This document shows, piece after piece, positions 1-64,000 of a DNA stretch of 64,000 nt (within the stretch, counting starts at the first letter, position 1; every line of letters starts with the position of its first letter). The position numbers and the translations under genes are program-made. Source of the DNA: Roseibium limicola (GTDB lineage Bacteria > Pseudomonadota > Alphaproteobacteria > Rhizobiales > Stappiaceae); NCBI RefSeq assembly GCF_017313085.1, contig NZ_JAFLNF010000001.1, positions 186,001-250,000 on the forward strand, given 5' to 3'. Below the pieces are notes generated by a model. That model searched no databases. It saw nothing but the letters and a program-made list of their open reading frames with translations, and was not told the origin of the DNA.

Positions 1-1005
1 ATGAATGCCCAACTCGACCTGAGCGCCGTCAGCGGCTTCGGCCTAAACCTGCGTTTCTCGACATCCGACACGGAAGGGGCTGGAGCTTCAGCAGGCGAGG
101 AGAACCCATCAACCGACTATGGCGTTCGAGAAAGCGTCTCGAGGGCGCAGATAGCAAAGGCGTTCAAGGCATTTGTCGCTCAGGAAGCGGAGGCCTACCC
201 GCAAGCTGCAGGTTACAGTGAATTGCTTTATGACAAGGCCCTGTCCGGCGGGAGTTACACCCCGCCATTGATCGACAAACAGTATTTTGCCATCTGCGAT
301 CCCAACGACATGCTGGCAAGCAAGTCGCAGAATTATACCGTGACGACGGATGACCCGCTGGAAGCATTCTGGGACAGCACCTTGGCTGACGTCTTCAAGG
401 CCGGCAACATGCTCAGCATCAATCTGGGTTCAGCCGCCGTCCCGAATATTTATTCAGGAAGCTGTGCGCCCGCAACCAATCCCATGACAAATTTCACCAC
501 GACAGCATTCAGCCTGAGCAACGGCGTCGACAGCTATCAGTTCTATTGCCCGATCCCAGGACTTCAGAGTGCGCAATATGTCTTCCAACAAGCCTTTGGC
601 GACCTGACACCGGCAGGCAGCAGCGGCGACGCCGGACTTCTGCAGGATTGCATCTGGGAAGCGATCTGCCGCGGTGTTGCCCTGGCCGGAGTGGCTGTCG
701 CAGACATCAGCCTGACGGGCGACAGCGGCTTCAGCACCACCGCCTGGAACGATGCCTCAAGCTGGTATCCGGCCGGAGCGCCAACCCATGTCTACGCCAA
801 GTTCCTGCATTGCAGCGATGCACAGGGCAACGACTCGCGCCTGTCCGGACAACAACCGATCTTTTATGGTGGGGCAGCCTACGGTTTCAGCATGGATGAG
901 AACCCCATCGGCCCCTACTCAGGCCCCAATGTACCGTCCAAGACGATTGGCAACATTTCAAGCGGAACGGTTACAGTAACTCTGGGCGCCTGGAGTTCAT
1001 CCTGA
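1..1005 (+). CDS. Uncharacterised protein, possibly GH64/thaumatin-like glucanase fold
   Basis: A 334-residue reading frame opening with ATG at the first base of the window, so the true start may lie upstream. No signal peptide is visible in the part seen. Residues from about 115 on have a layout that recalls family 64 beta-1,3-glucanases: a Phe-Trp segment, then a Leu-x-Ile strand, a helix with 'EAICRGV' near 222, 'YAKFLH' near 266, 'AYGFSMDENPIGPY' near 295 and a closing strand 'VTVTLGAW'. In GH64 proteins the matching blocks form the C-terminal half of the wide cleft. I cannot confirm the catalytic Glu/Asp pair, so glucanase activity is only a suggestion. A strong hairpin follows the stop. 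Confidence 0.5.
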   Translation: MNAQLDLSAVSGFGLNLRFSTSDTEGAGASAGEENPSTDYGVRESVSRAQIAKAFKAFVAQEAEAYPQAAGYSELLYDKALSGGSYTPPLIDKQYFAICDPNDMLASKSQNYTVTTDDPLEAFWDSTLADVFKAGNMLSINLGSAAVPNIYSGSCAPATNPMTNFTTTAFSLSNGVDSYQFYCPIPGLQSAQYVFQQAFGDLTPAGSSGDAGLLQDCIWEAICRGVALAGVAVADISLTGDSGFSTTAWNDASSWYPAGAPTHVYAKFLHCSDAQGNDSRLSGQQPIFYGGAAYGFSMDENPIGPYSGPNVPSKTIGNISSGTVTVTLGAWSSS

Positions 1006-1035
1006 GCTCTGTTCGGTTCTCTGGTCGAGCTTGAG

Positions 1036-1058
1036 AGCCCGCGTTTATGACGCGGGCT
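1036..1058. terminator. Hairpin between convergent genes
   Basis: A perfect 8-bp stem (agcccgcg / cgcgggct) with a 7-nt loop lies just after the stop of the first gene and just before the stop of the minus-strand PPOX gene at 1063. There is little of a T-run on either side, so it may be a shared but weak intrinsic terminator. Confidence 0.55.
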
Positions 1059-1062
1059 GGCT

Positions 1063-1620
1063 TTAGCTGTCTTCAAACATACCGCTCGGAAATCCATCGA
1101 GACTGGTCTGGTTATTGAGTCTTTGGTAGGCTTCAAGTTCCTCCGCCGACTTCGCGTTTGACCAGTTCTCAAGGGACGCGCGCTCGTTCTGGTAGTCAAA
1201 AAGCGGCACGCCATAGCCACAGGACGTCTGCACCAGATCAAAATCAATCCGGACAATCTGTCGGGCGCCCGAGGGCTCTTCGCCGCCATAGGCCGATGCC
1301 AACAGATCCTCATAAGCGGCACTGCCCCTCGACAGAACCTCCGCCGTCCCGAACAGTCGAAGGATCGACGGCGGACCTTCAACAGCGCAAAACATGATCG
1401 TTATCCGATTGAGCTGGCGAATGTGAGCGGCCGTTTCGTTGCCGCTGCCGGTGCGATCCAGATAGGCCGCCTGATTGGGACCGAGTACGCGAAATGAAGT
1501 TGTTGGTCGTGGCGAAATATTCACGCGTCCGGAAGGCGCCGCCGTAGCCGTGAAAAAGATATGCTGCCGTTCGATCCAGTCACGCAAGCCGTCCGACAGG
1601 GTCTCAAACCGTTTGGCCAT
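1063..1620 (-). CDS. Pyridoxamine 5'-phosphate oxidase-family protein
   Basis: A 185-residue protein from the ATG at 1620. That start is chosen because 'gaggga' sits just upstream of it; the open frame continues to 1743 but without such a site. The opening 'MAKRFETLSDGLRDWIERQHIFFTATAAPSGR' is typical of FMN/F420-binding split-barrel (PPOX) proteins annotated 'pyridoxamine 5'-phosphate oxidase family', with 'VNISPRP' and 'ITIMFCAVEGPP' marking the barrel strands. These proteins bind FMN, F420 or heme and reduce small substrates; the substrate cannot be told here. It is unlikely to be the true PdxH, which is longer and has a distinct C-terminus. Confidence 0.8.
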   Translation of the reverse strand: MAKRFETLSDGLRDWIERQHIFFTATAAPSGRVNISPRPTTSFRVLGPNQAAYLDRTGSGNETAAHIRQLNRITIMFCAVEGPPSILRLFGTAEVLSRGSAAYEDLLASAYGGEEPSGARQIVRIDFDLVQTSCGYGVPLFDYQNERASLENWSNAKSAEELEAYQRLNNQTSLDGFPSGMFEDS

Positions 1621-1702
1621 AAAATGTCTCCCTCTTGAGGCCCACAGAGTGCTCCGGAGGAATGTCCTGGTCAATTTCCAAAAACTCAACTGATCAAAAA
1701 CA

Positions 1703-1731
1703 AAAACCCCGAAGCGCTGCTCCGGGGTTTT
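1703..1731 (-). terminator. Intrinsic terminator of ettA
   Basis: A GC-rich stem (ccccg / cgggg) flanked by an A-run on the left and a T-run on the right lies about 25 bases past the ettA stop on the minus strand. The T-run on the minus strand fits a Rho-independent terminator for ettA. Confidence 0.75.
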
Positions 1732-1754
1732 CAAATCGCTCAACTTTCAAGCCA

Positions 1755-3407
1755 TTACCGTGTCAGCGGCTTGTACTTGATGCGACGCGGATCGGCGGCA
1801 TGGGCACCGAGGCGACGGACCTTGTCCTTCTCGTAGTCTTCGAAGTTGCCCTCGAACCATTCAACATGGCTGTCGCCTTCAAAAGCGAGCATGTGTGTGG
1901 CGAGGCGATCGAGGAACATACGGTCATGCGAGATGACCACGGCGCAACCGGCGTAGTTTTCCAAGGCGTCTTCGAGAGCCGCCAGGGTTTCCGTATCCAG
2001 ATCGTTTGTCGGCTCATCGAGCAACAGCACGTTTGCGCCCTGTTTGAGAACCTTGGCCAGATGCACACGGTTACGTTGACCACCGGAGAGATCGCCCACC
2101 TTCGCCTGCTGGGCTGGGCCCTTGAAGTTGAAGGATGAGCAATAGGCCCGGGAGTTGATTTCCTTGTCGTCGAGGTAGATCACCTCTGCGCCACCGGAAA
2201 TTTCCTCCCAGACGTTGTTGTCTGGGTTGAGAGCATCGCGCGACTGGTCAACATAGCCCAGACGCACACTCTCACCGACGATGACCTCGCCTGAATCCGG
2301 CTTTTCCCGGCCAGTCAGCATCTTGAACAGGGTCGACTTACCGGCACCGTTCGGGCCAATCACGCCAACAATGCCACCACGTGGCAGCTTGAATGACAAG
2401 TCGTCGATCAGCAGGCGGTCTTCGAAGCCCTTGGAAACACCTTTTACCTCGATGACGTTGGCGCCAAGACGCTCGCCGACCGGGATCAGAATCTGTTCGA
2501 TGGACGGTACCCGCTCTTCCTGAGCCGACAGAAGATCATCAAACGCCTTGATACGTGCCTTGGACTTGGTCTGACGGCCTTTCGGCGACATGCCCATCCA
2601 CTCGCGCTCGCGGGCGATAGCCCGGTTCCGGGCCATGTCTTCGCGGCCTTCCTGGATCATGCGCTTGGACTTCTTCTCCAGATAGGCGGAGTAGTTGCCC
2701 TCGTAAGGAATACCCGACCCACGGTCGAGTTCGAGGATCCAGCCGGTGACGTTGTCAAGGAAGTAGCGATCATGGGTGATGATCAGTACGGAGCCCTTGA
2801 ACTCGCGCAGGTGGCGCTCCAGCCAATGCACGGTTTCAGCGTCCAGGTGGTTGGTCGGCTCATCGAGCAACAGAAGGTCCGGCTCGGACAGCAGCAGCTG
2901 ACACAGCGCGACACGGCGGCGTTCACCACCAGAGAGGTTGGCGACGCCTGAATCGGACGGCGGGCAGCGCAGAGCTTCCATCGCCATCTCAACCTTGCTG
3001 TCGAGGTTCCACAGGTCTTCGCTGTCGATGATATCCTGAAGCTTCGCGCCTTCATCGGCGGTCTCATCAGAATAGTTCATCATCAGTTCATTGTAGCGAT
3101 CGACGATGGCCTGCTTGTGGGCAACGCCCTCCATGCAGTTTTCGAGAACCGTCTTGCTCTCGTCCAGCTTCGGCTCCTGCGGCAGGTAGCCCACGCGGGC
3201 ACCTTCGGCAGCCCAAGCTTCACCCTGGAAGTCCGTGTCGAGACCGGCCATGATCTTGAGCAGGGTCGATTTACCGGCGCCGTTCGGGCCCAGAATACCG
3301 ATCTTGGCGTCCGGATAGAACGACAGATGAACGTTATCGAGGACCTTCTTGCCCCCGGTGTAGGACTTGGACAGTCCGTGCATGTGATAGATGAATTGGC
3401 GCGCCAT
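1755..3407 (-). CDS. ettA: Energy-dependent translational throttle protein EttA (ABC-F ATPase)
   Basis: A 550-residue cytoplasmic ABC-F protein, the usual EttA length. It has two ABC modules and no membrane segments. Module 1 has Walker A 'GPNGAGKSTLL' near residue 40, signature 'LSGGERRRVAL' near 160 and Walker B 'LLLLDEPTNHLD' near 180. Module 2 repeats these with 'GPNGAGKSTLF' near 350, 'LSGGQRNRVHL' near 440 and 'VLLLDEPTNDLD'. The arm and linker between modules include the basic 'SPKGRQTKSKARIKAFDDL' stretch. EttA binds the ribosomal E site and gates the first peptide bond according to ATP/ADP ratio. The ATG at 3407 has a 'cggag' ribosome-binding site. Divergent from the GFA gene. Confidence 0.96.
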   Translation of the reverse strand: MARQFIYHMHGLSKSYTGGKKVLDNVHLSFYPDAKIGILGPNGAGKSTLLKIMAGLDTDFQGEAWAAEGARVGYLPQEPKLDESKTVLENCMEGVAHKQAIVDRYNELMMNYSDETADEGAKLQDIIDSEDLWNLDSKVEMAMEALRCPPSDSGVANLSGGERRRVALCQLLLSEPDLLLLDEPTNHLDAETVHWLERHLREFKGSVLIITHDRYFLDNVTGWILELDRGSGIPYEGNYSAYLEKKSKRMIQEGREDMARNRAIAREREWMGMSPKGRQTKSKARIKAFDDLLSAQEERVPSIEQILIPVGERLGANVIEVKGVSKGFEDRLLIDDLSFKLPRGGIVGVIGPNGAGKSTLFKMLTGREKPDSGEVIVGESVRLGYVDQSRDALNPDNNVWEEISGGAEVIYLDDKEINSRAYCSSFNFKGPAQQAKVGDLSGGQRNRVHLAKVLKQGANVLLLDEPTNDLDTETLAALEDALENYAGCAVVISHDRMFLDRLATHMLAFEGDSHVEWFEGNFEDYEKDKVRRLGAHAADPRRIKYKPLTR

Positions 3408-3758
3408 GGGGCTCCGCGTCTCCGTCGTTTGAAACTGTCGGGATTCTTAGGATTTCTGGCCGGAGTTTTAGGCGAGTTTGGATGCCGGGGCAATGGCAGC
3501 CGACAATATTTGCATCGGCATCCAAAATGACTCTTCAGCCACCGGACCTGTTTCATCAGACCCACCCCGGCGCCAACCTTTTGCACATCTTCGAAACAGA
3601 GCGTGTCACTGCCAATCCCGATGGCGCTTGTGCCCGCCACCGGCTTCCAGGCGCAGGTTAGACAGCCAACTGAAACACATTCTCTTCGCCAGCAGGATGA
3701 CGCGCCGGACCTGATAGGCTAGCCATAGAAGCAGAGGAAACCGAGGAAGGACAAGGCA
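3408..3758. other. Intergenic region between divergent ettA and GFA genes
   Basis: About 350 bases between two divergent genes, expected to hold both promoters. I see no RNA gene, strong hairpin or convincing small ORF in it. Confidence 0.6.
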
Positions 3759-4214
3759 ATGACTGATCAAAGCATTTCAATGAAGGGCGCTTGTCGTTGC
3801 GGCGCGACCACTTTTGAGGTTTCCGCCCCGCCAATGGTGACGTCGGCCTGTCACTGCAAGGGCTGTCAAAAGATGGCGTCGAGCGCCTATTCCCTGACTG
3901 CAATCTTCCCCGCACCGGCCTTTCAGGTCACACAAGGCACGCCGGTCAAGGGCGGCATGAAGAGCGACGAAAACGCGCATTTCTTCTGTCCGGACTGCAT
4001 GACATGGATGTTCACCCGCATCAGCGCCATGCCGGAAATCATCAATGTTCGCTCGACGTTGCTGGAAACTCCCGAGTGGACCAAGCCATATATGGAAACA
4101 ATGACCTCGGAAAAACTTGGCTGGGTGCAGCTGCCTGTCGAACGTAGTTTCGAGGGTTTCCCTGGACAGGACGACATTCCCTCCCTGCTGGAAGGTTTTG
4201 CGACCTCTCGCTAA
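3759..4214 (+). CDS. GFA-family zinc protein (glutathione-dependent formaldehyde-activating fold)
   Basis: A 151-residue cytoplasmic protein with the cysteine pattern of the GFA (Mss4-like) family: 'CRCG' near 12–15, 'CHCKGCQK' near 31–38 and 'FFCPDC' near 75–80, giving two zinc sites. The family is named after glutathione-dependent formaldehyde-activating enzyme, but most members have no proven activity, so no reaction is claimed. The ATG at 3759 follows 'gaggaaggac'. The next gene begins about 130 bases later on the same strand. Confidence 0.82.
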   Translation: MTDQSISMKGACRCGATTFEVSAPPMVTSACHCKGCQKMASSAYSLTAIFPAPAFQVTQGTPVKGGMKSDENAHFFCPDCMTWMFTRISAMPEIINVRSTLLETPEWTKPYMETMTSEKLGWVQLPVERSFEGFPGQDDIPSLLEGFATSR

Positions 4215-4345
4215 AGTCTGTTTCAAGACATTTCCTTTACCTTCAGACACAGTTCGCACCAACCAGCCCTTGCGGCAGCCAAGACACATCCGTAGATTTC
4301 CGGAGACTCATGTCGGGCCGACAAAAAATTACGGGAAGAAACACC

Positions 4346-5515
4346 ATGACCAACCACACCGGCGCCCCCCTTACCGCCTCCGATATACTGCCGTTGGATG
4401 AGAATGCCCTTCTGATTGGTCGCGTCTGGCGCAAGGATGTGGACGGCCCCTCGCCGGTTCTGGTTGACGGCCTTTCCCTGCGGGATCTCAGCGGTCTTGC
4501 CCTGACGACCTCGCAGTTACTGGAGCTGCCAGACCTGGCAGTGACACTCACAGACATGAACCGGTTCCCGGTCATCGGCACACTGGACGATTTCATCTCT
4601 GGCAAAGCTGGCAGTCTGCTGGCTCCCTGCGACCTGCAGGCCGTGAAAGCTGCTGGCGTAACCTTCGCTGATAGCATGGTGGAACGGGTGATCGAGGAAC
4701 AGGCCAAGGGAGACCCGGCACGCGCCGAGGAAATCCGTGGCAAACTGAAGCCCATCATCGGGGAAAACCTGAAGGGGGTTCAGGCTGGCTCGGAACAGGC
4801 AGCCGAAGTGAAGCGCCTGCTTCAAGATCTGGACCTCTGGTCACAATACCTGGAAGTCGGCATCGGCCCAGATGCGGAAGTTTTCACCAAAGCGCTCCCG
4901 ATGTCTTCGGTTGGCTGTGGAGCAGAAGTCGGCATCCACCCGATCTCCGACTGGAACAACCCGGAGCCGGAAGTGGTTCTGGCCATTCGCTCAGACAGCA
5001 CCATCGTCGGTGCGACCTTGGGCAACGACGTCAACCTGCGCGACGTCGAAGGACGTTCGGCTCTGCTTCTTGGCAAGGCGAAGGACAATAATGCGTCTTG
5101 CGCCATCGGTCCCTTCATCCGTCTGTTCGATGCCAACTTCACACTGGAAGATGTTGGCAAGATCGAAGTCTCTCTGAAGGTCACCGGTGAGAGCGACGGC
5201 TTCGAAATGGAAGGCGTGTCGCAGATGTCGGCGATCAGCCGCAGCCCGGCAGATCTGGCCTCGCAAACCCTGAACATTCATCACCAGTATCCGGACGGGG
5301 CAATGCTCTTCCTCGGCACGATGTTTGCGCCGGTAAAGGATCGGCGCGCTCCCGGCCAGGGCTTCACCCACGAGATCGGCGATCAGGTCAACATCTCATC
5401 GCCAGCGCTTGGCACCTTGGTTAACTGGGTCGACCACACAAATGCGATTGCACCCTGGACATTCGGCACTGCCGCATTGTTTACCAATCTCGCAAAGCGT
5501 GGCCTGCTCTCTTAG
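4346..5515 (+). CDS. Fumarylacetoacetate hydrolase-family protein
   Basis: A 389-residue enzyme of the FAH fold. The start at 4346 is favoured over the in-frame ATG at 4310 because 'gggaag' precedes it by 7 bases. Metal and active-site blocks are visible: 'EPEVVLAIRSD' (an acidic metal ligand), 'GNDVNLRDVEGRS' and the C-terminal 'PGQGFTHEIGDQVNISSPALGTLVNWV'. FAH proteins are Mg-dependent hydrolases, dehydratases or decarboxylases acting on 2-oxo or beta-diketo acids. The long N-terminal region recalls the sugar-acid dehydratases (2-keto-3-deoxyarabinonate dehydratase type) of this superfamily, but the substrate is not fixed by sequence. No other sugar-acid gene is adjacent. Confidence 0.82.
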   Translation: MTNHTGAPLTASDILPLDENALLIGRVWRKDVDGPSPVLVDGLSLRDLSGLALTTSQLLELPDLAVTLTDMNRFPVIGTLDDFISGKAGSLLAPCDLQAVKAAGVTFADSMVERVIEEQAKGDPARAEEIRGKLKPIIGENLKGVQAGSEQAAEVKRLLQDLDLWSQYLEVGIGPDAEVFTKALPMSSVGCGAEVGIHPISDWNNPEPEVVLAIRSDSTIVGATLGNDVNLRDVEGRSALLLGKAKDNNASCAIGPFIRLFDANFTLEDVGKIEVSLKVTGESDGFEMEGVSQMSAISRSPADLASQTLNIHHQYPDGAMLFLGTMFAPVKDRRAPGQGFTHEIGDQVNISSPALGTLVNWVDHTNAIAPWTFGTAALFTNLAKRGLLS

Positions 5516-5557
5516 CAGTCCAGAAAATGCCGTCTGTTGGCGCCAGGACCCTTGAAA

Positions 5558-6259
5558 ATGCCTCATGTTCTCGACCGTCCCGTCTGGAGCGCCCTGGAAA
5601 GTCGACAATTTGGCCTTTCCACCGGCGGTACGGCGGCAAAACGCTTTCTCGCTGAAGTCTCACCATTTGCCGCGACTTCGGACGATGCGCCGGAAAGCTA
5701 TGCAGCGCTCGGCGATCTGCTCGACCCCAAGGATCCAGATGATCAAATCTTCCTGATGCAAGTACCAACCTGCCTGATCCCGGAATGCTGCCATATATCC
5801 TTGCAAGCCCAAGGCGTCCAGATGCTCAAGTCCCGCCCCGCAGTGGGTGTGAGTCCGCGCACCGACATCGCCGCACTCGGCCTAGATGATCGGGCTGAGA
5901 TGACCGCATTGGCCGCGCTGACAAAGCCTGGCCCATTCCGTGCGCGCACGCCGGAGATGGGGCAATTCTGGGGTGTGCGAATTGATGGGCGTCTGGCCGC
6001 AATGGCGGGCCAACGCTTGGCCTTGCCGGGGTACGTGGAAGTCAGCGGCGTTTGCACTCATCCAGATTTTCGCGGACAGGGACTGGCAGCCGCCCTGTCC
6101 GACTATGTCGCAGCGCAGATCCTGGCACACGGTGACAGGCCTTTCCTGCATGCCTGGGCCGACAACGACGGCGCCATCAAGTTGTACAAGCGTCTGGGGT
6201 TCGACCTGCGCACCAAGCTGACAGTGACCGTTCTGACGTCAGTTCAGGCTGCCGAGTAG
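5558..6259 (+). CDS. GNAT-family N-acetyltransferase
   Basis: A 233-residue protein with a GNAT domain in its C-terminal half. The acetyl-CoA loop is 'GVCTHPDFRGQGLAAAL', and the closing beta-bulge region is 'DNDGAIKLYKRLGFDLR'. The N-terminal ~110 residues look like an FR47-type extension. ATG 5558 is used, with 'agga' nine bases upstream, rather than the upstream TTG at 5537. It starts 42 bases after the FAH-family gene and may share its transcript. The acceptor substrate is unknown. Confidence 0.8.
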   Translation: MPHVLDRPVWSALESRQFGLSTGGTAAKRFLAEVSPFAATSDDAPESYAALGDLLDPKDPDDQIFLMQVPTCLIPECCHISLQAQGVQMLKSRPAVGVSPRTDIAALGLDDRAEMTALAALTKPGPFRARTPEMGQFWGVRIDGRLAAMAGQRLALPGYVEVSGVCTHPDFRGQGLAAALSDYVAAQILAHGDRPFLHAWADNDGAIKLYKRLGFDLRTKLTVTVLTSVQAAE

Positions 6260-6267
6260 GTCAGCTG

Positions 6268-7587
6268 CTAGCGGTCTTTCCAACCGTAGTACCAGTAAGC
6301 CCCTTGCAGGTAGAGCTGACGCAGAGCTGGGAACGGGAACTTGGAAAACGGCTTGCTGATCACACCCGGCAAATCGTCGGCGCGGATCTTGCCAAGGATC
6401 ATGTCAGCTACTTTTTCGCCGGAGAGCGAGGCCATAGCCACGCCGCTACCGTGATAGGCCATCGCGCCAAAGACGCCAGCCATCTCCGGGATCGGCCCAA
6501 CGTAGGCTGTGAGATCCTTGGCCAGACAGACATGCCCATGCCAGGCATGCTCCGTCTCCACATCCGCCCAGGACGGGAACATCCTCTCGAAATCAGCCCG
6601 TCCACGCTTTTGCATCGTCTTCATCGCTTCCGGCGTCTCGAAGATGCCCCCACGTGTACCGAAGAGAAACCGGTTGTCAGGCATCAGACGGAAGTAATGC
6701 AGCAGGATTCGGCTATCGGCAGACATCATGTCACTGGTCCAGCCCTGGGCTGCCAGTTCATCATCACTCATAGGCCGGGTCACCATCACCGAAGACATGA
6801 CCGGCATCAGCCGTCCGCCCAGCCACTCCGGCACCTGTTCGCGCGAATAGCCGTTGCCGGCCAGCACCACCCGTGTGGCGCGCACCCCGCCGAAGCGCGT
6901 AGACACCCGCCACTCGTCGCGCTCTTCCGCCAGCCCCAGAACCTCCGTGTGAGAATAGATCCGCCCCCCCGCATCGCGCACGGCCTGCGCCAGAGCCTGA
7001 ACGTATTTCATTGGATTCAAGGCAAACCCATGCGGCATATGCATCCCGCCATGGAATTCCGGACCGCAGATCCCCTCCTCGTTCAGCTCATCGACGCCGA
7101 GAACCCGCACCCCAAGCCCAAAGGTCTTGTTGAGATAGTCCGCATCATCCTGAAACCCGGCAGCGTCCCGAGGCCGGTGCGCCAAGATCATCTCTCCGGA
7201 TGAGTGGCGGTCGACATCCATGCCAAACCGGTTGAGCCGGTCTGATACAGTCTCGATGGCTTCCAGCTGATAGGCGACGAAACGTTTCGCTTCGTCCTCG
7301 CCGAATTTACGCACCATCTCTTGTTCGGAGAGTTTGGTGCCGCCGAAACAGCAAAAGCCGCCATTGCGACCTGACGCACCCCAGCCAACGCGACGCGCTT
7401 CAAGCACGCAAACGGATGCTCCGGCTTCTGCCAGCTTCAGGGCAGCGCTCAGCCCGGTGATACCTGCACCGATAACCGCCACATCAAACACCGCCTCGCC
7501 AACCAGCTGACGATCTTCCTTGATCTGCCCGACGCTTGCTTCCCAGAAGCTGCCGATGGAAATGTCTTCACGTTCACCGACCGTCAT
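6268..7587 (-). CDS. FAD-dependent amine oxidoreductase (DAO / gamma-glutamylputrescine oxidase-like)
   Basis: A 439-residue flavoprotein of the DadA/OrdL class. The FAD-binding Rossmann motif 'VAVIGAGITGLSAALKLAEAG' is followed by an acidic residue ('LEARRVGWGASGRNGG') that would bind the ribose. The C-terminal FAD block is 'AYHGSGVAMASLSGEKVA'. Proteins of this type oxidise secondary or gamma-glutamylated amines. ATG 7587 lies 4 bases past the stop of the upstream paralogue (7592), so the two are almost surely co-translated. Both lack a signal peptide. Substrates such as gamma-glutamylputrescine, proline or opines are all possible. Confidence 0.85.
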   Translation of the reverse strand: MTVGEREDISIGSFWEASVGQIKEDRQLVGEAVFDVAVIGAGITGLSAALKLAEAGASVCVLEARRVGWGASGRNGGFCCFGGTKLSEQEMVRKFGEDEAKRFVAYQLEAIETVSDRLNRFGMDVDRHSSGEMILAHRPRDAAGFQDDADYLNKTFGLGVRVLGVDELNEEGICGPEFHGGMHMPHGFALNPMKYVQALAQAVRDAGGRIYSHTEVLGLAEERDEWRVSTRFGGVRATRVVLAGNGYSREQVPEWLGGRLMPVMSSVMVTRPMSDDELAAQGWTSDMMSADSRILLHYFRLMPDNRFLFGTRGGIFETPEAMKTMQKRGRADFERMFPSWADVETEHAWHGHVCLAKDLTAYVGPIPEMAGVFGAMAYHGSGVAMASLSGEKVADMILGKIRADDLPGVISKPFSKFPFPALRQLYLQGAYWYYGWKDR

Positions 7588-7591
7588 GCAT

Positions 7592-8914
7592 TCAAATCCC
7601 AAGCTTGTCGCGCAGGGCAAACCAGCTCATCGCCAACATCAAGATAGGATGGCGAAGGTTTGAACCGCCTGGGAAGGACGGCAGTTTCAGATCTGCAAAG
7701 GCATCGAAGCGCGACGCCGTCCCGTCAATGGCTTCAGCCAGGACCTTGCCGGCAAACGTCGCCATCGCCACGCCGTGCCCGGAGTAGCCTCCGGCGCTCA
7801 GAACGTTTGGTGCGACGCGTGAAAAATACGGCATACGCTTCACGGTAATCGCCAGGGTTCCGCCCCAACCATAGTCGAGGCGAACATCCTTCAACTGCGG
7901 ATAAATCTCGCACATCGGCTTGCGCACGAAGGAGCGTATGTCATCGGGGAACTTGTAGCCATAGCTTTCTCCACCACCGAAAAGCATGCGTCTGTCCGCA
8001 GACAGGCGGAAATAATTGATCACGAACTTGCTGTCGGCAACTGCAACATTATCCCGGATCAATGCCTTGGCATCGTCTTCCGACAAGGGTTCGCTGGCCA
8101 CGATAAAATTGTTGATCGGCATCACATGGGCAGCAGTCTTACGGTCCAGCTTTCCCAGGTACCCATTGCAGGCCAAGACCAAATGTTTCGCTTTCACCGT
8201 CCCGCCTGCAGCCGTCACCATGACGCCATCGCTAGAGGTTTCATAGCCCTCAACCCGCGTCATCTCATGCAGGGTTGCCCCGGCTTTCTCTGCTGCAGCC
8301 CCCAGACCCAGCGCAAGATTGAGCGGATGAACATGGCCTGAGCCCATATCGAGAGATCCACCGTGATAAGCCGGGCTCCCGACCATCTGATGCATCTCGT
8401 TTTCGTCGATGAAACGAATCTTGTCGTAGCCATAGACGCTCTGCAGGCGCTCAACATAGTCGCGAGTCTCGGGAACGAAATCCTTGCGGTGGTCCGCATG
8501 CAACACACCCGGAGTGTAATCACAGGCGATGCCATGACGCTTGATCAGGTCCATGGTCACATCCATGGAGTCCAGTCCGAGCTGCCACAACACCTTTGCC
8601 TGGTCCAGGCCGTGGCGTTTCTCCAGAACCGTCTGATCGACGCGCTGTCCCGTCCCGACCTGACCGCCATTGCGCCCGGACGCGCCCCAGCCGATGCGGT
8701 TTGCCTCGAGCAACACCACCTTATATCCCCGCTCGGCAAGATGCAGCGCGCTGGACAATCCCGTATAGCCCCCACCAATCACGCAGACATCACAAACGGT
8801 GTCTCCGGCAAGCGCAGGGTGATCAGTTTGGCGGGTGGCGGTTGCCGCATAGTAGGAGGCAGCGTGCTGCCCCTTGCGGTCATTGGCAGTGAGAAGATCT
8901 AGGGACAAGGACAT
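7592..8914 (-). CDS. FAD-dependent amine oxidoreductase (gamma-glutamylputrescine oxidase-like, PuuB/OrdL type)
   Basis: A 440-residue paralogue of the next gene. The FAD motif is 'VCVIGGGYTGLSSALHLAERG', followed by 'LLEANRIGWGASGRNGGQVG', a signature seen in PuuB/OrdL oxidases. The C-terminal block is 'LSAGGYSGHGVAMATFAGKV'. It would oxidise an aminated substrate using FAD and oxygen or another acceptor. It is first in a two-gene operon and its stop is 4 bases from the next start. A short palindrome (8918–8930) sits against its start codon and an inverted repeat (9014–9037) lies further upstream. No other puu genes are next to it. Confidence 0.87.
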   Translation of the reverse strand: MSLSLDLLTANDRKGQHAASYYAATATRQTDHPALAGDTVCDVCVIGGGYTGLSSALHLAERGYKVVLLEANRIGWGASGRNGGQVGTGQRVDQTVLEKRHGLDQAKVLWQLGLDSMDVTMDLIKRHGIACDYTPGVLHADHRKDFVPETRDYVERLQSVYGYDKIRFIDENEMHQMVGSPAYHGGSLDMGSGHVHPLNLALGLGAAAEKAGATLHEMTRVEGYETSSDGVMVTAAGGTVKAKHLVLACNGYLGKLDRKTAAHVMPINNFIVASEPLSEDDAKALIRDNVAVADSKFVINYFRLSADRRMLFGGGESYGYKFPDDIRSFVRKPMCEIYPQLKDVRLDYGWGGTLAITVKRMPYFSRVAPNVLSAGGYSGHGVAMATFAGKVLAEAIDGTASRFDAFADLKLPSFPGGSNLRHPILMLAMSWFALRDKLGI

Positions 8915-8917
8915 GGA

Positions 8918-8930
8918 TTGAGTAACTCAA
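8918..8930. promoter_or_regulatory. Palindrome against the start of the flavoenzyme operon
   Basis: The 13-base sequence ttgagtaactcaa is a perfect palindrome around one central base and lies 3 bases before the ATG at 8914. A protein bound here would block the ribosome-binding region and the 5' end of the transcript. It could be an operator of a GntR-like or other dimeric regulator; none is encoded nearby. Confidence 0.4.
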
Positions 8931-9013
8931 GAAGAAGCTAGGGTTTCCGACCAACGCAACAGGGCCCGACAATCGACGGAAAGCTTTGATGTTTCAAGAC
9001 CAAAACATAAAAA

Positions 9014-9037
9014 TTAGGCACTTAGCCAAGTGACTAA
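9014..9037. promoter_or_regulatory. Inverted repeat upstream of the flavoenzyme operon
   Basis: The arms ttag-cactt and aagtg-ctaa face each other around 'agcc', matching at 9 of 10 positions. This AT-rich stretch lies about 100 bases before the operon start, where a promoter is expected, and resembles a dimeric operator. No regulator is assigned. Confidence 0.4.
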
Positions 9038-9179
9038 AATTTTGCCATAAAGGTGACGCAGCGGCTTTCTAGGTGAAGCTTTGGGGGGCCTTGCAATCTG
9101 GTGGTCCAGAATGCAAGCTCGCGCCCCTTGCGATCAGCAGTAGCGCTCGCGAATTCAACGATCAGGAACCGGAACGTCC

Positions 9180-9416
9180 ATGAAAGACAGCGAACACCCC
9201 TTCTTCCGTCCGCTCTGGCGCCGAATTGCCGTGGTTGTTATTTGCGCCGGTTGGGCCTCGTTCGAGTTCTATATGGGAAACACCACCTGGGGCTGGATCA
9301 CAGCGGCCATCGGAGGCTATGCGATTTGGACGTTCCTGATCACATACACCGGACCTGTCGAGCCGAAGCAAGAGCGCATCTCCTCCCCCGAAACCGACAC
9401 GACGAAACCTGAGTGA
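9180..9416 (+). CDS. Small two-helix membrane protein (DUF3329-like)
   Basis: A 78-residue protein with a good start: 'aggaacc' lies upstream of ATG 9180. After a short polar head ('MKDSEHPFFRPLWRR') come two hydrophobic helices, about residues 16–32 and 38–55, then a charged tail rich in Glu, Thr and Lys. The layout is that of short DUF3329-type proteins found widely in Hyphomicrobiales, of unknown role. It is convergent with the cytochrome c' gene and divergent from the flavoenzyme operon. Confidence 0.75.
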   Translation: MKDSEHPFFRPLWRRIAVVVICAGWASFEFYMGNTTWGWITAAIGGYAIWTFLITYTGPVEPKQERISSPETDTTKPE

Positions 9417-9437
9417 GGTCCAGGGTCTGTCGCGCAC

Positions 9438-9932
9438 TCAGCGGTTCAGACGAAAAGCCTTGTGACAGCCTGAGCAAGAACTTGCCGCTTGGCCGAAGGC
9501 GGCTTTGACGTCATCGGGCAACGATGTTGCATTCGGCTGCAGCGCAGCAGCCGCGGCAATTCCCTTACCGGCAGCCTGAAGCTGATCGGCGAACTGTGCA
9601 AAGCGATCCCAATCGGTCCAGATCTCCTCCCGGGCTTCACTGGGTCCTTCAAGACTGCCTTCCGGGAACAGATCGGTCAAAGCATTCCCGCCATGCGCAT
9701 TAAGGCTTTCGCCGGCGATCATGGCCTCCTCGGCATTATAGCTTGTCTTACCGCGTGCCATGCCGCCAAGGCTCTTCATCGCCTTGCCCAGGTCTCCCAT
9801 CAGGTCCATGCGTGCCTTGACGACACCTGTTGCGCCGCCATGAGCAAAACCCGGTGCAGACAGCAGCGCAAGACTGCCACCCAGAACAGTGGCACAGCAG
9901 CAGGCTCCTGCGATCCAATTCGCAAATTTCAT
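9438..9932 (-). CDS. Cytochrome c' family (class II c-type) periplasmic cytochrome
   Basis: A 164-residue protein with an N-terminal signal peptide (hydrophobic core about residues 8–25, likely cleaved after 'APGFAHG'). A single heme-binding motif 'CSGCHKAFR' lies near the C-terminus, as expected for four-helix-bundle class II cytochromes. The mature chain includes 'VKARMDLMGDLGKAMKSLG' near the start of helix 1, where the Met of 'RMDLM' could be the sixth heme ligand. Such cytochromes work in the periplasm in electron transfer or NO binding. The gene follows copA by 52 bases on the same strand, so it may be part of the copper-responsive transcript. Confidence 0.88.
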   Translation of the reverse strand: MKFANWIAGACCCATVLGGSLALLSAPGFAHGGATGVVKARMDLMGDLGKAMKSLGGMARGKTSYNAEEAMIAGESLNAHGGNALTDLFPEGSLEGPSEAREEIWTDWDRFAQFADQLQAAGKGIAAAAALQPNATSLPDDVKAAFGQAASSCSGCHKAFRLNR

Positions 9933-9984
9933 TTCAGATGCTCTCCCTCAAGCAAATACGTCCGATTTCGCGACCAACGATGCC

Positions 9985-12372
9985 TCAGAGCTTCACCCGT
10001 CGCAACCGCAACGCATTGGAGATGACCGAGACCGAAGACAGGCTCATCGCCCCGGCCGCCAACATGGGCGAGAGCAGAGAGCCCGTGAACGGATAAAGGA
10101 CCCCTGCAGCGATTGGCACCCCGATAGAGTTGTAGACAAAAGCCAGAAACAGGTTCTGACGAATGTTGCGGATCGTCGCCTCTGCCAGATGACGCGCTTT
10201 CAAAAGGCCCGTCAGATCGCCTTTGAGAAGCGTCAGCCCAGCACTTTCCACAGCTACATCCGCTCCGGTCCCCATCGCCAGCCCGACATCAGCAGCAGCC
10301 AGTGCAGGTGCATCGTTCACCCCGTCGCCAGCCATGGCAACAATCCTGCCCTGCCCTTTCAACTCGTCGATCAGTGCCTTCTTGTCTGCAGGCAGCACAC
10401 CCGCACGCACATCATCCAGCCCCAGCTGATCCGCAACGGCCTGAGCCGTCCGCTGCGTATCGCCGGTCGCCATGACCATCCGAATACCGGACTTTTGCAA
10501 TTCACGAATAACCTCGACCGCGGTCTCCTTGATACGGTCCTGCACCGCAACCACCCCGGCCAGCTGCCCATCGACAGCCAGATACATGGCTGTCTTGCCG
10601 GCCTGCGCCAGATCATCCGCAGCACCTTCCAGCGCACTGGCGTTAATGCCGAGATCCCGCATCAAGGTTGCGTTGCCCAGCGCCACGGACTGTACTCCGA
10701 TGCGACCTCGTACGCCCTTGCCGGTCAGCGCTTCAAAATCCTCGACCTTGCTGAGATCCACACCCCGCGCTTTCGCTCCACTGACGATGGCCTCGGCCAG
10801 CGGATGCTCGGAGGCAGCCTCCAGAGAGGCCGCCAATCCGAGGATTCTCGCTTCATTCTGCCCGGAAACCGTGACGACGTCCGTCAACTCCGGGCGGCCT
10901 TCGGTCAGCGTTCCCGTCTTGTCGACCACAAGCGTATCAACGGCCGCAAAGCGCTCCAAAGCGGCTGCATCCTTGATCAGAACGCCTGCCCTTGCCCCAC
11001 GCCCCGTCGCCGTCATGATCGACATGGGTGTCGCCAGACCGAGCGCACATGGACAGGCAATGATCAAAACCGAGACAGCAGCAAGAATGCCGTGGGTCAA
11101 GGCAGGCTCCGGCCCCACCAGCACCCAGATCAAAAATGCCAGGACTGCGACACCGACGACAGTGGGCACAAAATAGCCCGCGACCTTGTCTGCCAGCCCC
11201 TGGATCGGCGCGCGAGAGCGCTGCGCGGCCGATACCATGGCGACGATCTGCGACAACAGGGTTTCCTCGCCGACTTTTTCTGCTGCCATGACGAAAGCGC
11301 CGCTCTTGTTCAGTGTACCGCCAGTCACTTTGTCACCCGGTGACTTTTCGACGGGCAGCGGCTCTCCCGTCACCAGACTTTCGTCGACGGAGGATCCCCC
11401 TTCCAGCACACATCCATCCACCGGAACACGATCTCCCGGCCGGACCCGCAGATGATCCCCAGTGATGATATTTTCCAGCGGAGCGTCATATTCGTCGCCT
11501 TCAGGCGTCACCCGCCGAGCGGTCTTCGGCGCAAGGTCCATCAAGGCCTTGAGCGCGTCACCGGTTTTTTCGCGGGCGCGCAATTCCAGCACCTGCCCGA
11601 CGAACACGAGAGCAATGATCACCACCGCCGCTTCGAAATAGACAGGCACATGCCCGCCCTGCGAACGCAGCGTTTCAGGGAAGAGGCCCGGCAGAAAAGT
11701 TGCCACAGTGCTATAGGCATAGCCTACCCCGACCCCAAGCATGATCAGGGTCCACATATTGAAGTGCCGGGTTTTCAGCGACGTCCAACCGCGCTGAAAG
11801 AACGGTGCTGCGGCCCACAACACAACAGGCGTCGCCAACAGGAATTCGGCGATAATGGCCGCTCGCTCGCCCATCCACTCGCGCACAGGCAGACCGATCA
11901 TCGGCCCCATGGTCAGAAGAAGCAACGGAACGGCCGCTGCAACACTGACCCAAAAGCGGCGGGTAAAATCAATCAACTCGTGATTTGGCTCATCGGAGAC
12001 ACCACTCATCGGCTCCAGCGCCATACCACAGATGGGACAAGTGCCGGGCCCTTCCTGCACGATCTCCGGATCCATCGGGCAGGTAAACAACGCATTGTCC
12101 GGTGCCTTCTTGACCACCCTCTTGCTGTTCCCCGAAAGATAGAACCATGGGTCCGCGTCAAACCGGTCGTGGCAACCAGAGCTGCAGAAATGATAATCTT
12201 CGCCTTTGTAGGTCAGGCTTGGCTTGCCGATACCAAGTTTGACCGTCATGCCACACACCGGATCGGTCGCGGCATCTGCGCCTTCAGGCAAGCTACCCTT
12301 ACCGTGACCTCCACAACATGGGCCGCCAGTAACGTTAGAGGAAGAAGCGGGCGATTGGCTGGAAACGGTCAT
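9985..12372 (-). CDS. copA: Copper-translocating P1B-type ATPase CopA with YHS and HMBD domains
   Basis: A 795-residue P1B-ATPase that exports Cu(I)/Ag(I) from the cytoplasm. The N-terminus has no classic GMxCxxC domain. It begins with a 'CCGGHGKG' stretch, a YHS domain ('[11 protein letters not shown]', then '[15 protein letters not shown]') and a heavy-metal-binding domain ('[24 protein letters not shown]'). Then come the actuator motif '[10 protein letters not shown]', the transport motif '[10 protein letters not shown]' near residue 440, the phosphorylation site 'DKTGTLTEG' near 484, the 'SEHPLAEAI' HP motif and the hinge '[12 protein letters not shown]'. Eight transmembrane helices can be placed. 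A MerR-type promoter lies upstream (12441–12474). The regulator is not adjacent. Confidence 0.95.
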
Positions 12373-12440
12373 TTAACCACCGGTCGGTTTCTGGGACACC
12401 ACAGGATCATGACGCATGGCACGTCAGGCGTCAGAGGATC

Positions 12441-12474
12441 ATTATCTATCTAGGTTTTAATACCCTAGACGCAA
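12441..12474 (-). promoter_or_regulatory. MerR-family-type promoter of copA
   Basis: Read on the minus strand this is TTGCGT, then a 19-base dyad (12450–12468; arms ctagg/cctag plus inner matches), then ATAGATAAT. A dyad filling an over-long 19–20-base spacer between -35 and -10 is the hallmark of promoters twisted open by MerR-family metal sensors such as CueR/HmrR. It lies about 70 bases before the copA start. The arms differ from the usual CueR ACCTTCC half-site. Confidence 0.6.
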
Positions 12475-12739
12475 CCAATACCAGCTCCCCGTTGTCGCAG
12501 CCTCCGCGCTTGAAGGCGGGGTGACAGGAGCTGTCTGTGACCAAGACAATCGAGCAGGCCAATTCAGCCCATCGCGAAAATCCAATAAGAACCAAACGTG
12601 TTACGGTGCAACGCCAGCAGCATGCAATGCGTTCACTTTTTAGGAAAAGGCCTTTTCGGGCGTCCGCCTGTCCAATGTCTCACGTGAGCACTGCCGAACG
12701 CCTAGTTGCAATTTCGCAGCGCGAAACAGATGGAACATC
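12475..12739. other. Gap between copA promoter and transglutaminase gene
   Basis: No gene is evident. An inverted repeat with arms cagctcc (12482–12488) and ggagctg (12527–12533) is present but separated by 38 bases. The rest should contain the promoter of the plus-strand gene at 12740. Confidence 0.45.
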
Positions 12740-13516
12740 ATGCGCATAGATATTGAAGTCACCATGGACTATCAGCTCTCCGGTGGGGAAGCCGTTCTGC
12801 TGACCTTGGAAGCCGCCCAGACAGACGAGCAATTTATCCATCTGAGCGAACTGGAAATAGAGACTGCCGTACTGCAGCGGATCGACGGAGAAGGCATGGT
12901 AGGCCAGAGAGTCTGGGCCTTCGTCACCAGCGAACGGCTTAAACTCCACTACCGCGCCAAGGTCGATGTAACCCGCTCCACCTCCGTGCTGGAGTCCCTT
13001 CCAGCAATGCCTTGGCATTCCCTTACAAGCGACGTCCTGACGTATTTGCGTCCCTCGCGCTTCTGCCCGTCGGACCTGTTCACGGAATTTGTCGAACAAC
13101 AGTTCAGCCATCTCAGCGGTGGCGCCAAGGTGGCTGCGATGGTCGATTGGGTGGCCACGGAACTTACTTATGTCCCCGGGAGCTCAAACTCCGAGACGAC
13201 CGCGATTGATACCTTCGCGACCCGCCAGGGGGTCTGTCGCGATTATGCCCATTTGGTTTGCGCTCTGGCGCGCGCAGCCAGCATTCCGGCCCGCTACACC
13301 TCCGTTTACGCTGCCGAAGTCAGCCCGCCGGATTTTCATGCGGTCGCCCAGGTTTGGCTGGACGGGGCATGGCATCTGCTGGACGCCACGCGGATGAGCT
13401 CTGCTGCAGGGCTGGTGGTAATCGGAGCAGGCAGGGACGCTGGTGACGTCGCCTTCATGGAGACTGATCGACGGGCAGATACGATTTACCAGAGCGTCAG
13501 GGTTTCTCAAGAATAG
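12740..13516 (+). CDS. Transglutaminase-like (bacterial) cysteine peptidase-fold protein
   Basis: A 258-residue cytoplasmic protein. Residues 1–120 form a beta-rich N-terminal domain often seen before a transglutaminase core. The core shows the catalytic triad blocks: Cys in 'TRQGVCRDYAHLVCALARAA' (near 171), His in 'SPPDFHAVAQVWLDGAWHLLDATR' (near 204) and Asp in the same block. Family members act as peptidases, amidases or cross-linkers; the true substrate is unknown. ATG 12740 follows 'gatggaac'. It stands alone, facing a 550-base AT-rich gap. A second transglutaminase-like protein lies at 23236–24126, with only general similarity. Confidence 0.85.
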   Translation: MRIDIEVTMDYQLSGGEAVLLTLEAAQTDEQFIHLSELEIETAVLQRIDGEGMVGQRVWAFVTSERLKLHYRAKVDVTRSTSVLESLPAMPWHSLTSDVLTYLRPSRFCPSDLFTEFVEQQFSHLSGGAKVAAMVDWVATELTYVPGSSNSETTAIDTFATRQGVCRDYAHLVCALARAASIPARYTSVYAAEVSPPDFHAVAQVWLDGAWHLLDATRMSSAAGLVVIGAGRDAGDVAFMETDRRADTIYQSVRVSQE

Positions 13517-13693
13517 CCAGAAACGCTCAGGAAACTCGCCCCAAAACCAAGAGAAAAACACCTACAAATACCAAGTAAAACTAATTAAACGATTTATCGA
13601 AAATATAATTTATTAAAAAATAGACATTCGCACATTTTTACACCATTGTGGAATTGAGAATTAGCATGTAATTTTCAAATAATAACGCCACCT

Positions 13694-13716
13694 AAATTTA
13701 GTTAAGAACTAAATTT
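13694..13716. repeat. Perfect 10-bp inverted repeat
   Basis: The arms aaatttagtt and aactaaattt are perfect complements with a 3-base loop. Being AT-only apart from one G:C pair it would make a weak RNA hairpin, so an operator reading is at least as likely as a terminator. Confidence 0.6.
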
Positions 13717-13748
13717 CCCGTCAGTTCAAATATTTTTACTGACGGGAA
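13715..13748. repeat. Perfect 11-bp inverted repeat
   Basis: The arms ttcccgtcagt (13715–13725) and actgacgggaa (13738–13748) are perfect complements around a 12-base AT-rich loop. It overlaps the end of the previous repeat by two bases. On the plus strand it is followed by 'caaaaagg', not a T-run; on the minus strand it is followed by 'aaat', so it is not a standard terminator. Could be an operator or a transcript-processing hairpin. Confidence 0.6.
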
Positions 13749-13757
13749 CAAAAAGGC

Positions 13758-13776
13758 GTTCGTGAAAATTTCGAAC
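13758..13776. repeat. Short inverted repeat gttcg/cgaac
   Basis: Five-base arms with a 9-base A/T-rich spacer, in line with the two repeats before it. Alone it would be unremarkable. Confidence 0.35.
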
Positions 13777-14067
13777 ATACTTCAAGACATCACAGCATCT
13801 CGCCTCTGACAGGAATGCCTGCAGATGCGTGTTCAGCTGTATCCGCTGGTTTGAAACGGCATTCAGCTCAGATGCAAAACCGCGTCTTCCGGCAAGTAAC
13901 CTTGGAGCAACGGGTCATTAGGGCCGCGTTACCAACTGCCTGACGGCGAACTCGCAAGTTCACGAAATTTACTTCAAAAGCCCCTTCGCAGTGTCCTCCA
14001 GACACGCCAAGGCGCCAGTGGTCCTTCGCAAGCCTCTCAGGCTGAAGACCCTCATTCAGGAGAAGTC

Positions 14068-15261
14068 ATGACGAAAGTTCAAAACATCATGTCCGAAGGC
14101 TCCAGCAAGGTCATCAACCTCCCCTTCACGAAGGTCGTTGATCCGGCGTCCAGGACCGCACTTCGCCCAGAAAAGCCCGCCACGACAGCAATTGTCTATT
14201 GTGAAGCCAACTTCGGTTTGCCAGACGGCAAGACAGCCAATGGGCTCGTGCGCCATTCAGAAAAATACAAGATCCTGTCGATTATCGACAGCCAGAACGC
14301 TGGCCTGGACGCTGGCAGCGTTCTCGACGACAAGCCCAACGCAATCCCAATTCTTCACGATCTCAATGCAGCACTTGAGCATGCTGGCAGCGTGCCGGAC
14401 TACTTCATCTATGGAATGGCGCCAGCAACAGGACGCCTGTCCACAGCTGAACGTGCAATCGTCCTGGACGCGATCAGCCGCGGCATGAACATCGTCAACG
14501 GCCTGCATGAATTCCTCAATGACGACCCGGAGTTTGTCGCAGCATCCGAAGCCGCGGACGTCAAGATCCTGGATATTCGCAAGCCACGCCCCAAGAACGA
14601 CCTGCGCCTGTTCACCGGTCGGATCAAAGATATCACCTGCCGCCGCATTGCGGTGCTGGGGACAGACTGCGCCATTGGCAAACGGACCACGGCAAACATT
14701 TTGACCACGGCTCTGAACGAACAGGGCATCAAAGCCGTTTTGGTCACCACCGGGCAAACCGGAAAAATCCAGGGATCGCTATACGGTGTAGCACTTGATG
14801 CCGTGCCGTCTCAGTTCTGCTGCGGCGAACTGGAAGCAACCATCATCGAGGCTTTTGAAGGGGAAAGCCCGGACGTCATTGTCATCGAAGGACAAGGCGC
14901 GTTGAGCCATCCTGCTTTCTGCACATCGGCATTCATCCTGAGAGGCAGCGTGCCTGACGGGGTCATTTTACAGCATGCGCCGCGCCGGTCACATCGCTGC
15001 GACTTTGAAGAAATGGCGATGCCGACACCGCGGTCCGAAATCGATTTGATCGAAGCATTTTCCGACACAAAGGTCATTGGTCTGACGATCAACCATGAAC
15101 ACATGCTGGACATGGAAGTAACCGCCGCCATAACCGCCTATGAAGCCGAGCTCGGCATTCCGGTGAGCGACGCCCTGACCCGCCCCACAGACCATCTCGT
15201 GGACATGGTCCTTGCGTCCTTTCCTGAGCTTGCAAGAACGCAAGTTGCGGCGACCAAGTGA
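14068..15261 (+). CDS. DUF1611 protein (DgcN-like N-acyltransferase candidate)
   Basis: A 397-residue DUF1611 protein. The N-terminal Rossmann-like domain (about 40–190) has 'GMAPATGRLS' and 'GLHEFLNDDPEF'. The C-terminal domain has a P-loop 'GTDCAIGKRTTANIL' near 198–212, 'GQTGKIQGSLYG' and 'VIEGQGALSHPAF'. Some DUF1611 proteins were described as DgcN, an N-acetyltransferase in D-glutamate breakdown, usually beside the enolase-type racemase DgcA. Here the partner is a PLP-type racemase instead, and its GTG start overlaps this stop. ATG 14068 has 'aggagaag' upstream. Function in D-amino acid metabolism is inference from family and neighbour. Confidence 0.8.
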   Translation: MTKVQNIMSEGSSKVINLPFTKVVDPASRTALRPEKPATTAIVYCEANFGLPDGKTANGLVRHSEKYKILSIIDSQNAGLDAGSVLDDKPNAIPILHDLNAALEHAGSVPDYFIYGMAPATGRLSTAERAIVLDAISRGMNIVNGLHEFLNDDPEFVAASEAADVKILDIRKPRPKNDLRLFTGRIKDITCRRIAVLGTDCAIGKRTTANILTTALNEQGIKAVLVTTGQTGKIQGSLYGVALDAVPSQFCCGELEATIIEAFEGESPDVIVIEGQGALSHPAFCTSAFILRGSVPDGVILQHAPRRSHRCDFEEMAMPTPRSEIDLIEAFSDTKVIGLTINHEHMLDMEVTAAITAYEAELGIPVSDALTRPTDHLVDMVLASFPELARTQVAATK

Positions 15262-16394
15262 CGTCGCCAAGGCTGGAAATTGATCTCGACAAAATCCAGT
15301 ACAATGCGTCAGCCTTGGTTTCACGACTTGGACATCGTGGCATCTCCGTCACTGGGGTTACCAAGGCTTGCATGGGGGAGCCTCGGTTCGCCAGAGCATT
15401 ACTCTCCGCTGGCGTTAAAACCCTGGGCGACTCTCGTATTGAAAATATCGAGACACTGCGCCTCAGCGGCATAGCCACGCCGGCGGTTCTGATGCGGTCG
15501 CCCATGCTCAGCCAGGTCGAGCGAGTCGTCAGGCACGCAACTATGAGTTTCAATTCCGAACTCGATGTGATCAGCGCACTTTCGACCGCAGCCCGAAAGG
15601 CCAACCGAAGACACGGTGTCCTGCTGATGGTGGAGCTGGGAGACCTCAGAGACGGTATCATGCCGGCAGAGTTGGTCGAAACCGTGCGCCAGACACTGCG
15701 TTTCCCGAACATCGACCTCAACGGGATCAGTACGAATCTCGCCTGCCGAAGCGGAGTATCGCCCGACAGCAGAAACATGGGCGTGCTATCACGGTTGGCC
15801 GACGTGATCGAAACAGAATGCGGTTCAGCCATGCGCATGGTCTCAGGCGGCAACTCTAGCAATCTCCAATGGGCATTATCAGGAGCAAGCATCGGCCGCA
15901 TCAACAACATACGGCTGGGCGAGGCAATCTTACTCGGACTTGACCCGCTCCAACGACAACCTATCCCCGGCCTCTACACCGATGCCATCGCTCTGGTCGC
16001 AGAAGTCATCGAGTCCAAGAAAAAGCCCTCTCAGCCCTGGGGAACAATCGCACAAACCACCTTTGGCAGCAGCGCCACTTTCCAGGACATCGGCACAATC
16101 ACCCAATCGATTGTAGCGATTGGCCACCAGGATGTTGACCCACAGGGCCTCACGCCCCCTCCGGACATCGACATACTGGCCGCCAGTAGCGATCACCTCA
16201 TGCTGAACACCAGCAAACATGAAGTAAAGATCGGCTCAGAAATCAGCTTCCAACCCAACTACAGCACATTGCTCCGAGCCATGACATCACCCTTCGTCGC
16301 CAAGGCCTATACAGAAACCAAGCAACAGACGATACCCTGCCCGGATTTCAGAGACCAGCACCAGCCGAAGGGCGAAGCCCCGAGATGGCATTAG
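15258..16394 (+). CDS. PLP-dependent alanine/ornithine racemase-family enzyme
   Basis: A 378-residue fold-type III PLP enzyme related to ornithine racemase (Orr) and YhfX, and distinct from the standard alanine racemase. 'PRLEIDLDKIQYNA' opens the barrel, 'VTGVTKACMGEP' carries the PLP lysine near 36, and 'MVELGDLRDGIMP', 'MRMVSGGNSSNLQWALSG' and 'NNIRLGEAILLG' mark further barrel strands and the phosphate-binding loop. The start is GTG at 15258, inside GTGA, overlapping the stop of the DUF1611 gene, so the two are translationally coupled. It should interconvert L- and D-forms of an amino acid; which one is not known. The last ~30 residues look disordered. Confidence 0.83.
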   Translation: MTSPRLEIDLDKIQYNASALVSRLGHRGISVTGVTKACMGEPRFARALLSAGVKTLGDSRIENIETLRLSGIATPAVLMRSPMLSQVERVVRHATMSFNSELDVISALSTAARKANRRHGVLLMVELGDLRDGIMPAELVETVRQTLRFPNIDLNGISTNLACRSGVSPDSRNMGVLSRLADVIETECGSAMRMVSGGNSSNLQWALSGASIGRINNIRLGEAILLGLDPLQRQPIPGLYTDAIALVAEVIESKKKPSQPWGTIAQTTFGSSATFQDIGTITQSIVAIGHQDVDPQGLTPPPDIDILAASSDHLMLNTSKHEVKIGSEISFQPNYSTLLRAMTSPFVAKAYTETKQQTIPCPDFRDQHQPKGEAPRWH

Positions 16395-16566
16395 GCGTTA
16401 GTTTGCAGCCCTGATGCGGCCTCTGTCATCGGCACTCGATCCCCGATATGGGTAACCCGCCCCCTGCTGAGTCAAGGTTGCGGTCAACAGAATCGCGCTC
16501 ACCCATGCAGGGCCCAGCAAGGTAGAAATGGTGTTGCATTGGTGAAGTGTGCGAACCCGCCAGAGG

Positions 16567-17601
16567 CTATCGCCGTTTGCCACGAAACTCGGGGGTCTTG
16601 TTGCCGCGAGGGCCGGATTTCGTCACGGTGTTATCGCGGTTTTCCTCGACGAGTTTTCGCCATCTGGACAGGCGCTCCGCATCGAGCGTGCCAGCCGCGA
16701 CCGCAGCCTGGACGGCACAGCCCGGCTCCTGCGTGTGACTGCAATCTCTGAAGCGGCACTGGGGCGCAAGTTCCGTGATCTCTGCGAACAGAATATCCAG
16801 ACCGACCGCGATTTCACCGACATGCAGTGTGCGCATTCCTGGCGTGTCAATCAGCCAGCCGCCTCCGACGATCGGGTGCAGCGAGCGCGCTGTTGTTGTG
16901 TGACGGCCTTTGTCGTCGCCCTTGCGAATGCCGCCCGTGGCCTGTGCTGCCTCCGGCGACTTGGCTGCCAGGGTGTTCAGCAGCGTTGATTTGCCCACCC
17001 CTGAGGATCCGACCAACGCAACTGTCTGCCCTGCGCCGCACCACGGCGCCAAGGCGGTCATCGCCTCATCCGATTTCGCGTTCAATGCCACCACGGGAAG
17101 CGCGCGTTGCAGTTCTGCAGCCTTTTGCAGAAATGGCGCCGCATCATCTATTTGGTCGGCCTTGGTCAGAACAATGACCGGCGTCGTTCCGGCCTCATTC
17201 GCCAGCACGAGATAGCGCTCCAGCCGGGCGTGATTGAAATCTTCGTTGCAAGACGTGACGATGAAAAGCGTGTCCACATTCGCAGCAATCAACTGCGGCG
17301 TATGGGAGCCCTCAGTCTGGCGCTGCAGCAGCGTTTGGCGCTCCAGCCGGCGCACCAGCATGTGCGTCCCCGGCTCAATCAGCACCCAGTCCCCGACAGC
17401 AAAGCCCGTTGTGTTTCTCTGGACAGGAAGACCCAGCTTCACAAGGCCGATTTCCGATTGAGCCGTCATGCGAGACCGATGGACGGTCGCGACACGCGCC
17501 CGGGCAAGGCCCGTTTCGTCAGGCCCAATCTGTTCGTCAAAGAACGCGGACCAACCGAGTTCGGTCAGAGACAGGGGCGAATGATTGAATGAATTTGACA
17601 C
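16567..17601 (-). CDS. rsgA: Ribosome small-subunit-dependent GTPase RsgA
   Basis: A 344-residue circularly permuted GTPase that checks late 30S assembly. Residues ~35–100 are the OB-fold ('RNTTGFAVGDWVLIEPG'). The GTPase motifs come in permuted order: G4 'VLTKAD' near 145, G1 'VGSSGVGKSTLLNTL' near 205, switch 'GRHTTTARSLHPI', G3 'IDTPGMRTL'. The zinc knuckle is 'CRFRDCSHTQEPGCAV' near 293. The start is GTG 17601, weakly supported by 'gaagg' close upstream; a slightly different start cannot be excluded. It ends convergently with the racemase gene. Confidence 0.94.
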   Translation of the reverse strand: MSNSFNHSPLSLTELGWSAFFDEQIGPDETGLARARVATVHRSRMTAQSEIGLVKLGLPVQRNTTGFAVGDWVLIEPGTHMLVRRLERQTLLQRQTEGSHTPQLIAANVDTLFIVTSCNEDFNHARLERYLVLANEAGTTPVIVLTKADQIDDAAPFLQKAAELQRALPVVALNAKSDEAMTALAPWCGAGQTVALVGSSGVGKSTLLNTLAAKSPEAAQATGGIRKGDDKGRHTTTARSLHPIVGGGWLIDTPGMRTLHVGEIAVGLDILFAEITELAPQCRFRDCSHTQEPGCAVQAAVAAGTLDAERLSRWRKLVEENRDNTVTKSGPRGNKTPEFRGKRR

Positions 17602-17698
17602 AAAGCCTTCATGCCCACTCCTTCAGCAGAGTGCAAGACATTCCGCCCGATCCCTGAGAATTGCCCACGGACCCGAGCAAAGGCCGACCCTCACCTTA

Positions 17699-18307
17699 AT
17701 GGCCACAAGCCCGAGCCGCGAACGGATCGGGCTCCATCACGAAAATCTCACCGGCCTGTCCGGTGCCAGTGTCGATACGTCGATCGTAATTCCAAACCGG
17801 GCCATCATCTTCGGCGTCTCGACCCTAACCACGACGACCATTACAGGTGCCAGCTCTTACGACTGCGGGGTCTCGGGTGAGACATCCAAGTTCGGCGGAT
17901 CACTCGAGATTGCGGAAGGCTCCAACAATGCAGGGGTGATCGGGCCGCAGGCGTTCTATTCGGATACGCAGGTCAGGCTGACGGCCAATAGCGGGAACTT
18001 TACCGGCGACGCCGTGAAAGTGGTGCTGCACTATTTTCTGCCGATAGTGCCGCAGGAGAAAGAAATTAGGTATTGGCGCGACAGCTGTCCTTGGTGCATG
18101 CCACAGCTAATGACTGCTTCGAGCCCAATGCCGACGTTGGCAGGATTTGGCAAACAAGAAGTCAAATACAAGGGCTGTATTGCACCCCATTGCGGTGCAT
18201 GCAGGGATGCCGATGACCGCGCTCGGAATCGCGGCCAGGTAATCAAGTCTAGCCATTCTCTTGCTAGGTGTTCTCTCGGCAGAGTTTGTATAGCGCAGCA
18301 AGTTTAG
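17699..18307 (+). pseudogene. C-terminal remnant of a DUF2793 phage/GTA-type protein
   Basis: Within this frame residues coded by about 17720–18043 match the closing domain of DUF2793 proteins: 'SIVIPNRAIIFGVSTLTTTT', 'ITGASSYDCGVSGETSKFGG', 'NAGVIGPQAFYSDTQVRLTA' and a final 'HYFLP'. Intact members are several hundred residues long, start with a DUF2793 module and end just after this HYFLP. Here the N-terminal part is missing, and the frame reads on for another ~85 unrelated codons. No phage or gene-transfer-agent genes are adjacent. I read it as a decayed fragment left by a mobile element. Confidence 0.72.
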
Positions 18308-18785
18308 AAAATTGCTCGTCAGTCGGATCTGTTATCCACTTCACTATGTTTTGGCCAATGGCTTCAACCACCCGTCCTTCTTGCGACATCCGATTGTAGG
18401 ATTCTGCCAGATCGTTCACTTGACTTGCGGCGTCTTGCCCGAGAAGGTCGATTATCACTATGCTCGACACCATCTCGAACTGCGCGCCTATCATGTATGA
18501 AACATGATTGCTGACTACGAAGGCAAATATTCCCGCTACAAAATTGTCATCTTCGTTGCCATTGACGCCAATTGGAACGCCTGCTTCTTTTGCAATGAGA
18601 CGCACGATGGCGGCTGAAGCATGAATGGAATATTGGTGATTGTCTTCTTTTGGAGTTAATTGAACTCCTTCACTCCCCAACGCACGGTTTATTTTGGCGC
18701 GACTGTCGCCTTCAGCAGCGGCACGTATGAGGCCTTCCATGAATTCGAGTTCTTGCTGCTTTCGCCGTTTAAGAAACCCAAACAT
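18264..18785 (-). CDS. Hypothetical protein
   Basis: A 173-residue protein not recognised. The start has a good site ('caggtgaaac' before ATG 18785). It opens with a basic, amphipathic 'MFGFLKRRKQQELEFMEGLI'. It then has a mixed hydrophobic middle ('DNFVAGIFAFVVSNHVSYMIGAQFEMVSSIVIIDLL', about 80–115) that could be one or two membrane-associated helices, and a soluble C-terminus. It overlaps the read-through end of the DUF2793 remnant on the other strand. Its base composition is less GC-rich than the housekeeping genes, which fits an acquired gene in a small island next to a tRNA. Confidence 0.6.
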   Translation of the reverse strand: MFGFLKRRKQQELEFMEGLIRAAAEGDSRAKINRALGSEGVQLTPKEDNHQYSIHASAAIVRLIAKEAGVPIGVNGNEDDNFVAGIFAFVVSNHVSYMIGAQFEMVSSIVIIDLLGQDAASQVNDLAESYNRMSQEGRVVEAIGQNIVKWITDPTDEQFSKLAALYKLCRENT

Positions 18786-19242
18786 GTTTCACCTGTCCCT
18801 AGTTGAACGCCCTAACAGCTTACCAAGCCAAGTTCGATTGTCGACCAGTGTTAACGTCATGATGCGAAGGAGGTCTACGGTTTCGTTGTTTAGGCGCTCT
18901 CACAGGTCACCTAGGCATATCGTGGGCGGAAAAATCGAGCTTATCAAAAAGGCGCGTTGTCTGGCCCGAGGCGCGCCTTCGTTTTATCGCAGCGAATATC
19001 TTTTGTCCGTATTCATCTGATGCTTCAAATAGCGATTTAGCGTGGTTTAAAGAATCTTCAAGCGCTGTTCGAAAAACGCCTCAGCAACGGCCCTAAGGCC
19101 GGAAAATGGGTAGTGAAAGGCTGATTTCACCGCCCAGCGCAGTTAAACCACCCAAAAAAGTGAAAATTCCAGTTCGCCGTGTCAAACATTCCAGTTTTGC
19201 GTGGCGAGCTACAGGCAAATAAGGCATTGATTTTAAAGGAAA
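18786..19242. other. Gene-poor stretch between orphan ORF and tRNA
   Basis: No convincing gene. It contains a hairpin (18949–18979, listed) and otherwise nothing I can name. No copy of the tRNA 3' end was seen here by eye. Confidence 0.5.
18949..18984. terminator. Terminator-like hairpin
   Basis: The arms aaggcgcg (18949–18956) and cgcgcctt (18972–18979) flank a 15-base loop. There are A's to the left and 'cgtttt' to the right, so it could stop transcription on either strand. The minus-strand reading would serve the tRNA transcript some 260 bases upstream. Confidence 0.5.
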
Positions 19243-19319
19243 TGGTGGGCCCGGAGGGACTCGAACCCCCAACCAATCCGTTATGAGCGGACGGCTCTAA
19301 CCAGTTGAGCTACAGGCCC
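19243..19319 (-). tRNA. tRNA with CAU anticodon, probably tRNA-Ile2
   Basis: A complete 77-base cloverleaf including an encoded CCA. The 7-bp acceptor pairs gggcctg with cgggccc (one G:U), the D-arm is 'agctcaactggttagagc', the anticodon loop is ctcataa (anticodon CAT) within a gtccg/cggat stem, and the T-arm contains ggttcgagtcc. A CAU anticodon is shared by initiator Met, elongator Met and the lysidine-modified Ile2 tRNA. The G1:C72 pair rules out an initiator. The GGGCCTG acceptor and CTCATAA loop resemble alphaproteobacterial tRNAs assigned to Ile2, but elongator Met cannot be fully excluded. Confidence 0.93.
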
Positions 19320-19816
19320 TGAGCGCAGTTGCGGCGCATTGCGCGCACGGCGGTCAGAAAAGTCCCTACACCAAAGCCGCAATTGCCTGCAAGGGATTTG
19401 CCGGAAAGAGGCTGCGAAGATCCGTCGGAGCTCACAACAAACTGCCTCAACAAGGGCAATTCTCCATATAGGCGCCCTCCATGAAACCGGACGGGCCCTT
19501 CGATTGCCCCCCACTTGTTTTCTTGTCTCTAGTGTCGCTGACCGTTGCTCGCGGGTTCATGATGAAAAGGCACTGGAAAAGACGGCAGGGATCGACGGCG
19601 ATTGCGCAGCACCCAACTGCACAGCGCCCCCTGCCCGCCAGTCTCAATGCCACCACGGCTCTGCCGGATCGGGGCAAACGTCATCCAACTACCTGATCCA
19701 CGCCCCTGAACCGGGGACTGAGCACCGGATGCAGCCCCCGCCACGGGCTTGCCGCAATCATCAGAATAAGGTGAGGTCACTCTTTTGAATTTAGGCTTTA
19801 GACCCCGCGAGGCAAA
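19320..19816. other. Intergenic region upstream of the tRNA and the SIMPL gene
   Basis: About 500 bases between the divergent tRNA and SIMPL genes. Open frames cross it, but none has a convincing start site or recognisable domain. I see nothing definite beyond expected promoters. Confidence 0.45.
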
Positions 19817-20632
19817 ATGCAGGTCCGCTTTCCCTACTCCCCCCCGCCACAAAAACAGCCCACGGCCGCCGCAGAGACCACGCTGGAGCGCATACGCGCT
19901 CGGATCACGCCATTCGCCGTGGCAACGGGCCTGACCGTCATCGCCTTCGCCGGCCTTCTCAATCAGGCACAAGCCGAAGCAGCAACTGCAACAGCCAGCC
20001 CGAGCATCCTCGTCACCGGTCAGGGAACCGCCAGCCTGGTGCCCGATATTGCAGCCCTCAACCTGCGTGTCGTCACGCCTGGAGACAGCGCCCCGGAAGC
20101 ACTCGATGCCAACTCCGAGCAGCTTTCGAAAATCATCGCCAGTCTGACGAAAATCGGACTGGAAGAGCGCGATCTGCAGACCAGTGGCTTTTCCATCAAC
20201 CCACGCTATGCCGACCGCCGTGAGACCCCCGATGCGCCGCTGAAGATCATCGGATACGAAGTGCGCAATGGCCTGACCGTCAAGGTGCGCGACCTTGCCA
20301 AGTTGAGTTCTGTGCTGGATCAGGTGGTCAAGGCCGGCGCCAATGAGATGGGCGGCATTTCGTTTGAAGTGTCCAACCCGGAAGCACCGCTGAATGACGC
20401 CAGAAAGGCCGCCGTCAAGGACGCACGTGCCAAGGCGGAGCTCTATGCGGAAGCCGCAGGCGCGCAACTGGGCAAGATCCTGTTGATCACCGAGCAGAGC
20501 GCAGGCGGTGGCCCGGCCCCCATGTACAAAGCCGAAATGGCCATGATGCGGGCAGATGTTCCCATCCAGGCCGGCGAGGAAACCCTCTCTGCCAGTGTCA
20601 CCATACGGTTCGAGTTGATCCAGCCCAAATAA
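19817..20632 (+). CDS. SIMPL domain-containing secreted protein
   Basis: A 271-residue protein with a long N-terminal region and one hydrophobic segment (about 34–50, 'FAVATGLTVIAFAGLLNQ'), either a signal peptide or an anchor. The SIMPL (DUF541) domain fills the rest: 'ILVTGQGTASLVPDIAALNLRV' near 65, 'LTKIGLEERDLQTSGFSINP', 'IIGYEVRNGLTVKVRDL', and 'ARAKAELYAEAAGAQLGKIL' near 205. SIMPL proteins are periplasmic or surface proteins of unclear role, tied to oxidative stress protection in some bacteria. ATG 19817 follows 'gcgaggc'. A terminator follows the stop. Confidence 0.86.
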   Translation: MQVRFPYSPPPQKQPTAAAETTLERIRARITPFAVATGLTVIAFAGLLNQAQAEAATATASPSILVTGQGTASLVPDIAALNLRVVTPGDSAPEALDANSEQLSKIIASLTKIGLEERDLQTSGFSINPRYADRRETPDAPLKIIGYEVRNGLTVKVRDLAKLSSVLDQVVKAGANEMGGISFEVSNPEAPLNDARKAAVKDARAKAELYAEAAGAQLGKILLITEQSAGGGPAPMYKAEMAMMRADVPIQAGEETLSASVTIRFELIQPK

Positions 20633-20657
20633 GACCGGGCATCACACCAAGTCATAA

Positions 20658-20687
20658 AAAAGGCGGCTCCTTTGAGGGCCGCCTTTT
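20658..20687. terminator. Bidirectional intrinsic terminator
   Basis: A stem ggcggc/gccgcc flanked by A's on the left and T's on the right (arms 20658–20667 and 20678–20687). It stands between the convergent SIMPL and GNAT genes and can serve both. Confidence 0.8.
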
Positions 20688-20714
20688 CTGATAGGTCCAG
20701 CCTGTTTGACTGCT

Positions 20715-21302
20715 CTAGAGTTCCCGCATCCAGACCTGCATCGGCTTCTCGGTTTCGTCCGCTTCCCCGACATCCTTCCAGGGGAAATGAACCCGAACGC
20801 CATTCAGTTTGTCATAGCCACGTTTTTTCCAGAACGGATCAAGCGGCTGATAGTCATCCGGCTTCAGAGGATGATTATCCGGGCGAATGACGGCGCAGAA
20901 GGCTGCTTCGGTGAACCCCAGCTTGCGCGCATGCGCCTCCCGCTCATCAAAGAAGCGATGCCCTATACCCTGGCCACGAAAATCGGGTAGCAAAACGGAT
21001 TCCGCCATATAGAAGATGGTCGCCGGGTTCAGCCCCTTGTCCTCAAACGGGCCACGGAACTGAATGACTTCCGCCTCCAGCGGTTCGCCCGTCGCAGCCC
21101 CAACCAGCCGCCCATCGCTGAAGGCCCCGACGATAACCGCGCCTGAGGTCTTCTCATAGCGCTCAATGTAGCCCTTTTCGTAGTCCATCGAGCCCTCATA
21201 GAGGTAGGGCCAGGCGCGGAAGACCTCGATGCGAAGGCGAGCCAGATCCTCGAGAGCCTCGCTCAGCGCATCGCCGGTCAGGATCCTGATTTCCACTGAC
21301 AT
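20715..21302 (-). CDS. GNAT-family N-acetyltransferase
   Basis: A 195-residue acetyltransferase. Acetyl-CoA binding loop 'LLPDFRGQGIGHRFFDERE' near 110, with 'YMAESVLLP' before it, and a late 'HFPWKDVGEADETEKPMQVW' tail found in a conserved subgroup of alphaproteobacterial GNATs. ATG 21302 is chosen over the TTG at 21320: 'gggag' lies about 10 bases before it. The acceptor is unknown. Monocistronic by position, 141 bases past the flavoenzyme gene. Confidence 0.8.
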   Translation of the reverse strand: MSVEIRILTGDALSEALEDLARLRIEVFRAWPYLYEGSMDYEKGYIERYEKTSGAVIVGAFSDGRLVGAATGEPLEAEVIQFRGPFEDKGLNPATIFYMAESVLLPDFRGQGIGHRFFDEREAHARKLGFTEAAFCAVIRPDNHPLKPDDYQPLDPFWKKRGYDKLNGVRVHFPWKDVGEADETEKPMQVWMREL

Positions 21303-21443
21303 GATCTTACATACTCCCAAACTCCTAGCTTTGAGCGAGGGGCATAAAAAATCAAGTCGTCAGAGGGCAGAAATCAATGAAACCAAAGTCTTCCGTCGAA
21401 AACCTGCCCTTAAATACCAGATCGAGAGCTTTTCCGAAAAGGA

Positions 21444-22541
21444 TCAGTCTCGCGCTTCAAGCCAGATACGCGTGGTTTCCAAGTCATTGTCCAACAGGCC
21501 ACGTGCCACCTTCTGGCCGACAACAGCGCCAAACTTGTAGCCATGACCGGAACAGGCAGAAACAACACTCAGGCGGGCGCCGGGACGCATGAAGAAATGC
21601 TCATCACTGGTAAAAGTGTAGGCGCAGGTCACCACGTCCAGAGACTTGTACTCCTGAATGCGAGCAACTGGCGGCGCAAAGAGATCACGCACCACGTTGC
21701 CCTCCCCGGGGGTCGGCGCGCGGTTGTCGTTCGGGCCAGAGGCGAATTTATGATACCCGGCACCGAACTTGAGACCCGTGCCGGAAACCGGCGGCAGAAT
21801 GTAGCCATCGACCTTGCCTCCGATGTCGAGCACAACAGGCGCAACCTCCCAGTGGGCTTTAAGGTCCGCCGGCGGCTCCAGATAGACAACAGCCGTGCGA
21901 TAGGTCGTCAGGGTCGTAGCAAGCTCCGGCAGAAACCCCAGAACCCAGGCGCCAGCCGTAACAACCACATGATCGCCACGGAACTCTTCGCCGGTTTCCG
22001 TGCGCACTGCGCCAGCGTCTGCATCAAGAGAAACGACCCTTGTGTGCTCACGCACATCAGCGCCTTTGGCCATCAACCAGTCACGCAAACCTCTGGCAAT
22101 CTGCTGACACAGCAGCACGCCACCTTCTGGATGATAGGCACCAAAACGCAGTGACGCAGCCTCCAGGAACGGATAGCGCTCAGCCGTCTCTGTGGCAGTC
22201 ATTTCATCCAGCTTGTAGCCTTCGGCCAGCAAGCCATCACGGTATTCTTCGCCCTCGTCGCCCGCAACCTGAGAAAGTAGCAGAAAGCCCGTGTCGACCA
22301 GGTGACGGGCCCCCAGATCGTGCCACATCTCGTCCCAGGCTTCATAAGCCGACGAGATGCGCCGCTGATAGCCGCCCTGCCCGCCATAGGCTCGACGGAT
22401 GATCCGGTGCTGATCACCGGAAGCCGACAGCGGGTTCGGAATTGGCCCCTGCTCGAGCAACGTGACGTCCACGCCCTGTTTGACAAGAGACCAGGCGGTG
22501 GACAGGCCGGAGATCCCGGCGCCGACGACAACGACTTTCAT
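21444..22541 (-). CDS. Sarcosine oxidase-like FAD amine oxidase
   Basis: A 365-residue flavoenzyme in the monomeric sarcosine oxidase / N-methyltryptophan oxidase group, by length and motifs. The FAD fold begins at residue 1 with 'MKVVVVGAGISGLSTAWSL'. 'VVTCAYTFTSDEHFFMRPG' near 305 matches the block that holds the covalent-flavin cysteine in MSOX, and 'SACSGHGYKFGAVVGQ' follows. 'QHRIIRRAYGG' carries the Arg and His that line the substrate site. It would oxidise N-methyl or other secondary amino acids, giving H2O2. ATG 22541 is used rather than a TTG four codons earlier. Confidence 0.85.
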   Translation of the reverse strand: MKVVVVGAGISGLSTAWSLVKQGVDVTLLEQGPIPNPLSASGDQHRIIRRAYGGQGGYQRRISSAYEAWDEMWHDLGARHLVDTGFLLLSQVAGDEGEEYRDGLLAEGYKLDEMTATETAERYPFLEAASLRFGAYHPEGGVLLCQQIARGLRDWLMAKGADVREHTRVVSLDADAGAVRTETGEEFRGDHVVVTAGAWVLGFLPELATTLTTYRTAVVYLEPPADLKAHWEVAPVVLDIGGKVDGYILPPVSGTGLKFGAGYHKFASGPNDNRAPTPGEGNVVRDLFAPPVARIQEYKSLDVVTCAYTFTSDEHFFMRPGARLSVVSACSGHGYKFGAVVGQKVARGLLDNDLETTRIWLEARD

Positions 22542-22654
22542 GAAGATGCCCAAATGATAGAATGTGAAGTGGAGAACAGGCTAACGCTTTCGCCTCAACT
22601 GGCAAGCGCCATCCTGTCACCACGTCATTCTGTCACGGGGGTCTTCAACAGCCT

Positions 22655-23065
22655 TCAACCCTTCACCTGCCCAATCCAGTCCTCCAGATTGTAATAGGTG
22701 GTGATGCGGGAAATCTTGCTACCGGATATCTCAAAGAAGGAGCCCGCCGGCAATTGATAAGTCTGGCCATCGGCCTCCGGCAAGCCTTCATCCGTGGCAA
22801 GATAAGCCCCATTAACGGTAAACTCAGCCGCTGCACGTGACCCGTCTTCGGCAACCATCGTGACGATGTCAGTCAGGTTTTCCTTGTAGCAGCGGGTCAT
22901 ATGCGCGTTGAACTCAACAAACTTCGCCTTGCCTGTTCGGCGATCACCCTGATTGACATCATGAGCGATATCATCGGTGACCAGGGCTTCCATGGCGGCA
23001 ACGTCACCGGCATTGAAGGCCGCGTAATATTGATCGAGAAGGCGGCGCGCATCATTCTGTGACAT
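22655..23065 (-). CDS. SnoaL/NTF2-like ketosteroid isomerase-related protein
   Basis: A 136-residue cone-fold protein. Its start 'DARRLLDQYYAAFNAGDVAAMEALVTDDIAHDVNQG' is the classic NTF2-like N-terminal helix pair. The C-terminal strands 'PAGSFFEISGSKISRITTYYNLEDW' close the pocket. Related proteins are annotated ketosteroid isomerase-related; activity and ligand are unknown. It sits 113 bases before the sarcosine oxidase-like gene on the same strand and could be co-transcribed with it. Confidence 0.82.
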   Translation of the reverse strand: MSQNDARRLLDQYYAAFNAGDVAAMEALVTDDIAHDVNQGDRRTGKAKFVEFNAHMTRCYKENLTDIVTMVAEDGSRAAAEFTVNGAYLATDEGLPEADGQTYQLPAGSFFEISGSKISRITTYYNLEDWIGQVKG

Positions 23066-23235
23066 CTATTTCAGGGCTCCAGGGAGAGGTTTCAATTCGG
23101 CAAAGTGCCGGTTTGGGAAGCCAAAGAGTGCCCTCAACCGTGCCGGCAGACAAGCACAGTGCTGCGGCATTCCTGATGTTCTTTTGGGCGGCGTTCTGAT
23201 CTTTAGAGACGCCTCTCGGTCGGCTGACCGGGCAA

Positions 23236-24126
23236 TCAGCTTTGCCGGGCGAAAGGCTGATGCATAAACCCTTCCGTCATCTGAATGGTCAGACCATCTC
23301 CGCCAACGCGGCTCATCAGGCCATCATCGCCGACCCAGACCGGCTCCGCGAGAAGCTTTGTATCGCTTACGCCAAGCTTCTTGAAACTCAATCCCATTGA
23401 ATGAAACAGCGCCACCCGGCAGCCGGGCTTCGGATTCAATCCAGCCACCACGGGGCTCTTTCCCAGTTTCAGATGATGCGCGATGTCCCATTCCTGAACC
23501 ACGCCGTTGAAGCGGCTGACCACCCAGCAATGCATGTCGACGCAAGTCCCGGATTTCTCCGCTGGAAAAAAGTACCCGGTGACATAGCCCGCCTCAATAC
23601 CTGCCGCACGCAGGCACGCCACCAGATAGGTGTTAATGTCGACACACGATCCTTCGGTCACCCCACAAGCCAAATAAGGGATCTCGTCAAGGCCATCGTT
23701 AAAACGCACCTCGGGGTGGCCATACACAAACCGCGCATGGACTGCAGCCACGACCTTGGCCACCGCCTCCTGGCCCGCATTGCGCACTGCCTTCTCGGTT
23801 GCCTGCAAAAGATCTGCTGCCACGCGCGAGAATCGGCTGTCGTGGGCGCGAAAGAGGCTCTCGGGATACTGCGATGGGTGACATCCGAAGCGGTAGTCCA
23901 GCGTGACTGCCGTTGCATCTGGTGCTGGTCGGATCAAGCCAACCCGCTGCCCGGTATTGCCTTCCGTCGTCAGCGACAAATGACCATCTGAAACTTCCAG
24001 CCCAAGCGGCTGTTGATCAGGCGTAGAAATCCCCAGAGGTACCAGGAGGTTTCGGGTTTCACCCGGCGCTACATTCACTTTGACCCGGACTGCAGCACCT
24101 GAGGTCAAGTCGGTCTGGATGTTCAT
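23236..24126 (-). CDS. Transglutaminase-like protein in the ArsR/permease operon
   Basis: A 296-residue protein. Its N-terminal ~95 residues are a beta-rich domain. The transglutaminase core has Cys in 'GVTEGSCVDINTYLVACLRAAG' near 160, His in 'GTCVDMHCWVVSRFNGVVQEWD' near 194 and Asp in 'QEWDIAHHL'. The extra Cys next to the His is unusual. No signal peptide. It starts 3 bases after the stop of the ArsP-type permease, so it is the third gene of an ArsR–permease–transglutaminase operon. The family acts on peptides or cross-links; a role in metal stress is only suggested by position. Confidence 0.84.
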   Translation of the reverse strand: MNIQTDLTSGAAVRVKVNVAPGETRNLLVPLGISTPDQQPLGLEVSDGHLSLTTEGNTGQRVGLIRPAPDATAVTLDYRFGCHPSQYPESLFRAHDSRFSRVAADLLQATEKAVRNAGQEAVAKVVAAVHARFVYGHPEVRFNDGLDEIPYLACGVTEGSCVDINTYLVACLRAAGIEAGYVTGYFFPAEKSGTCVDMHCWVVSRFNGVVQEWDIAHHLKLGKSPVVAGLNPKPGCRVALFHSMGLSFKKLGVSDTKLLAEPVWVGDDGLMSRVGGDGLTIQMTEGFMHQPFARQS

Positions 24127-24129
24127 CGC

Positions 24130-25287
24130 TCACACTACCATTTGAAAAACAATACCGGACAGAACCGCCCCGACCACGCCAAGGCCCAGGTATGCCGCAA
24201 ACACCGAAGGGCGCACCAGAGACCAGACCGCCGCCATGGCAGGGATGGAGCTGACAGCCCCCGCAATCATGAACGCCATGGCGGCCCCGACACCCATCCC
24301 TTGATCGATGAGACCCGACAGCAATGGCGGCGCGACATAGGAGTTCAGATAGGCCGGCATCCCGACAAGAGCCGCAATCACGATGGTGCCGAACCCCTCA
24401 CCGCCCACAACCTGCGCAATCAGGTCAGCCGGAACATAGGCGACCAGCAGCGCTTCCAACACGTAGGCGAAGGCCAACCATTTGATCAGGAACGCCGCAT
24501 TGCTGCGAATTTCAGTGCCAAACGTACGACGACGCACTGCGTCGCTCCAAAAGCCCCAGACAGGACGGCCTGTAATCGGCGAGGCACCACATCCGCAAGC
24601 ACTGTGCGTGGTATTGCGTGATGGAGAGGCAAACGCCCCTGCCCGCGTCCCGAAGGCGATAATCGCCCCGCCAAAAAGGCCAAGGGTAACGGCAAAGATT
24701 GCCTTCCCAATTGCGAACGACCAGCCCAATGCCCCAGCGGTGATCAACAGTGTCGGAGGATCAATCAGCGGAGACGACAACCAGAATGCCATGATCGCCG
24801 ACAGAGGAGCCCCGACGGCCAGAAGTCCGGCAACAAACGGAATGACCTCGCACGAACAGAATGGCGCAAGGCCGCCAAAAAGCGCTGCCAGCACAATTGC
24901 CTGCGTCTCGCGCCCTTCGAAGGCCCTGGCGATATAAGCCTCAGCACCGGCGGCCTTCAGCCAGCCAATCAACGCCACCGCAAACACCACATAGGGCAGC
25001 GTGCCAAGAAAAGCATTTACGGCAAATTGCCCAATGTCAGGAAAGCGCGGAGCATCGAGGATTAAGACGGCGACCAGAATGACAACGATCAGCCCCCACG
25101 GCGAGCGTGCCATCCGCAGTGCCGTGCGTAGTGACGTAGCAAGCATAGAATGCAGCGATCGATCTGCACTGGCCTCAGCTTGCGCAGCCCCTGTTGAAGC
25201 GCCGCAACACGGCGTCTCGGCTCTTGCCGAAATCGAGACCGGGGATTTCTCAGCACAACAGGCGTTTCCATTCGACGCGATACTCAT
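24130..25287 (-). CDS. ArsP/DUF318-type permease (metal or organoarsenical efflux)
   Basis: A 385-residue membrane protein of the PF03773 permease family, with about eight transmembrane helices starting near residue 68. The signature 'GLAPFCSCEVIPFVAGLLAVGAP' carries the paired cysteines typical of ArsP-type efflux permeases. Two cysteine patches in soluble parts, 'ACCAEK' plus 'CCGAS' in the first 40 residues and 'HSACGCGAS' in a central loop, could hold metal or metalloid. ATG 25287 has 'ggag' seven bases upstream and overlaps the ArsR stop (ATGA), so the two are translationally coupled. Substrate could be trivalent organoarsenic, Cu or Zn. Confidence 0.86.
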   Translation of the reverse strand: MSIASNGNACCAEKSPVSISARAETPCCGASTGAAQAEASADRSLHSMLATSLRTALRMARSPWGLIVVILVAVLILDAPRFPDIGQFAVNAFLGTLPYVVFAVALIGWLKAAGAEAYIARAFEGRETQAIVLAALFGGLAPFCSCEVIPFVAGLLAVGAPLSAIMAFWLSSPLIDPPTLLITAGALGWSFAIGKAIFAVTLGLFGGAIIAFGTRAGAFASPSRNTTHSACGCGASPITGRPVWGFWSDAVRRRTFGTEIRSNAAFLIKWLAFAYVLEALLVAYVPADLIAQVVGGEGFGTIVIAALVGMPAYLNSYVAPPLLSGLIDQGMGVGAAMAFMIAGAVSSIPAMAAVWSLVRPSVFAAYLGLGVVGAVLSGIVFQMVV

Positions 25288-25673
25288 TGATCGTCTCCAT
25301 GCTCTGTCTCGCCGCACTTCTGCTCGTCGGCGCAGCATTCCTTCAGCAGGTACCCGCCCAGCGCCGCCAGGTGATCAAACGACGCCCTGTTCACAACTGA
25401 CCGCCCCTGCTTTTCCTGCAGGATCAAGCCACCCTGAGAAAGAAAGCGAAGGTGATGCGCCAGAGTTGAAGGCGCCATCCCGGTGCGTTCTTGAATATCC
25501 CCGATGGTCAATCCCCCAGTGCCGGCTTTCACCAGACAGAGAACAACTGCCAATCGCGCTTCCGACCCAAGGGCAGCAAACCCTTGCGCCACTTCTTCAA
25601 GGCTCAAATCAACGGGGATAGCCAGAGGGTCAACCAGAACATTTGCTTCTGCGCTCACAACCAGAACCCCCAC
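25284..25673 (-). CDS. ArsR-family metalloregulator
   Basis: A ~125-residue winged-helix repressor of the ArsR/SmtB family. The recognition helix region is 'TGMAPSTLAHHLRFLSQGGLI' (about 65–85), followed by the wing 'LQEKQGRSVVNRA'. The C-terminal 'LLKECCADEQKC' gives a likely thiol metal site. It should repress its own operon until metal or metalloid binds. Start is uncertain: GTG 25673 is nearly leaderless, while GTG 25655 has 'ggggg' eight bases before it. A perfect palindrome (25683–25698) lies next to the first start. Confidence 0.87.
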   Translation of the reverse strand: MGVLVVSAEANVLVDPLAIPVDLSLEEVAQGFAALGSEARLAVVLCLVKAGTGGLTIGDIQERTGMAPSTLAHHLRFLSQGGLILQEKQGRSVVNRASFDHLAALGGYLLKECCADEQKCGETEHGDDQ

Positions 25674-25682
25674 TTATAATCG

Positions 25683-25698
25683 ATAAAACTAGTTTTAT
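25683..25698. promoter_or_regulatory. Palindromic operator of the arsR operon
   Basis: The 16-base palindrome ataaaactagttttat is perfect. It sits in the AT-rich promoter region immediately upstream of arsR, flanked by further A/T symmetry (tata on each side). Position and symmetry fit autoregulation by the dimeric ArsR protein. Confidence 0.7.
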
Positions 25699-25768
25699 AG
25701 TTATATATGAAATTCTGCAAGCTCTCATTTGCTCCTCAGGCCTCAGCAGGCATCACCCAAACAAAAAA

Positions 25769-25789
25769 CCCCGCGTTCCCGCGGGGCTT
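25769..25789 (-). terminator. Intrinsic terminator of the DoxX gene
   Basis: Stem ccccgcg/cgcgggg with a 4-base loop, and on the minus strand a run of T's (from aaaaaa at 25763–25768). About 60 bases past the DoxX stop. Confidence 0.75.
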
Positions 25790-25845
25790 TGAGACCTCTT
25801 ATATTCGGCAGTTCAGACTGCCAGTTTGTTCATGGTTCTGGAGCC

Positions 25846-26235
25846 TTAGGCGCGACCCAACATCCGATCAAGGCTTACCGGACCTGGGCCCGCAGCGGAG
25901 ATGTAGAGGAAGGCAAAGCAATAAACCAAAGCCAGCTCGCCACCGTTCAGGATTGGATAGAAGTTCTGCGGAAAATGAGCGATGAAATAAGCAGCCGCCA
26001 TGGTTCCGCTGGCCAGAAACGCCGCTGGACGCGTCAGCAGTCCGAGCACGATCAAGGCACCACAGACAAGCTCGATCATTCCGGCCACGCCACCCATGGA
26101 GAACGGATCAATGCCGGACATTTTCGTCGGCGGCAAGCTGAGATACTTACTCGTTCCATGCTGCAGGAATGCAGCCCCGACGACAATGCGGAACACACTG
26201 AGAATGAGAGCAGAATGGGGTTTCAAGAAGGTCAC
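25846..26235 (-). CDS. DoxX-family membrane protein
   Basis: A 129-residue inner-membrane protein with four hydrophobic segments, about residues 8–26, 47–68, 73–90 and 98–118. The DoxX motif 'RIVVGAAFLQHGTSKYL' is near the start and 'GMIELVCGALIVLGLLTRPAAF' in the middle. Roles in the family are poorly defined (redox or thiol stress in some). The start is GTG 26235 with 'tgagg' nine bases upstream; no ATG fits the frame. Confidence 0.85.
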   Translation of the reverse strand: MTFLKPHSALILSVFRIVVGAAFLQHGTSKYLSLPPTKMSGIDPFSMGGVAGMIELVCGALIVLGLLTRPAAFLASGTMAAAYFIAHFPQNFYPILNGGELALVYCFAFLYISAAGPGPVSLDRMLGRA

Positions 26236-26412
26236 GACATTATACCTCAGGCAAAGAGAATCAGACCGGCCTCACGGCCACCAAGTGGAAACATCCCACA
26301 TGGAACAAAGCCAGCCAATCCATATGATGTCAGGCATCCATCCTGCCCCGGCACTTGCCTCGCCTGAGGCTTTTCTTCTAACTGCAGGCAGAACAGTCCT
26401 GGATAGAGACCG

Positions 26413-27561
26413 ATGCCCCTTTCATCTGCCAACCTCTCAGCGCTTGTCGCACTCCGCCACGATCTTCATCAGCATCCCGAGGTTTCAGGCCAAGAAGAGC
26501 AGACGGCTCAGCGCATTCGCGCATTCCTGACAACCCTCACCCCCAACAGGCTCGTCGGCCAACTGGGCGGGCACGGTTTGGCAGCGGTCTTTGAAGGCAG
26601 CGCGCCTGGCCCGACCATTTTGCTGCGCTGTGAGCTGGACGCCCTGCCGATCCAGGAAAAGTCAGATGTTGCCCATCGATCCACGATCTCTGGAAAGGGT
26701 CATCTCTGTGGCCACGATGGCCATATGGCGATACTGGCAGCAGTCGCGATGACCCTCGCCGAAAGACGCCCTGCCAAGGGCCGTACGGTCCTGCTGTTTC
26801 AGCCAGCGGAAGAGGATGGCTCTGGCGCCGCAAAAGTCTTGTCCGACGAGGCTTTCGCGCTTCTCGCGCCAGACCTTGCCCTCTCTCTGCACAATTGCCC
26901 CGGATTGCCGATTGGAAGAGCCGCCTTGAAGAGCGGCCCGGTCAACTGCGCATCTCGCGGGCTGAAGATCGAATTCACGGGCAAGACGGCACATGCCTCG
27001 CAACCCGAGACCGGTCTTTCTCCGATGCCGGCGGTCTCAGCCCTAATGCCAATTCTCAGCGGGTGTTCCAAAGGCACGCAAGCGGATCCGGATTTTCGCC
27101 TGGTGACCATCACCCACGCCCAGCTCGGCGAACCGGCCTTCGGAATTGCCCCGGGCGATGGGCAAGTCTGGGCAACCTTGCGCACGCTCACCGATGACCA
27201 GATGGAAGCTCTGTGCCAGGAGGCAGAGGCAGCAGCCCGCAAACAAGCCGAGATCTCAAACCTTGAAGTATCCTTCAGTTATCACGACGTTTTTCATCAC
27301 TGTGAGAACGCTCCAGAGGCCACAGCCGTGCTGGCACGTGCCATGGACGCCTGCGGCGTAAACTGGGACAGCACCGGCCTCCCTTGGCGCCCATCAGAGG
27401 ACTTCGGTCGCTTCCGGCGCCTCTGCCCATCTGCCATGCTGTTTCTTGGTGCTGGAGTGTCCTGTCCGGCTCTGCACAATCCAGACTACGACTTCCCGGA
27501 TGAACTGATCCCCCTCGGCGCAGAGATTTTCCTCAATGCCCTGCGCGAGCTACTAGGCTGA
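26413..27561 (+). CDS. M20-family amidohydrolase (hippurate hydrolase/aminoacylase-like)
   Basis: A 382-residue metallo-amidohydrolase of peptidase family M20D. Opening 'LSALVALRHDLHQHPEVSGQEEQTAQRIRAFL' is characteristic. Metal-binding blocks are 'HLCGHDGHMAILAAVA' near 100 and 'LFQPAEEDGSGA' near 132 with the catalytic Glu; a dimerisation domain starts near 180. It cleaves N-acyl amino acids or similar amides in the cytoplasm. It is convergent with the DUF930 gene. Substrate unknown; candidates are hippurate, N-acetyl amino acids or auxin conjugates. Confidence 0.87.
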   Translation: MPLSSANLSALVALRHDLHQHPEVSGQEEQTAQRIRAFLTTLTPNRLVGQLGGHGLAAVFEGSAPGPTILLRCELDALPIQEKSDVAHRSTISGKGHLCGHDGHMAILAAVAMTLAERRPAKGRTVLLFQPAEEDGSGAAKVLSDEAFALLAPDLALSLHNCPGLPIGRAALKSGPVNCASRGLKIEFTGKTAHASQPETGLSPMPAVSALMPILSGCSKGTQADPDFRLVTITHAQLGEPAFGIAPGDGQVWATLRTLTDDQMEALCQEAEAAARKQAEISNLEVSFSYHDVFHHCENAPEATAVLARAMDACGVNWDSTGLPWRPSEDFGRFRRLCPSAMLFLGAGVSCPALHNPDYDFPDELIPLGAEIFLNALRELLG

Positions 27562-27573
27562 GTAAAGAAAGAC

Positions 27574-28935
27574 TCAGTTCGCAGGAAGCCCACGCTCGAC
27601 CCATTCGGACGGATGGATCGGTGGGCCAATTCGAAACGAGAAGGTTTCCACCCGGGTAACGTCCCGATCCGCTTCGCATCGAAACCCCAGATCATACCAG
27701 GTGCCACGCGAGCGATAAGCCGCGCGTATCGGTTCCAGTACATTTCCTCCTTGCGGACGGAACGAGGGCAGCATGTCCGGCGGGCGAGAAGGGTCAAAGC
27801 TTTTTAGCTGGGCCTGAAGCTCGGTCATGCAGAGAAGGTTTAATCGTTGCTCCGGGGACATGCCGCGCATCGCGGTCTGGGTGCGAATATCGCCGAGAAT
27901 CTGATTGGAGAACAATTCCCGTGCCCGCGCCAACGGTGGTTGCCCGCCACGGTCCTGCCTGCCGGCAGTCTGCCCTTCTGACGTCCCGGCCGAGCCCGAG
28001 GCGTTCTGCGCTGTTCCAGAAACAGACTTAGGCCGCTCTGAGACCACCGGCTTTTTCGGCGGGCTAATCCCAATGAGCTTAGCCGCAAGCTCTTCGGAAA
28101 TCTGCGACTCCCCTAGCGGCACCGGCGTCTCAGAGGTGCCATCCATCGCTGCTTCGTCTGGCATTTCTGGCACTTCAAGCGTCTCGACGCCCTCCTCTAC
28201 CTTGGCCTCCTCGGCTTCAGCTGTAGCGACGTCTTCAGCTGGCTCTACCTCGGCCAGCTCAGGCTCCACTTCAGCGTCGAGATCGCCCTCCACCTCAGCA
28301 GGGCTTCCCGGCGCCTCATCGGTCTCAGTGCCTTCTTCCGTCGATTCCTCAAGCGGCTCATCGGACGGGTTCTCTGGCGCATCTTCTGCAAAGTCCTCTG
28401 CAGGGATCTCCTCACCCTGCGGATCCACACCCTCAGTCACCGCATCCGCTGCAAGATCTTCCTCGCCAAATTCCATCACTGGTTGGAAGACGCGTTCTGA
28501 CTGCGGCGGGGCACTTGCAGCTTCTGCCGGCGCGGCTTGTGGTTCTGAGACAGTATCAGGCTCTGGCTCTTCAGGAGCAGGGGCCGGCTCTTCTTGCACG
28601 TCAGGCGGCACTTGCTCGGTTGTCTCTTCCGGCGTTGGCTCTTCCGGAATTGGCTCAGGCGTAACAAGTTCTTCCGGCCGCTCTTCTGGCAGCACTTCTG
28701 CTTCAGATGGAACCGGAGGCTCTACCAGTTCGACCACAAGAGATTTCGGAGCCCGGTGGGACATAGGCTCCGCCACATCATTCATCAGCGCGAAACCAAC
28801 GACAGTGTGCAAAAGCAGGGACACGCCAAGCGCCACCGGAAACAGCCACCGGTTTGCAGACGCTGGCTGCGGAGTATGTTCCTCCGGCTCGAGACTGACA
28901 GTCGACAAGGATGCCTCGGAGGACAAGTTGGCCAT
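27574..28935 (-). CDS. TonB-like N-terminus plus DUF930 domain, envelope protein
   Basis: A 453-residue protein. Residues 1–28 are cytoplasmic, one membrane helix lies near 29–50 ('WLFPVALGVSLLLHTVVGFALM'), and then comes a TonB-like periplasmic linker (about 60–330) extremely rich in Glu, Pro, Ala and Thr. The C-terminal ~110 residues, from 'LARARELFSNQILGD' through 'LLCMTELQAQLKS' and 'WYDLGFRCEADRDVTRVETFSFRIG', form a DUF930 domain with two cysteines. The role is unknown; the layout suggests a tethered periplasmic domain reaching across the cell wall. It is encoded downstream of rpoD on the same strand, behind the rpoD terminator. Confidence 0.8.
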   Translation of the reverse strand: MANLSSEASLSTVSLEPEEHTPQPASANRWLFPVALGVSLLLHTVVGFALMNDVAEPMSHRAPKSLVVELVEPPVPSEAEVLPEERPEELVTPEPIPEEPTPEETTEQVPPDVQEEPAPAPEEPEPDTVSEPQAAPAEAASAPPQSERVFQPVMEFGEEDLAADAVTEGVDPQGEEIPAEDFAEDAPENPSDEPLEESTEEGTETDEAPGSPAEVEGDLDAEVEPELAEVEPAEDVATAEAEEAKVEEGVETLEVPEMPDEAAMDGTSETPVPLGESQISEELAAKLIGISPPKKPVVSERPKSVSGTAQNASGSAGTSEGQTAGRQDRGGQPPLARARELFSNQILGDIRTQTAMRGMSPEQRLNLLCMTELQAQLKSFDPSRPPDMLPSFRPQGGNVLEPIRAAYRSRGTWYDLGFRCEADRDVTRVETFSFRIGPPIHPSEWVERGLPAN

Positions 28936-29038
28936 TCTCTCTTTCGTGCCATTCCGGGCCAGCTACGCGTTTGTTCCATGCGTTCGACACCCGGATGGTC
29001 AGCAGCCCCCGCTGTTCCCATCCACATAGACCTAAACG

Positions 29039-29066
29039 AAAAACCCGGCGAAATCGCCGGGTTTTT
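29039..29066 (-). terminator. Intrinsic terminator of rpoD
   Basis: A symmetrical stem cccggcg/cgccggg with a 4-base loop and A/T tails on both sides, just past the rpoD stop on the minus strand. Confidence 0.85.
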
Positions 29067-29097
29067 CTAACTTTTCTATGGCTGACCGACAGATCGC

Positions 29098-31095
29098 TTA
29101 GCTATCGAGGAACGACCGCAGCTTGCGGGACCGGCTCGGGTGCTTAAGCTTGCGCAATGCCTTGGCTTCGATCTGACGAATACGCTCGCGGGTCACGGAG
29201 AACTGCTGACCAACCTCTTCCAAGGTGTGGTCGGTGTTCATGCCGATACCGAAGCGCATGCGCAGAACGCGCTCTTCACGCGGGGTCAACGAGGCAAGCA
29301 CGCGGGTCGTGGTCTCGCGCAGATTCGACTGAATCGCTGCATCGATGGGCAGAACTGCGTTCTTGTCCTCGATGAAGTCGCCCAGATGGCTGTCTTCCTC
29401 GTCGCCGATTGGCGTTTCGAGAGAGATAGGTTCCTTGGCAATCTTCAGGACCTTGCGAACCTTTTCCAGCGGCATCTGCAGCTTTTCAGCCAGCTCTTCC
29501 GGGGTAGGTTCACGACCGATCTCGTGCAGCATCTGGCGTGATGTCCGGACGATCTTGTTGATCGTCTCGATCATGTGCACCGGAATACGGATTGTACGCG
29601 CCTGATCAGCGATCGAACGAGTGATCGCCTGCCGGATCCACCACGTAGCATAGGTGGAGAACTTGTAACCGCGACGATACTCGAACTTGTCGACCGCCTT
29701 CATCAGACCGATGTTGCCTTCCTGAATGAGATCCAGGAATTGCAGACCACGGTTCGTGTACTTCTTGGCGATTGAAATCACGAGACGCAAGTTGGCCTCG
29801 ACCATTTCCTTCTTGGCGATACGTGCCTCGCGCTCGCCCTTCTGCACCATGGCAACAATGCGACGGAACTCGATGATTTCGAGACCTGTCTCGGTTGCCA
29901 GCGTCTGGATATCCTGACGCAGATCCCGGATGTTATCCTTTTCCTTGGCAACGAAGTTCTTCCACCCACGCGAGGAAAGATTCGCAACCTTGCGCAGCCA
30001 GTTTGGATCAAGCTCCGAGCCCTGGTACTGCTTCAGGAAGTCGGTGCGGTCGACCTTGTAGCTATCAGCCAAACGCAGCAGACGGCCTTCGTAGCCCATC
30101 AGACGCTTGTTGATGTCATAAAGCTGAGCCACCAGGGCATCGATACGATTCTGGTTCAGCGACAGGCTCTTCACATCAATAACGATGTCGTCCTTGAGCT
30201 TCTTGTAGCGACGCTCTTGAGAAGGAGACAGGCTCTTGTTGGCCAACTTGTTTTCGACCAGCTGGTCCTGCAACTTGCGCAGCTTCTTGTAATTATCGGC
30301 GATGTTGTCGAAGGTTTCGAGAACCTGCGGCTTCAGTTCCGCTTCCATCGCGGACAAGGAGACATTGGCTTCGAACTCGTCGTCGTCCTCGTCGTCGTCG
30401 CTGTCCTCGCCAGAGGTCTGGTCTTCGCCATCCTCGGACTTCTTGCCTTCGGAGAACTCACCGTCTTCGCTGTTTTCTTCATCGTCGTTGGCGCTTGGGC
30501 CGGCCTTTGCATCAGGTCCGGCATAAGTCGCTTCAAGATCAATGATGTCACGCAGAAGAACCTGAGCTTCATTCAGCTCATCGCGCCAAATGATGATGGC
30601 CTGGAACGTCAGGGGACTTTCGCAAAGCCCGGCGATCATCGCCTCTCGACCGGCCTCGATCCGCTTGGCGATGGCGATTTCGCCCTCGCGCGACAGCAAT
30701 TCCACAGATCCCATCTCGCGCAAATACATGCGCACGGGATCGTCCGTCCGGTCAGCCGGTTCTTTTGTCGTCGTCGTTTTCGCTACCGCGGTCGGACCCG
30801 CCGTCGCCAACTCGCCACCGTCAACTTCCTCGGCAGCGTTCTCGTCAACTTCGTCGGAATCGATCACGTTGATGCCCATGTCGGACAGCATCGACATCGT
30901 GTCTTCAATTTTCTCGGAAGAAACCTGCTCGGAGGGAAGAACTTCGTTGAGCTCGTCATAGGTGACGTACCCACGCTTCTTCGCCGCCTTGATCATCTTC
31001 TTGACGGCTGCATCAGACAGATCCAGAAGCGGACCATCTGGACCGTCCGCAGCATTTTCCGGGGTGTCTTCCGACTGCGTCGCCTTCGATACCAT
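29098..31095 (-). CDS. rpoD: Housekeeping sigma factor RpoD (sigma-70)
   Basis: A 665-residue primary sigma factor. ATG 31095 is chosen ('ggag' seven bases upstream); the frame stays open a further 14 codons. Region 1.1 includes '[26 protein letters not shown]'; region 1.2 is '[11 protein letters not shown]'. A very acidic non-conserved insert (about 195–235, runs of Asp, Glu and Ser) follows. Regions 2.1–2.4 have '[26 protein letters not shown]' and '[13 protein letters not shown]'. Region 4.2 ends with '[18 protein letters not shown]'. It directs RNA polymerase to most promoters. rpoD follows dnaG as in many bacteria. Confidence 0.97.
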
Positions 31096-31656
31096 ATTTT
31101 GCTCCAACTCGCGGCCCGCGCCGCCGCGTCGCGTCAAAAATTCTGCTCAAAACCCTGGCCGTCAGCGCGCACGCATCATTAAGCTGCGCAAGCCGTACGG
31201 ACCGTCTCGTCAAGTCAGGTCTGAGAATGGGTTGTAAGCCGTGTCCCTTAAGTCCCAATTAACCGTGAAAATTTTTCCTACCAGATACAGATCACCCGGA
31301 TGCTCACACGGTTTCGCTTCCCAAGCGTGCCAATTGGCAATGCCTGGTCGTTCTTCTATGGGTTTGCAGCCTGGTCAAGACTTCTGGCCGGGGGCTCTAT
31401 AGCCTGTCCTCGGCGCAATGTGCTGCAAATGTCTATTTAGCTCGCCTTTCGGGATTCGCAAGGGCGATTCGCGATTCGTCAATCAGATTGGCTCAAAAAC
31501 TTCCTCAATTGGGTATATTTACCTGCCTAAGGACCCTCAAGACGGGAAATCTCGCTCCACTCAACGTGAGCGTCTCAGGCCAGCTTCAAGAAATCAGTAG
31601 AGAATCTATCGCCGCCGACCCACGCACGACGATCACCAACCCGGTTTTTGTGTCCC
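31096..31656. other. Long gap between dnaG and rpoD
   Basis: About 560 bases upstream of rpoD on the minus strand. It should hold rpoD promoters and an untranslated leader. I see no gene. Short open frames in it lack ribosome sites. Confidence 0.5.
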
Positions 31657-34002
31657 TCAAAATGGGGGGGGGATATCGGCAAAAGCCGGACCGACGCTCT
31701 CGTTGGACTTGGTATCCCCTTCACCAGAAGCGTTTGGGCGCGGCGCAGCCCCCTCCTCCTGAGAATCGGGGAAATATTCAGCTGGATAATCCCCTGCATA
31801 ATCACCGTACTGATCAGCCGGATAGTCTCCAGAATAAGCTTCCGGGTAGTCACCTGAATAATCTCCAGGATATTCTCCTGCAGGCGCGACGGCACGACCT
31901 TGTTGGGCGTCGGAGGGATGCCCAACCGTTGCAGCGTGAACGTTAAGCCCCCCATGACTGCTGGCTTGCGCGCGGCTAGCTAAGTTTACGGACTGCTGCA
32001 TCGGCGCAGCAGCAGCCGGTTTCTGCCGCAGCTTCTTGCCCCGTTCTGCCAGCTCGCCTTCGTCACGAGTACATTCCTCGCGACTTCGATTAAGGTCCTG
32101 AGACAAGCCCTGAATGCGCAGCCAACCCGTCTCATCAAGATCGGCCTCGGCCGCCTGCATTTCCTCTTCCAAGACCTTCTCCAGACGCTTCAGCTCCAGA
32201 ACGTCCAGAAAATGCAGGAAGACAGCTTCAACGAAATCTTCCGGCGGATCATTTTTCAACAGTGGAAACCGTTGCACGAGAGCAGAGAAGCCAGTCGGGC
32301 GGGCGCGTCCGTCTTCAGCTGAAACTTCCGTCACCTCCGCCAGCAATTGCTGCAGTGGCTCATCGAACTCGCGCAAGGCTGCTTCGGCACTCAATGCCTG
32401 CGCTGGATCGGCCATTCGACACAAGACATCCCGAAACCGAGCGTGGAGTTGGTCTGAGAACCCGATCCCGGCCACGCGCTCCAAATGTTGATCGAGCAGA
32501 TACGGGTACTTGAGGCACAAGCCACAAATCATCCGTTCCGTGCCGTGATGCGGCCCAAGCGGGACCTGCACACGCCCACCACCTGGCAGATGAGAACCGC
32601 CCACAGCCTGGCCGGTGCCATATGGTTTGCCCTGACCAAACGACTTGTTCTGTCCGTAGCCCTGCTTGCCGCCGCCATTGCCGCCAGTTCCACCGAACTG
32701 CCGCTGTGCTCGCGCAGCCTGAAAGAACAGGTTCGACAGCTTGAACTTGATGTCGAGCTGATAGCCACGACGCACCAAAGGATCATTTATCGCGCCGGTC
32801 AGCTCCCCGAAACGCTTTTCCAGAGCCGCCTTGCGCTCGGGCGTATCAAGGCGTGCAACGGAAACCTCCCTCTCCCATACCGCTTCAAACAGCGACTGAG
32901 CCCCGGCCAGTTCTGCTTCAAAGCCTGCGAGCCCCTTTTCCTTGATCAAATCATCAGGATCCATTCCATCCGGCAAAAAGCTGAACTGGAACGAATGCCC
33001 GCTGGAGAGAACAGGTAAAATGCGGTCGATCGCACGATGAGCTGCAGACACGCCTGCAGCATCTCCGTCAAAACAGACGATAGGTTCGGGCGCAAATTTC
33101 CAAAGACGCAGAATCTGATCTTCGGTAAAAGCCGTGCCCAGACTGGCCACCACCTCGTGGACCCCTGCCTGATGCAATGCGATGGCGTCCAGATAGCCTT
33201 CCACCACAACCGCCCGGCCAGACTTGTAGGCAGGTTCCCGCGCCCTGTGGGCATTGAACAGCATGACCCCCTTGTGAAACAGCGGCGTTTCGGGAGAATT
33301 CAAATACTTGGGCTGGCCATCGGGCTGCAGCGTCCGGCCACCGAAGGCGACCACACGACCGCGCTCATCCTGGATAGGGATCATCAAACGGCCACGAAAC
33401 CGATCATAAGACGGGCGCCCGCCTTCCGGCTTGATCGCAAGCCCGGCCTCAATGATCATCTCCTCAGGAACATTCTTTCCCAGCAGGTATTTTTTCAGGC
33501 CATCACGACTATCCGGCGCAAGACCGAAGCGGAATTCCGATAGGGTTTGCGGTGTAAGCCCGCGCTTGTTGACGTAAGTCCGCGCCTCCACACCTCTCGG
33601 TCCGGCCAGCTGCTCCTGAAAATAACGGGCCGCCAGTTCGCAAACGTCAACAAGGCTCGCTCGCTTGTGCTCACGTCGAGCCGCCTGCGGATCGGGTGCC
33701 GGCATGGCAACACCAGCCTGCTCAGCCAGCCGCTCAACCGTTTCCGGAAAGCTCAGCCCTTCCGTTTCCATGACAAAGCGAAAGTGGTCACCAGACGCCC
33801 CGCAACCAAAACACTTGTAACGGTTGCGTCGATCATCGACGTGGAAGCTCGGGCTCTTTTCCTCATGAAACGGACAACACGCCCAATAGTCGCCCTTGCC
33901 CGGTTGAGTTTTACGCCGATCCCAGCTCACCCGGCGACCGACCAGATCTGACAAGGTCAATCTGGCGCGAATGTCATCGAGAAGGCGGTTATCAAAGCGC
34001 AT
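31657..34002 (-). CDS. dnaG: DNA primase DnaG with a Gly-Asp-Tyr repeat tail
   Basis: A 781-residue primase. The start at 34002 ('MRFDNRLLDDIRARL') matches alphaproteobacterial DnaG; the frame is open upstream to 34137 without support. The zinc-ribbon is 'CPFHEEKSPSFHV' to 'YKCFGCGASGD' (about 40–65). The RNA-polymerase (TOPRIM) core has 'VVVEGYLDAIALHQAG' near 265 and 'PIVCFDGDAAGVSAA' near 310. The C-terminal third would bind DnaB helicase. Unusually, about residues 705–742 are a low-complexity tail of repeated GDY units ('GDYSGDYPEAYSGDYPADQY'). It makes RNA primers for replication. Confidence 0.95.
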   Translation of the reverse strand: MRFDNRLLDDIRARLTLSDLVGRRVSWDRRKTQPGKGDYWACCPFHEEKSPSFHVDDRRNRYKCFGCGASGDHFRFVMETEGLSFPETVERLAEQAGVAMPAPDPQAARREHKRASLVDVCELAARYFQEQLAGPRGVEARTYVNKRGLTPQTLSEFRFGLAPDSRDGLKKYLLGKNVPEEMIIEAGLAIKPEGGRPSYDRFRGRLMIPIQDERGRVVAFGGRTLQPDGQPKYLNSPETPLFHKGVMLFNAHRAREPAYKSGRAVVVEGYLDAIALHQAGVHEVVASLGTAFTEDQILRLWKFAPEPIVCFDGDAAGVSAAHRAIDRILPVLSSGHSFQFSFLPDGMDPDDLIKEKGLAGFEAELAGAQSLFEAVWEREVSVARLDTPERKAALEKRFGELTGAINDPLVRRGYQLDIKFKLSNLFFQAARAQRQFGGTGGNGGGKQGYGQNKSFGQGKPYGTGQAVGGSHLPGGGRVQVPLGPHHGTERMICGLCLKYPYLLDQHLERVAGIGFSDQLHARFRDVLCRMADPAQALSAEAALREFDEPLQQLLAEVTEVSAEDGRARPTGFSALVQRFPLLKNDPPEDFVEAVFLHFLDVLELKRLEKVLEEEMQAAEADLDETGWLRIQGLSQDLNRSREECTRDEGELAERGKKLRQKPAAAAPMQQSVNLASRAQASSHGGLNVHAATVGHPSDAQQGRAVAPAGEYPGDYSGDYPEAYSGDYPADQYGDYAGDYPAEYFPDSQEEGAAPRPNASGEGDTKSNESVGPAFADIPPPF

Positions 34003-34227
34003 AAGGTCGGTCTCGGCAGCCGAAGCCGCAATCATGGATCTAGGGACAAGGTGCGAAGGGCTGCTTATAGATGCGATGATCGCACCAACACCAGCCCCCT
34101 CGCAACCACTCTGGACAAACAGCCAAAGCAGAGCCACCCAATCAAGAGGCGGTTATTGTCAAAAAGAAGGAGAAAGGCTGGTATAATCCACGAGTTGAGA
34201 CCCGTGGTGAATAACTTGGCAGGAATT

Positions 34228-34770
34228 TTAAGAGAGTTTTCCACTCTCGTCGCCATCCCCTGCCGGACGGGTGTCTGCGGCTCCATTTGAAGCGAGGGCA
34301 GACCCATTACTTCCCACACGCAACAGATCCCGCACGACGCAGGACGCCTTGACGAAATCCATCTGGCCTGGATATCGGGTTTTCAGCGCGCTCATGCAGC
34401 GCCCTATATCTCGTAGGCCGTGAGCGTCCAGATCAGTAACGGTTTCCGCACAGAGCGCCTGCATGGCATCTCCCTCGACTTGTCGGGGCAGAAACTCACG
34501 AATGATCTGGCTTTCACGCTTTTCTTGCTCAGCAAGATCCAGCTGCCCCATTTCCTCGAATTCGCGCGCGGAAACATCACGCTGCCGAACCATGGTCTGG
34601 AGCATTTCAACGATATCACTGTCCGCGACGCCATCACCTCCATGGGCTTTGGCCGCCTCGTCACGATCTCGAATTGCGGCCTGGATCAGCCGCAAAGTCG
34701 TCAAACGGCACTTGTCCGTACCGACCAGCGCTTGCTTGAGCGCACTGCTAATTGTATCGCGCTTCAACAT
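34228..34770 (-). CDS. GatB/YqeY domain-containing protein
   Basis: A 180-residue protein. ATG 34770 is preceded by 'gggtgga'. The YqeY fold is recognised from 'LKQALVGTDKCRLTTLRLIQAAIRDRD', 'IVEMLQTMVRQRDVSAREFEEMGQLDLAEQE' and 'IREFLPRQ'. It resembles the tRNA-binding tail domain of GatB and may act in tRNA-dependent amidation or RNA binding, but this is unproven. A C-terminal 25-residue tail looks disordered. The placement between carA (divergent) and dnaG is conserved in alphaproteobacteria. Confidence 0.88.
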   Translation of the reverse strand: MLKRDTISSALKQALVGTDKCRLTTLRLIQAAIRDRDEAAKAHGGDGVADSDIVEMLQTMVRQRDVSAREFEEMGQLDLAEQEKRESQIIREFLPRQVEGDAMQALCAETVTDLDAHGLRDIGRCMSALKTRYPGQMDFVKASCVVRDLLRVGSNGSALASNGAADTRPAGDGDESGKLS

Positions 34771-35009
34771 ATTTCCACCCAGCCGCATATCGCGACACTA
34801 GTGTGCAATTCGCTGCACCGCAACCCGCAATATAACAAGTTATTGAAAGTAAAAAGCTAATTTTAAATCAGCCAATGTTGACGATTTGCCTGCATTCCAA
34901 TAAAGTCCGGCACTTAATGCAGACGGCATCCTTGGACGGGCTTTTAAGGCCCGAGCGCTCCCGCCTCTCTGCAGCGCATGATGTCACCAACAAATATCGG
35001 AAACAAGAC

Positions 35010-36194
35010 ATGACGACTGCCGACGCATGGTCCGTGAAACCAGCGACCGCCCTGCTTGTGCTCGCCGATGGAAGCGTTATTGAAGGCGAAGGCCTCGGCG
35101 CCACGGGCGACGCGGTCGGGGAAGTCTGCTTCAACACCGCAATTACCGGTTATCAGGAAATCCTGACCGATCCGTCTTATGCCGGTCAGATCATTACCTT
35201 CACTTTTCCGCATATCGGAAATGTAGGGACCAATGATGAAGACGTTGAAACCGTCGATATGGCTGCACAGACCGGCGTACGCGGCTGCGTCATCTGCGCC
35301 AGTATCACCGATCCATCCAACTATCGCTCCGCAAGTCATCTGGACGCTTGGCTCAAGGCACGCGGCCTGGTCGGCATTTCCGGCGTTGACACCCGCGCAC
35401 TGACCAAGCTGATCCGTGAGAAAGGGATGCCCCATGCGGTCATCGCTCATTCACCAGATGGAAAGTTCGACATCGACGCCTTGAAACAGAAAGCCGCCGG
35501 GTGGGCTGGCCTGGAAGGCCTCGACCTTGCGAAAGACGTGACGGCCAAGGGCGCCCATGGCTGGACCGAGACCCCCTGGGTCTGGGATGCAGGCTACGGC
35601 CAGTCAGAAGCCGCCGAGTTCAACGTCGTCGCGCTGGACTTCGGCGTGAAGCGGAACATCCTGCGGCTCTTGTCGAACGCCGGCTGTAAAGTCACCGTCA
35701 TGCCAGCAAGCTCTTCTGCAGATGAAGTTCTGGCCCAGAAGCCGGATGGCGTCTTCCTGTCCAACGGCCCGGGAGATCCGGCTGCGACGGGCGCTTATGC
35801 CGCCCACACGATCCGTGGCGTTGTCGATGCTGGTGTCCCCACCTTCGGCATTTGCCTCGGACACCAGATGCTTGCCCTGGCGCTCGGCGCCAAGACGATC
35901 AAGATGCATCAGGGACACCATGGCGCCAACCACCCGGTGCATGACTTCACAACAGGCAAGGTGGAAATCACCTCGATGAACCACGGCTTTGCGGTCGACA
36001 CCGAGACACTGCCCGCCAACGTGGAAGAGACCCACAAATCCCTGTTTGATGGCACCAACTGCGGCCTGAAGGTCAAAGACAAGCCGGCCTTTTCGGTCCA
36101 GTACCACCCGGAAGCATCCCCAGGACCGCGCGACAGTCATTACCTGTTCCAGCGGTTCACCGACATGATGCGCGAGCACAAGACCAACGCTTGA
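35010..36194 (+). CDS. carA: Carbamoyl-phosphate synthase small subunit
   Basis: A 394-residue glutaminase subunit. The start at 35010 fits the family ('[20 protein letters not shown]') and 'gga' lies upstream. N-terminal CPSase domain: '[35 protein letters not shown]'. The C-terminal class I amidotransferase has 'NGPGDP', the nucleophile Cys in '[19 protein letters not shown]' and the His-Glu pair in '[13 protein letters not shown]'. It supplies ammonia to CarB for arginine and pyrimidine synthesis. CarB lies 3.1 kb downstream on the same strand, after regulator genes. A strong terminator follows. Confidence 0.97.
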
Positions 36195-36229
36195 GGCAGA
36201 CCAACAAGCCCGGTCACTGATTGAACGAC

Positions 36230-36265
36230 AAAAAAGCCCGGCTTCCTGAGAGGCCGGGCTTTTTT
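36230..36265 (+). terminator. Intrinsic terminator of carA
   Basis: Stem aaaaaagcccgg/ccgggctttttt with a 12-base loop, 35 bases past the carA stop, with a clear T-run. Confidence 0.9.
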
Positions 36266-36422
36266 GTCTGAGCGCACCACCACCTAAGAGGATGGGCTAC
36301 GCTTTTCGTACTCTACGGTGCCGGTATGCGACACTTCAGGAGGCAGCGCTCTTGCTGGCGGTTCCCCGGCAACGCCCCCCGACCGAAGCTGGCCTGGAAA
36401 GCGCCCCCCCCCAAACAGCCGA

Positions 36423-36866
36423 TCAGCCAGCGTGAACCAACCGGTCCAGAGAGACCAGAAGCTCATCAACTTCCGACACCTGCTCATCGAGCAGAACCTT
36501 CTGTTCATGCAGCAAACTTTGCTGAGTTTCGCAGATCGTTTTCAATTCTTCGAACTGAGACTGACGCGGCTTTTCACCTTCTACCAGGCTGATCACCTTG
36601 CGGATTTCAACCAGCGTCAACCCGATCTTTTTTGCCTGCAGAATGATCCGCATACGCGATACTTCAGTCGCCCCGTAGAAGCGACGTGCGCCACGACGAA
36701 TAGGGGTCAGAAGCCCCTTCTCCTCATAGAAGCGTAACGCCCGCAGCGTCACGTCAAAGAGGTCCGACATTTCAGAGATGGACAGAACCTGTCCCTCTTC
36801 CGGCCGATCGATGACAGGGCCTGCAATATCAGGCACCACCACCATGTTGGTTGCTATAGAGTTCAT
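36423..36866 (-). CDS. MerR-family transcriptional regulator
   Basis: A 147-residue regulator. A variable ~25-residue head is followed by the MerR DNA-binding domain: 'LSISEMSDLFDVTLRALRFYEEKGLLTPIRRGARRFYGATEVSRMRIILQAKKIG' (about 28–82), then a long dimerisation helix rich in Glu and Leu ('FEELKTICETQQSLLHEQKVLLDEQVSEVDELL'). It lacks cysteines of metal-sensing MerR proteins such as CueR, so it is not a clear candidate for the copA promoter. The effector is unknown. It is convergent with carA. Confidence 0.86.
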   Translation of the reverse strand: MNSIATNMVVVPDIAGPVIDRPEEGQVLSISEMSDLFDVTLRALRFYEEKGLLTPIRRGARRFYGATEVSRMRIILQAKKIGLTLVEIRKVISLVEGEKPRQSQFEELKTICETQQSLLHEQKVLLDEQVSEVDELLVSLDRLVHAG

Positions 36867-37445
36867 ATTTTTATTGCCCGAGTTTTTTCGTTTTGGTGAC
36901 GCGACGATCTGAGCATCTCCCGCTCATCAACAAGGGCCCACCTCCCCATTGACGAGCTCCCACCGGGAACATCGCCTCAATCACACTCCCGCCACGTTTT
37001 CATCAGCGGAAGTTTGACCGAAACATTCAGCCATCACGTAAAGTTTATTATGCCACTACCTTACTACCTTGTGGTTCTCAATCCACGCCATTTTTTGTGC
37101 ATTTCGTTCGTAGAGAGCTAAAAACGCGGCTAAATTGCAATATTCGCGCAACCCAACTTTGCTAAAAAGTAATATTTATATAATCCTTTGCCAACCTAAC
37201 GCGACGGATAATACAAGAGAAACATACAGAAATATTAATTATCAATATTATTGAAGGTCATTCTATTAAATTATACTAAGTAATAAAGAGGAAATCACAA
37301 AACAAACCTGAAGGAAATCAGCACCTCCGGATAAATATCACGAGGAGAATACTCAGGATTTATAGGGTTAGATTGTCGCCAAACCCAGCTTTATTCATAA
37401 AAATTGAATACAATCTAAGCCGCCAGCATGCTGTGTCAACTGACC
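36867..37445. other. AT-rich gap between AraC and MerR genes
   Basis: About 580 bases, strongly AT-rich from about 37060 to 37430. No gene is evident. It lies upstream of the minus-strand MerR gene and downstream of the AraC gene, so it may hold a long promoter region. Low GC suggests acquired or silenced DNA. Confidence 0.5.
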
Positions 37446-38528
37446 TCAGTGCGTAACTGGCGCCTGAGCCTGCCGCCACCGCTTCGGAGACTGTCCAAAC
37501 CACCGTTTGGCTGCGCGCGTAAAGTTCCCGACCGCAGAGAAGCCAACACGATATGAAATTTCAGAGATCGGCACCTCTGTATTGCGCAACAGCTCACTTG
37601 CCAACTCTCGACGCATGCGATCGTAGAGCCCCTGGAACGTCGCCCCGTTCTCCGCAAGTCTGCGCTGCAAGACACGTGGGCTCATTCCGATTTCCCGGGC
37701 CACCCATTCCAGGTTCAGATCCACATTCTCGATCTGCGCCAGGATCACATCACATACCTGCGTGACGAAATCCTTGTGCTGCTGCATGTCAGCAAGCCGA
37801 CGAACCACAAGCTCTGTCAGAGCATCGAACAGCAACGCATCCGCACCGGCGCGTGGACGCGAGACCACCTCCAAATCAAAGACCACACGATTGCCACGAG
37901 TGCCAAACTGCACTGGAGCCCCCAGGACATTCGCATAGTAGCCACGCGGTTCCGGCCTCGCACGACACACTTCAACTCTCAGCGGCCCAAAGCCCGAACG
38001 CGCACCTTCACTGCGAAAACAGTTAGCGATCTCCGTTGCCACGCAATCGCTCAGATGCTCCGGACGAACCACAAGCGGAGAAAAGGACCAGACGAACGAG
38101 ACCTCCCGCCCCTCCACCTGCACCTCACACTGCTTGAGATCGAGAGCTGCCGACATGAAATGCGCGATCAGCTGAAGGGAATCGAGCGGTGTCTGCGCAT
38201 ATCGAGCCGCCAGCCCAATCAACCGACCACGAAAAACCGGACTGCGCGTGCACCAGTGCAAACCCACATAAGGGTCATGCAGGCGTCGCGAGATGAAATC
38301 GAGAAGTTGAGAGAAATCAATCAGGGAAATGAATTGCTGCTGCCACTGGGAGGGAGCTCCAAAGCTCAAACCCAACTCATTGACGAGATCGTTCAGATCA
38401 AATCCCAACGGCCTGACATACGCATCAAGAGCCAACAGAACGCCGCCGTGGATTCGAGCCCCGGCGGAGCCGCCGCCACAACCTGCTGTGCTCTCTATGC
38501 GGGAAAGCTCTTGAAGCCCTTGCAGCAT
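37446..38528 (-). CDS. AraC-family regulator with N-terminal ligand-binding domain
   Basis: A 360-residue regulator. The N-terminal ~200 residues match the AraC-type arabinose-binding-like domain found in regulators of this size ('FISLIDFSQLLDFISRRLHDPYVGLH', 'YAQTPLDSLQLIAHFMSAALDL'). The C-terminal double helix-turn-helix reads 'LEWVAREIGMSPRVLQRRLAENGATFQGLYDRMRRELASELL' then 'ISEISYRVGFSAVGNFTRAAKRWFGQSPKRWR'. This arrangement is seen in regulators of amino-acid and lipid use; the ligand is unknown. It is divergent from the small XRE gene. Confidence 0.88.
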   Translation of the reverse strand: MLQGLQELSRIESTAGCGGGSAGARIHGGVLLALDAYVRPLGFDLNDLVNELGLSFGAPSQWQQQFISLIDFSQLLDFISRRLHDPYVGLHWCTRSPVFRGRLIGLAARYAQTPLDSLQLIAHFMSAALDLKQCEVQVEGREVSFVWSFSPLVVRPEHLSDCVATEIANCFRSEGARSGFGPLRVEVCRARPEPRGYYANVLGAPVQFGTRGNRVVFDLEVVSRPRAGADALLFDALTELVVRRLADMQQHKDFVTQVCDVILAQIENVDLNLEWVAREIGMSPRVLQRRLAENGATFQGLYDRMRRELASELLRNTEVPISEISYRVGFSAVGNFTRAAKRWFGQSPKRWRQAQAPVTH

Positions 38529-38842
38529 TTTCGTTATTTCGCTTTATAAGACAGCGCGTTAAGCCAATCCCTAACCGCAACCACTTGAACTTTTAGTCCT
38601 GAAAACTCGAAAAGAAAACCACAATTTACGATGTGCTAACCAAATCATTTCCTATGGTTAGCAGAGCGGGTCTTCATCGGGATTTATGACAATGATAATT
38701 CTAATAATGTCCTTGGCAATCTTTTTTCCCCATCGGCCTGACGTAGCCTGCACTCGCCCTCCCGTTGCGACGCCTACTTGCACACCGCAGGAGCTTGACC
38801 TCAAATACAGAGCCGACGAAATGAGCCAAAACACCACGTCCG
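38529..38842. other. Divergent promoter region between AraC and XRE genes
   Basis: About 310 bases between two divergent regulator genes. No RNA gene or strong repeat was noticed. Confidence 0.45.
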
Positions 38843-39109
38843 ATGAAAGATGCCATGCCTTCAATTGCCGACACTGTCATGACACCGGAACAATTTCGAA
38901 CCTGGCGTAAATCACTTGGATTGAAGCAAAAAGATGCAGCCGATCTTCTGGGACTGAAAAAACGGATGATCCAGTATTATGAAAAAGGCCGACGAGATGG
39001 TCGCCCGGTGGAAATCCCCAAACCAGTTCGCCTGGCATGTTTCGCCTTGAGTGAGGGAATCGGAGATTTCGATGGAAAGCAGCCTCTCCCGCTAAACTTC
39101 TCGGGGTAA
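38843..39109 (+). CDS. Small XRE-type helix-turn-helix protein
   Basis: An 88-residue protein that is essentially one Cro/C1-type DNA-binding domain: 'TPEQFRTWRKSLGLKQKDAADLLGLKKRMIQYYEKGRRDGRPVEIP', with helix 2–3 near 27–45. The start is uncertain; ATGs at 38843, 38855 and 38879 are in frame and none has a strong ribosome site. Relatives in Hyphomicrobiales often begin at the third. No toxin partner is next to it. Likely a small autonomous regulator. Target unknown. Confidence 0.78.
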   Translation: MKDAMPSIADTVMTPEQFRTWRKSLGLKQKDAADLLGLKKRMIQYYEKGRRDGRPVEIPKPVRLACFALSEGIGDFDGKQPLPLNFSG

Positions 39110-39336
39110 GGCCTCTGAAAAGCGGGCCTTGAAACAGCGTTTTTGAGCGAAGCGGCGCCCTTTAAGCGGACTTTTTGCCAGCAACCCGAGTTCTAGACAA
39201 AATATCCGCCTCCTTGGGGTTCCTTCCCGGGACTTCTTTGCATATAAGACGCGCTCAGCCAACAGTGTCACTCATCCAAGAACTGCGCCGATCCCTACAG
39301 GGGGCTCCTGTAAGGTGCCGGCCGCTGCGAGCCTCT

Positions 39337-42699
<3,363 letters not shown>

Positions 42700-42811
42700 G
42701 GTTATTATCATCCAACTCCGGTCAGGAAAGTGCGTCTTTCCCGGCTGGGTTGTTTTTTGTTGAGCGGTCCTTTTGAAAAGCAGGACCCAAGGAACTGAAG
42801 GTCTGTGACCA

Positions 42812-43285
42812 ATGGAAAAAATTCCGATGACCGCTGCCGGATATGCAAATCTTCAGACTGAGCTGAAGGAACGCACATCTGCAGAGCGCCCGCGCATCGT
42901 GGAAGCTATCTCCGAAGCGCGTGCCCATGGCGACCTGTCGGAAAACGCTGAATACCACGCAGCCAAGGAAGCGCAGAGCCACAACGAAGGCCGCATCGTT
43001 GAGCTGGAAGACAAGCTCTCGCGCGCCGAGATCATCGACGTGAGCAAGCTCTCCGGTGATGTTGTGAAGTTCGGCGCCACCGTGACCCTCATTGATGAGG
43101 ACACGGAAGAAGCGAAGAAGTACACGATCGTTGGTGACGTGGAATCCGACGTGAAGCAGAACCGGATCTCTATCTCTTCCCCGATTGCCCGTGCCCTCAT
43201 CGGCAAGTCCATCGGCGATAGCGTGGAAGTCTCGGCACCAGGCGGTGCACGCTCCTACGAAATCGAAGACGTTCAGTTCACCTGA
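42812..43285 (+). CDS. greA: Transcription elongation factor GreA
   Basis: A 157-residue cleavage factor. The N-terminal coiled coil reads '[50 protein letters not shown]', with the conserved acidic tip residues (Asp-Leu-Ser-Glu-Asn-Ala-Glu) near 45–51. The C-terminal FKBP-like domain has '[26 protein letters not shown]'. GreA rescues backtracked RNA polymerase by stimulating RNA cleavage. A weak hairpin (42725–42741) lies between carB and this gene, so read-through from carB is possible. A strong terminator follows. Confidence 0.96.
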
Positions 43286-43348
43286 TTTTTGAATCTTCTC
43301 GTTCGAAGAAATCATTCTAATCAGCCAAGCCAAATGTCTGAAAAACGC

Positions 43349-43376
43349 AAAAGCGCCGCTCTATAGCGGCGCTTTT
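43349..43376. terminator. Bidirectional intrinsic terminator
   Basis: Perfect 12-bp stem (aaaagcgccgct/agcggcgctttt) with a 4-base loop, between convergent greA and the response regulator gene. Confidence 0.88.
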
Positions 43377-43399
43377 ATGCATACAAGGGACACGATTGG

Positions 43400-43762
43400 C
43401 TAGATGTAAGCCTTCAACTGCTCAGCAAGAGCTGTCGGGTTGAAAGGCTTGTTAATCGCGCCCTGGGCGCCGATAGAGCGAAGGTAGTCAAACTCCCGCT
43501 CGCCCTTGGCTGTCAGGAAAACAACCGGAACATCAGCCATTCTGGCCTTTTTCCTCAGCATCTTCAGCGTTGTCGGGCCGTCCATCTCGGGCATCATGAC
43601 ATCGAGAATGATGAGGTTGGGAACCCACTCCTCGACCACATCCAGCGCTTCTTTGCCACTATCGACCCAGCGCACTTCATAGTCCCCAGACATCTCCAAG
43701 CCCATCTGGACCAAAAAACCGATATCCTCATCGTCGTCGACATGCAGCGCTTTAATAGCCAT
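43400..43762 (-). CDS. Single-domain response regulator
   Basis: A 120-residue CheY-like receiver with no output domain. The acidic pocket is 'LHVDDDEDIG' (residues 7–13), the phospho-acceptor Asp is in 'LIILDVMMPEMDG' near 54, the Thr/Ser is in 'PVVFLTAKG' and the Lys is in 'GAINKPFNP' near 105. ATG 43762 has 'aaggtg' upstream. It is divergent from a MASE1 histidine kinase that lacks its own receiver, so the two may form a pair. Output would be by protein contact. Confidence 0.92.
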   Translation of the reverse strand: MAIKALHVDDDEDIGFLVQMGLEMSGDYEVRWVDSGKEALDVVEEWVPNLIILDVMMPEMDGPTTLKMLRKKARMADVPVVFLTAKGEREFDYLRSIGAQGAINKPFNPTALAEQLKAYI

Positions 43763-43990
43763 AAACTTACACCTTGACCCTAAATATTAGCTACCCCCCC
43801 CTGACTACTAGAAACAAAAACATCAAACCAAGCGCAATGCAACTTAGCGCAATTACTTACAAAAAAACGTTGTTGCCCCTGAGTTATATTTAAAGTTATT
43901 TTACCCCTTAGAAACAAATCTGCGGTTTAGATAGCAAGAAGAGCAGGTATAGCTTGCGCTTTGAATGGCAAGCGAACAGGGGCGCAGAGC

Positions 43991-45658
43991 GTGCAAAGTC
44001 AACGGAAGCCGACAATTACCATCGCAAACGGCGACCATCTAACCCTTCTGTCGCCGCTCTTCCGGTTACCCCTCTGGGGTCGATTGCTGCTCGTCGGCGG
44101 AGGGTTCTGTCTTCTTGCAATGTCAGGCATTCTGCTGACCCGCGAAAGCGGTCGCATTGCCATGATCTGGTTTCCGAACGCCCTTTTGCTCGGCGTTATT
44201 CTGCAAGCACCGCTCAAAGACTGGCGGAACTATTTCCTCGCCGCATATGTCGGAAATCTTGCCGCCAACCTGCTGTCGGGAGATACCCTCTTGATCGGCA
44301 TAGGCCTGTCCTTGATGAACACGCTGGAGATTTTGGTCGCAGCCGCGGTCATATGGCGTATCAAACCAGCTCTAGATATCGGCAAAACTCTAGAAACACT
44401 CATATTTGTCGGAAGCGCCGGAATCCTGGCCCCTGCCATCTCGGCCATGGCCGCCTCCGTTTTCCTGCACTTCGCGGTTGGTGCCTCGATACCTGACGTC
44501 CTCAAGATCTGGTATTGCGCCGATGCTTTGGGGCTTCTGGTTTTTACCCCCTTCCTGATTGCGCAATTTCCGGCAAACACGTCGGACGAGGAATTTCTCT
44601 CGATCAAACAACCAGTATTCTGGGGCCTGCAGACCTTCAATCTGGCTGTCTCCATCGCGATCTTCAGCCAGCAAGGGTTGCCGCTTCTGTTCCTGGCATT
44701 CCCCCCCCTGCTCATCGCGTCATTTTATTCAGGTATACTGGGCGCTGCGATCTCCAGTCTGACAGTCGCCGCTGTTGCGATCGCTTTCTCCATCAAGGGA
44801 ACCGGGCCAGTCAATCTGGTTGACGGCAGCCTGCCGGAACGCATCTATGTGCTGCAGGCGTTTATCGCAACCTGCGTGCTGTTCGCCCTTCACAGTGCGT
44901 CTGCCGTCACGGAACAACGTCGCCTGCAGGCCCGCCTCAAGCGTCTCAGCATAGAAGCGGAGCGCGCCGGCAGGGCCAAAACCGAGTTCCTGTCGACAAT
45001 GAGCCACGAGCTCAGAACGCCCTTGACGGCAATTACCGGAGCACTTGAGCTGCTTCAATACAACTTCCGGGATAGCCTGCCCCCGCCAGCCCAGCAGCTC
45101 GTCGGCATTGCTTCCAACAATTCCGAACGTCTGTTGAAAATGATCGAAGATATCCTGGATCATGAGCGCATCGATTCCGGGAAACTGAAAATCTCGATGG
45201 TAGCGACCAGACTGTCACCAGTCATCGATATGGCCATCGAGTCCCTGCGAAGCTACAAGCCGGAAAAAGGCATTACGCTCGAGTTCGCTGACGATGTGCC
45301 AAAGGCCAAGGGGCATATCGACCCTCTTCGCCTGGAGCAGGTACTTTCGAACCTGTTATCGAACGCCATCAAGGCGTCCTCCGATGGCAGCAAGGTTCGC
45401 ATTACGTCTAGTCGCTCTGGTGAGGGCCTACTCCGGATCGAAGTCAAAGACACCGGACCCGGAATTTCCGAAGATCTGGAGCCGCGCTTGTTCAAGAAAT
45501 TTGAACAAGGTGACACGGGAAACACACGCAAGTCCACTGGCTCCGGCCTTGGCCTTAGCATTTCCAAAGCCCTTATCGAAGCTATGGACGGCAAGATCGG
45601 CTATGAGCGTCGCGGCGGTCAAACAACCGTCTTTTTCGTCGAGATCAATGAGGTCTAG
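43991..45658 (+). CDS. MASE1-domain sensor histidine kinase
   Basis: A 555-residue membrane kinase. GTG 43991 is preferred, with 'agggg' eight bases upstream, over an in-frame TTG at 43961. The N-terminal ~280 residues form an eight-helix MASE1 sensor ('RIAMIWFPNALLLGVILQAP', 'KIWYCADALGLLVFTPFLIA'). The HisKA box 'FLSTMSHELRTPLTAITGALELL' lies near 345, then N-box 'VLSNLLSNAIKAS' near 460, G1 'KDTGPGIS', F-box 'LFKKFEQG' and G2 'GSGLGLSISKALIEAM'. It has no receiver domain. A divergent single-domain receiver at 43400–43762 could take the phosphate. The signal is unknown. Confidence 0.92.
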   Translation: MQSQRKPTITIANGDHLTLLSPLFRLPLWGRLLLVGGGFCLLAMSGILLTRESGRIAMIWFPNALLLGVILQAPLKDWRNYFLAAYVGNLAANLLSGDTLLIGIGLSLMNTLEILVAAAVIWRIKPALDIGKTLETLIFVGSAGILAPAISAMAASVFLHFAVGASIPDVLKIWYCADALGLLVFTPFLIAQFPANTSDEEFLSIKQPVFWGLQTFNLAVSIAIFSQQGLPLLFLAFPPLLIASFYSGILGAAISSLTVAAVAIAFSIKGTGPVNLVDGSLPERIYVLQAFIATCVLFALHSASAVTEQRRLQARLKRLSIEAERAGRAKTEFLSTMSHELRTPLTAITGALELLQYNFRDSLPPPAQQLVGIASNNSERLLKMIEDILDHERIDSGKLKISMVATRLSPVIDMAIESLRSYKPEKGITLEFADDVPKAKGHIDPLRLEQVLSNLLSNAIKASSDGSKVRITSSRSGEGLLRIEVKDTGPGISEDLEPRLFKKFEQGDTGNTRKSTGSGLGLSISKALIEAMDGKIGYERRGGQTTVFFVEINEV

Positions 45659-45740
45659 AAGGCGATGACAGGCCCCATGCGAAACACACAGCAAAGGGCA
45701 TTCAGCTTCAGCCCGGTGTCCCGTGACACCGAAAACCAAA

Positions 45741-46211
45741 CTAGTCCTTGATCGGAACGAGGGCTTCGTCCTTCGTCCGGCGGATCGTCAAGGCGGTACG
45801 AACGCTATCGACATTGGCGGTCGCAGTCAGCTCACGAATGATGAAGTTCTGAAAAGTCTGCAGGTCGGGAGCCACGCACTTCAGCAAAAAGTCCACTTCC
45901 CCTGAAAGCATGTAGCTCTCACGTACGATCGGCCAACTGTTGACCTGACCTTCAAACGCCTGCAGATCAGCCTCCGTCTGTGAGTGCAACCCAACCATGG
46001 CAAAAGCCGTGACATCGTAGCCCAGCTCTTTCTCGTCAAGCAGCGTGCGATATCCCCGAATAAGGCCTGCCTCTTCCAGCGCGCGAACACGGCGCAGGCA
46101 TGGAGGGGCCGAGATACCGACCCGGCGCGCCAGCTCGACGTTTGTCATGCGCCCATCCTGTTGCAACTCTTTCAAGATATGCCAGTCGATGGTATCGAGC
46201 CGTGCTTTCAC
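45741..46211 (-). CDS. Lrp/AsnC-family transcriptional regulator
   Basis: A 156-residue regulator. GTG 46211 is used: 'gaggag' lies nine bases upstream, and the protein then begins at the usual place ('LDTIDWHILKELQQDGRMTNVELARRVGISAPPCLRRVRALEEAGLI'). The C-terminal RAM domain (about 70–150) has 'VTAFAMVGLHSQTEADLQAFEGQV' and 'MLSGEVDFLLKCVAPDLQTFQNFI', which binds amino acids. It is divergent from the ELM1-family gene and convergent with the histidine kinase. Target genes are unknown. Confidence 0.93.
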   Translation of the reverse strand: MKARLDTIDWHILKELQQDGRMTNVELARRVGISAPPCLRRVRALEEAGLIRGYRTLLDEKELGYDVTAFAMVGLHSQTEADLQAFEGQVNSWPIVRESYMLSGEVDFLLKCVAPDLQTFQNFIIRELTATANVDSVRTALTIRRTKDEALVPIKD

Positions 46212-46523
46212 GGATGGTACTCCTCTTGAGTTCCTCGGCGACGGGTTCGTCACACGAGGCAGTAATTCCCGTCTGCTAGGGCGTGAGGACATCTCACGCA
46301 CAAAGAAGACAAACGGCGCTCAGGATTTAACTCCGACAAGGAACTGAAGACCGATTGACAAAGATCAGTTATGGTTTTTTGCGTCTTTGTGCAAGAGTCT
46401 AACAAAATTGCGCACGAAATGGAAAGATCGCATGCTTTTTCGTCTGACCGATGCCCAGACACCCCCGGCCGGAAACGGATGGGCCACCCCCGCCCTCACT
46501 TCAGCTGCAGCGTGGGGTCGCGC
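46212..46523. other. Divergent region between Lrp and ELM1-family genes
   Basis: About 310 bases. The reading frame of the ELM1 gene is open through part of it, so its true start could be upstream. No other feature noticed. Confidence 0.45.
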
Positions 46524-47507
46524 GTGACGGAAGCAAGTACCTCCAGCCGCCGTTCGCTAACCTGCTGGGTCGTGACCGATGGAAAAGCCGGTGACGAGGG
46601 CCAGTGCATCGGCGTCGCCCAGGCACTTCATTCCGACTATGCGCTGAAGCACGTGTCTCCCCGCCCGCCATTTTCCTGGTGGTTGCCGTTCGGACCGATT
46701 GATCCGCGCGAACGTCCAGGCAGCGTCAACAGCCCGTTTCAGCCACCCTGGCCGGATGTTGCGATCGCCTCTGGTCGACGTGCTGTAAGATATTTGAAGG
46801 TGATCAAGCAGGCCAGCCGTGAACACACATTCACGGTCTGCCTCAAGGATCCACGCATTGGCACGAAAACCGCAGACCTGATCTGGGTTCCGGCGCATGA
46901 TCCGCTGCGCGGGCTCAATGTGCTTGTCACACCCACAGCACCGCACAGGTTCACCGCCGAAAATCTGAAGACCTTGCGGACCTCCGCTCCTCCGGAAATC
47001 GCGGCACTGAAAGCTCCTCGTGTCGCAGTTCTGGTCGGTGGAGACAGCCGACATCACCAATTCCCGCTGGAGGTTCAAAGGGCGCTGCTCGAGGCCCTGA
47101 CACGACTAGGAGCCTTGGAAAGCACCGGACTGATGATCACCACATCACGGCGCACACCGCCGGCGCTGCACACAGCACTGGTACAGTTTGCCCATGAAAA
47201 CGGTCATCTGTTCTGGGACGGAACTGGCACCAACCCCCTGCCCCACTATCTGGCCAATGCCGATGCCATCGTCGCCACGGCGGACAGCACCAATATGATT
47301 GGCGAGGCCGCCGCCACGGGGAAACCAATTCATGTGTTTCACCCCACCGGCGGCCATCCGAAAATCGACCGGTTTCTGGGGACTTTACGTGATTTAGGCG
47401 TTATACACCCCTTTCCGGGGCCCATTAAAACCACTACCTACGACCCAATGGATTCAACACCGCTGATCGCAGCGGCCATAAGAACCGCCATGCCCGGCAA
47501 GCGCTGA
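46524..47507 (+). CDS. Mitochondrial fission ELM1-family protein (DUF1022)
   Basis: A 327-residue protein from GTG 46524, which has 'gggg' six bases upstream; an ATG at 46371 also opens the frame. The ELM1 family is recognised by 'CWVVTDGKAGDEGQCIGVAQAL', 'PWPDVAIASGRRAVRYLKVIKQ', 'PHRFTAENL', 'VAVLVGGDSRHHQF' and 'AIVATADSTNMIGEAAATGKPIHVF', which give a GT-B glycosyltransferase-like fold. The plant homologue acts in mitochondrial fission. The bacterial role is unknown, though envelope glycan synthesis has been suggested by fold. Confidence 0.87.
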   Translation: MTEASTSSRRSLTCWVVTDGKAGDEGQCIGVAQALHSDYALKHVSPRPPFSWWLPFGPIDPRERPGSVNSPFQPPWPDVAIASGRRAVRYLKVIKQASREHTFTVCLKDPRIGTKTADLIWVPAHDPLRGLNVLVTPTAPHRFTAENLKTLRTSAPPEIAALKAPRVAVLVGGDSRHHQFPLEVQRALLEALTRLGALESTGLMITTSRRTPPALHTALVQFAHENGHLFWDGTGTNPLPHYLANADAIVATADSTNMIGEAAATGKPIHVFHPTGGHPKIDRFLGTLRDLGVIHPFPGPIKTTTYDPMDSTPLIAAAIRTAMPGKR

Positions 47508-47539
47508 TCCCTCAGCAGGCCCGCTGGCAGCTCCCTTGA

Positions 47540-48550
<1,011 letters not shown>

Positions 48551-48627
48551 GGTAAGATACCCCTCGGGCGCGGTCACATTCGCAACAGTACGCGCCCGAT
48601 TAACGCCCGACTGACAGGGACCTCACG

Positions 48628-49527
48628 ATGGACTGGGACAAACTGCGAATTTTCCATGCCGCAGCGCAAGCCGGCAGCTTCACCCATGCTGGTGATACGC
48701 TGAACATGAGCCAGTCCGCCGTGTCCCGCCAGGTCAGCTCCCTGGAGATGGACCTCGGCGTTCCGCTGTTCTACAGGCATGCGCGTGGGCTGCTACTGAC
48801 CGAGCAAGGCGAACTTCTGTATCGCACCGCGCGCGATGTCCTGATGAAGCTTGAGGCCGTTCAGGGCCGCCTGACTGACAGCAAGGAAAAGCCCTCGGGG
48901 ATTTTGCGTGTCACAACGACAGTCGGCCTAGGGTCAACCTGGCTGACTTCGCGGATCAAGGATTTCGTCGATCTCTTCCCCGATGTCGAGTTGCAATTAA
49001 TCTTCGACGATGACGAACTCGACTTGGGCATGCGGGAAGCCGACGTGGCAATTCGCCTGCGTCAACCGACACAGCCTGACCTGATCCAGCGCAAGCTCTT
49101 CACCGTGCACTTTCACGTCTTTGCCTCTCCGAGCTATCTCAAGGCCTTCGGAACGCCCTCCGACATGGAGGACCTGGACAAGAACCACCGCGTCGTCACC
49201 TTTGGCGAGCAGGCCCCCGCCTATCTGAGAGAAATGAACTGGCTGGAAAAGGCCGGGCGTCCGGCTCTCGATCCGCGCCGCTCGGCCCTGAAGGTCAACA
49301 ACCTGGTGGCCATCAGGCGCGCCGTTCAGGAAGGCGTCGGCGTCGCTATTCTTCCCGATTATATCATCGAGAAGGACAGTCAGCTGGTGCAGGTTCTGAC
49401 CAATGTGAAAGAAAAGGTCCCATCCTTCGATACCTACTTCGTCTATCCCTCAGAGCTGAAAAACACGGCCCGGATTACCGCCTTTCGCGATTTCCTCGTC
49501 AGCGCTGCTGAAAACTGGTCCTACTGA
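48628..49527 (+). CDS. lsrB: LysR-family regulator of the LsrB/VtlR type
   Basis: A 299-residue LysR-type regulator. The N-terminal helix-turn-helix 'MDWDKLRIFHAAAQAGSFTHAGDTLNMSQSAVSRQVSSLE' and the stretch 'FYRHARGLLLTEQGELLYRTARDVLMKLE' are nearly those of LsrB (Sinorhizobium, Agrobacterium) and VtlR (Brucella). The periplasmic-binding-like effector domain covers ~95–295. These homologues act in redox balance, envelope traits and host association and control AbcR small RNAs. The gene follows trxB and precedes a region with two terminator-ended sRNA candidates, matching the known rhizobial arrangement. ATG 48628 follows 'agggacc'. Confidence 0.9.
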   Translation: MDWDKLRIFHAAAQAGSFTHAGDTLNMSQSAVSRQVSSLEMDLGVPLFYRHARGLLLTEQGELLYRTARDVLMKLEAVQGRLTDSKEKPSGILRVTTTVGLGSTWLTSRIKDFVDLFPDVELQLIFDDDELDLGMREADVAIRLRQPTQPDLIQRKLFTVHFHVFASPSYLKAFGTPSDMEDLDKNHRVVTFGEQAPAYLREMNWLEKAGRPALDPRRSALKVNNLVAIRRAVQEGVGVAILPDYIIEKDSQLVQVLTNVKEKVPSFDTYFVYPSELKNTARITAFRDFLVSAAENWSY

Positions 49528-49936
49528 CCCCGCGCTTTGACAAAGCCCACCGTTCAATGCTTTCCACCTCAAGACTTGCGCTGGGCGCGCACCTGCGGGC
49601 TTGTACCGGTCGCGGAACATCAAGTCATCTGACAAAGACGATTCGCTCTTTGAAGCCTTGAAACTTGACGACTTTCGATTGCCCACACCCGGATTCGACC
49701 TGAAAAGACCGTAAGGCGTTAATTTAAACACGCCCATTTCGTAAGCATTTTGCTTTGCACAAATAGGCAATTCAGACACTGAAATCGGCACAAATTGTTG
49801 AAATTACTGATACGGCTACATCACATAACCGTTACAAATCGGCCATTTCGCATACCTCCCAACGAGCTATTAACTTTTTGCATAGCAGGATTGCGTGGGT
49901 GCCTCTTGTTTGCACAGCTTGTGCACCGCATATAGG
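49528..49936. promoter_or_regulatory. Gap after lsrB with upstream region of sRNA 1
   Basis: About 410 bases without a gene. The last part holds a plausible sRNA promoter: ttgcac (49910–49915), 15 bases, then tatagg (49931–49936). Upstream are repeated 'ttgcat' and 'ttgcac' elements and T-N11-A patterns that a LysR-type protein could bind. This is inferred from layout only. Confidence 0.45.
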
Positions 49937-49939
49937 CAT

Positions 49940-50071
49940 CACTGTTGGTTCACAGGCAACACACCTCCTCCCAGTGTTGCCTTACCAGCTGTTCCCCTCT
50001 GGAAGGTGATTCCTCTGCTTCGGCAGAGAATCAATTCAAACTGCCGGACCCTCGGGTCCGGCTTTTTTTTT
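49940..50071 (+). ncRNA. AbcR-like small RNA 1
   Basis: A likely ~130-base sRNA. The 5' end is estimated from the -10-like tatagg at 49931. A hairpin gcaacac/gtgttgc (49956–49962 with 49974–49980) exposes the loop acctcctccca, an anti-Shine-Dalgarno sequence like the CUCCCA motif of AbcR RNAs. A second unpaired 'gttcccc' follows at about 49991, like the AbcR UUCCC motif. A strong terminator (gccggacc/ggtccggc, 50043–50062, then nine T's) ends it. No ORF with a ribosome site crosses it. The lsrB neighbourhood supports the AbcR assignment. Confidence 0.78.
50043..50071 (+). terminator. Terminator of sRNA 1
   Basis: An 8-bp GC-rich stem with loop ctcg followed by nine T's: a textbook Rho-independent terminator, with no protein-coding gene ending nearby. 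Confidence 0.92.
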
Positions 50072-50209
50072 GCAAATACACCTCTGGCTCGCAAGCACCA
50101 TGACCGAACCAACAGACGACGCGGCAATCGCCGCGCGGGCAGGTTCGGACATTCCTGCACACGACCTCATGCGCACCATGCACCCACCTCCCCTGCGGAC
50201 ATAGCCCAT

Positions 50210-50410
50210 CGCACAACACCTCCTTCCCGGGAAGCATGACGCTAAACCTTGCCGATATTTAATCTTGAGACCACTGGAAGTGAGCGGGTGAAACACCCAG
50301 ATCATGGGAGCACGGCAAGACGTGCACATCCCCCGATGCGAGGCAGGTACGCCCCCCTCCCTGCACTCGCTCAAGAAGGCCGGTTCCCCCAGGAGCCGGC
50401 CTTTCTTTTT
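50210..50410 (+). ncRNA. Second AbcR-like small RNA candidate
   Basis: A transcript ending at the terminator 50376–50410. Its 5' end is a guess. An 'atgcac – 15 bases – acatag' arrangement at 50187–50207 mirrors the promoter layout of sRNA 1, followed by 'cacaacacctccttccc', again like sRNA 1. Further on are a small hairpin gggtg/caccc (about 50286) and a pyrimidine tract cccccctccc (about 50352). At ~200 bases it is longer than usual AbcR RNAs, so the real start may be later. Two tandem AbcR genes are known beside lsrB in rhizobia. Confidence 0.5.
50376..50410 (+). terminator. Terminator of sRNA 2
   Basis: Stem aaggccgg/ccggcctt (50376–50383 with 50396–50403) then ttcttttt. It lies before the minus-strand msrP stop, so it could also act as a shared end. 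Confidence 0.8.
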
Positions 50411-50449
50411 AGCTCTTAAATCACCAGACAGATTTGCTGCGCTTCCACC

Positions 50450-51430
50450 TCAACGGTACAGGCTCATGTCCGTCTTCCATTCAGGATAAAGCGCCGTCAC
50501 CTGTTCTGCGTAGCCATTGAACATCAGCGTGTCGCGACGCTCGCTGGTACCCAACAGACGTTCAGAGGCCTGGCTCCAGCGCGGATGCGGAACGCCTGGG
50601 TTCACATTGGCCCAGAAGCCATATTCGGACGCCTGAATAGCCTCCCACATGCCCACAGGCTGCTCCTCGACAAAGGAGAGCCTGACGATCGACTTGATGG
50701 ACTTGAAGCCGTACTTCCAAGGCAGAGCAAGCCGCAGCGGCGCGCCATACTGCTTTTGCAATGGCTTGCCGTAGATCCCAGTGGCCATGAAGGCCAACTC
50801 ATTGGTCGCCTCTGCCAGTGTCAGACCTTCCACATAGGGCCACGGATACCAGCCCTGGGTTTGCCCCGGCGCCATCTCCGGGTCCATGAAGGTTTCAAAG
50901 CGCAGATACTTCGCACTCGCCTTCGGGGACGCCATTTTCACCAATTCCGCCAGCGGAAAGCCGGACCATGGCACAGCCATCGACCAGGCCTCGACGCAGC
51001 GATGACGATACAGCCGCTCTTCCAGCGGCATCTTTTTCAACAGATCATCCATGTCCAGCGTCATTGGATTGTCCGCCAAACCATCAATGGTAACCGTCCA
51101 GGGGCGCGTCTCCAGCGCCTGCGCAGCGCGGTAGATTTCCTTGTGCGTCCCGAACTCATAAAAATTATTGTACTGGGACGTAATGCCTTCCGGCGTGATC
51201 TCACGGTCCAGGGTAAAGCCCTCATTACGTGGCACCGGATACAGTCCTGCGCTCGGGTCTTCCGCGGCCAGCCCACGCCTTGGTGTAAAGCCAATGCCTG
51301 CTCCGAAGGCCCCCACTCCCAACAGCCCTGCCGCGGCGCCCTTCATGAACGAACGGCGGTTGTGGAAGACATGTTCCGGGGTCGCTTCGCTTTCAGGAAT
51401 TTGCCACGACGGCTTTTGGATCACATTCAT
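50450..51430 (-). CDS. msrP: Protein-methionine-sulfoxide reductase catalytic subunit MsrP
   Basis: A 326-residue periplasmic molybdoenzyme (formerly YedY). The Tat signal 'NRRSFMKGAAAGLLGVGAFGAG' lies at ~24–46. The molybdopterin cofactor is held by the Cys of 'LYRHRCVEAWSMAVPWSGFPL' near 145, and the C-terminal 'YGAPLRLALPWKYGFKSIKSI' and 'FWANVNPGVPHPRWSQASERLL' are conserved. It reduces oxidised methionines in periplasmic proteins, fed by the membrane heme subunit MsrQ. No msrQ is next to it: the downstream side is the sRNA region. ATG 51430 has 'aaggag' upstream. Confidence 0.96.
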   Translation of the reverse strand: MNVIQKPSWQIPESEATPEHVFHNRRSFMKGAAAGLLGVGAFGAGIGFTPRRGLAAEDPSAGLYPVPRNEGFTLDREITPEGITSQYNNFYEFGTHKEIYRAAQALETRPWTVTIDGLADNPMTLDMDDLLKKMPLEERLYRHRCVEAWSMAVPWSGFPLAELVKMASPKASAKYLRFETFMDPEMAPGQTQGWYPWPYVEGLTLAEATNELAFMATGIYGKPLQKQYGAPLRLALPWKYGFKSIKSIVRLSFVEEQPVGMWEAIQASEYGFWANVNPGVPHPRWSQASERLLGTSERRDTLMFNGYAEQVTALYPEWKTDMSLYR

Positions 51431-51616
51431 CGGATAGAGCTCCTTGTTCAGGGCACAGGAAAAAGCAAAGTGATTTCAACTGCAAATAACGCGCTGGTGA
51501 TCAACGTCCAGAGTGCCCCAGCATTTGGTGTCAGCCACATGCGGACACAAATCTCTCTTATCCGCGCCCCATTTTACAAGTACCTTCTGCCGAGTTGAGA
51601 TAAATGGAGCTTGAAT

Positions 51617-51943
51617 ATGCGCCCCTCGCACCAAGCAAAGGTCCTAATGGCGCTAATCCTAGGGGTCGCTGCGATCATTGCCGGTCTGTCACTGGGGCTG
51701 GAGAGTGGTCAGGCCCAGAACACCTCAAAGGCGCGCGAGCTGTGGGGCATGACCTCGGACCCACGCACTCTGCTGCCAGACCCACGCAAACAGCTGGATG
51801 CAAACAAGCAACGGCAGATCGATAGTCTCAAGACCCGTCAGCTTGAGAATCAAAACGAGCGGCTCCAGCGGCAACAGAAAATCCAGTCCGACGCCACCAC
51901 CTGCGACACGCACCAAGGCGCGTCTTGCTCACCTCAAAGATAG
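51617..51943 (+). CDS. Small secreted or anchored hypothetical protein
   Basis: A 108-residue protein. ATG 51617 is used ('tggag' seven bases upstream). One hydrophobic segment (about 8–28, 'KVLMALILGVAAIIAGLSLGL') serves as signal or anchor. The rest is a polar, Gln- and Arg-rich, helix-prone chain ('KQLDANKQRQIDSLKTRQLENQNERLQRQQK') with two late cysteines ('TCDTHQGASC'). No family recognised. Divergent from msrP. Likely a periplasmic coiled-coil protein. Confidence 0.6.
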   Translation: MRPSHQAKVLMALILGVAAIIAGLSLGLESGQAQNTSKARELWGMTSDPRTLLPDPRKQLDANKQRQIDSLKTRQLENQNERLQRQQKIQSDATTCDTHQGASCSPQR

Positions 51944-51955
51944 CTCAGTTCGTAA

Positions 51956-51984
51956 CAAAAAAAGCCGGTCCATAAGGACCGGCC
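51956..51984 (-). terminator. Intrinsic terminator, minus strand
   Basis: Stem gccggtcc/ggaccggc with loop ataa; a run of A's on the left reads as T's on the minus strand. About 115 bases past the DUF992 stop, so it likely ends that transcript and may also shield the hypothetical gene. Confidence 0.7.
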
Positions 51985-52097
51985 AAGTTGGACGGGAAAC
52001 CCGGAACACTGTTCCGAGTTTCGGTCGTATAGGAAGTCCCAACAGGGTGGCTCGACCGGCACACGACCAAACCAACCTGCCTGGGAGCCGGATCGTT

Positions 52098-52598
52098 TTA
52101 GCTTACCGGCGTCAGCGACAGCTGACTGATACCGGCTGTGAGGTTCACACCCGTCTGAGTCTCGATACTTAGCGGGTTCAGAGCGATAGACTTGTCAAAG
52201 CCGCCGATCAGCGCATTGGCCTTCAGGCCCGCACCGATGCTTGCGCCTGCGGTCACGCCGCCGTACTTGCCGGCCAGAGCACCCGTTTCCATATCAGCGG
52301 ACGGAGCAAGGACGCCCCAGACAAGGGTCGCTGAGTTTGTCGTGCCAATGTCGATGCCGAACTCATTCACGGTGCCGGTGTAGTATTCGACCGGACCGTT
52401 GACCGGCTGATAGCTGCAGCCCAGCGTGGCGCTGGAACCGATAACGAAATTGCTTTCGCCTTTAACGTCACAGGTCAGTTTGCCAACCTGAACGCCTGGA
52501 GCGCTGTCGGCAGCCATCGCCGGAACGGTGAGAGCGGAGGCTGCAGCCATGGCCGAGCCAGCCGTAAGGGTCAACGCAATCTTTGCGAAGCGGGTCAT
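52098..52598 (-). CDS. DUF992-family periplasmic protein
   Basis: A 166-residue secreted protein. ATG 52598 has 'cggag' about eight bases upstream; the frame is open further but without signals. Signal peptide about 1–28 ('MTRFAKIALTLTAGSAMAAA', cleaved near 'AMAADS'). The mature chain is a DUF992 domain: 'GVQVGKLTCDVKGESNFVIGSSATLGCSY', 'YYTGTVNEFGIDIGTTNSATLVWGVLAP', then Gly-rich strands. Two cysteines probably form a disulfide. DUF992 is common in Hyphomicrobiales, with no known role. Confidence 0.88.
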   Translation of the reverse strand: MTRFAKIALTLTAGSAMAAASALTVPAMAADSAPGVQVGKLTCDVKGESNFVIGSSATLGCSYQPVNGPVEYYTGTVNEFGIDIGTTNSATLVWGVLAPSADMETGALAGKYGGVTAGASIGAGLKANALIGGFDKSIALNPLSIETQTGVNLTAGISQLSLTPVS

Positions 52599-52778
52599 GA
52601 TGTAATCTCCGGGTTGATTGGCCGGTTTTAGAATTGCCAAAATCAAATCCGACCAGATCTGACCTCGGCTTTGACACGAGACCTGTTCGATCCGCCGTGT
52701 CGTTGGTTGGAAAACCCAAACACCGGTTTTTAGTTCCGCATTTTTTTGAGATTGGCTTTCAGCTCGATCCGCACACAA

Positions 52779-52804
52779 AAAGGGGCGGATTGCTCCGCCC
52801 CTTT
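52779..52804 (-). terminator. Intrinsic terminator of aspartate aminotransferase
   Basis: An 11-bp stem aaaggggcgga/tccgccccttt with a 4-base loop and A/T tails, 25 bases past the stop on the minus strand. Confidence 0.85.
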
Positions 52805-52829
52805 AAAACCATAGCGACTGAGGCCGCGA

Positions 52830-55326
<2,497 letters not shown>

Positions 55327-55709
55327 GGCTTTCCACTATTCCGATTGGGCGATCACCAGATCATTTTCCGATGTACAACTGTCTGCTGGAAAAGCAAAAA
55401 AGTTATGAATGCCACGCTCTCTTTTGTCCCAATTTGGAAAATTTCCACCGCAGATGCAGCCCTCCTGTCGTGCAAGCCGTTTTGCCGAAAGGTGAATTGC
55501 CAAAAAGCCAGCATTTACCTTTTAAAAACCAAGATGAAGACCGCCACATTGCGACCACAAAATGACACAGGTCCTGCCTGAAAGCGGTCTCTCAGCAGGC
55601 CAACTCCTCGCTCAATTTCCTATCTGTTCGATGCGACTTTCAAGTCCCCGTTCCCCGACCGACCCAAGGGGCGGCAGGAACTGGAGAGGCGATCAGAAAG
55701 GGAGCCACC
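55327..55709. other. Divergent gap upstream of the PAS gene
   Basis: About 380 bases with no credible gene. Open frames cross it, but they lack a ribosome site and a recognised sequence. Promoters of both flanking transcripts are expected here. Confidence 0.45.
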
Positions 55710-56033
55710 ATGAAAGAGAATTTACACGTCAGCCACACTGACACATCCCTCCGGCGCTCGCCCACATCCGGCGCGCGTCGGTTCGAGATCATTCTGGCCA
55801 GCGCCACATGTTGCGCGCTTCTCGCGCTTGCTCCTCTCACGATCTCGGTCAGTAACATGGAGACACCGCTTCTTCTCTCACTGGCTGCCGTTTTCGCGCT
55901 GATGTGCATCACAACATTTGTCCTCGCTTCAAAGGTCTTCCACGACCTGAGCCAGGCCGAAGCCAAAAGTGCCGAGATTGCCCGCAGCCGGCCGGCCCCA
56001 CTACCCGAAGAAAGCCGGGCCGGAGCCCTGTAA
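55710..56033 (+). CDS. Small two-helix membrane protein
   Basis: A 107-residue protein with 'gggag' five bases before ATG 55710. Two hydrophobic segments (about 27–46 'ILASATCCALLALAPLTISV', 53–73 'PLLLSLAAVFALMCITTFVLA') with polar ends. The tail after 75 is charged. No family recognised. The next gene's ATG overlaps its stop (TAATG), so the two form an operon. Confidence 0.65.
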   Translation: MKENLHVSHTDTSLRRSPTSGARRFEIILASATCCALLALAPLTISVSNMETPLLLSLAAVFALMCITTFVLASKVFHDLSQAEAKSAEIARSRPAPLPEESRAGAL

Positions 56034-56461
56034 TGAGCCCGCGAACCGCTGCCAGAGCAACATCCTTCGAGGATCACGCCTGGGACACTCCGCTTCCACT
56101 CCGGGAAACCGATTTCCCAGAGGAGGCGCCTGAACAACCATCAGAAGATGCTTTAAGCAACATGACAGCAGCAGCCACCTTCCCGTCTGTCCTCAATTCC
56201 CAGGACGTTGACCTGACATCCAGCGCCGAGCGATGGATGCCAAAATCAGAAAGCGGCAAGCACAAGCCCGCACGTTCCAGACAGGCAACCGCTGAAATCG
56301 CCGACGCCCGCAAGCTCGTGGCAGCGATCGCACTAGGTCTGCTGATGGCTCTGGGTCTTACGTTGGCAGCAGCTTGGGGCACCGAGCCAGAAATGAGCCG
56401 ACTCTCCTCGTCACCCGATCAACTGACCCCGGCTGCGATAACAGCGCATCTCAACGGCTAA
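56033..56461 (+). CDS. Hypothetical membrane-anchored protein, coupled to the gene before
   Basis: A 142-residue protein. Its ATG shares a base with the TAA stop of the gene before. The first ~90 residues are acidic, low-complexity and rich in Pro, Ser and Glu. Then one membrane helix follows at about 92–115 ('RKLVAAIALGLLMALGLTLAAAWG') and a short tail. No family recognised. The longer open frame from 55904 has no support. Confidence 0.6.
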   Translation: MSPRTAARATSFEDHAWDTPLPLRETDFPEEAPEQPSEDALSNMTAAATFPSVLNSQDVDLTSSAERWMPKSESGKHKPARSRQATAEIADARKLVAAIALGLLMALGLTLAAAWGTEPEMSRLSSSPDQLTPAAITAHLNG

Positions 56462-56506
56462 ACGCCTCGCGGAAAATCCACACAGTGTCTTGCATCTTTC
56501 AAGCGC

Positions 56507-56848
56507 TCAGCGAAGAAAAACGCGCTGGGTGGACTTTCCCCAACCTGCAGCCCCCCTATTCGCCCGGCCACCTTGAGACACGGCCCCACCAAAACGTGCG
56601 GTGGGGCAACCGTCCTGCAGTCGTGTCCATGTGGTGATGTTCAGATTCATCTCGCAACGGGCCATGAAATCCTGACCGTTGATCCGCAGACAGATCACCT
56701 GACCCAGCCCGTAGCGCTGCCCATCAGTTCCGCGGCACGTGCAGTCAGGCCCGGCAACAGCAGGCGATTCCGCCATCAGCAATGCAGCGGCGACAAGAGA
56801 AGCACCCCTCAGGGTGACATAAGACCAGCGTGCCGAACCCCTTTTCAT
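56507..56848 (-). CDS. Secreted Cys-rich conserved hypothetical
   Basis: A 113-residue protein with a signal peptide (hydrophobic about 12–25, cleaved near 'AVAGPDC'). The mature part has a compact four-cysteine pattern, 'CTCRGTDGQRYGLGQVICLRINGQDFMARCEMNLNITTW', a conserved small module in Hyphomicrobiales without a known role. Its last ~35 residues look disordered. Convergent with the small membrane pair. The start site is weak. Confidence 0.65.
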   Translation of the reverse strand: MKRGSARWSYVTLRGASLVAAALLMAESPAVAGPDCTCRGTDGQRYGLGQVICLRINGQDFMARCEMNLNITTWTRLQDGCPTARFGGAVSQGGRANRGAAGWGKSTQRVFLR

Positions 56849-56989
56849 GAGCTATAGTGTAGGCCTTGGTCGACTTTTGTAAATGCAGCCGTAAAAACCC
56901 AAGAATTCGAAAGCATTATGATTGGGAACCGACTTCTAACCCAATCATTTCAGCAGGGCAGAACCTTGAAACCCACTCGGGAGCAGACG

Positions 56990-57412
56990 ATGGACATCAC
57001 CCTCACCCTGTCTGCGGATTCCATCCGCTTCATGATCGAGAAGATCCGTATGGCCGCATCGAGCATCGATGACAGCTATGAAGACGGCCATGAAGGTGAA
57101 GTCGAATTCGATGCAGAAACTCTGACAGGAGCGCATCATCACGAAGGGCTGGCAGAAGAAGAAAACGATGACATGTCGGACGCGGAAGCGCGCGAGCTGA
57201 TCGGGGACCTCAACGTTGATGAAGCTTCAGAGCTCATCGCAATTGTCTGGGTCGGGCGTGGCGATTACGAAGCCGAAGACTTCGCGCAAGCAGTTCTGGA
57301 TGCGCAGGAACACCGTCAGGCCAATCGCAAACACAAGACGGCCGATTACCTTCTTGGCATGCCCCTACTTGCCGACCACCTCGAAGCCGGGTTGGACAGC
57401 CTTGATCTCTAG
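56990..57412 (+). CDS. DUF3775 protein
   Basis: A 140-residue, strongly acidic cytoplasmic protein. ATG 56990 has 'gggag' upstream and fits the family start; the frame is open to 56918. 'MDITLTLSADSIRFMIEKIRMA' and 'AEARELIGDLNVDEASELIAIVWVGRGDYEAEDFAQAVLDA' are the DUF3775 blocks, joined by an acidic linker ('EGLAEEENDDMSDAEA'). Ending 'DYLLGMPLLADHLEAGLDSL'. Function unknown. Confidence 0.85.
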   Translation: MDITLTLSADSIRFMIEKIRMAASSIDDSYEDGHEGEVEFDAETLTGAHHHEGLAEEENDDMSDAEARELIGDLNVDEASELIAIVWVGRGDYEAEDFAQAVLDAQEHRQANRKHKTADYLLGMPLLADHLEAGLDSLDL

Positions 57413-57626
57413 TCCTGCGGCAACGGGTCTTTAATCTCTGGAAAACTACTTAACTTTCCATTTACCATCTTTCACCGCCCAGCCCTTCAATCCACTCTTC
57501 CCTTAATGGTCGCATCTGGGCACTGTCCTTCAGGATCGGCCTGTCATCCCGCACGGACATTGATCAGGCTTCGCCTGGATCCGCCGTGTAATCGAAAGAC
57601 GGAAGATTGAAGGAGCGGTGCTATCC

Positions 57627-57752
57627 ATGCTTCAGGATCCGGCAAGACATGACGTTCTCTCCGCACGACGCGCCTCTCCCTGGCCGATGGTCATTGCGAT
57701 CATCGGATGCATTGGGTTTCTCAGTATTCTCGTGTCCGCCTTCAACGGTTAG
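57627..57752 (+). CDS. 41-residue single-pass membrane protein candidate
   Basis: ATG 57627 is preceded by 'aggag' at 57611 (11 bases away). The product has 20 polar residues ('MLQDPARHDVLSARRASPWP') followed by one helix 'MVIAIIGCIGFLSILVSAF' and a short end. It stops 39 bases before the DUF1624 gene and probably shares its transcript. Small membrane proteins of this size are common in alphaproteobacteria and often missed. No homologue recognised by eye. Confidence 0.5.
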   Translation: MLQDPARHDVLSARRASPWPMVIAIIGCIGFLSILVSAFNG

Positions 57753-57791
57753 GACACCTCACAGCGCGCCTATCTCCAAGGGCCCACGCTG

Positions 57792-58808
57792 ATGACGCAT
57801 GTTAGCGATGGCAAGGCATTGCCCCCCCCTCACGGTGCGGACAACCGCTCCGGCAGGCTGGCGATTTTTGATGGTCTTCGCGGCTTCGCAATCCTGGCGA
57901 TGATCGTCTATCACCTGTCGTGGGATCTCTCCTGGTTTGCTTATGTCAATTGGCAGGTCTCCAGCGATGCCAGCTGGCGCGCGTTTGCCGCTTCAATCGC
58001 CGGATCGTTTCTGTTCCTCTCTGGCGTTTCCCTGTCGCTGGCCAATGACGGCGGTATTCGCTGGCACAGCTTTTGGAAACGCGAAGTCGTTCTTGTCGTG
58101 GCTGCAAGCGCCGTCTCGGCCATCACCTGGTTCACCTTCGATCAGAATTTCGTACGATTCGGGATCCTGCATTGCTTGGCCGCAGGCAGCCTTCTGGCCG
58201 TTGTCTTCACCAGATTGCCCGCGTTCGTTACCCTGGTTGCTGCTGCGCTTGCCGGGCTTCTGCCACTTCTCATCGACACGCCACAGCTCGACGGGGATCT
58301 CTGGCTTTGGACAGGTCTGGGCACACCGGATCATGGCGCTGTCGACTACGTACCTTTGAGCCCCTGGCTGGGGCTGATCCTACTCGGCATTGGCTTGACC
58401 AGACTGCTGCGCGCCACAGATCTGTGGATCAGGCTTGCCGACATAAAACTTCAAGGCATCGCAGGCCGCCTGCTGATCTTCTTGGGTCAAAAATCCCTGA
58501 TCATCTATCTCGTCCACCAGCCAATGCTTTACGGGGCGGTTTGGCTGATTGCTGCAACATTTGGAGCTCCGGACAGATCGGTCGAGAGCTTCATCGGCAG
58601 CTGCACGGCCAATTGCGCCGATCTTTATGGCGACGCGAAAACCTGCGAGGCTGCCTGTCGCTGCACTCAGACCGATCTGGCTGACGCCGGTCGCTGGCAA
58701 CCGCTTGTCCAAACACCCAATGACCCGGCCTTGCGCGGCGCCCTGAACGACGCCTACGAGATGTGCCTGCGTCAACATCCGCCTGCTCTCACGCCTCTGC
58801 CTGAATAG
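57792..58808 (+). CDS. DUF1624/HGSNAT-like multipass membrane acyltransferase
   Basis: A 338-residue inner-membrane protein with about seven helices. The opening 'RLAIFDGLRGFAILAMIVYHLSWDLSWFAYV' (near 22–52) is the DUF1624 signature related to heparan-alpha-glucosaminide acetyltransferase, and includes a conserved Arg and His. Further helices lie at 64–85, 100–118, 125–140, 145–160, 190–208 and 225–250 ('FLGQKSLIIYLVHQPML' with a second His). A C-terminal soluble stretch carries many Cys ('SCTANCADLYGDAKTCEAACRC') that could form disulfides. It may acylate an envelope sugar. ATG 57792 has a weak 'aaggg'. Confidence 0.82.
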   Translation: MTHVSDGKALPPPHGADNRSGRLAIFDGLRGFAILAMIVYHLSWDLSWFAYVNWQVSSDASWRAFAASIAGSFLFLSGVSLSLANDGGIRWHSFWKREVVLVVAASAVSAITWFTFDQNFVRFGILHCLAAGSLLAVVFTRLPAFVTLVAAALAGLLPLLIDTPQLDGDLWLWTGLGTPDHGAVDYVPLSPWLGLILLGIGLTRLLRATDLWIRLADIKLQGIAGRLLIFLGQKSLIIYLVHQPMLYGAVWLIAATFGAPDRSVESFIGSCTANCADLYGDAKTCEAACRCTQTDLADAGRWQPLVQTPNDPALRGALNDAYEMCLRQHPPALTPLPE

Positions 58809-58815
58809 ACACCAT

Positions 58816-59709
58816 TCAGGATACCGGCAATTGCTTCAGTCGGCTTTGCGCACGATCCCTCCGCGCTTCCGCGAATGCCAGAAAATCATCTGCATCGCTC
58901 CCCGCCTTGTGCTGCCCCAGCGCCCAGAGCATGGAAACAGTGTCGCAAACCACCTTGTAACGCTCGACCTCCTCAATCGGCGGCAACGGCGCCCGCACCG
59001 CGTAGGCTTGAAGAAACTGCATCTCCTCCTGCCGCGACATCTCATGTTCCAGCACGGCATAGGCGAGATCCCAGCCAGCCGGCGCCATGGCCGCATATTC
59101 AAAATCGATAAGGTAGAGGTCATCTCCACTGACCAGCACGTTGCCGGGTGACGGATCGAAGTGAGACGGCACCAGCGGGCATGTGTCCAGTTCAGCCAAC
59201 AGCGCCTCGACCTGCCCACACAAAGGGGCACTCAAAGCCTGCAACTCCTCCGCTCCCGACAAGGCTGCTGCACGCTCTCTCAAATAGGAAAAAAGATCCC
59301 GCTCAAAGGCAAAGCTCACCGAACTGGCATGAAGCGCTGCGAGCAATCCCCCCAACGCTTCGGCTGTAGCATCTCCTTGCGTCTGGATGGCAGGCAGCAG
59401 CAAGCGTCCTGTTGTAGGGTCACAATACAACGGACGCGGCGTGACACCCAGGTCTGCAGCCGCCTGCAGATTGGCGCATTCAGCGTGTCTGTCGATTATT
59501 CCGGCCGCTTCCTGCCGAGGAAGCCGCAGCACAAACTCCCCATTCTCCGAAGAAATCCAAAACACCAGATTTGTCAGTCCTGCCAAGCGCTGAGCACTTA
59601 GAAGCGGCCCAAGATGTTGGCGCAACGGCATGTCATCAGACACGACTTTCCTGCAAAAAACGAGAAGGTCGTCGGCGTCTGCACTGACAGGAGCGTCAAA
59701 ATATGCCAA
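58816..59709 (-). CDS. Choline kinase-like phosphotransferase
   Basis: A 297-residue kinase of the aminoglycoside phosphotransferase/choline kinase fold. The Brenner-type catalytic motif is 'LVPSHFDPSPGNVLV' near 185, with Asp as base and Asn as metal ligand. The second metal Asp is in 'LYLIDFEYAAMAPAGWDLAY' near 205. The N-lobe has 'GLTNLVFWISSENGEFVLRLP', with Arg in place of the usual lysine. The start is TTG 59709 with 'aaggtg' seven bases upstream; no ATG is suitable. It may phosphorylate choline, ethanolamine or thiamine; a choline sulfatase lies 0.5 kb away, divergent. Confidence 0.8.
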   Translation of the reverse strand: MAYFDAPVSADADDLLVFCRKVVSDDMPLRQHLGPLLSAQRLAGLTNLVFWISSENGEFVLRLPRQEAAGIIDRHAECANLQAAADLGVTPRPLYCDPTTGRLLLPAIQTQGDATAEALGGLLAALHASSVSFAFERDLFSYLRERAAALSGAEELQALSAPLCGQVEALLAELDTCPLVPSHFDPSPGNVLVSGDDLYLIDFEYAAMAPAGWDLAYAVLEHEMSRQEEMQFLQAYAVRAPLPPIEEVERYKVVCDTVSMLWALGQHKAGSDADDFLAFAEARRDRAQSRLKQLPVS

Positions 59710-59749
59710 TCACATTCACCTTTCTATATTCCCCTCGAGGAGAACCCAC

Positions 59750-60070
59750 ATGGACAAGCTTGCCGGGCCCCATATCATTATCACCTACTGTCGCCAATGC
59801 GGATGGCTGCTCCGTTCCGCCTGGATGGCACAAGAAGCGTTGTCCACTTTCTCAGAGGAGATCGGAGCCGTGACGCTGATCCCCGGCACCGGGGGTGTTT
59901 TCACCATCACCTGTGACGGAACACCGGTCTGGGATCGCACGATCGACGGCGGATTTCCGGAAGCCAAAGTGTTGAAGCAGCGCCTGCGTGACCTTGTCTG
60001 GCCGGAGAAGGACCTCGGCCATTCGGATGGACACAAGACCAAGGGAGACCCAGCCGGCGGCGCAACCTGA
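59750..60070 (+). CDS. SelT/SelW/SelH-family redox protein
   Basis: A 106-residue Rdx-family protein with a thioredoxin-like fold. It has 'IIITYCRQCGWLLRSAWMAQEALSTF' near 9–35, where Cys-x-x-Cys replaces Cys-x-x-Sec, then 'GAVTLIPGTGGVFTITCDGTPVWDRTIDGGFPEAKVLKQRLRD'. The family may handle thiol-disulfide exchange with glutathione. The C-terminal ~18 residues are variable. ATG 59750 has 'gaggag' upstream. Divergent from the kinase-like gene and ahead of betC. Confidence 0.88.
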   Translation: MDKLAGPHIIITYCRQCGWLLRSAWMAQEALSTFSEEIGAVTLIPGTGGVFTITCDGTPVWDRTIDGGFPEAKVLKQRLRDLVWPEKDLGHSDGHKTKGDPAGGAT

Positions 60071-60131
60071 GCTCACCCATCCTGCCCAAACAGGAAGTCG
60101 AGATGTCACTCCTTGAGATCTAAGCATTTTC

Positions 60132-60149
60132 ATTGATCGGTTGATCAAT
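60132..60149. promoter_or_regulatory. BetI-like palindromic operator before betC
   Basis: The arms attgatc and gatcaat are perfect complements around ggtt. It lies 47 bases before the betC start and resembles the symmetric A/T-rich sites of TetR-type regulators such as BetI, which controls bet genes by choline. No betI is in the window. Confidence 0.55.
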
Positions 60150-60195
60150 AATGCTGTACTGCGTGGAGACGCCTTTCCACCCGCACGGAGCTTTC

Positions 60196-61713
60196 ATGCA
60201 CCAGCCCAGGAACATCCTCATTCTCATGGTCGATCAGCTGAACGGCACATTCTTTCCGGATGGCCCCGCTGAGTTTCTCCATGCACCAAACCTCAAGCGC
60301 CTGGCTGAGCGATCCACTCGCTTTCGCAATGCCTACACAGCTTCGCCCCTCTGTGCACCAGGCCGCGCCAGCTACATGTCGGGCCAGCTGCCACACCGCA
60401 CCCGTGTCTATGACAATGCTGCTGAATTTGCATCAGACATACCGACCTATGCGCACCATCTGCGCAGAGCCGGATACACAACGTGTCTGTCGGGCAAGAT
60501 GCATTTTGTCGGTCCTGACCAGATGCATGGGTTCGAAGAACGTCTCACCACCGACATCTATCCGGCCGACTTCGGCTGGACCCCAGACTACCGCAAGCCC
60601 GGCGAACGTATCGACTGGTGGTATCACAACATGGGGTCTGTCACCGGTTCCGGGGTCGCCGAGATTTCCAATCAGATGGAGTATGACGATGATGTCGCGT
60701 TTCAGGCCATTCGCAAGATCCACGACTATGGCCGAGGCAAGGACGAGCGTCCGTTCTGCCTGACTGTCAGCTTCACCCATCCGCATGATCCATATGTCGC
60801 GCGCAAGAAGTATTGGGATCTCTATAAGGACTGCGAGCACCTGCTACCGGAAATCCCGGCGATGGACTATGAGGCCCACGACCCACATTCCAAGCGGATC
60901 TTTGATGCCAACGACTGGCGCAGCTTCGACATCACCGAAGAAAACATCCGCAAGTCACGCCAGGCCTATTTCGCCAACATCTCTTATCTCGACGACAAGA
61001 TCGGGGAAATCCTTGATGCTCTCACAGCCATGGACCTCGACGAGAACACCTCGATCTTGCTGGTTTCCGATCACGGCGACATGCTCGGCGAGCGCGGTCT
61101 CTGGTTCAAGATGAGCTTCTTCGAAGGATCGTCCCGGGTGCCTCTGATGATTGCCGCGCCGCAAATGCCGGCAGGTTTGGTGGAAGCTCCGGTCAGCACC
61201 CTCGACGTTCTACCGACATTGGCCGAGCTTGCTGGCATCGACATGAGCGAAATCATGCCCTGGACGGACGGTGAAAGCTTGGTTCCTCTGGCCAATGGCA
61301 CCGTCCGCGAGACACCGGTACGGATGGAGTATGCTGCCGAGGCGTCCTACGCGCCTTTGGTCGGTCTGCGCCACGGGCCTTTCAAATACATCCATTGCGA
61401 CCTTGATCCACCATTGCTTTTCAACCTTGATCAGGACCCGCAAGAACTCAACAATCTGATCGGAGACCCGGCTCATCTTGAGGTCGCCACCCGTATGGCT
61501 GCGGATGTGGAACACACATGGGATATGAAAGCCTACGACGCCGACGTTCGTCAGAGCCAGGCGCGCCGTTGGGTGGTTTATGAAGCACTACGCAACGGCG
61601 CCTATTTCCCCTGGGACTACCAGCCGCTTCAAAAAGCTTCCGAACGCTACATGCGCAATCACATGGACCTGAACGACGTGGAACACCGCCAGAGGTATCC
61701 TCGCGGCGATTAA
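60196..61713 (+). CDS. betC: Choline-sulfatase BetC
   Basis: A 505-residue cytoplasmic sulfatase. ATG 60196 has 'ggag' five bases upstream; an ATG at 60151 lies over the palindrome and is less likely. 'RNILILMVDQLNGTFFPDGPAEFLHAPNLKRLAERS' opens the alkaline-phosphatase-like fold, with metal Asp near 12. The formylglycine signature is 'SPLCAPGRASYMSGQLP' near 54, with 'SGKMHFVGPDQMHGFEERLT', 'SFTHPHDPYVARKKYWDLY' and metal site 'LLVSDHGDMLGERGLWFKMSFFEG'. It splits choline-O-sulfate into choline and sulfate, feeding glycine-betaine synthesis. Confidence 0.94.
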   Translation: MHQPRNILILMVDQLNGTFFPDGPAEFLHAPNLKRLAERSTRFRNAYTASPLCAPGRASYMSGQLPHRTRVYDNAAEFASDIPTYAHHLRRAGYTTCLSGKMHFVGPDQMHGFEERLTTDIYPADFGWTPDYRKPGERIDWWYHNMGSVTGSGVAEISNQMEYDDDVAFQAIRKIHDYGRGKDERPFCLTVSFTHPHDPYVARKKYWDLYKDCEHLLPEIPAMDYEAHDPHSKRIFDANDWRSFDITEENIRKSRQAYFANISYLDDKIGEILDALTAMDLDENTSILLVSDHGDMLGERGLWFKMSFFEGSSRVPLMIAAPQMPAGLVEAPVSTLDVLPTLAELAGIDMSEIMPWTDGESLVPLANGTVRETPVRMEYAAEASYAPLVGLRHGPFKYIHCDLDPPLLFNLDQDPQELNNLIGDPAHLEVATRMAADVEHTWDMKAYDADVRQSQARRWVVYEALRNGAYFPWDYQPLQKASERYMRNHMDLNDVEHRQRYPRGD

Positions 61714-62048
61714 TCTTAGGGCACACTGTCTTTCAGCCCCAAAGCCAAGCCATGAAGCAAATTGTCTGCTGCCAAGCTTACATGTGCCCGGAATGCGGAA
61801 GTCCCCATTCCGGGCACACCTCCCCACGTCATCAACGTTCGGGCCCAGCATGACCGCTTCCAAATAGGTTATTTTACCTTACGTCAGCCTGAAAAATCAG
61901 CAAATTGACCAATGAAGCCTAAAAAATCGGCGAACTTTCAACGTTTTATCTTCGAAAGCTCCGAAACCTTTGGCGTTTCCTTTAGACTTTCAGCGCACCT
62001 TCTAAACCGGGAGAAGTCACACCTGTCTGCCGTAAGTGGGGAAGTAAA
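61714..62048. other. Gap between betC and chemoreceptor
   Basis: About 335 bases without a gene. It holds a perfect 13-bp hairpin (listed) and 'ggggaag' just before the GTG start at 62049. The AT-rich middle may contain the chemoreceptor promoter. Confidence 0.5.
61783..61818. repeat. Perfect 13-bp hairpin downstream of betC
   Basis: The arms tgtgcccggaatg (61783–61795) and cattccgggcaca (61806–61818) match fully around a 10-base loop. No T-run follows on either strand, so it is not a classic terminator, but it is the strongest stem in the gap and could protect the betC mRNA 3' end or end transcription with help. Confidence 0.65.
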
Positions 62049-64000
62049 GTGCTATTCAAACGAAAGTCACGCGAAGTAGCCGTCGCCAAGTCGCACACGC
62101 CACCCGCTGTCGCCCAGTCTGGCTCAAAAGGCAAGTTTCAGCTTTCAGTGAGAACTCAGTTTCTGGGTGGTCTGGGGATCATGTTCCTGTGTGCGGCCGG
62201 CGTAGGAGCCAGCGGACTTTTCGCGGCCAGCCAGGTGCAAAATACGGTCCGCACCGCAAAAGAGGCCAGCGAAATCCAGGGGCAGTTGCCCGGCTTGCTG
62301 ACGGACGTGAGCGACTTCGAACTGACCGGAACTCAAGCGTCAGCTGAAGCTGTCCGCACCAACATTTCCAAAATCACCAGTCAGACCGAAAACCTGGCGA
62401 TCATTTCGCCCGACCAGACCTCCAGTCTGGCGGACCTGACCAGCGGCCTGAACACCTCCTTTGAAAACCTCGCCAGAACACGGCAGGAACGGGATCAGGC
62501 CGTAGCCGACCTAAACACCTTGACCTCCAACTTGGTGACCCACGCCAACACTGCCTTTGACCGCATCGGCAAGTTGCTGGAACGACGCAAGGCCGTCGCT
62601 ATGGTCAACGAGGGAAGCCTGCACAAGCTGTCCGGTGTTGTTCCCCGCATGAGTAATCTGCGCGTTGGCGTCGTGATGTTGCAGAAGGACCTGCCCATTC
62701 TCGCCCTCCAGCCTGACGCCGCAATCGCCAAGACGGTTTTGGATCAGATCAGCCAGGTCGAGAAGGACGCCAAAGCCATTCGTCGTGCGGTAAAGACCGA
62801 TGAAACCAAGGCCCTGGTCAAGGAATTGCAGACAACCACAAAGTCCCTGACGAAGGCCATTGCAGCCCATTCCAAAGCAGGCACCTCGTCCGCAGATGCC
62901 AACATGTTTGCGCGCGAACTTGCAACTCTGTCAGGACATATCAAGCAGCTTGCCACGGCGGTCGGTACGCCGATGAAGGAAATGTCGATCGATCTCAAGT
63001 CCTTCAATGACGAAAGCTCTGCGCTCGCCTACCTCTCGACCAACACCCAGACCTTGGCGCGCAGTGCCTTTTCCATGAAGAGCCTCTACGCCAATTACCT
63101 CAAGCAGCAGAATGCGACGACCGCCGAAGAGCTGGCCCAAGAAGCAGCCCTGATCAGCACGGTTAGTGAAAACATGGCCACGACCAAGTCGGCGACGCAG
63201 GTTGTCACCCATGACAGGGAAGTCGAAAACGCCCTAAAGGAAGCTGTCACCCCGTTGCTCGAAACCGCCAATCTGGTGTCGCAACAGCTTGGGGGGACCT
63301 TCGCACGGGTGGCTGAAGTGGAAACCCATCTGCAGAACGCCGATGAAGCCTTTACCAGCGCCGTCACCGGTCTGGCCGAAACAGCCCGTTTGATCAGTTC
63401 TCGGTCCGGTGAACTCGCTGTCAACTCCGGCCAGAAGGCACAGATTGAGATCGTCGCAGCCTTGATTGCAGCAGTCGTCATCAGTGCGCTGCTGGCCTAC
63501 ATGCTCTCCCGCAGCATTATATCTCCCCTGCGCAGCCTGACCACCGCCATGGGCCTTCTCCGCGATGGGCAGACAGATCTGACAATCCCGGCAGAACACC
63601 GCCAGGATGAGATCGGCGACATGGCCCGCGCTGTCGGCACCTTCTGTAAGCGCGAACACGAGCGCCATCGTCTGGAAGCTGAACAACACAAAACCGATGC
63701 CGCAGCAACAGCGCGTCAGGCTCGGATCGATGCGCTGATCACGTCCTTCCGCAGTGACATTGAACAGGGACTTTCCAGCGTTTCCAGCAACATGTCTCAG
63801 CTGGAAGCCACAGCTGAGACGTTGAGTGGCATCGCCACCAGCACATCGTCCAAAAGCGAGGAAGTCTCTGGAGCCTCACAGGAGGCGACCAGCAACGTTC
63901 AGACCGTAGCTGCTGCCACCGAAGAGTTGACCGCCTCCGTGCAGGAAGTTGGGCGCCAGGTGCACGACACACTGGATCAGGTTGAAAAAGCCACCGGCGC
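62049..64000 (+). CDS. Methyl-accepting chemotaxis protein, 3' end outside window
   Basis: At least 650 residues, running off the window. The start is GTG 62049 ('ggggaag' upstream). Membrane helix 1 lies near 42–65 ('TQFLGGLGIMFLCAAGVGAS'), a long periplasmic helical sensor domain follows to about 465, then helix 2 ('IEIVAALIAAVVISALLAYM') near 467–487. The HAMP domain is 'SIISPLRSLTTAMGLLRDGQTDLTIP' to 'DEIGDMARAVGTFCKREHE' (490–545). The start of the signalling coiled coil follows, with 'VQTVAAATEELTASVQEVGRQV'. The periplasmic part is longer than in most MCPs, in the range of helical-bundle sensors. The ligand is unknown. Confidence 0.9.
   Translation, partial: MLFKRKSREVAVAKSHTPPAVAQSGSKGKFQLSVRTQFLGGLGIMFLCAAGVGASGLFAASQVQNTVRTAKEASEIQGQLPGLLTDVSDFELTGTQASAEAVRTNISKITSQTENLAIISPDQTSSLADLTSGLNTSFENLARTRQERDQAVADLNTLTSNLVTHANTAFDRIGKLLERRKAVAMVNEGSLHKLSGVVPRMSNLRVGVVMLQKDLPILALQPDAAIAKTVLDQISQVEKDAKAIRRAVKTDETKALVKELQTTTKSLTKAIAAHSKAGTSSADANMFARELATLSGHIKQLATAVGTPMKEMSIDLKSFNDESSALAYLSTNTQTLARSAFSMKSLYANYLKQQNATTAEELAQEAALISTVSENMATTKSATQVVTHDREVENALKEAVTPLLETANLVSQQLGGTFARVAEVETHLQNADEAFTSAVTGLAETARLISSRSGELAVNSGQKAQIEIVAALIAAVVISALLAYMLSRSIISPLRSLTTAMGLLRDGQTDLTIPAEHRQDEIGDMARAVGTFCKREHERHRLEAEQHKTDAAATARQARIDALITSFRSDIEQGLSSVSSNMSQLEATAETLSGIATSTSSKSEEVSGASQEATSNVQTVAAATEELTASVQEVGRQVHDTLDQVEKATG

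Follow-up and report, generated by a model that had tools for sequence, protein, structure and literature searches.

We identified two consecutive candidate small RNA loci, RNA1 and RNA2, behind lsrB in the window (the whole 64,000-nucleotide stretch of DNA that was analysed, part of a 4.5-Mb Roseibium genome of the family Stappiaceae). On balance we think it probable that RNA1 is an AbcR-type small RNA likely activated by LsrB, and that RNA2 is a second, separate Stappiaceae small RNA, probably with its own promoter. RNAs of the AbcR family switch off nutrient-uptake genes. The gene order trxB–lsrB–abcR of the original prediction is seen on the + strand (TIGR01292 for trxB, a match to PDB entry 9hh1 for lsrB, and RNA1 behind them), where it continues with RNA2 and then meets the convergent msrP. 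The trxB gene encodes a thioredoxin-disulfide reductase (47585-48550, + strand; TIGR01292, 410.6 bits against a cut-off of 343); the lsrB/vtlR orthologue encodes a LysR-type regulator (48628-49527, + strand), whose best PDB match is 9hh1 (417 bits, residues 1-299), the entry named in the excerpted paper on A. tumefaciens LsrB (PMC11975290); and msrP encodes the catalytic subunit of a methionine-sulfoxide reductase (50450-51430, reverse strand; NF003767, 421.6 bits against a cut-off of 207). Among the best 80 of 585 relatives, the nearest named one is Roseibium aestuarii, with 92% LsrB identity. The gap between lsrB and msrP (49528-50449) has mechanical ORFs only, as had been claimed, and both of the claimed + strand terminators are present in it: a scan of 49400-51000 listed six terminator-like sites, two of them on the + strand, against 1.9 +/- 1.4 in shuffles, and these two, at 50043-50062 (8 bp, 7 of them G-C, then T9) and 50375-50404 (13 bp, then CTTTTT), have the most base pairs of all the sites scanned. 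Rfam models at their own cut-offs found a single tRNA and nothing else across the window, and a generic promoter scan of the region found nothing, the RNA1 promoter included.

RNA1 spans about 49941-50071 on the + strand, from a putative +1 to the end of its terminator (50043-50071). The two anti-ribosome-site motifs that had been read into it are both there: UCCUCCC (M1) sits in the 11-base loop of the 5′ hairpin (ACCUCCUCCCA, about 49963-49973), and it is followed by GUUCCCCUC at 49991-49999, where the second anti-SD module, M2 (GUUCCCCUCUGGA), is identical to the ar15 consensus. The RNA folds at -55.4 kcal/mol (z -6.5), with 0 of 200 shuffles as good. The ar15 (AbcR) covariance model matches end to end at 49943-50066, with 28.1 bits and E 0.0016 (a permissive level), and the R. 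aestuarii counterpart scores 30.9 bits; since RNA1 lies below the RF02345 (ar15) gathering score of 40 bits, we call it an AbcR homologue and not a member of RF02345 at the current cut-off. At E<=10 the same model also matches in 12 of 14 control genomes, in none of them above the cut-off, so low scores alone mean little and the case rests on other evidence. In an alignment of 26 homologues (A1), the consensus helices keep 96.5% of the cells paired, compared with 31-45% (at most 45.4%) in slid-structure controls; two-sided changes occur at 13 pairs, in 58 cells against 10.8 in shuffles; and four of five covariation measures were reached by 0 of 500 shuffles, the fifth (further pair types) by 21 of 500. 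The M2 columns are invariant across the 26 sequences, which were partly picked by the M2 motif. Taken together, motifs, covariation, LsrB-type box, synteny and conservation support well the identification of RNA1 as an AbcR homologue. It is very improbable that RNA1 is some other RNA with a CCUCC loop (ar14, SorX or CcsR), for although it has weak matches to these (ar14 26.6, SorX 16.8, CcsR1 12.5 bits), the best E-value goes to ar15, the M2 match is exact and lsrB adjoins.

The constant columns of the alignment place the RNA1 promoter, CTTGTT-N17-GCATAT(A), at 49905-49934 on the + strand; the alphaproteobacterial consensus in the excerpt of PMC8844928 is CTTGAC-N17-CTATAT. Upstream of it lies a predicted LsrB-type box, GCATAGCAGGATT (49880-49892, + strand), which has the published form GCAT-N3-TG-N3-T, given for positions -61 to -49 of abcR1 (PMC8844928, excerpt), with one mismatch, A for T. 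With +1 taken as 49941, the box in the window starts at -61. The relaxed form GCAT-N3-[AT]G-N3-T is found at -61 in 36 of 37 loci and at -60 in the other, with +1 set in each at a constant distance from the -10; five of the 37 match the published consensus strictly. By analogy with rhizobia, the product of the gene just upstream, LsrB/VtlR, most likely activates RNA1 by binding the -61 box. The RNA would then act in trans, its loop CCUCCUCCCA and the single-stranded module GUUCCCCUC pairing with the ribosome-binding sites of transporter mRNAs and silencing them, probably with Hfq; activation by LsrB, the role of Hfq and the targets are what we infer from the rhizobial systems.

A model built from the 26 homologues (R1) recovered RNA1 in 44 of 45 Roseibium genomes, each at 110 bits or above, and in all 28 of the other Stappiaceae genomes searched, at 61 bits or above. 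The 18-mer of RNA1 that carries M2 (CTGTTCCCCTCTGGAAGG) occurs exactly once per genome in 44 of the 45 Roseibium genomes, and its reversed control in none; thus Roseibium has one copy of the AbcR module, not two. One Roseibium genome of the 45 (G020) has no recognisable AbcR, with an R1 score of 24 bits and no 18-mer. Candidates for extra copies in the window's own genome were set aside: at E<=10 the ar15 model gives eight matches there, and the two next in score after RNA1, the only further ones inspected (20.9 and 19.5 bits), are by eye terminator-like hairpins beside other sequence, as is a second R1 match (27.9 bits). For RNA1, the computed evidence covers the structure and its covariation, the identity of the motifs, the promoter box, synteny and the single copy of the module. 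RNA1 is a standard AbcR homologue that scores under the Rfam cut-off and is present in Roseibium as a single copy. Like AbcR1 of Sinorhizobium and Agrobacterium (alpha-r15, RF02345), it lies behind trxB-lsrB and has a predicted LsrB-type box at -61, an M1 loop, M2 and a terminator; unlike AbcR1, it falls under the Rfam cut-off and differs in part of its stems and in the middle hairpin, and the AbcR1 hosts have two AbcR whereas Roseibium has one per genome. The nutrient-control family AbcR is thereby extended to a marine genus that the present Rfam cut-off misses.

The regulator itself differs from its best-known relative. The window's LsrB contains no cysteine; at the positions of the four cysteines that 9hh1 has within the aligned region, it carries V, V, I and V. 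Cysteine-free proteins make up 45 of 81 LsrB sequences (the window plus the best 80 of 585 relatives; L106 is incomplete), while five of the 81 have cysteine at both positions 140 and 269, which correspond by alignment offset to C144 and C273 of A. tumefaciens. The C273S change in Agrobacterium LsrB raises H2O2 sensitivity (PMC11975290, excerpt). Having no cysteine, the window's LsrB cannot operate the thiol switch reported for the Agrobacterium protein, and with these counts the switch cannot be general; going by its sequence, the window's LsrB is predicted to respond to a signal other than the thiol oxidation described in Agrobacterium.

RNA2 (about 50304-50410, + strand, with a putative 5′ end) consists of a hairpin, a C-rich stretch, a second hairpin at 50343-50364 with the loop UACGCCCCCCUC, and a terminator at 50375-50410. 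The stretch 50300-50410 folds at -55.8 kcal/mol (z -6.4; 0 of 200 shuffles as good), and in a separate comparison z is -5.7 in the window and in R. aestuarii alike. A plain DNA search of 45 Roseibium genomes found, besides the window's own genome, R. aestuarii as the only match below E 1e-3, because the stems of RNA2 change fast. Thus the DNA search alone gives RNA2 in two species, and reading the gaps behind abcR gives more. We inspected what follows abcR at 50 Stappiaceae loci, 44 of them in Roseibium and six from the 28 other genomes of the family, and recognised RNA2 in ten (G000, which is the window, G009, G015, G017, G021, G024, G026, G029, G043 and G045), of which G045 is from another genus and G015 was missed by the gap scan and recognised from its folds. 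In nine of the ten, msrP comes next after RNA2; in G021, the searched stretch showed no msrP. The remaining 35 of the 44 Roseibium loci gave no recognisable RNA2: the gap to msrP is just 28-96 nt in 26 of them, and the other nine showed neither msrP nor RNA2 within the 700 nt at most that were searched. Judging by eye, we did not count as RNA2 the terminator-like sites of G001, G004, G035 and, in a short gap, G038. Five of the six loci from other genera have a gap of 192-309 nt without RNA2.

The RNAs of the ten loci share one plan: they open with a hairpin, mostly continue with C-rich sequence, form another hairpin that has CCCCC in its loop and, past a linker, end in a terminator of GGCCGG type. 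In a scripted test for a stem of at least five pairs around CCCCC, nine of the ten loci pass, with 10 to 37 of 500 of their shuffles passing; the exception, L210, has a bulge after four pairs, and its shuffles pass in 51 of 500 cases. Stem sequences vary between species (tabulated for eight of the ten loci, with L210 and L018 left out) while the CCCCC loop persists (in nine of ten by the script). RNAalifold on a MAFFT alignment of the ten RNAs recovered the terminator only, we think because MAFFT misplaces the stems, as also in the SorX-like RNAs described below.

Alignment of the regions upstream of the ten RNA2 loci shows a putative promoter-like element, which in the window reads ACTGG-N17-ACCCAGATC (50273-50303, + strand). 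CTGG occurs in eight of the ten loci and ATGG in one, followed after 17-18 bases by a sequence close to CCCCATATC; in R. aestuarii, TCTTT stands in place of CTGG. The layout first proposed for the second RNA, a gcac 15 bases before the -10, is not confirmed; what these loci share, the window included, is this different element, CTGG/ATGG-N17-18-CCCCATATC-like. The suspicion that this RNA begins later than had been estimated fits, as the part with conserved hairpins starts near 50304. A -10 of the form CCCCAT-N-T is that of heat-shock promoters. At the -10 of RNA2, five of the ten loci have CCCCATNT; the window, with ACCCAGATC, is not among them. The -10 is thus RpoH-like in five loci and only roughly so in the window, and the -35 part fits no known RpoH -35 (the S. 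meliloti RpoH1 consensus is CTTGAA-N16-CCTATAT; PMC8844928, excerpt). Transcription of RNA2 is probably from this promoter of its own, with a -10 like that of the heat-shock sigma factor (RpoH) in half of the relatives. The CCCCC in its hairpin loop could also block G-rich ribosome sites, and RNA2 could in that way be a putative companion of the same functional kind as RNA1.

The two RNAs had been predicted as AbcR1 and AbcR2. The first half of this reading stands, on motifs, covariation, synteny and conservation, with an ar15 match under the cut-off (28.1 against 40 bits); the second does not, for RNA2 has no match to ar15 at E<=10, and in the window 50304-50410 matches neither R1 at E<=1 nor the SorX-like model R2, described below, at E<=0.05. 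Assignment to ar14 or ar35 was also rejected (21.4 and 19.2 bits against gathering scores of 58.8 and 45; the R. aestuarii RNA has no such match at E<=0.5). Three + frames run across RNA2, and by eye none looks kept in R. aestuarii. Because it has its own terminator, a CCCCC-loop hairpin, a shared upstream element and no kept + frame, RNA2 is likely a real small RNA and, as judged from sequence, not AbcR2: it sits where AbcR2 does in rhizobia but differs from it in sequence. Within the literature on AbcR1 in Rhizobiales or Roseibium, among the matches listed, we know of no description of an RNA like RNA2, and the family offers a small set of companion RNAs open to testing.

RNA2 might instead be a degenerate AbcR2, that is, the second copy of an ancestral tandem that diverged past recognition and kept its stress control and anti-ribosome-site loops; we regard this as doubtful. 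RNA2 does occupy the same place behind abcR1, S. meliloti AbcR2 is likewise second in a tandem, RpoH1-driven and with a CCTATAT -10 (PMC8844928, excerpt), to be set beside the CCCCATNT of five of the ten RNA2 loci, and the terminator loop of RNA2 in G021 and G029 shows UCCUCCCAG. However, the window's RNA2 lacks an ar15 or R1 match, the M2 module and a UCCUCCC hairpin loop, and in the nine loci from Kaistia, Pleomorphomonas and Stappia (three each) R1 matches just once per locus on the + strand at E<=0.05, so that no ancestral tandem shows up in these intervening groups. RNA2 resembles the tandem, RpoH1-driven Sinorhizobium AbcR2 in its place, its C-rich loop and, in half of the relatives, its heat-shock-like -10, and differs from it in having no ar15 or R1 match and no M2, a CCCCC and not a UCCUCCC loop, and another -35. 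A more upstream start of RNA2, near 50270 and driven by CATGAC-N17-TTTAAT (50235-50263), is unlikely: R. aestuarii retains most of AAACCTNNCCGATNTTTAATCTTGA (22 of 25), but by eye this element is not seen in the other eight RNA2 loci, and 97 of 200 shuffles fold as well as 50156-50299 does. Still less do we favour the view that there is no second RNA and that the second terminator merely halts abcR readthrough ahead of msrP or else works for msrP in the opposite direction. The terminator does lie 40 bases from the msrP stop codon, and in four loci of other genera (G047, G050, G055, G060) the T-run of the gap hairpin seems by eye to be reversed; here, however, the + side has the better T-run, ahead of the terminator stand a conserved hairpin with a C loop and an upstream element, neither of which a bare terminator needs, and the 26 Roseibium with a gap of 28-96 nt manage without a second terminator.

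We also looked for small RNAs behind lsrB across the Alphaproteobacteria. Among the named lsrB loci (the best 80 of 585 relatives), 77 of the 80 fetched have a TrxB match, and R1 at E<=1e-6 places AbcR downstream of lsrB in 27 of the 80, six of which supplied sequences to the model and one of which (L039) is the same record as a seed. In Faunimonas pinastri, an R1 match of 47.8 bits lies upstream of lsrB on the other strand (L068:472-612, reverse), apparently a moved abcR. At E<=1e-6, R2 finds a SorX-like RNA downstream of lsrB in 15 other named loci, with no overlap with the R1 set (L096 among them is probably the same record as seed L133); the remaining 38 of the 80 include some that are cut short by the end of a contig. 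In a class sample of 142 genomes, 73 have an LsrB match (E<=1e-75) and 44 have SorX matches (E<=1e-3). Both are found in 35 genomes, in 26 of which the SorX-like RNA lies 153-329 bases behind lsrB on the same strand; in the other nine it does not; nine of the 142 have SorX matches without an LsrB match. R2 itself was built from 37 of 39 candidates (L192 and L197 dropped), and since RNAalifold found little structure in the SorX-like RNAs, it works mainly as a sequence model (6 pairs). Applied to the stretches downstream of 71 of the 73 LsrB loci (L131-L201; left out were G000, the window itself, and G190, a partial match), R2 at E<=1e-6 recovers a SorX-like RNA behind lsrB in 45, eight of them outside the model, with the consensus ACGTCTCCCAGACGTGAAGCCTCCCTGTT-N-AACTTGCCGG. 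None of 20 class loci tested reaches the RF02784 gathering score of 46.6 bits or passes any Rfam cut-off; one of the 142 genomes has an RF02784 match over the cut-off and is itself without an LsrB match at E<=1e-75, and one Sneathiella SorX-like copy behind lsrB exceeds the cut-off with 50.4 bits. Rhodobacter SorX (RF02784), which these RNAs behind lsrB in other orders resemble (26 of the 35 genomes with both), arises, according to the excerpt of PMC6238624, by processing of the 3′ UTR of an OmpR-like gene and not of lsrB. The SorX model gives no more than 16.8 bits on RNA1 and no match on RNA2. R1 has some weak matches on SorX-like loci (best 33 bits) and R2 found none on AbcR loci; by these sequence comparisons, AbcR and the SorX-like RNA are at most possible homologues.

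According to the excerpt of PMC11975290, LsrB is found solely in Rhizobiales; our matches across the class and the TrxB neighbour in 77 of 80 loci (best 80 of 585) suggest a wider spread. With a SorX-like RNA behind lsrB in 45 of 71 loci, LsrB plus a small RNA may be a class-wide unit. Somewhat short of an even chance, in our estimate, is the fuller proposal that LsrB with an anti-ribosome-site RNA is an ancestral unit of the Alphaproteobacteria, of which AbcR (in Hyphomicrobiales) and the SorX-like RNA would be two versions, tandem in Sneathiella, with a distinct stress-driven RNA added in some Stappiaceae and thiol sensing a later addition in some families. Within the literature searched, we found no paper treating SorX and AbcR1 together, and among the matches listed on SorX, LysR and trxB none mentions SorX. 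Should the link prove to hold across the class, work on LsrB/VtlR would have to look for a neighbouring RNA in many orders, and the cysteine-based LsrB model would need limiting to lineages that bear the cysteines.

Some loci carry more than one such RNA. Right behind lsrB, three tandem terminator-ended RNAs of SorX/AbcR-like kind occur in two records of Sneathiella and one from an uncultured alphaproteobacterium (L102:4030-4631, L103:4018-4661, L111:4017-4639), and two occur in tandem in Oceanibacterium (L089). In 10 of 42 loci (for example L139, L146, L157, L170 and L181), against a mean of 0.12 in single-letter shuffles, a palindrome, [T]GTTGC-N2-5-GCA[AG]C[A], is found ahead of the SorX-like RNA; this palindrome may be an LsrB site or a 5′ hairpin.
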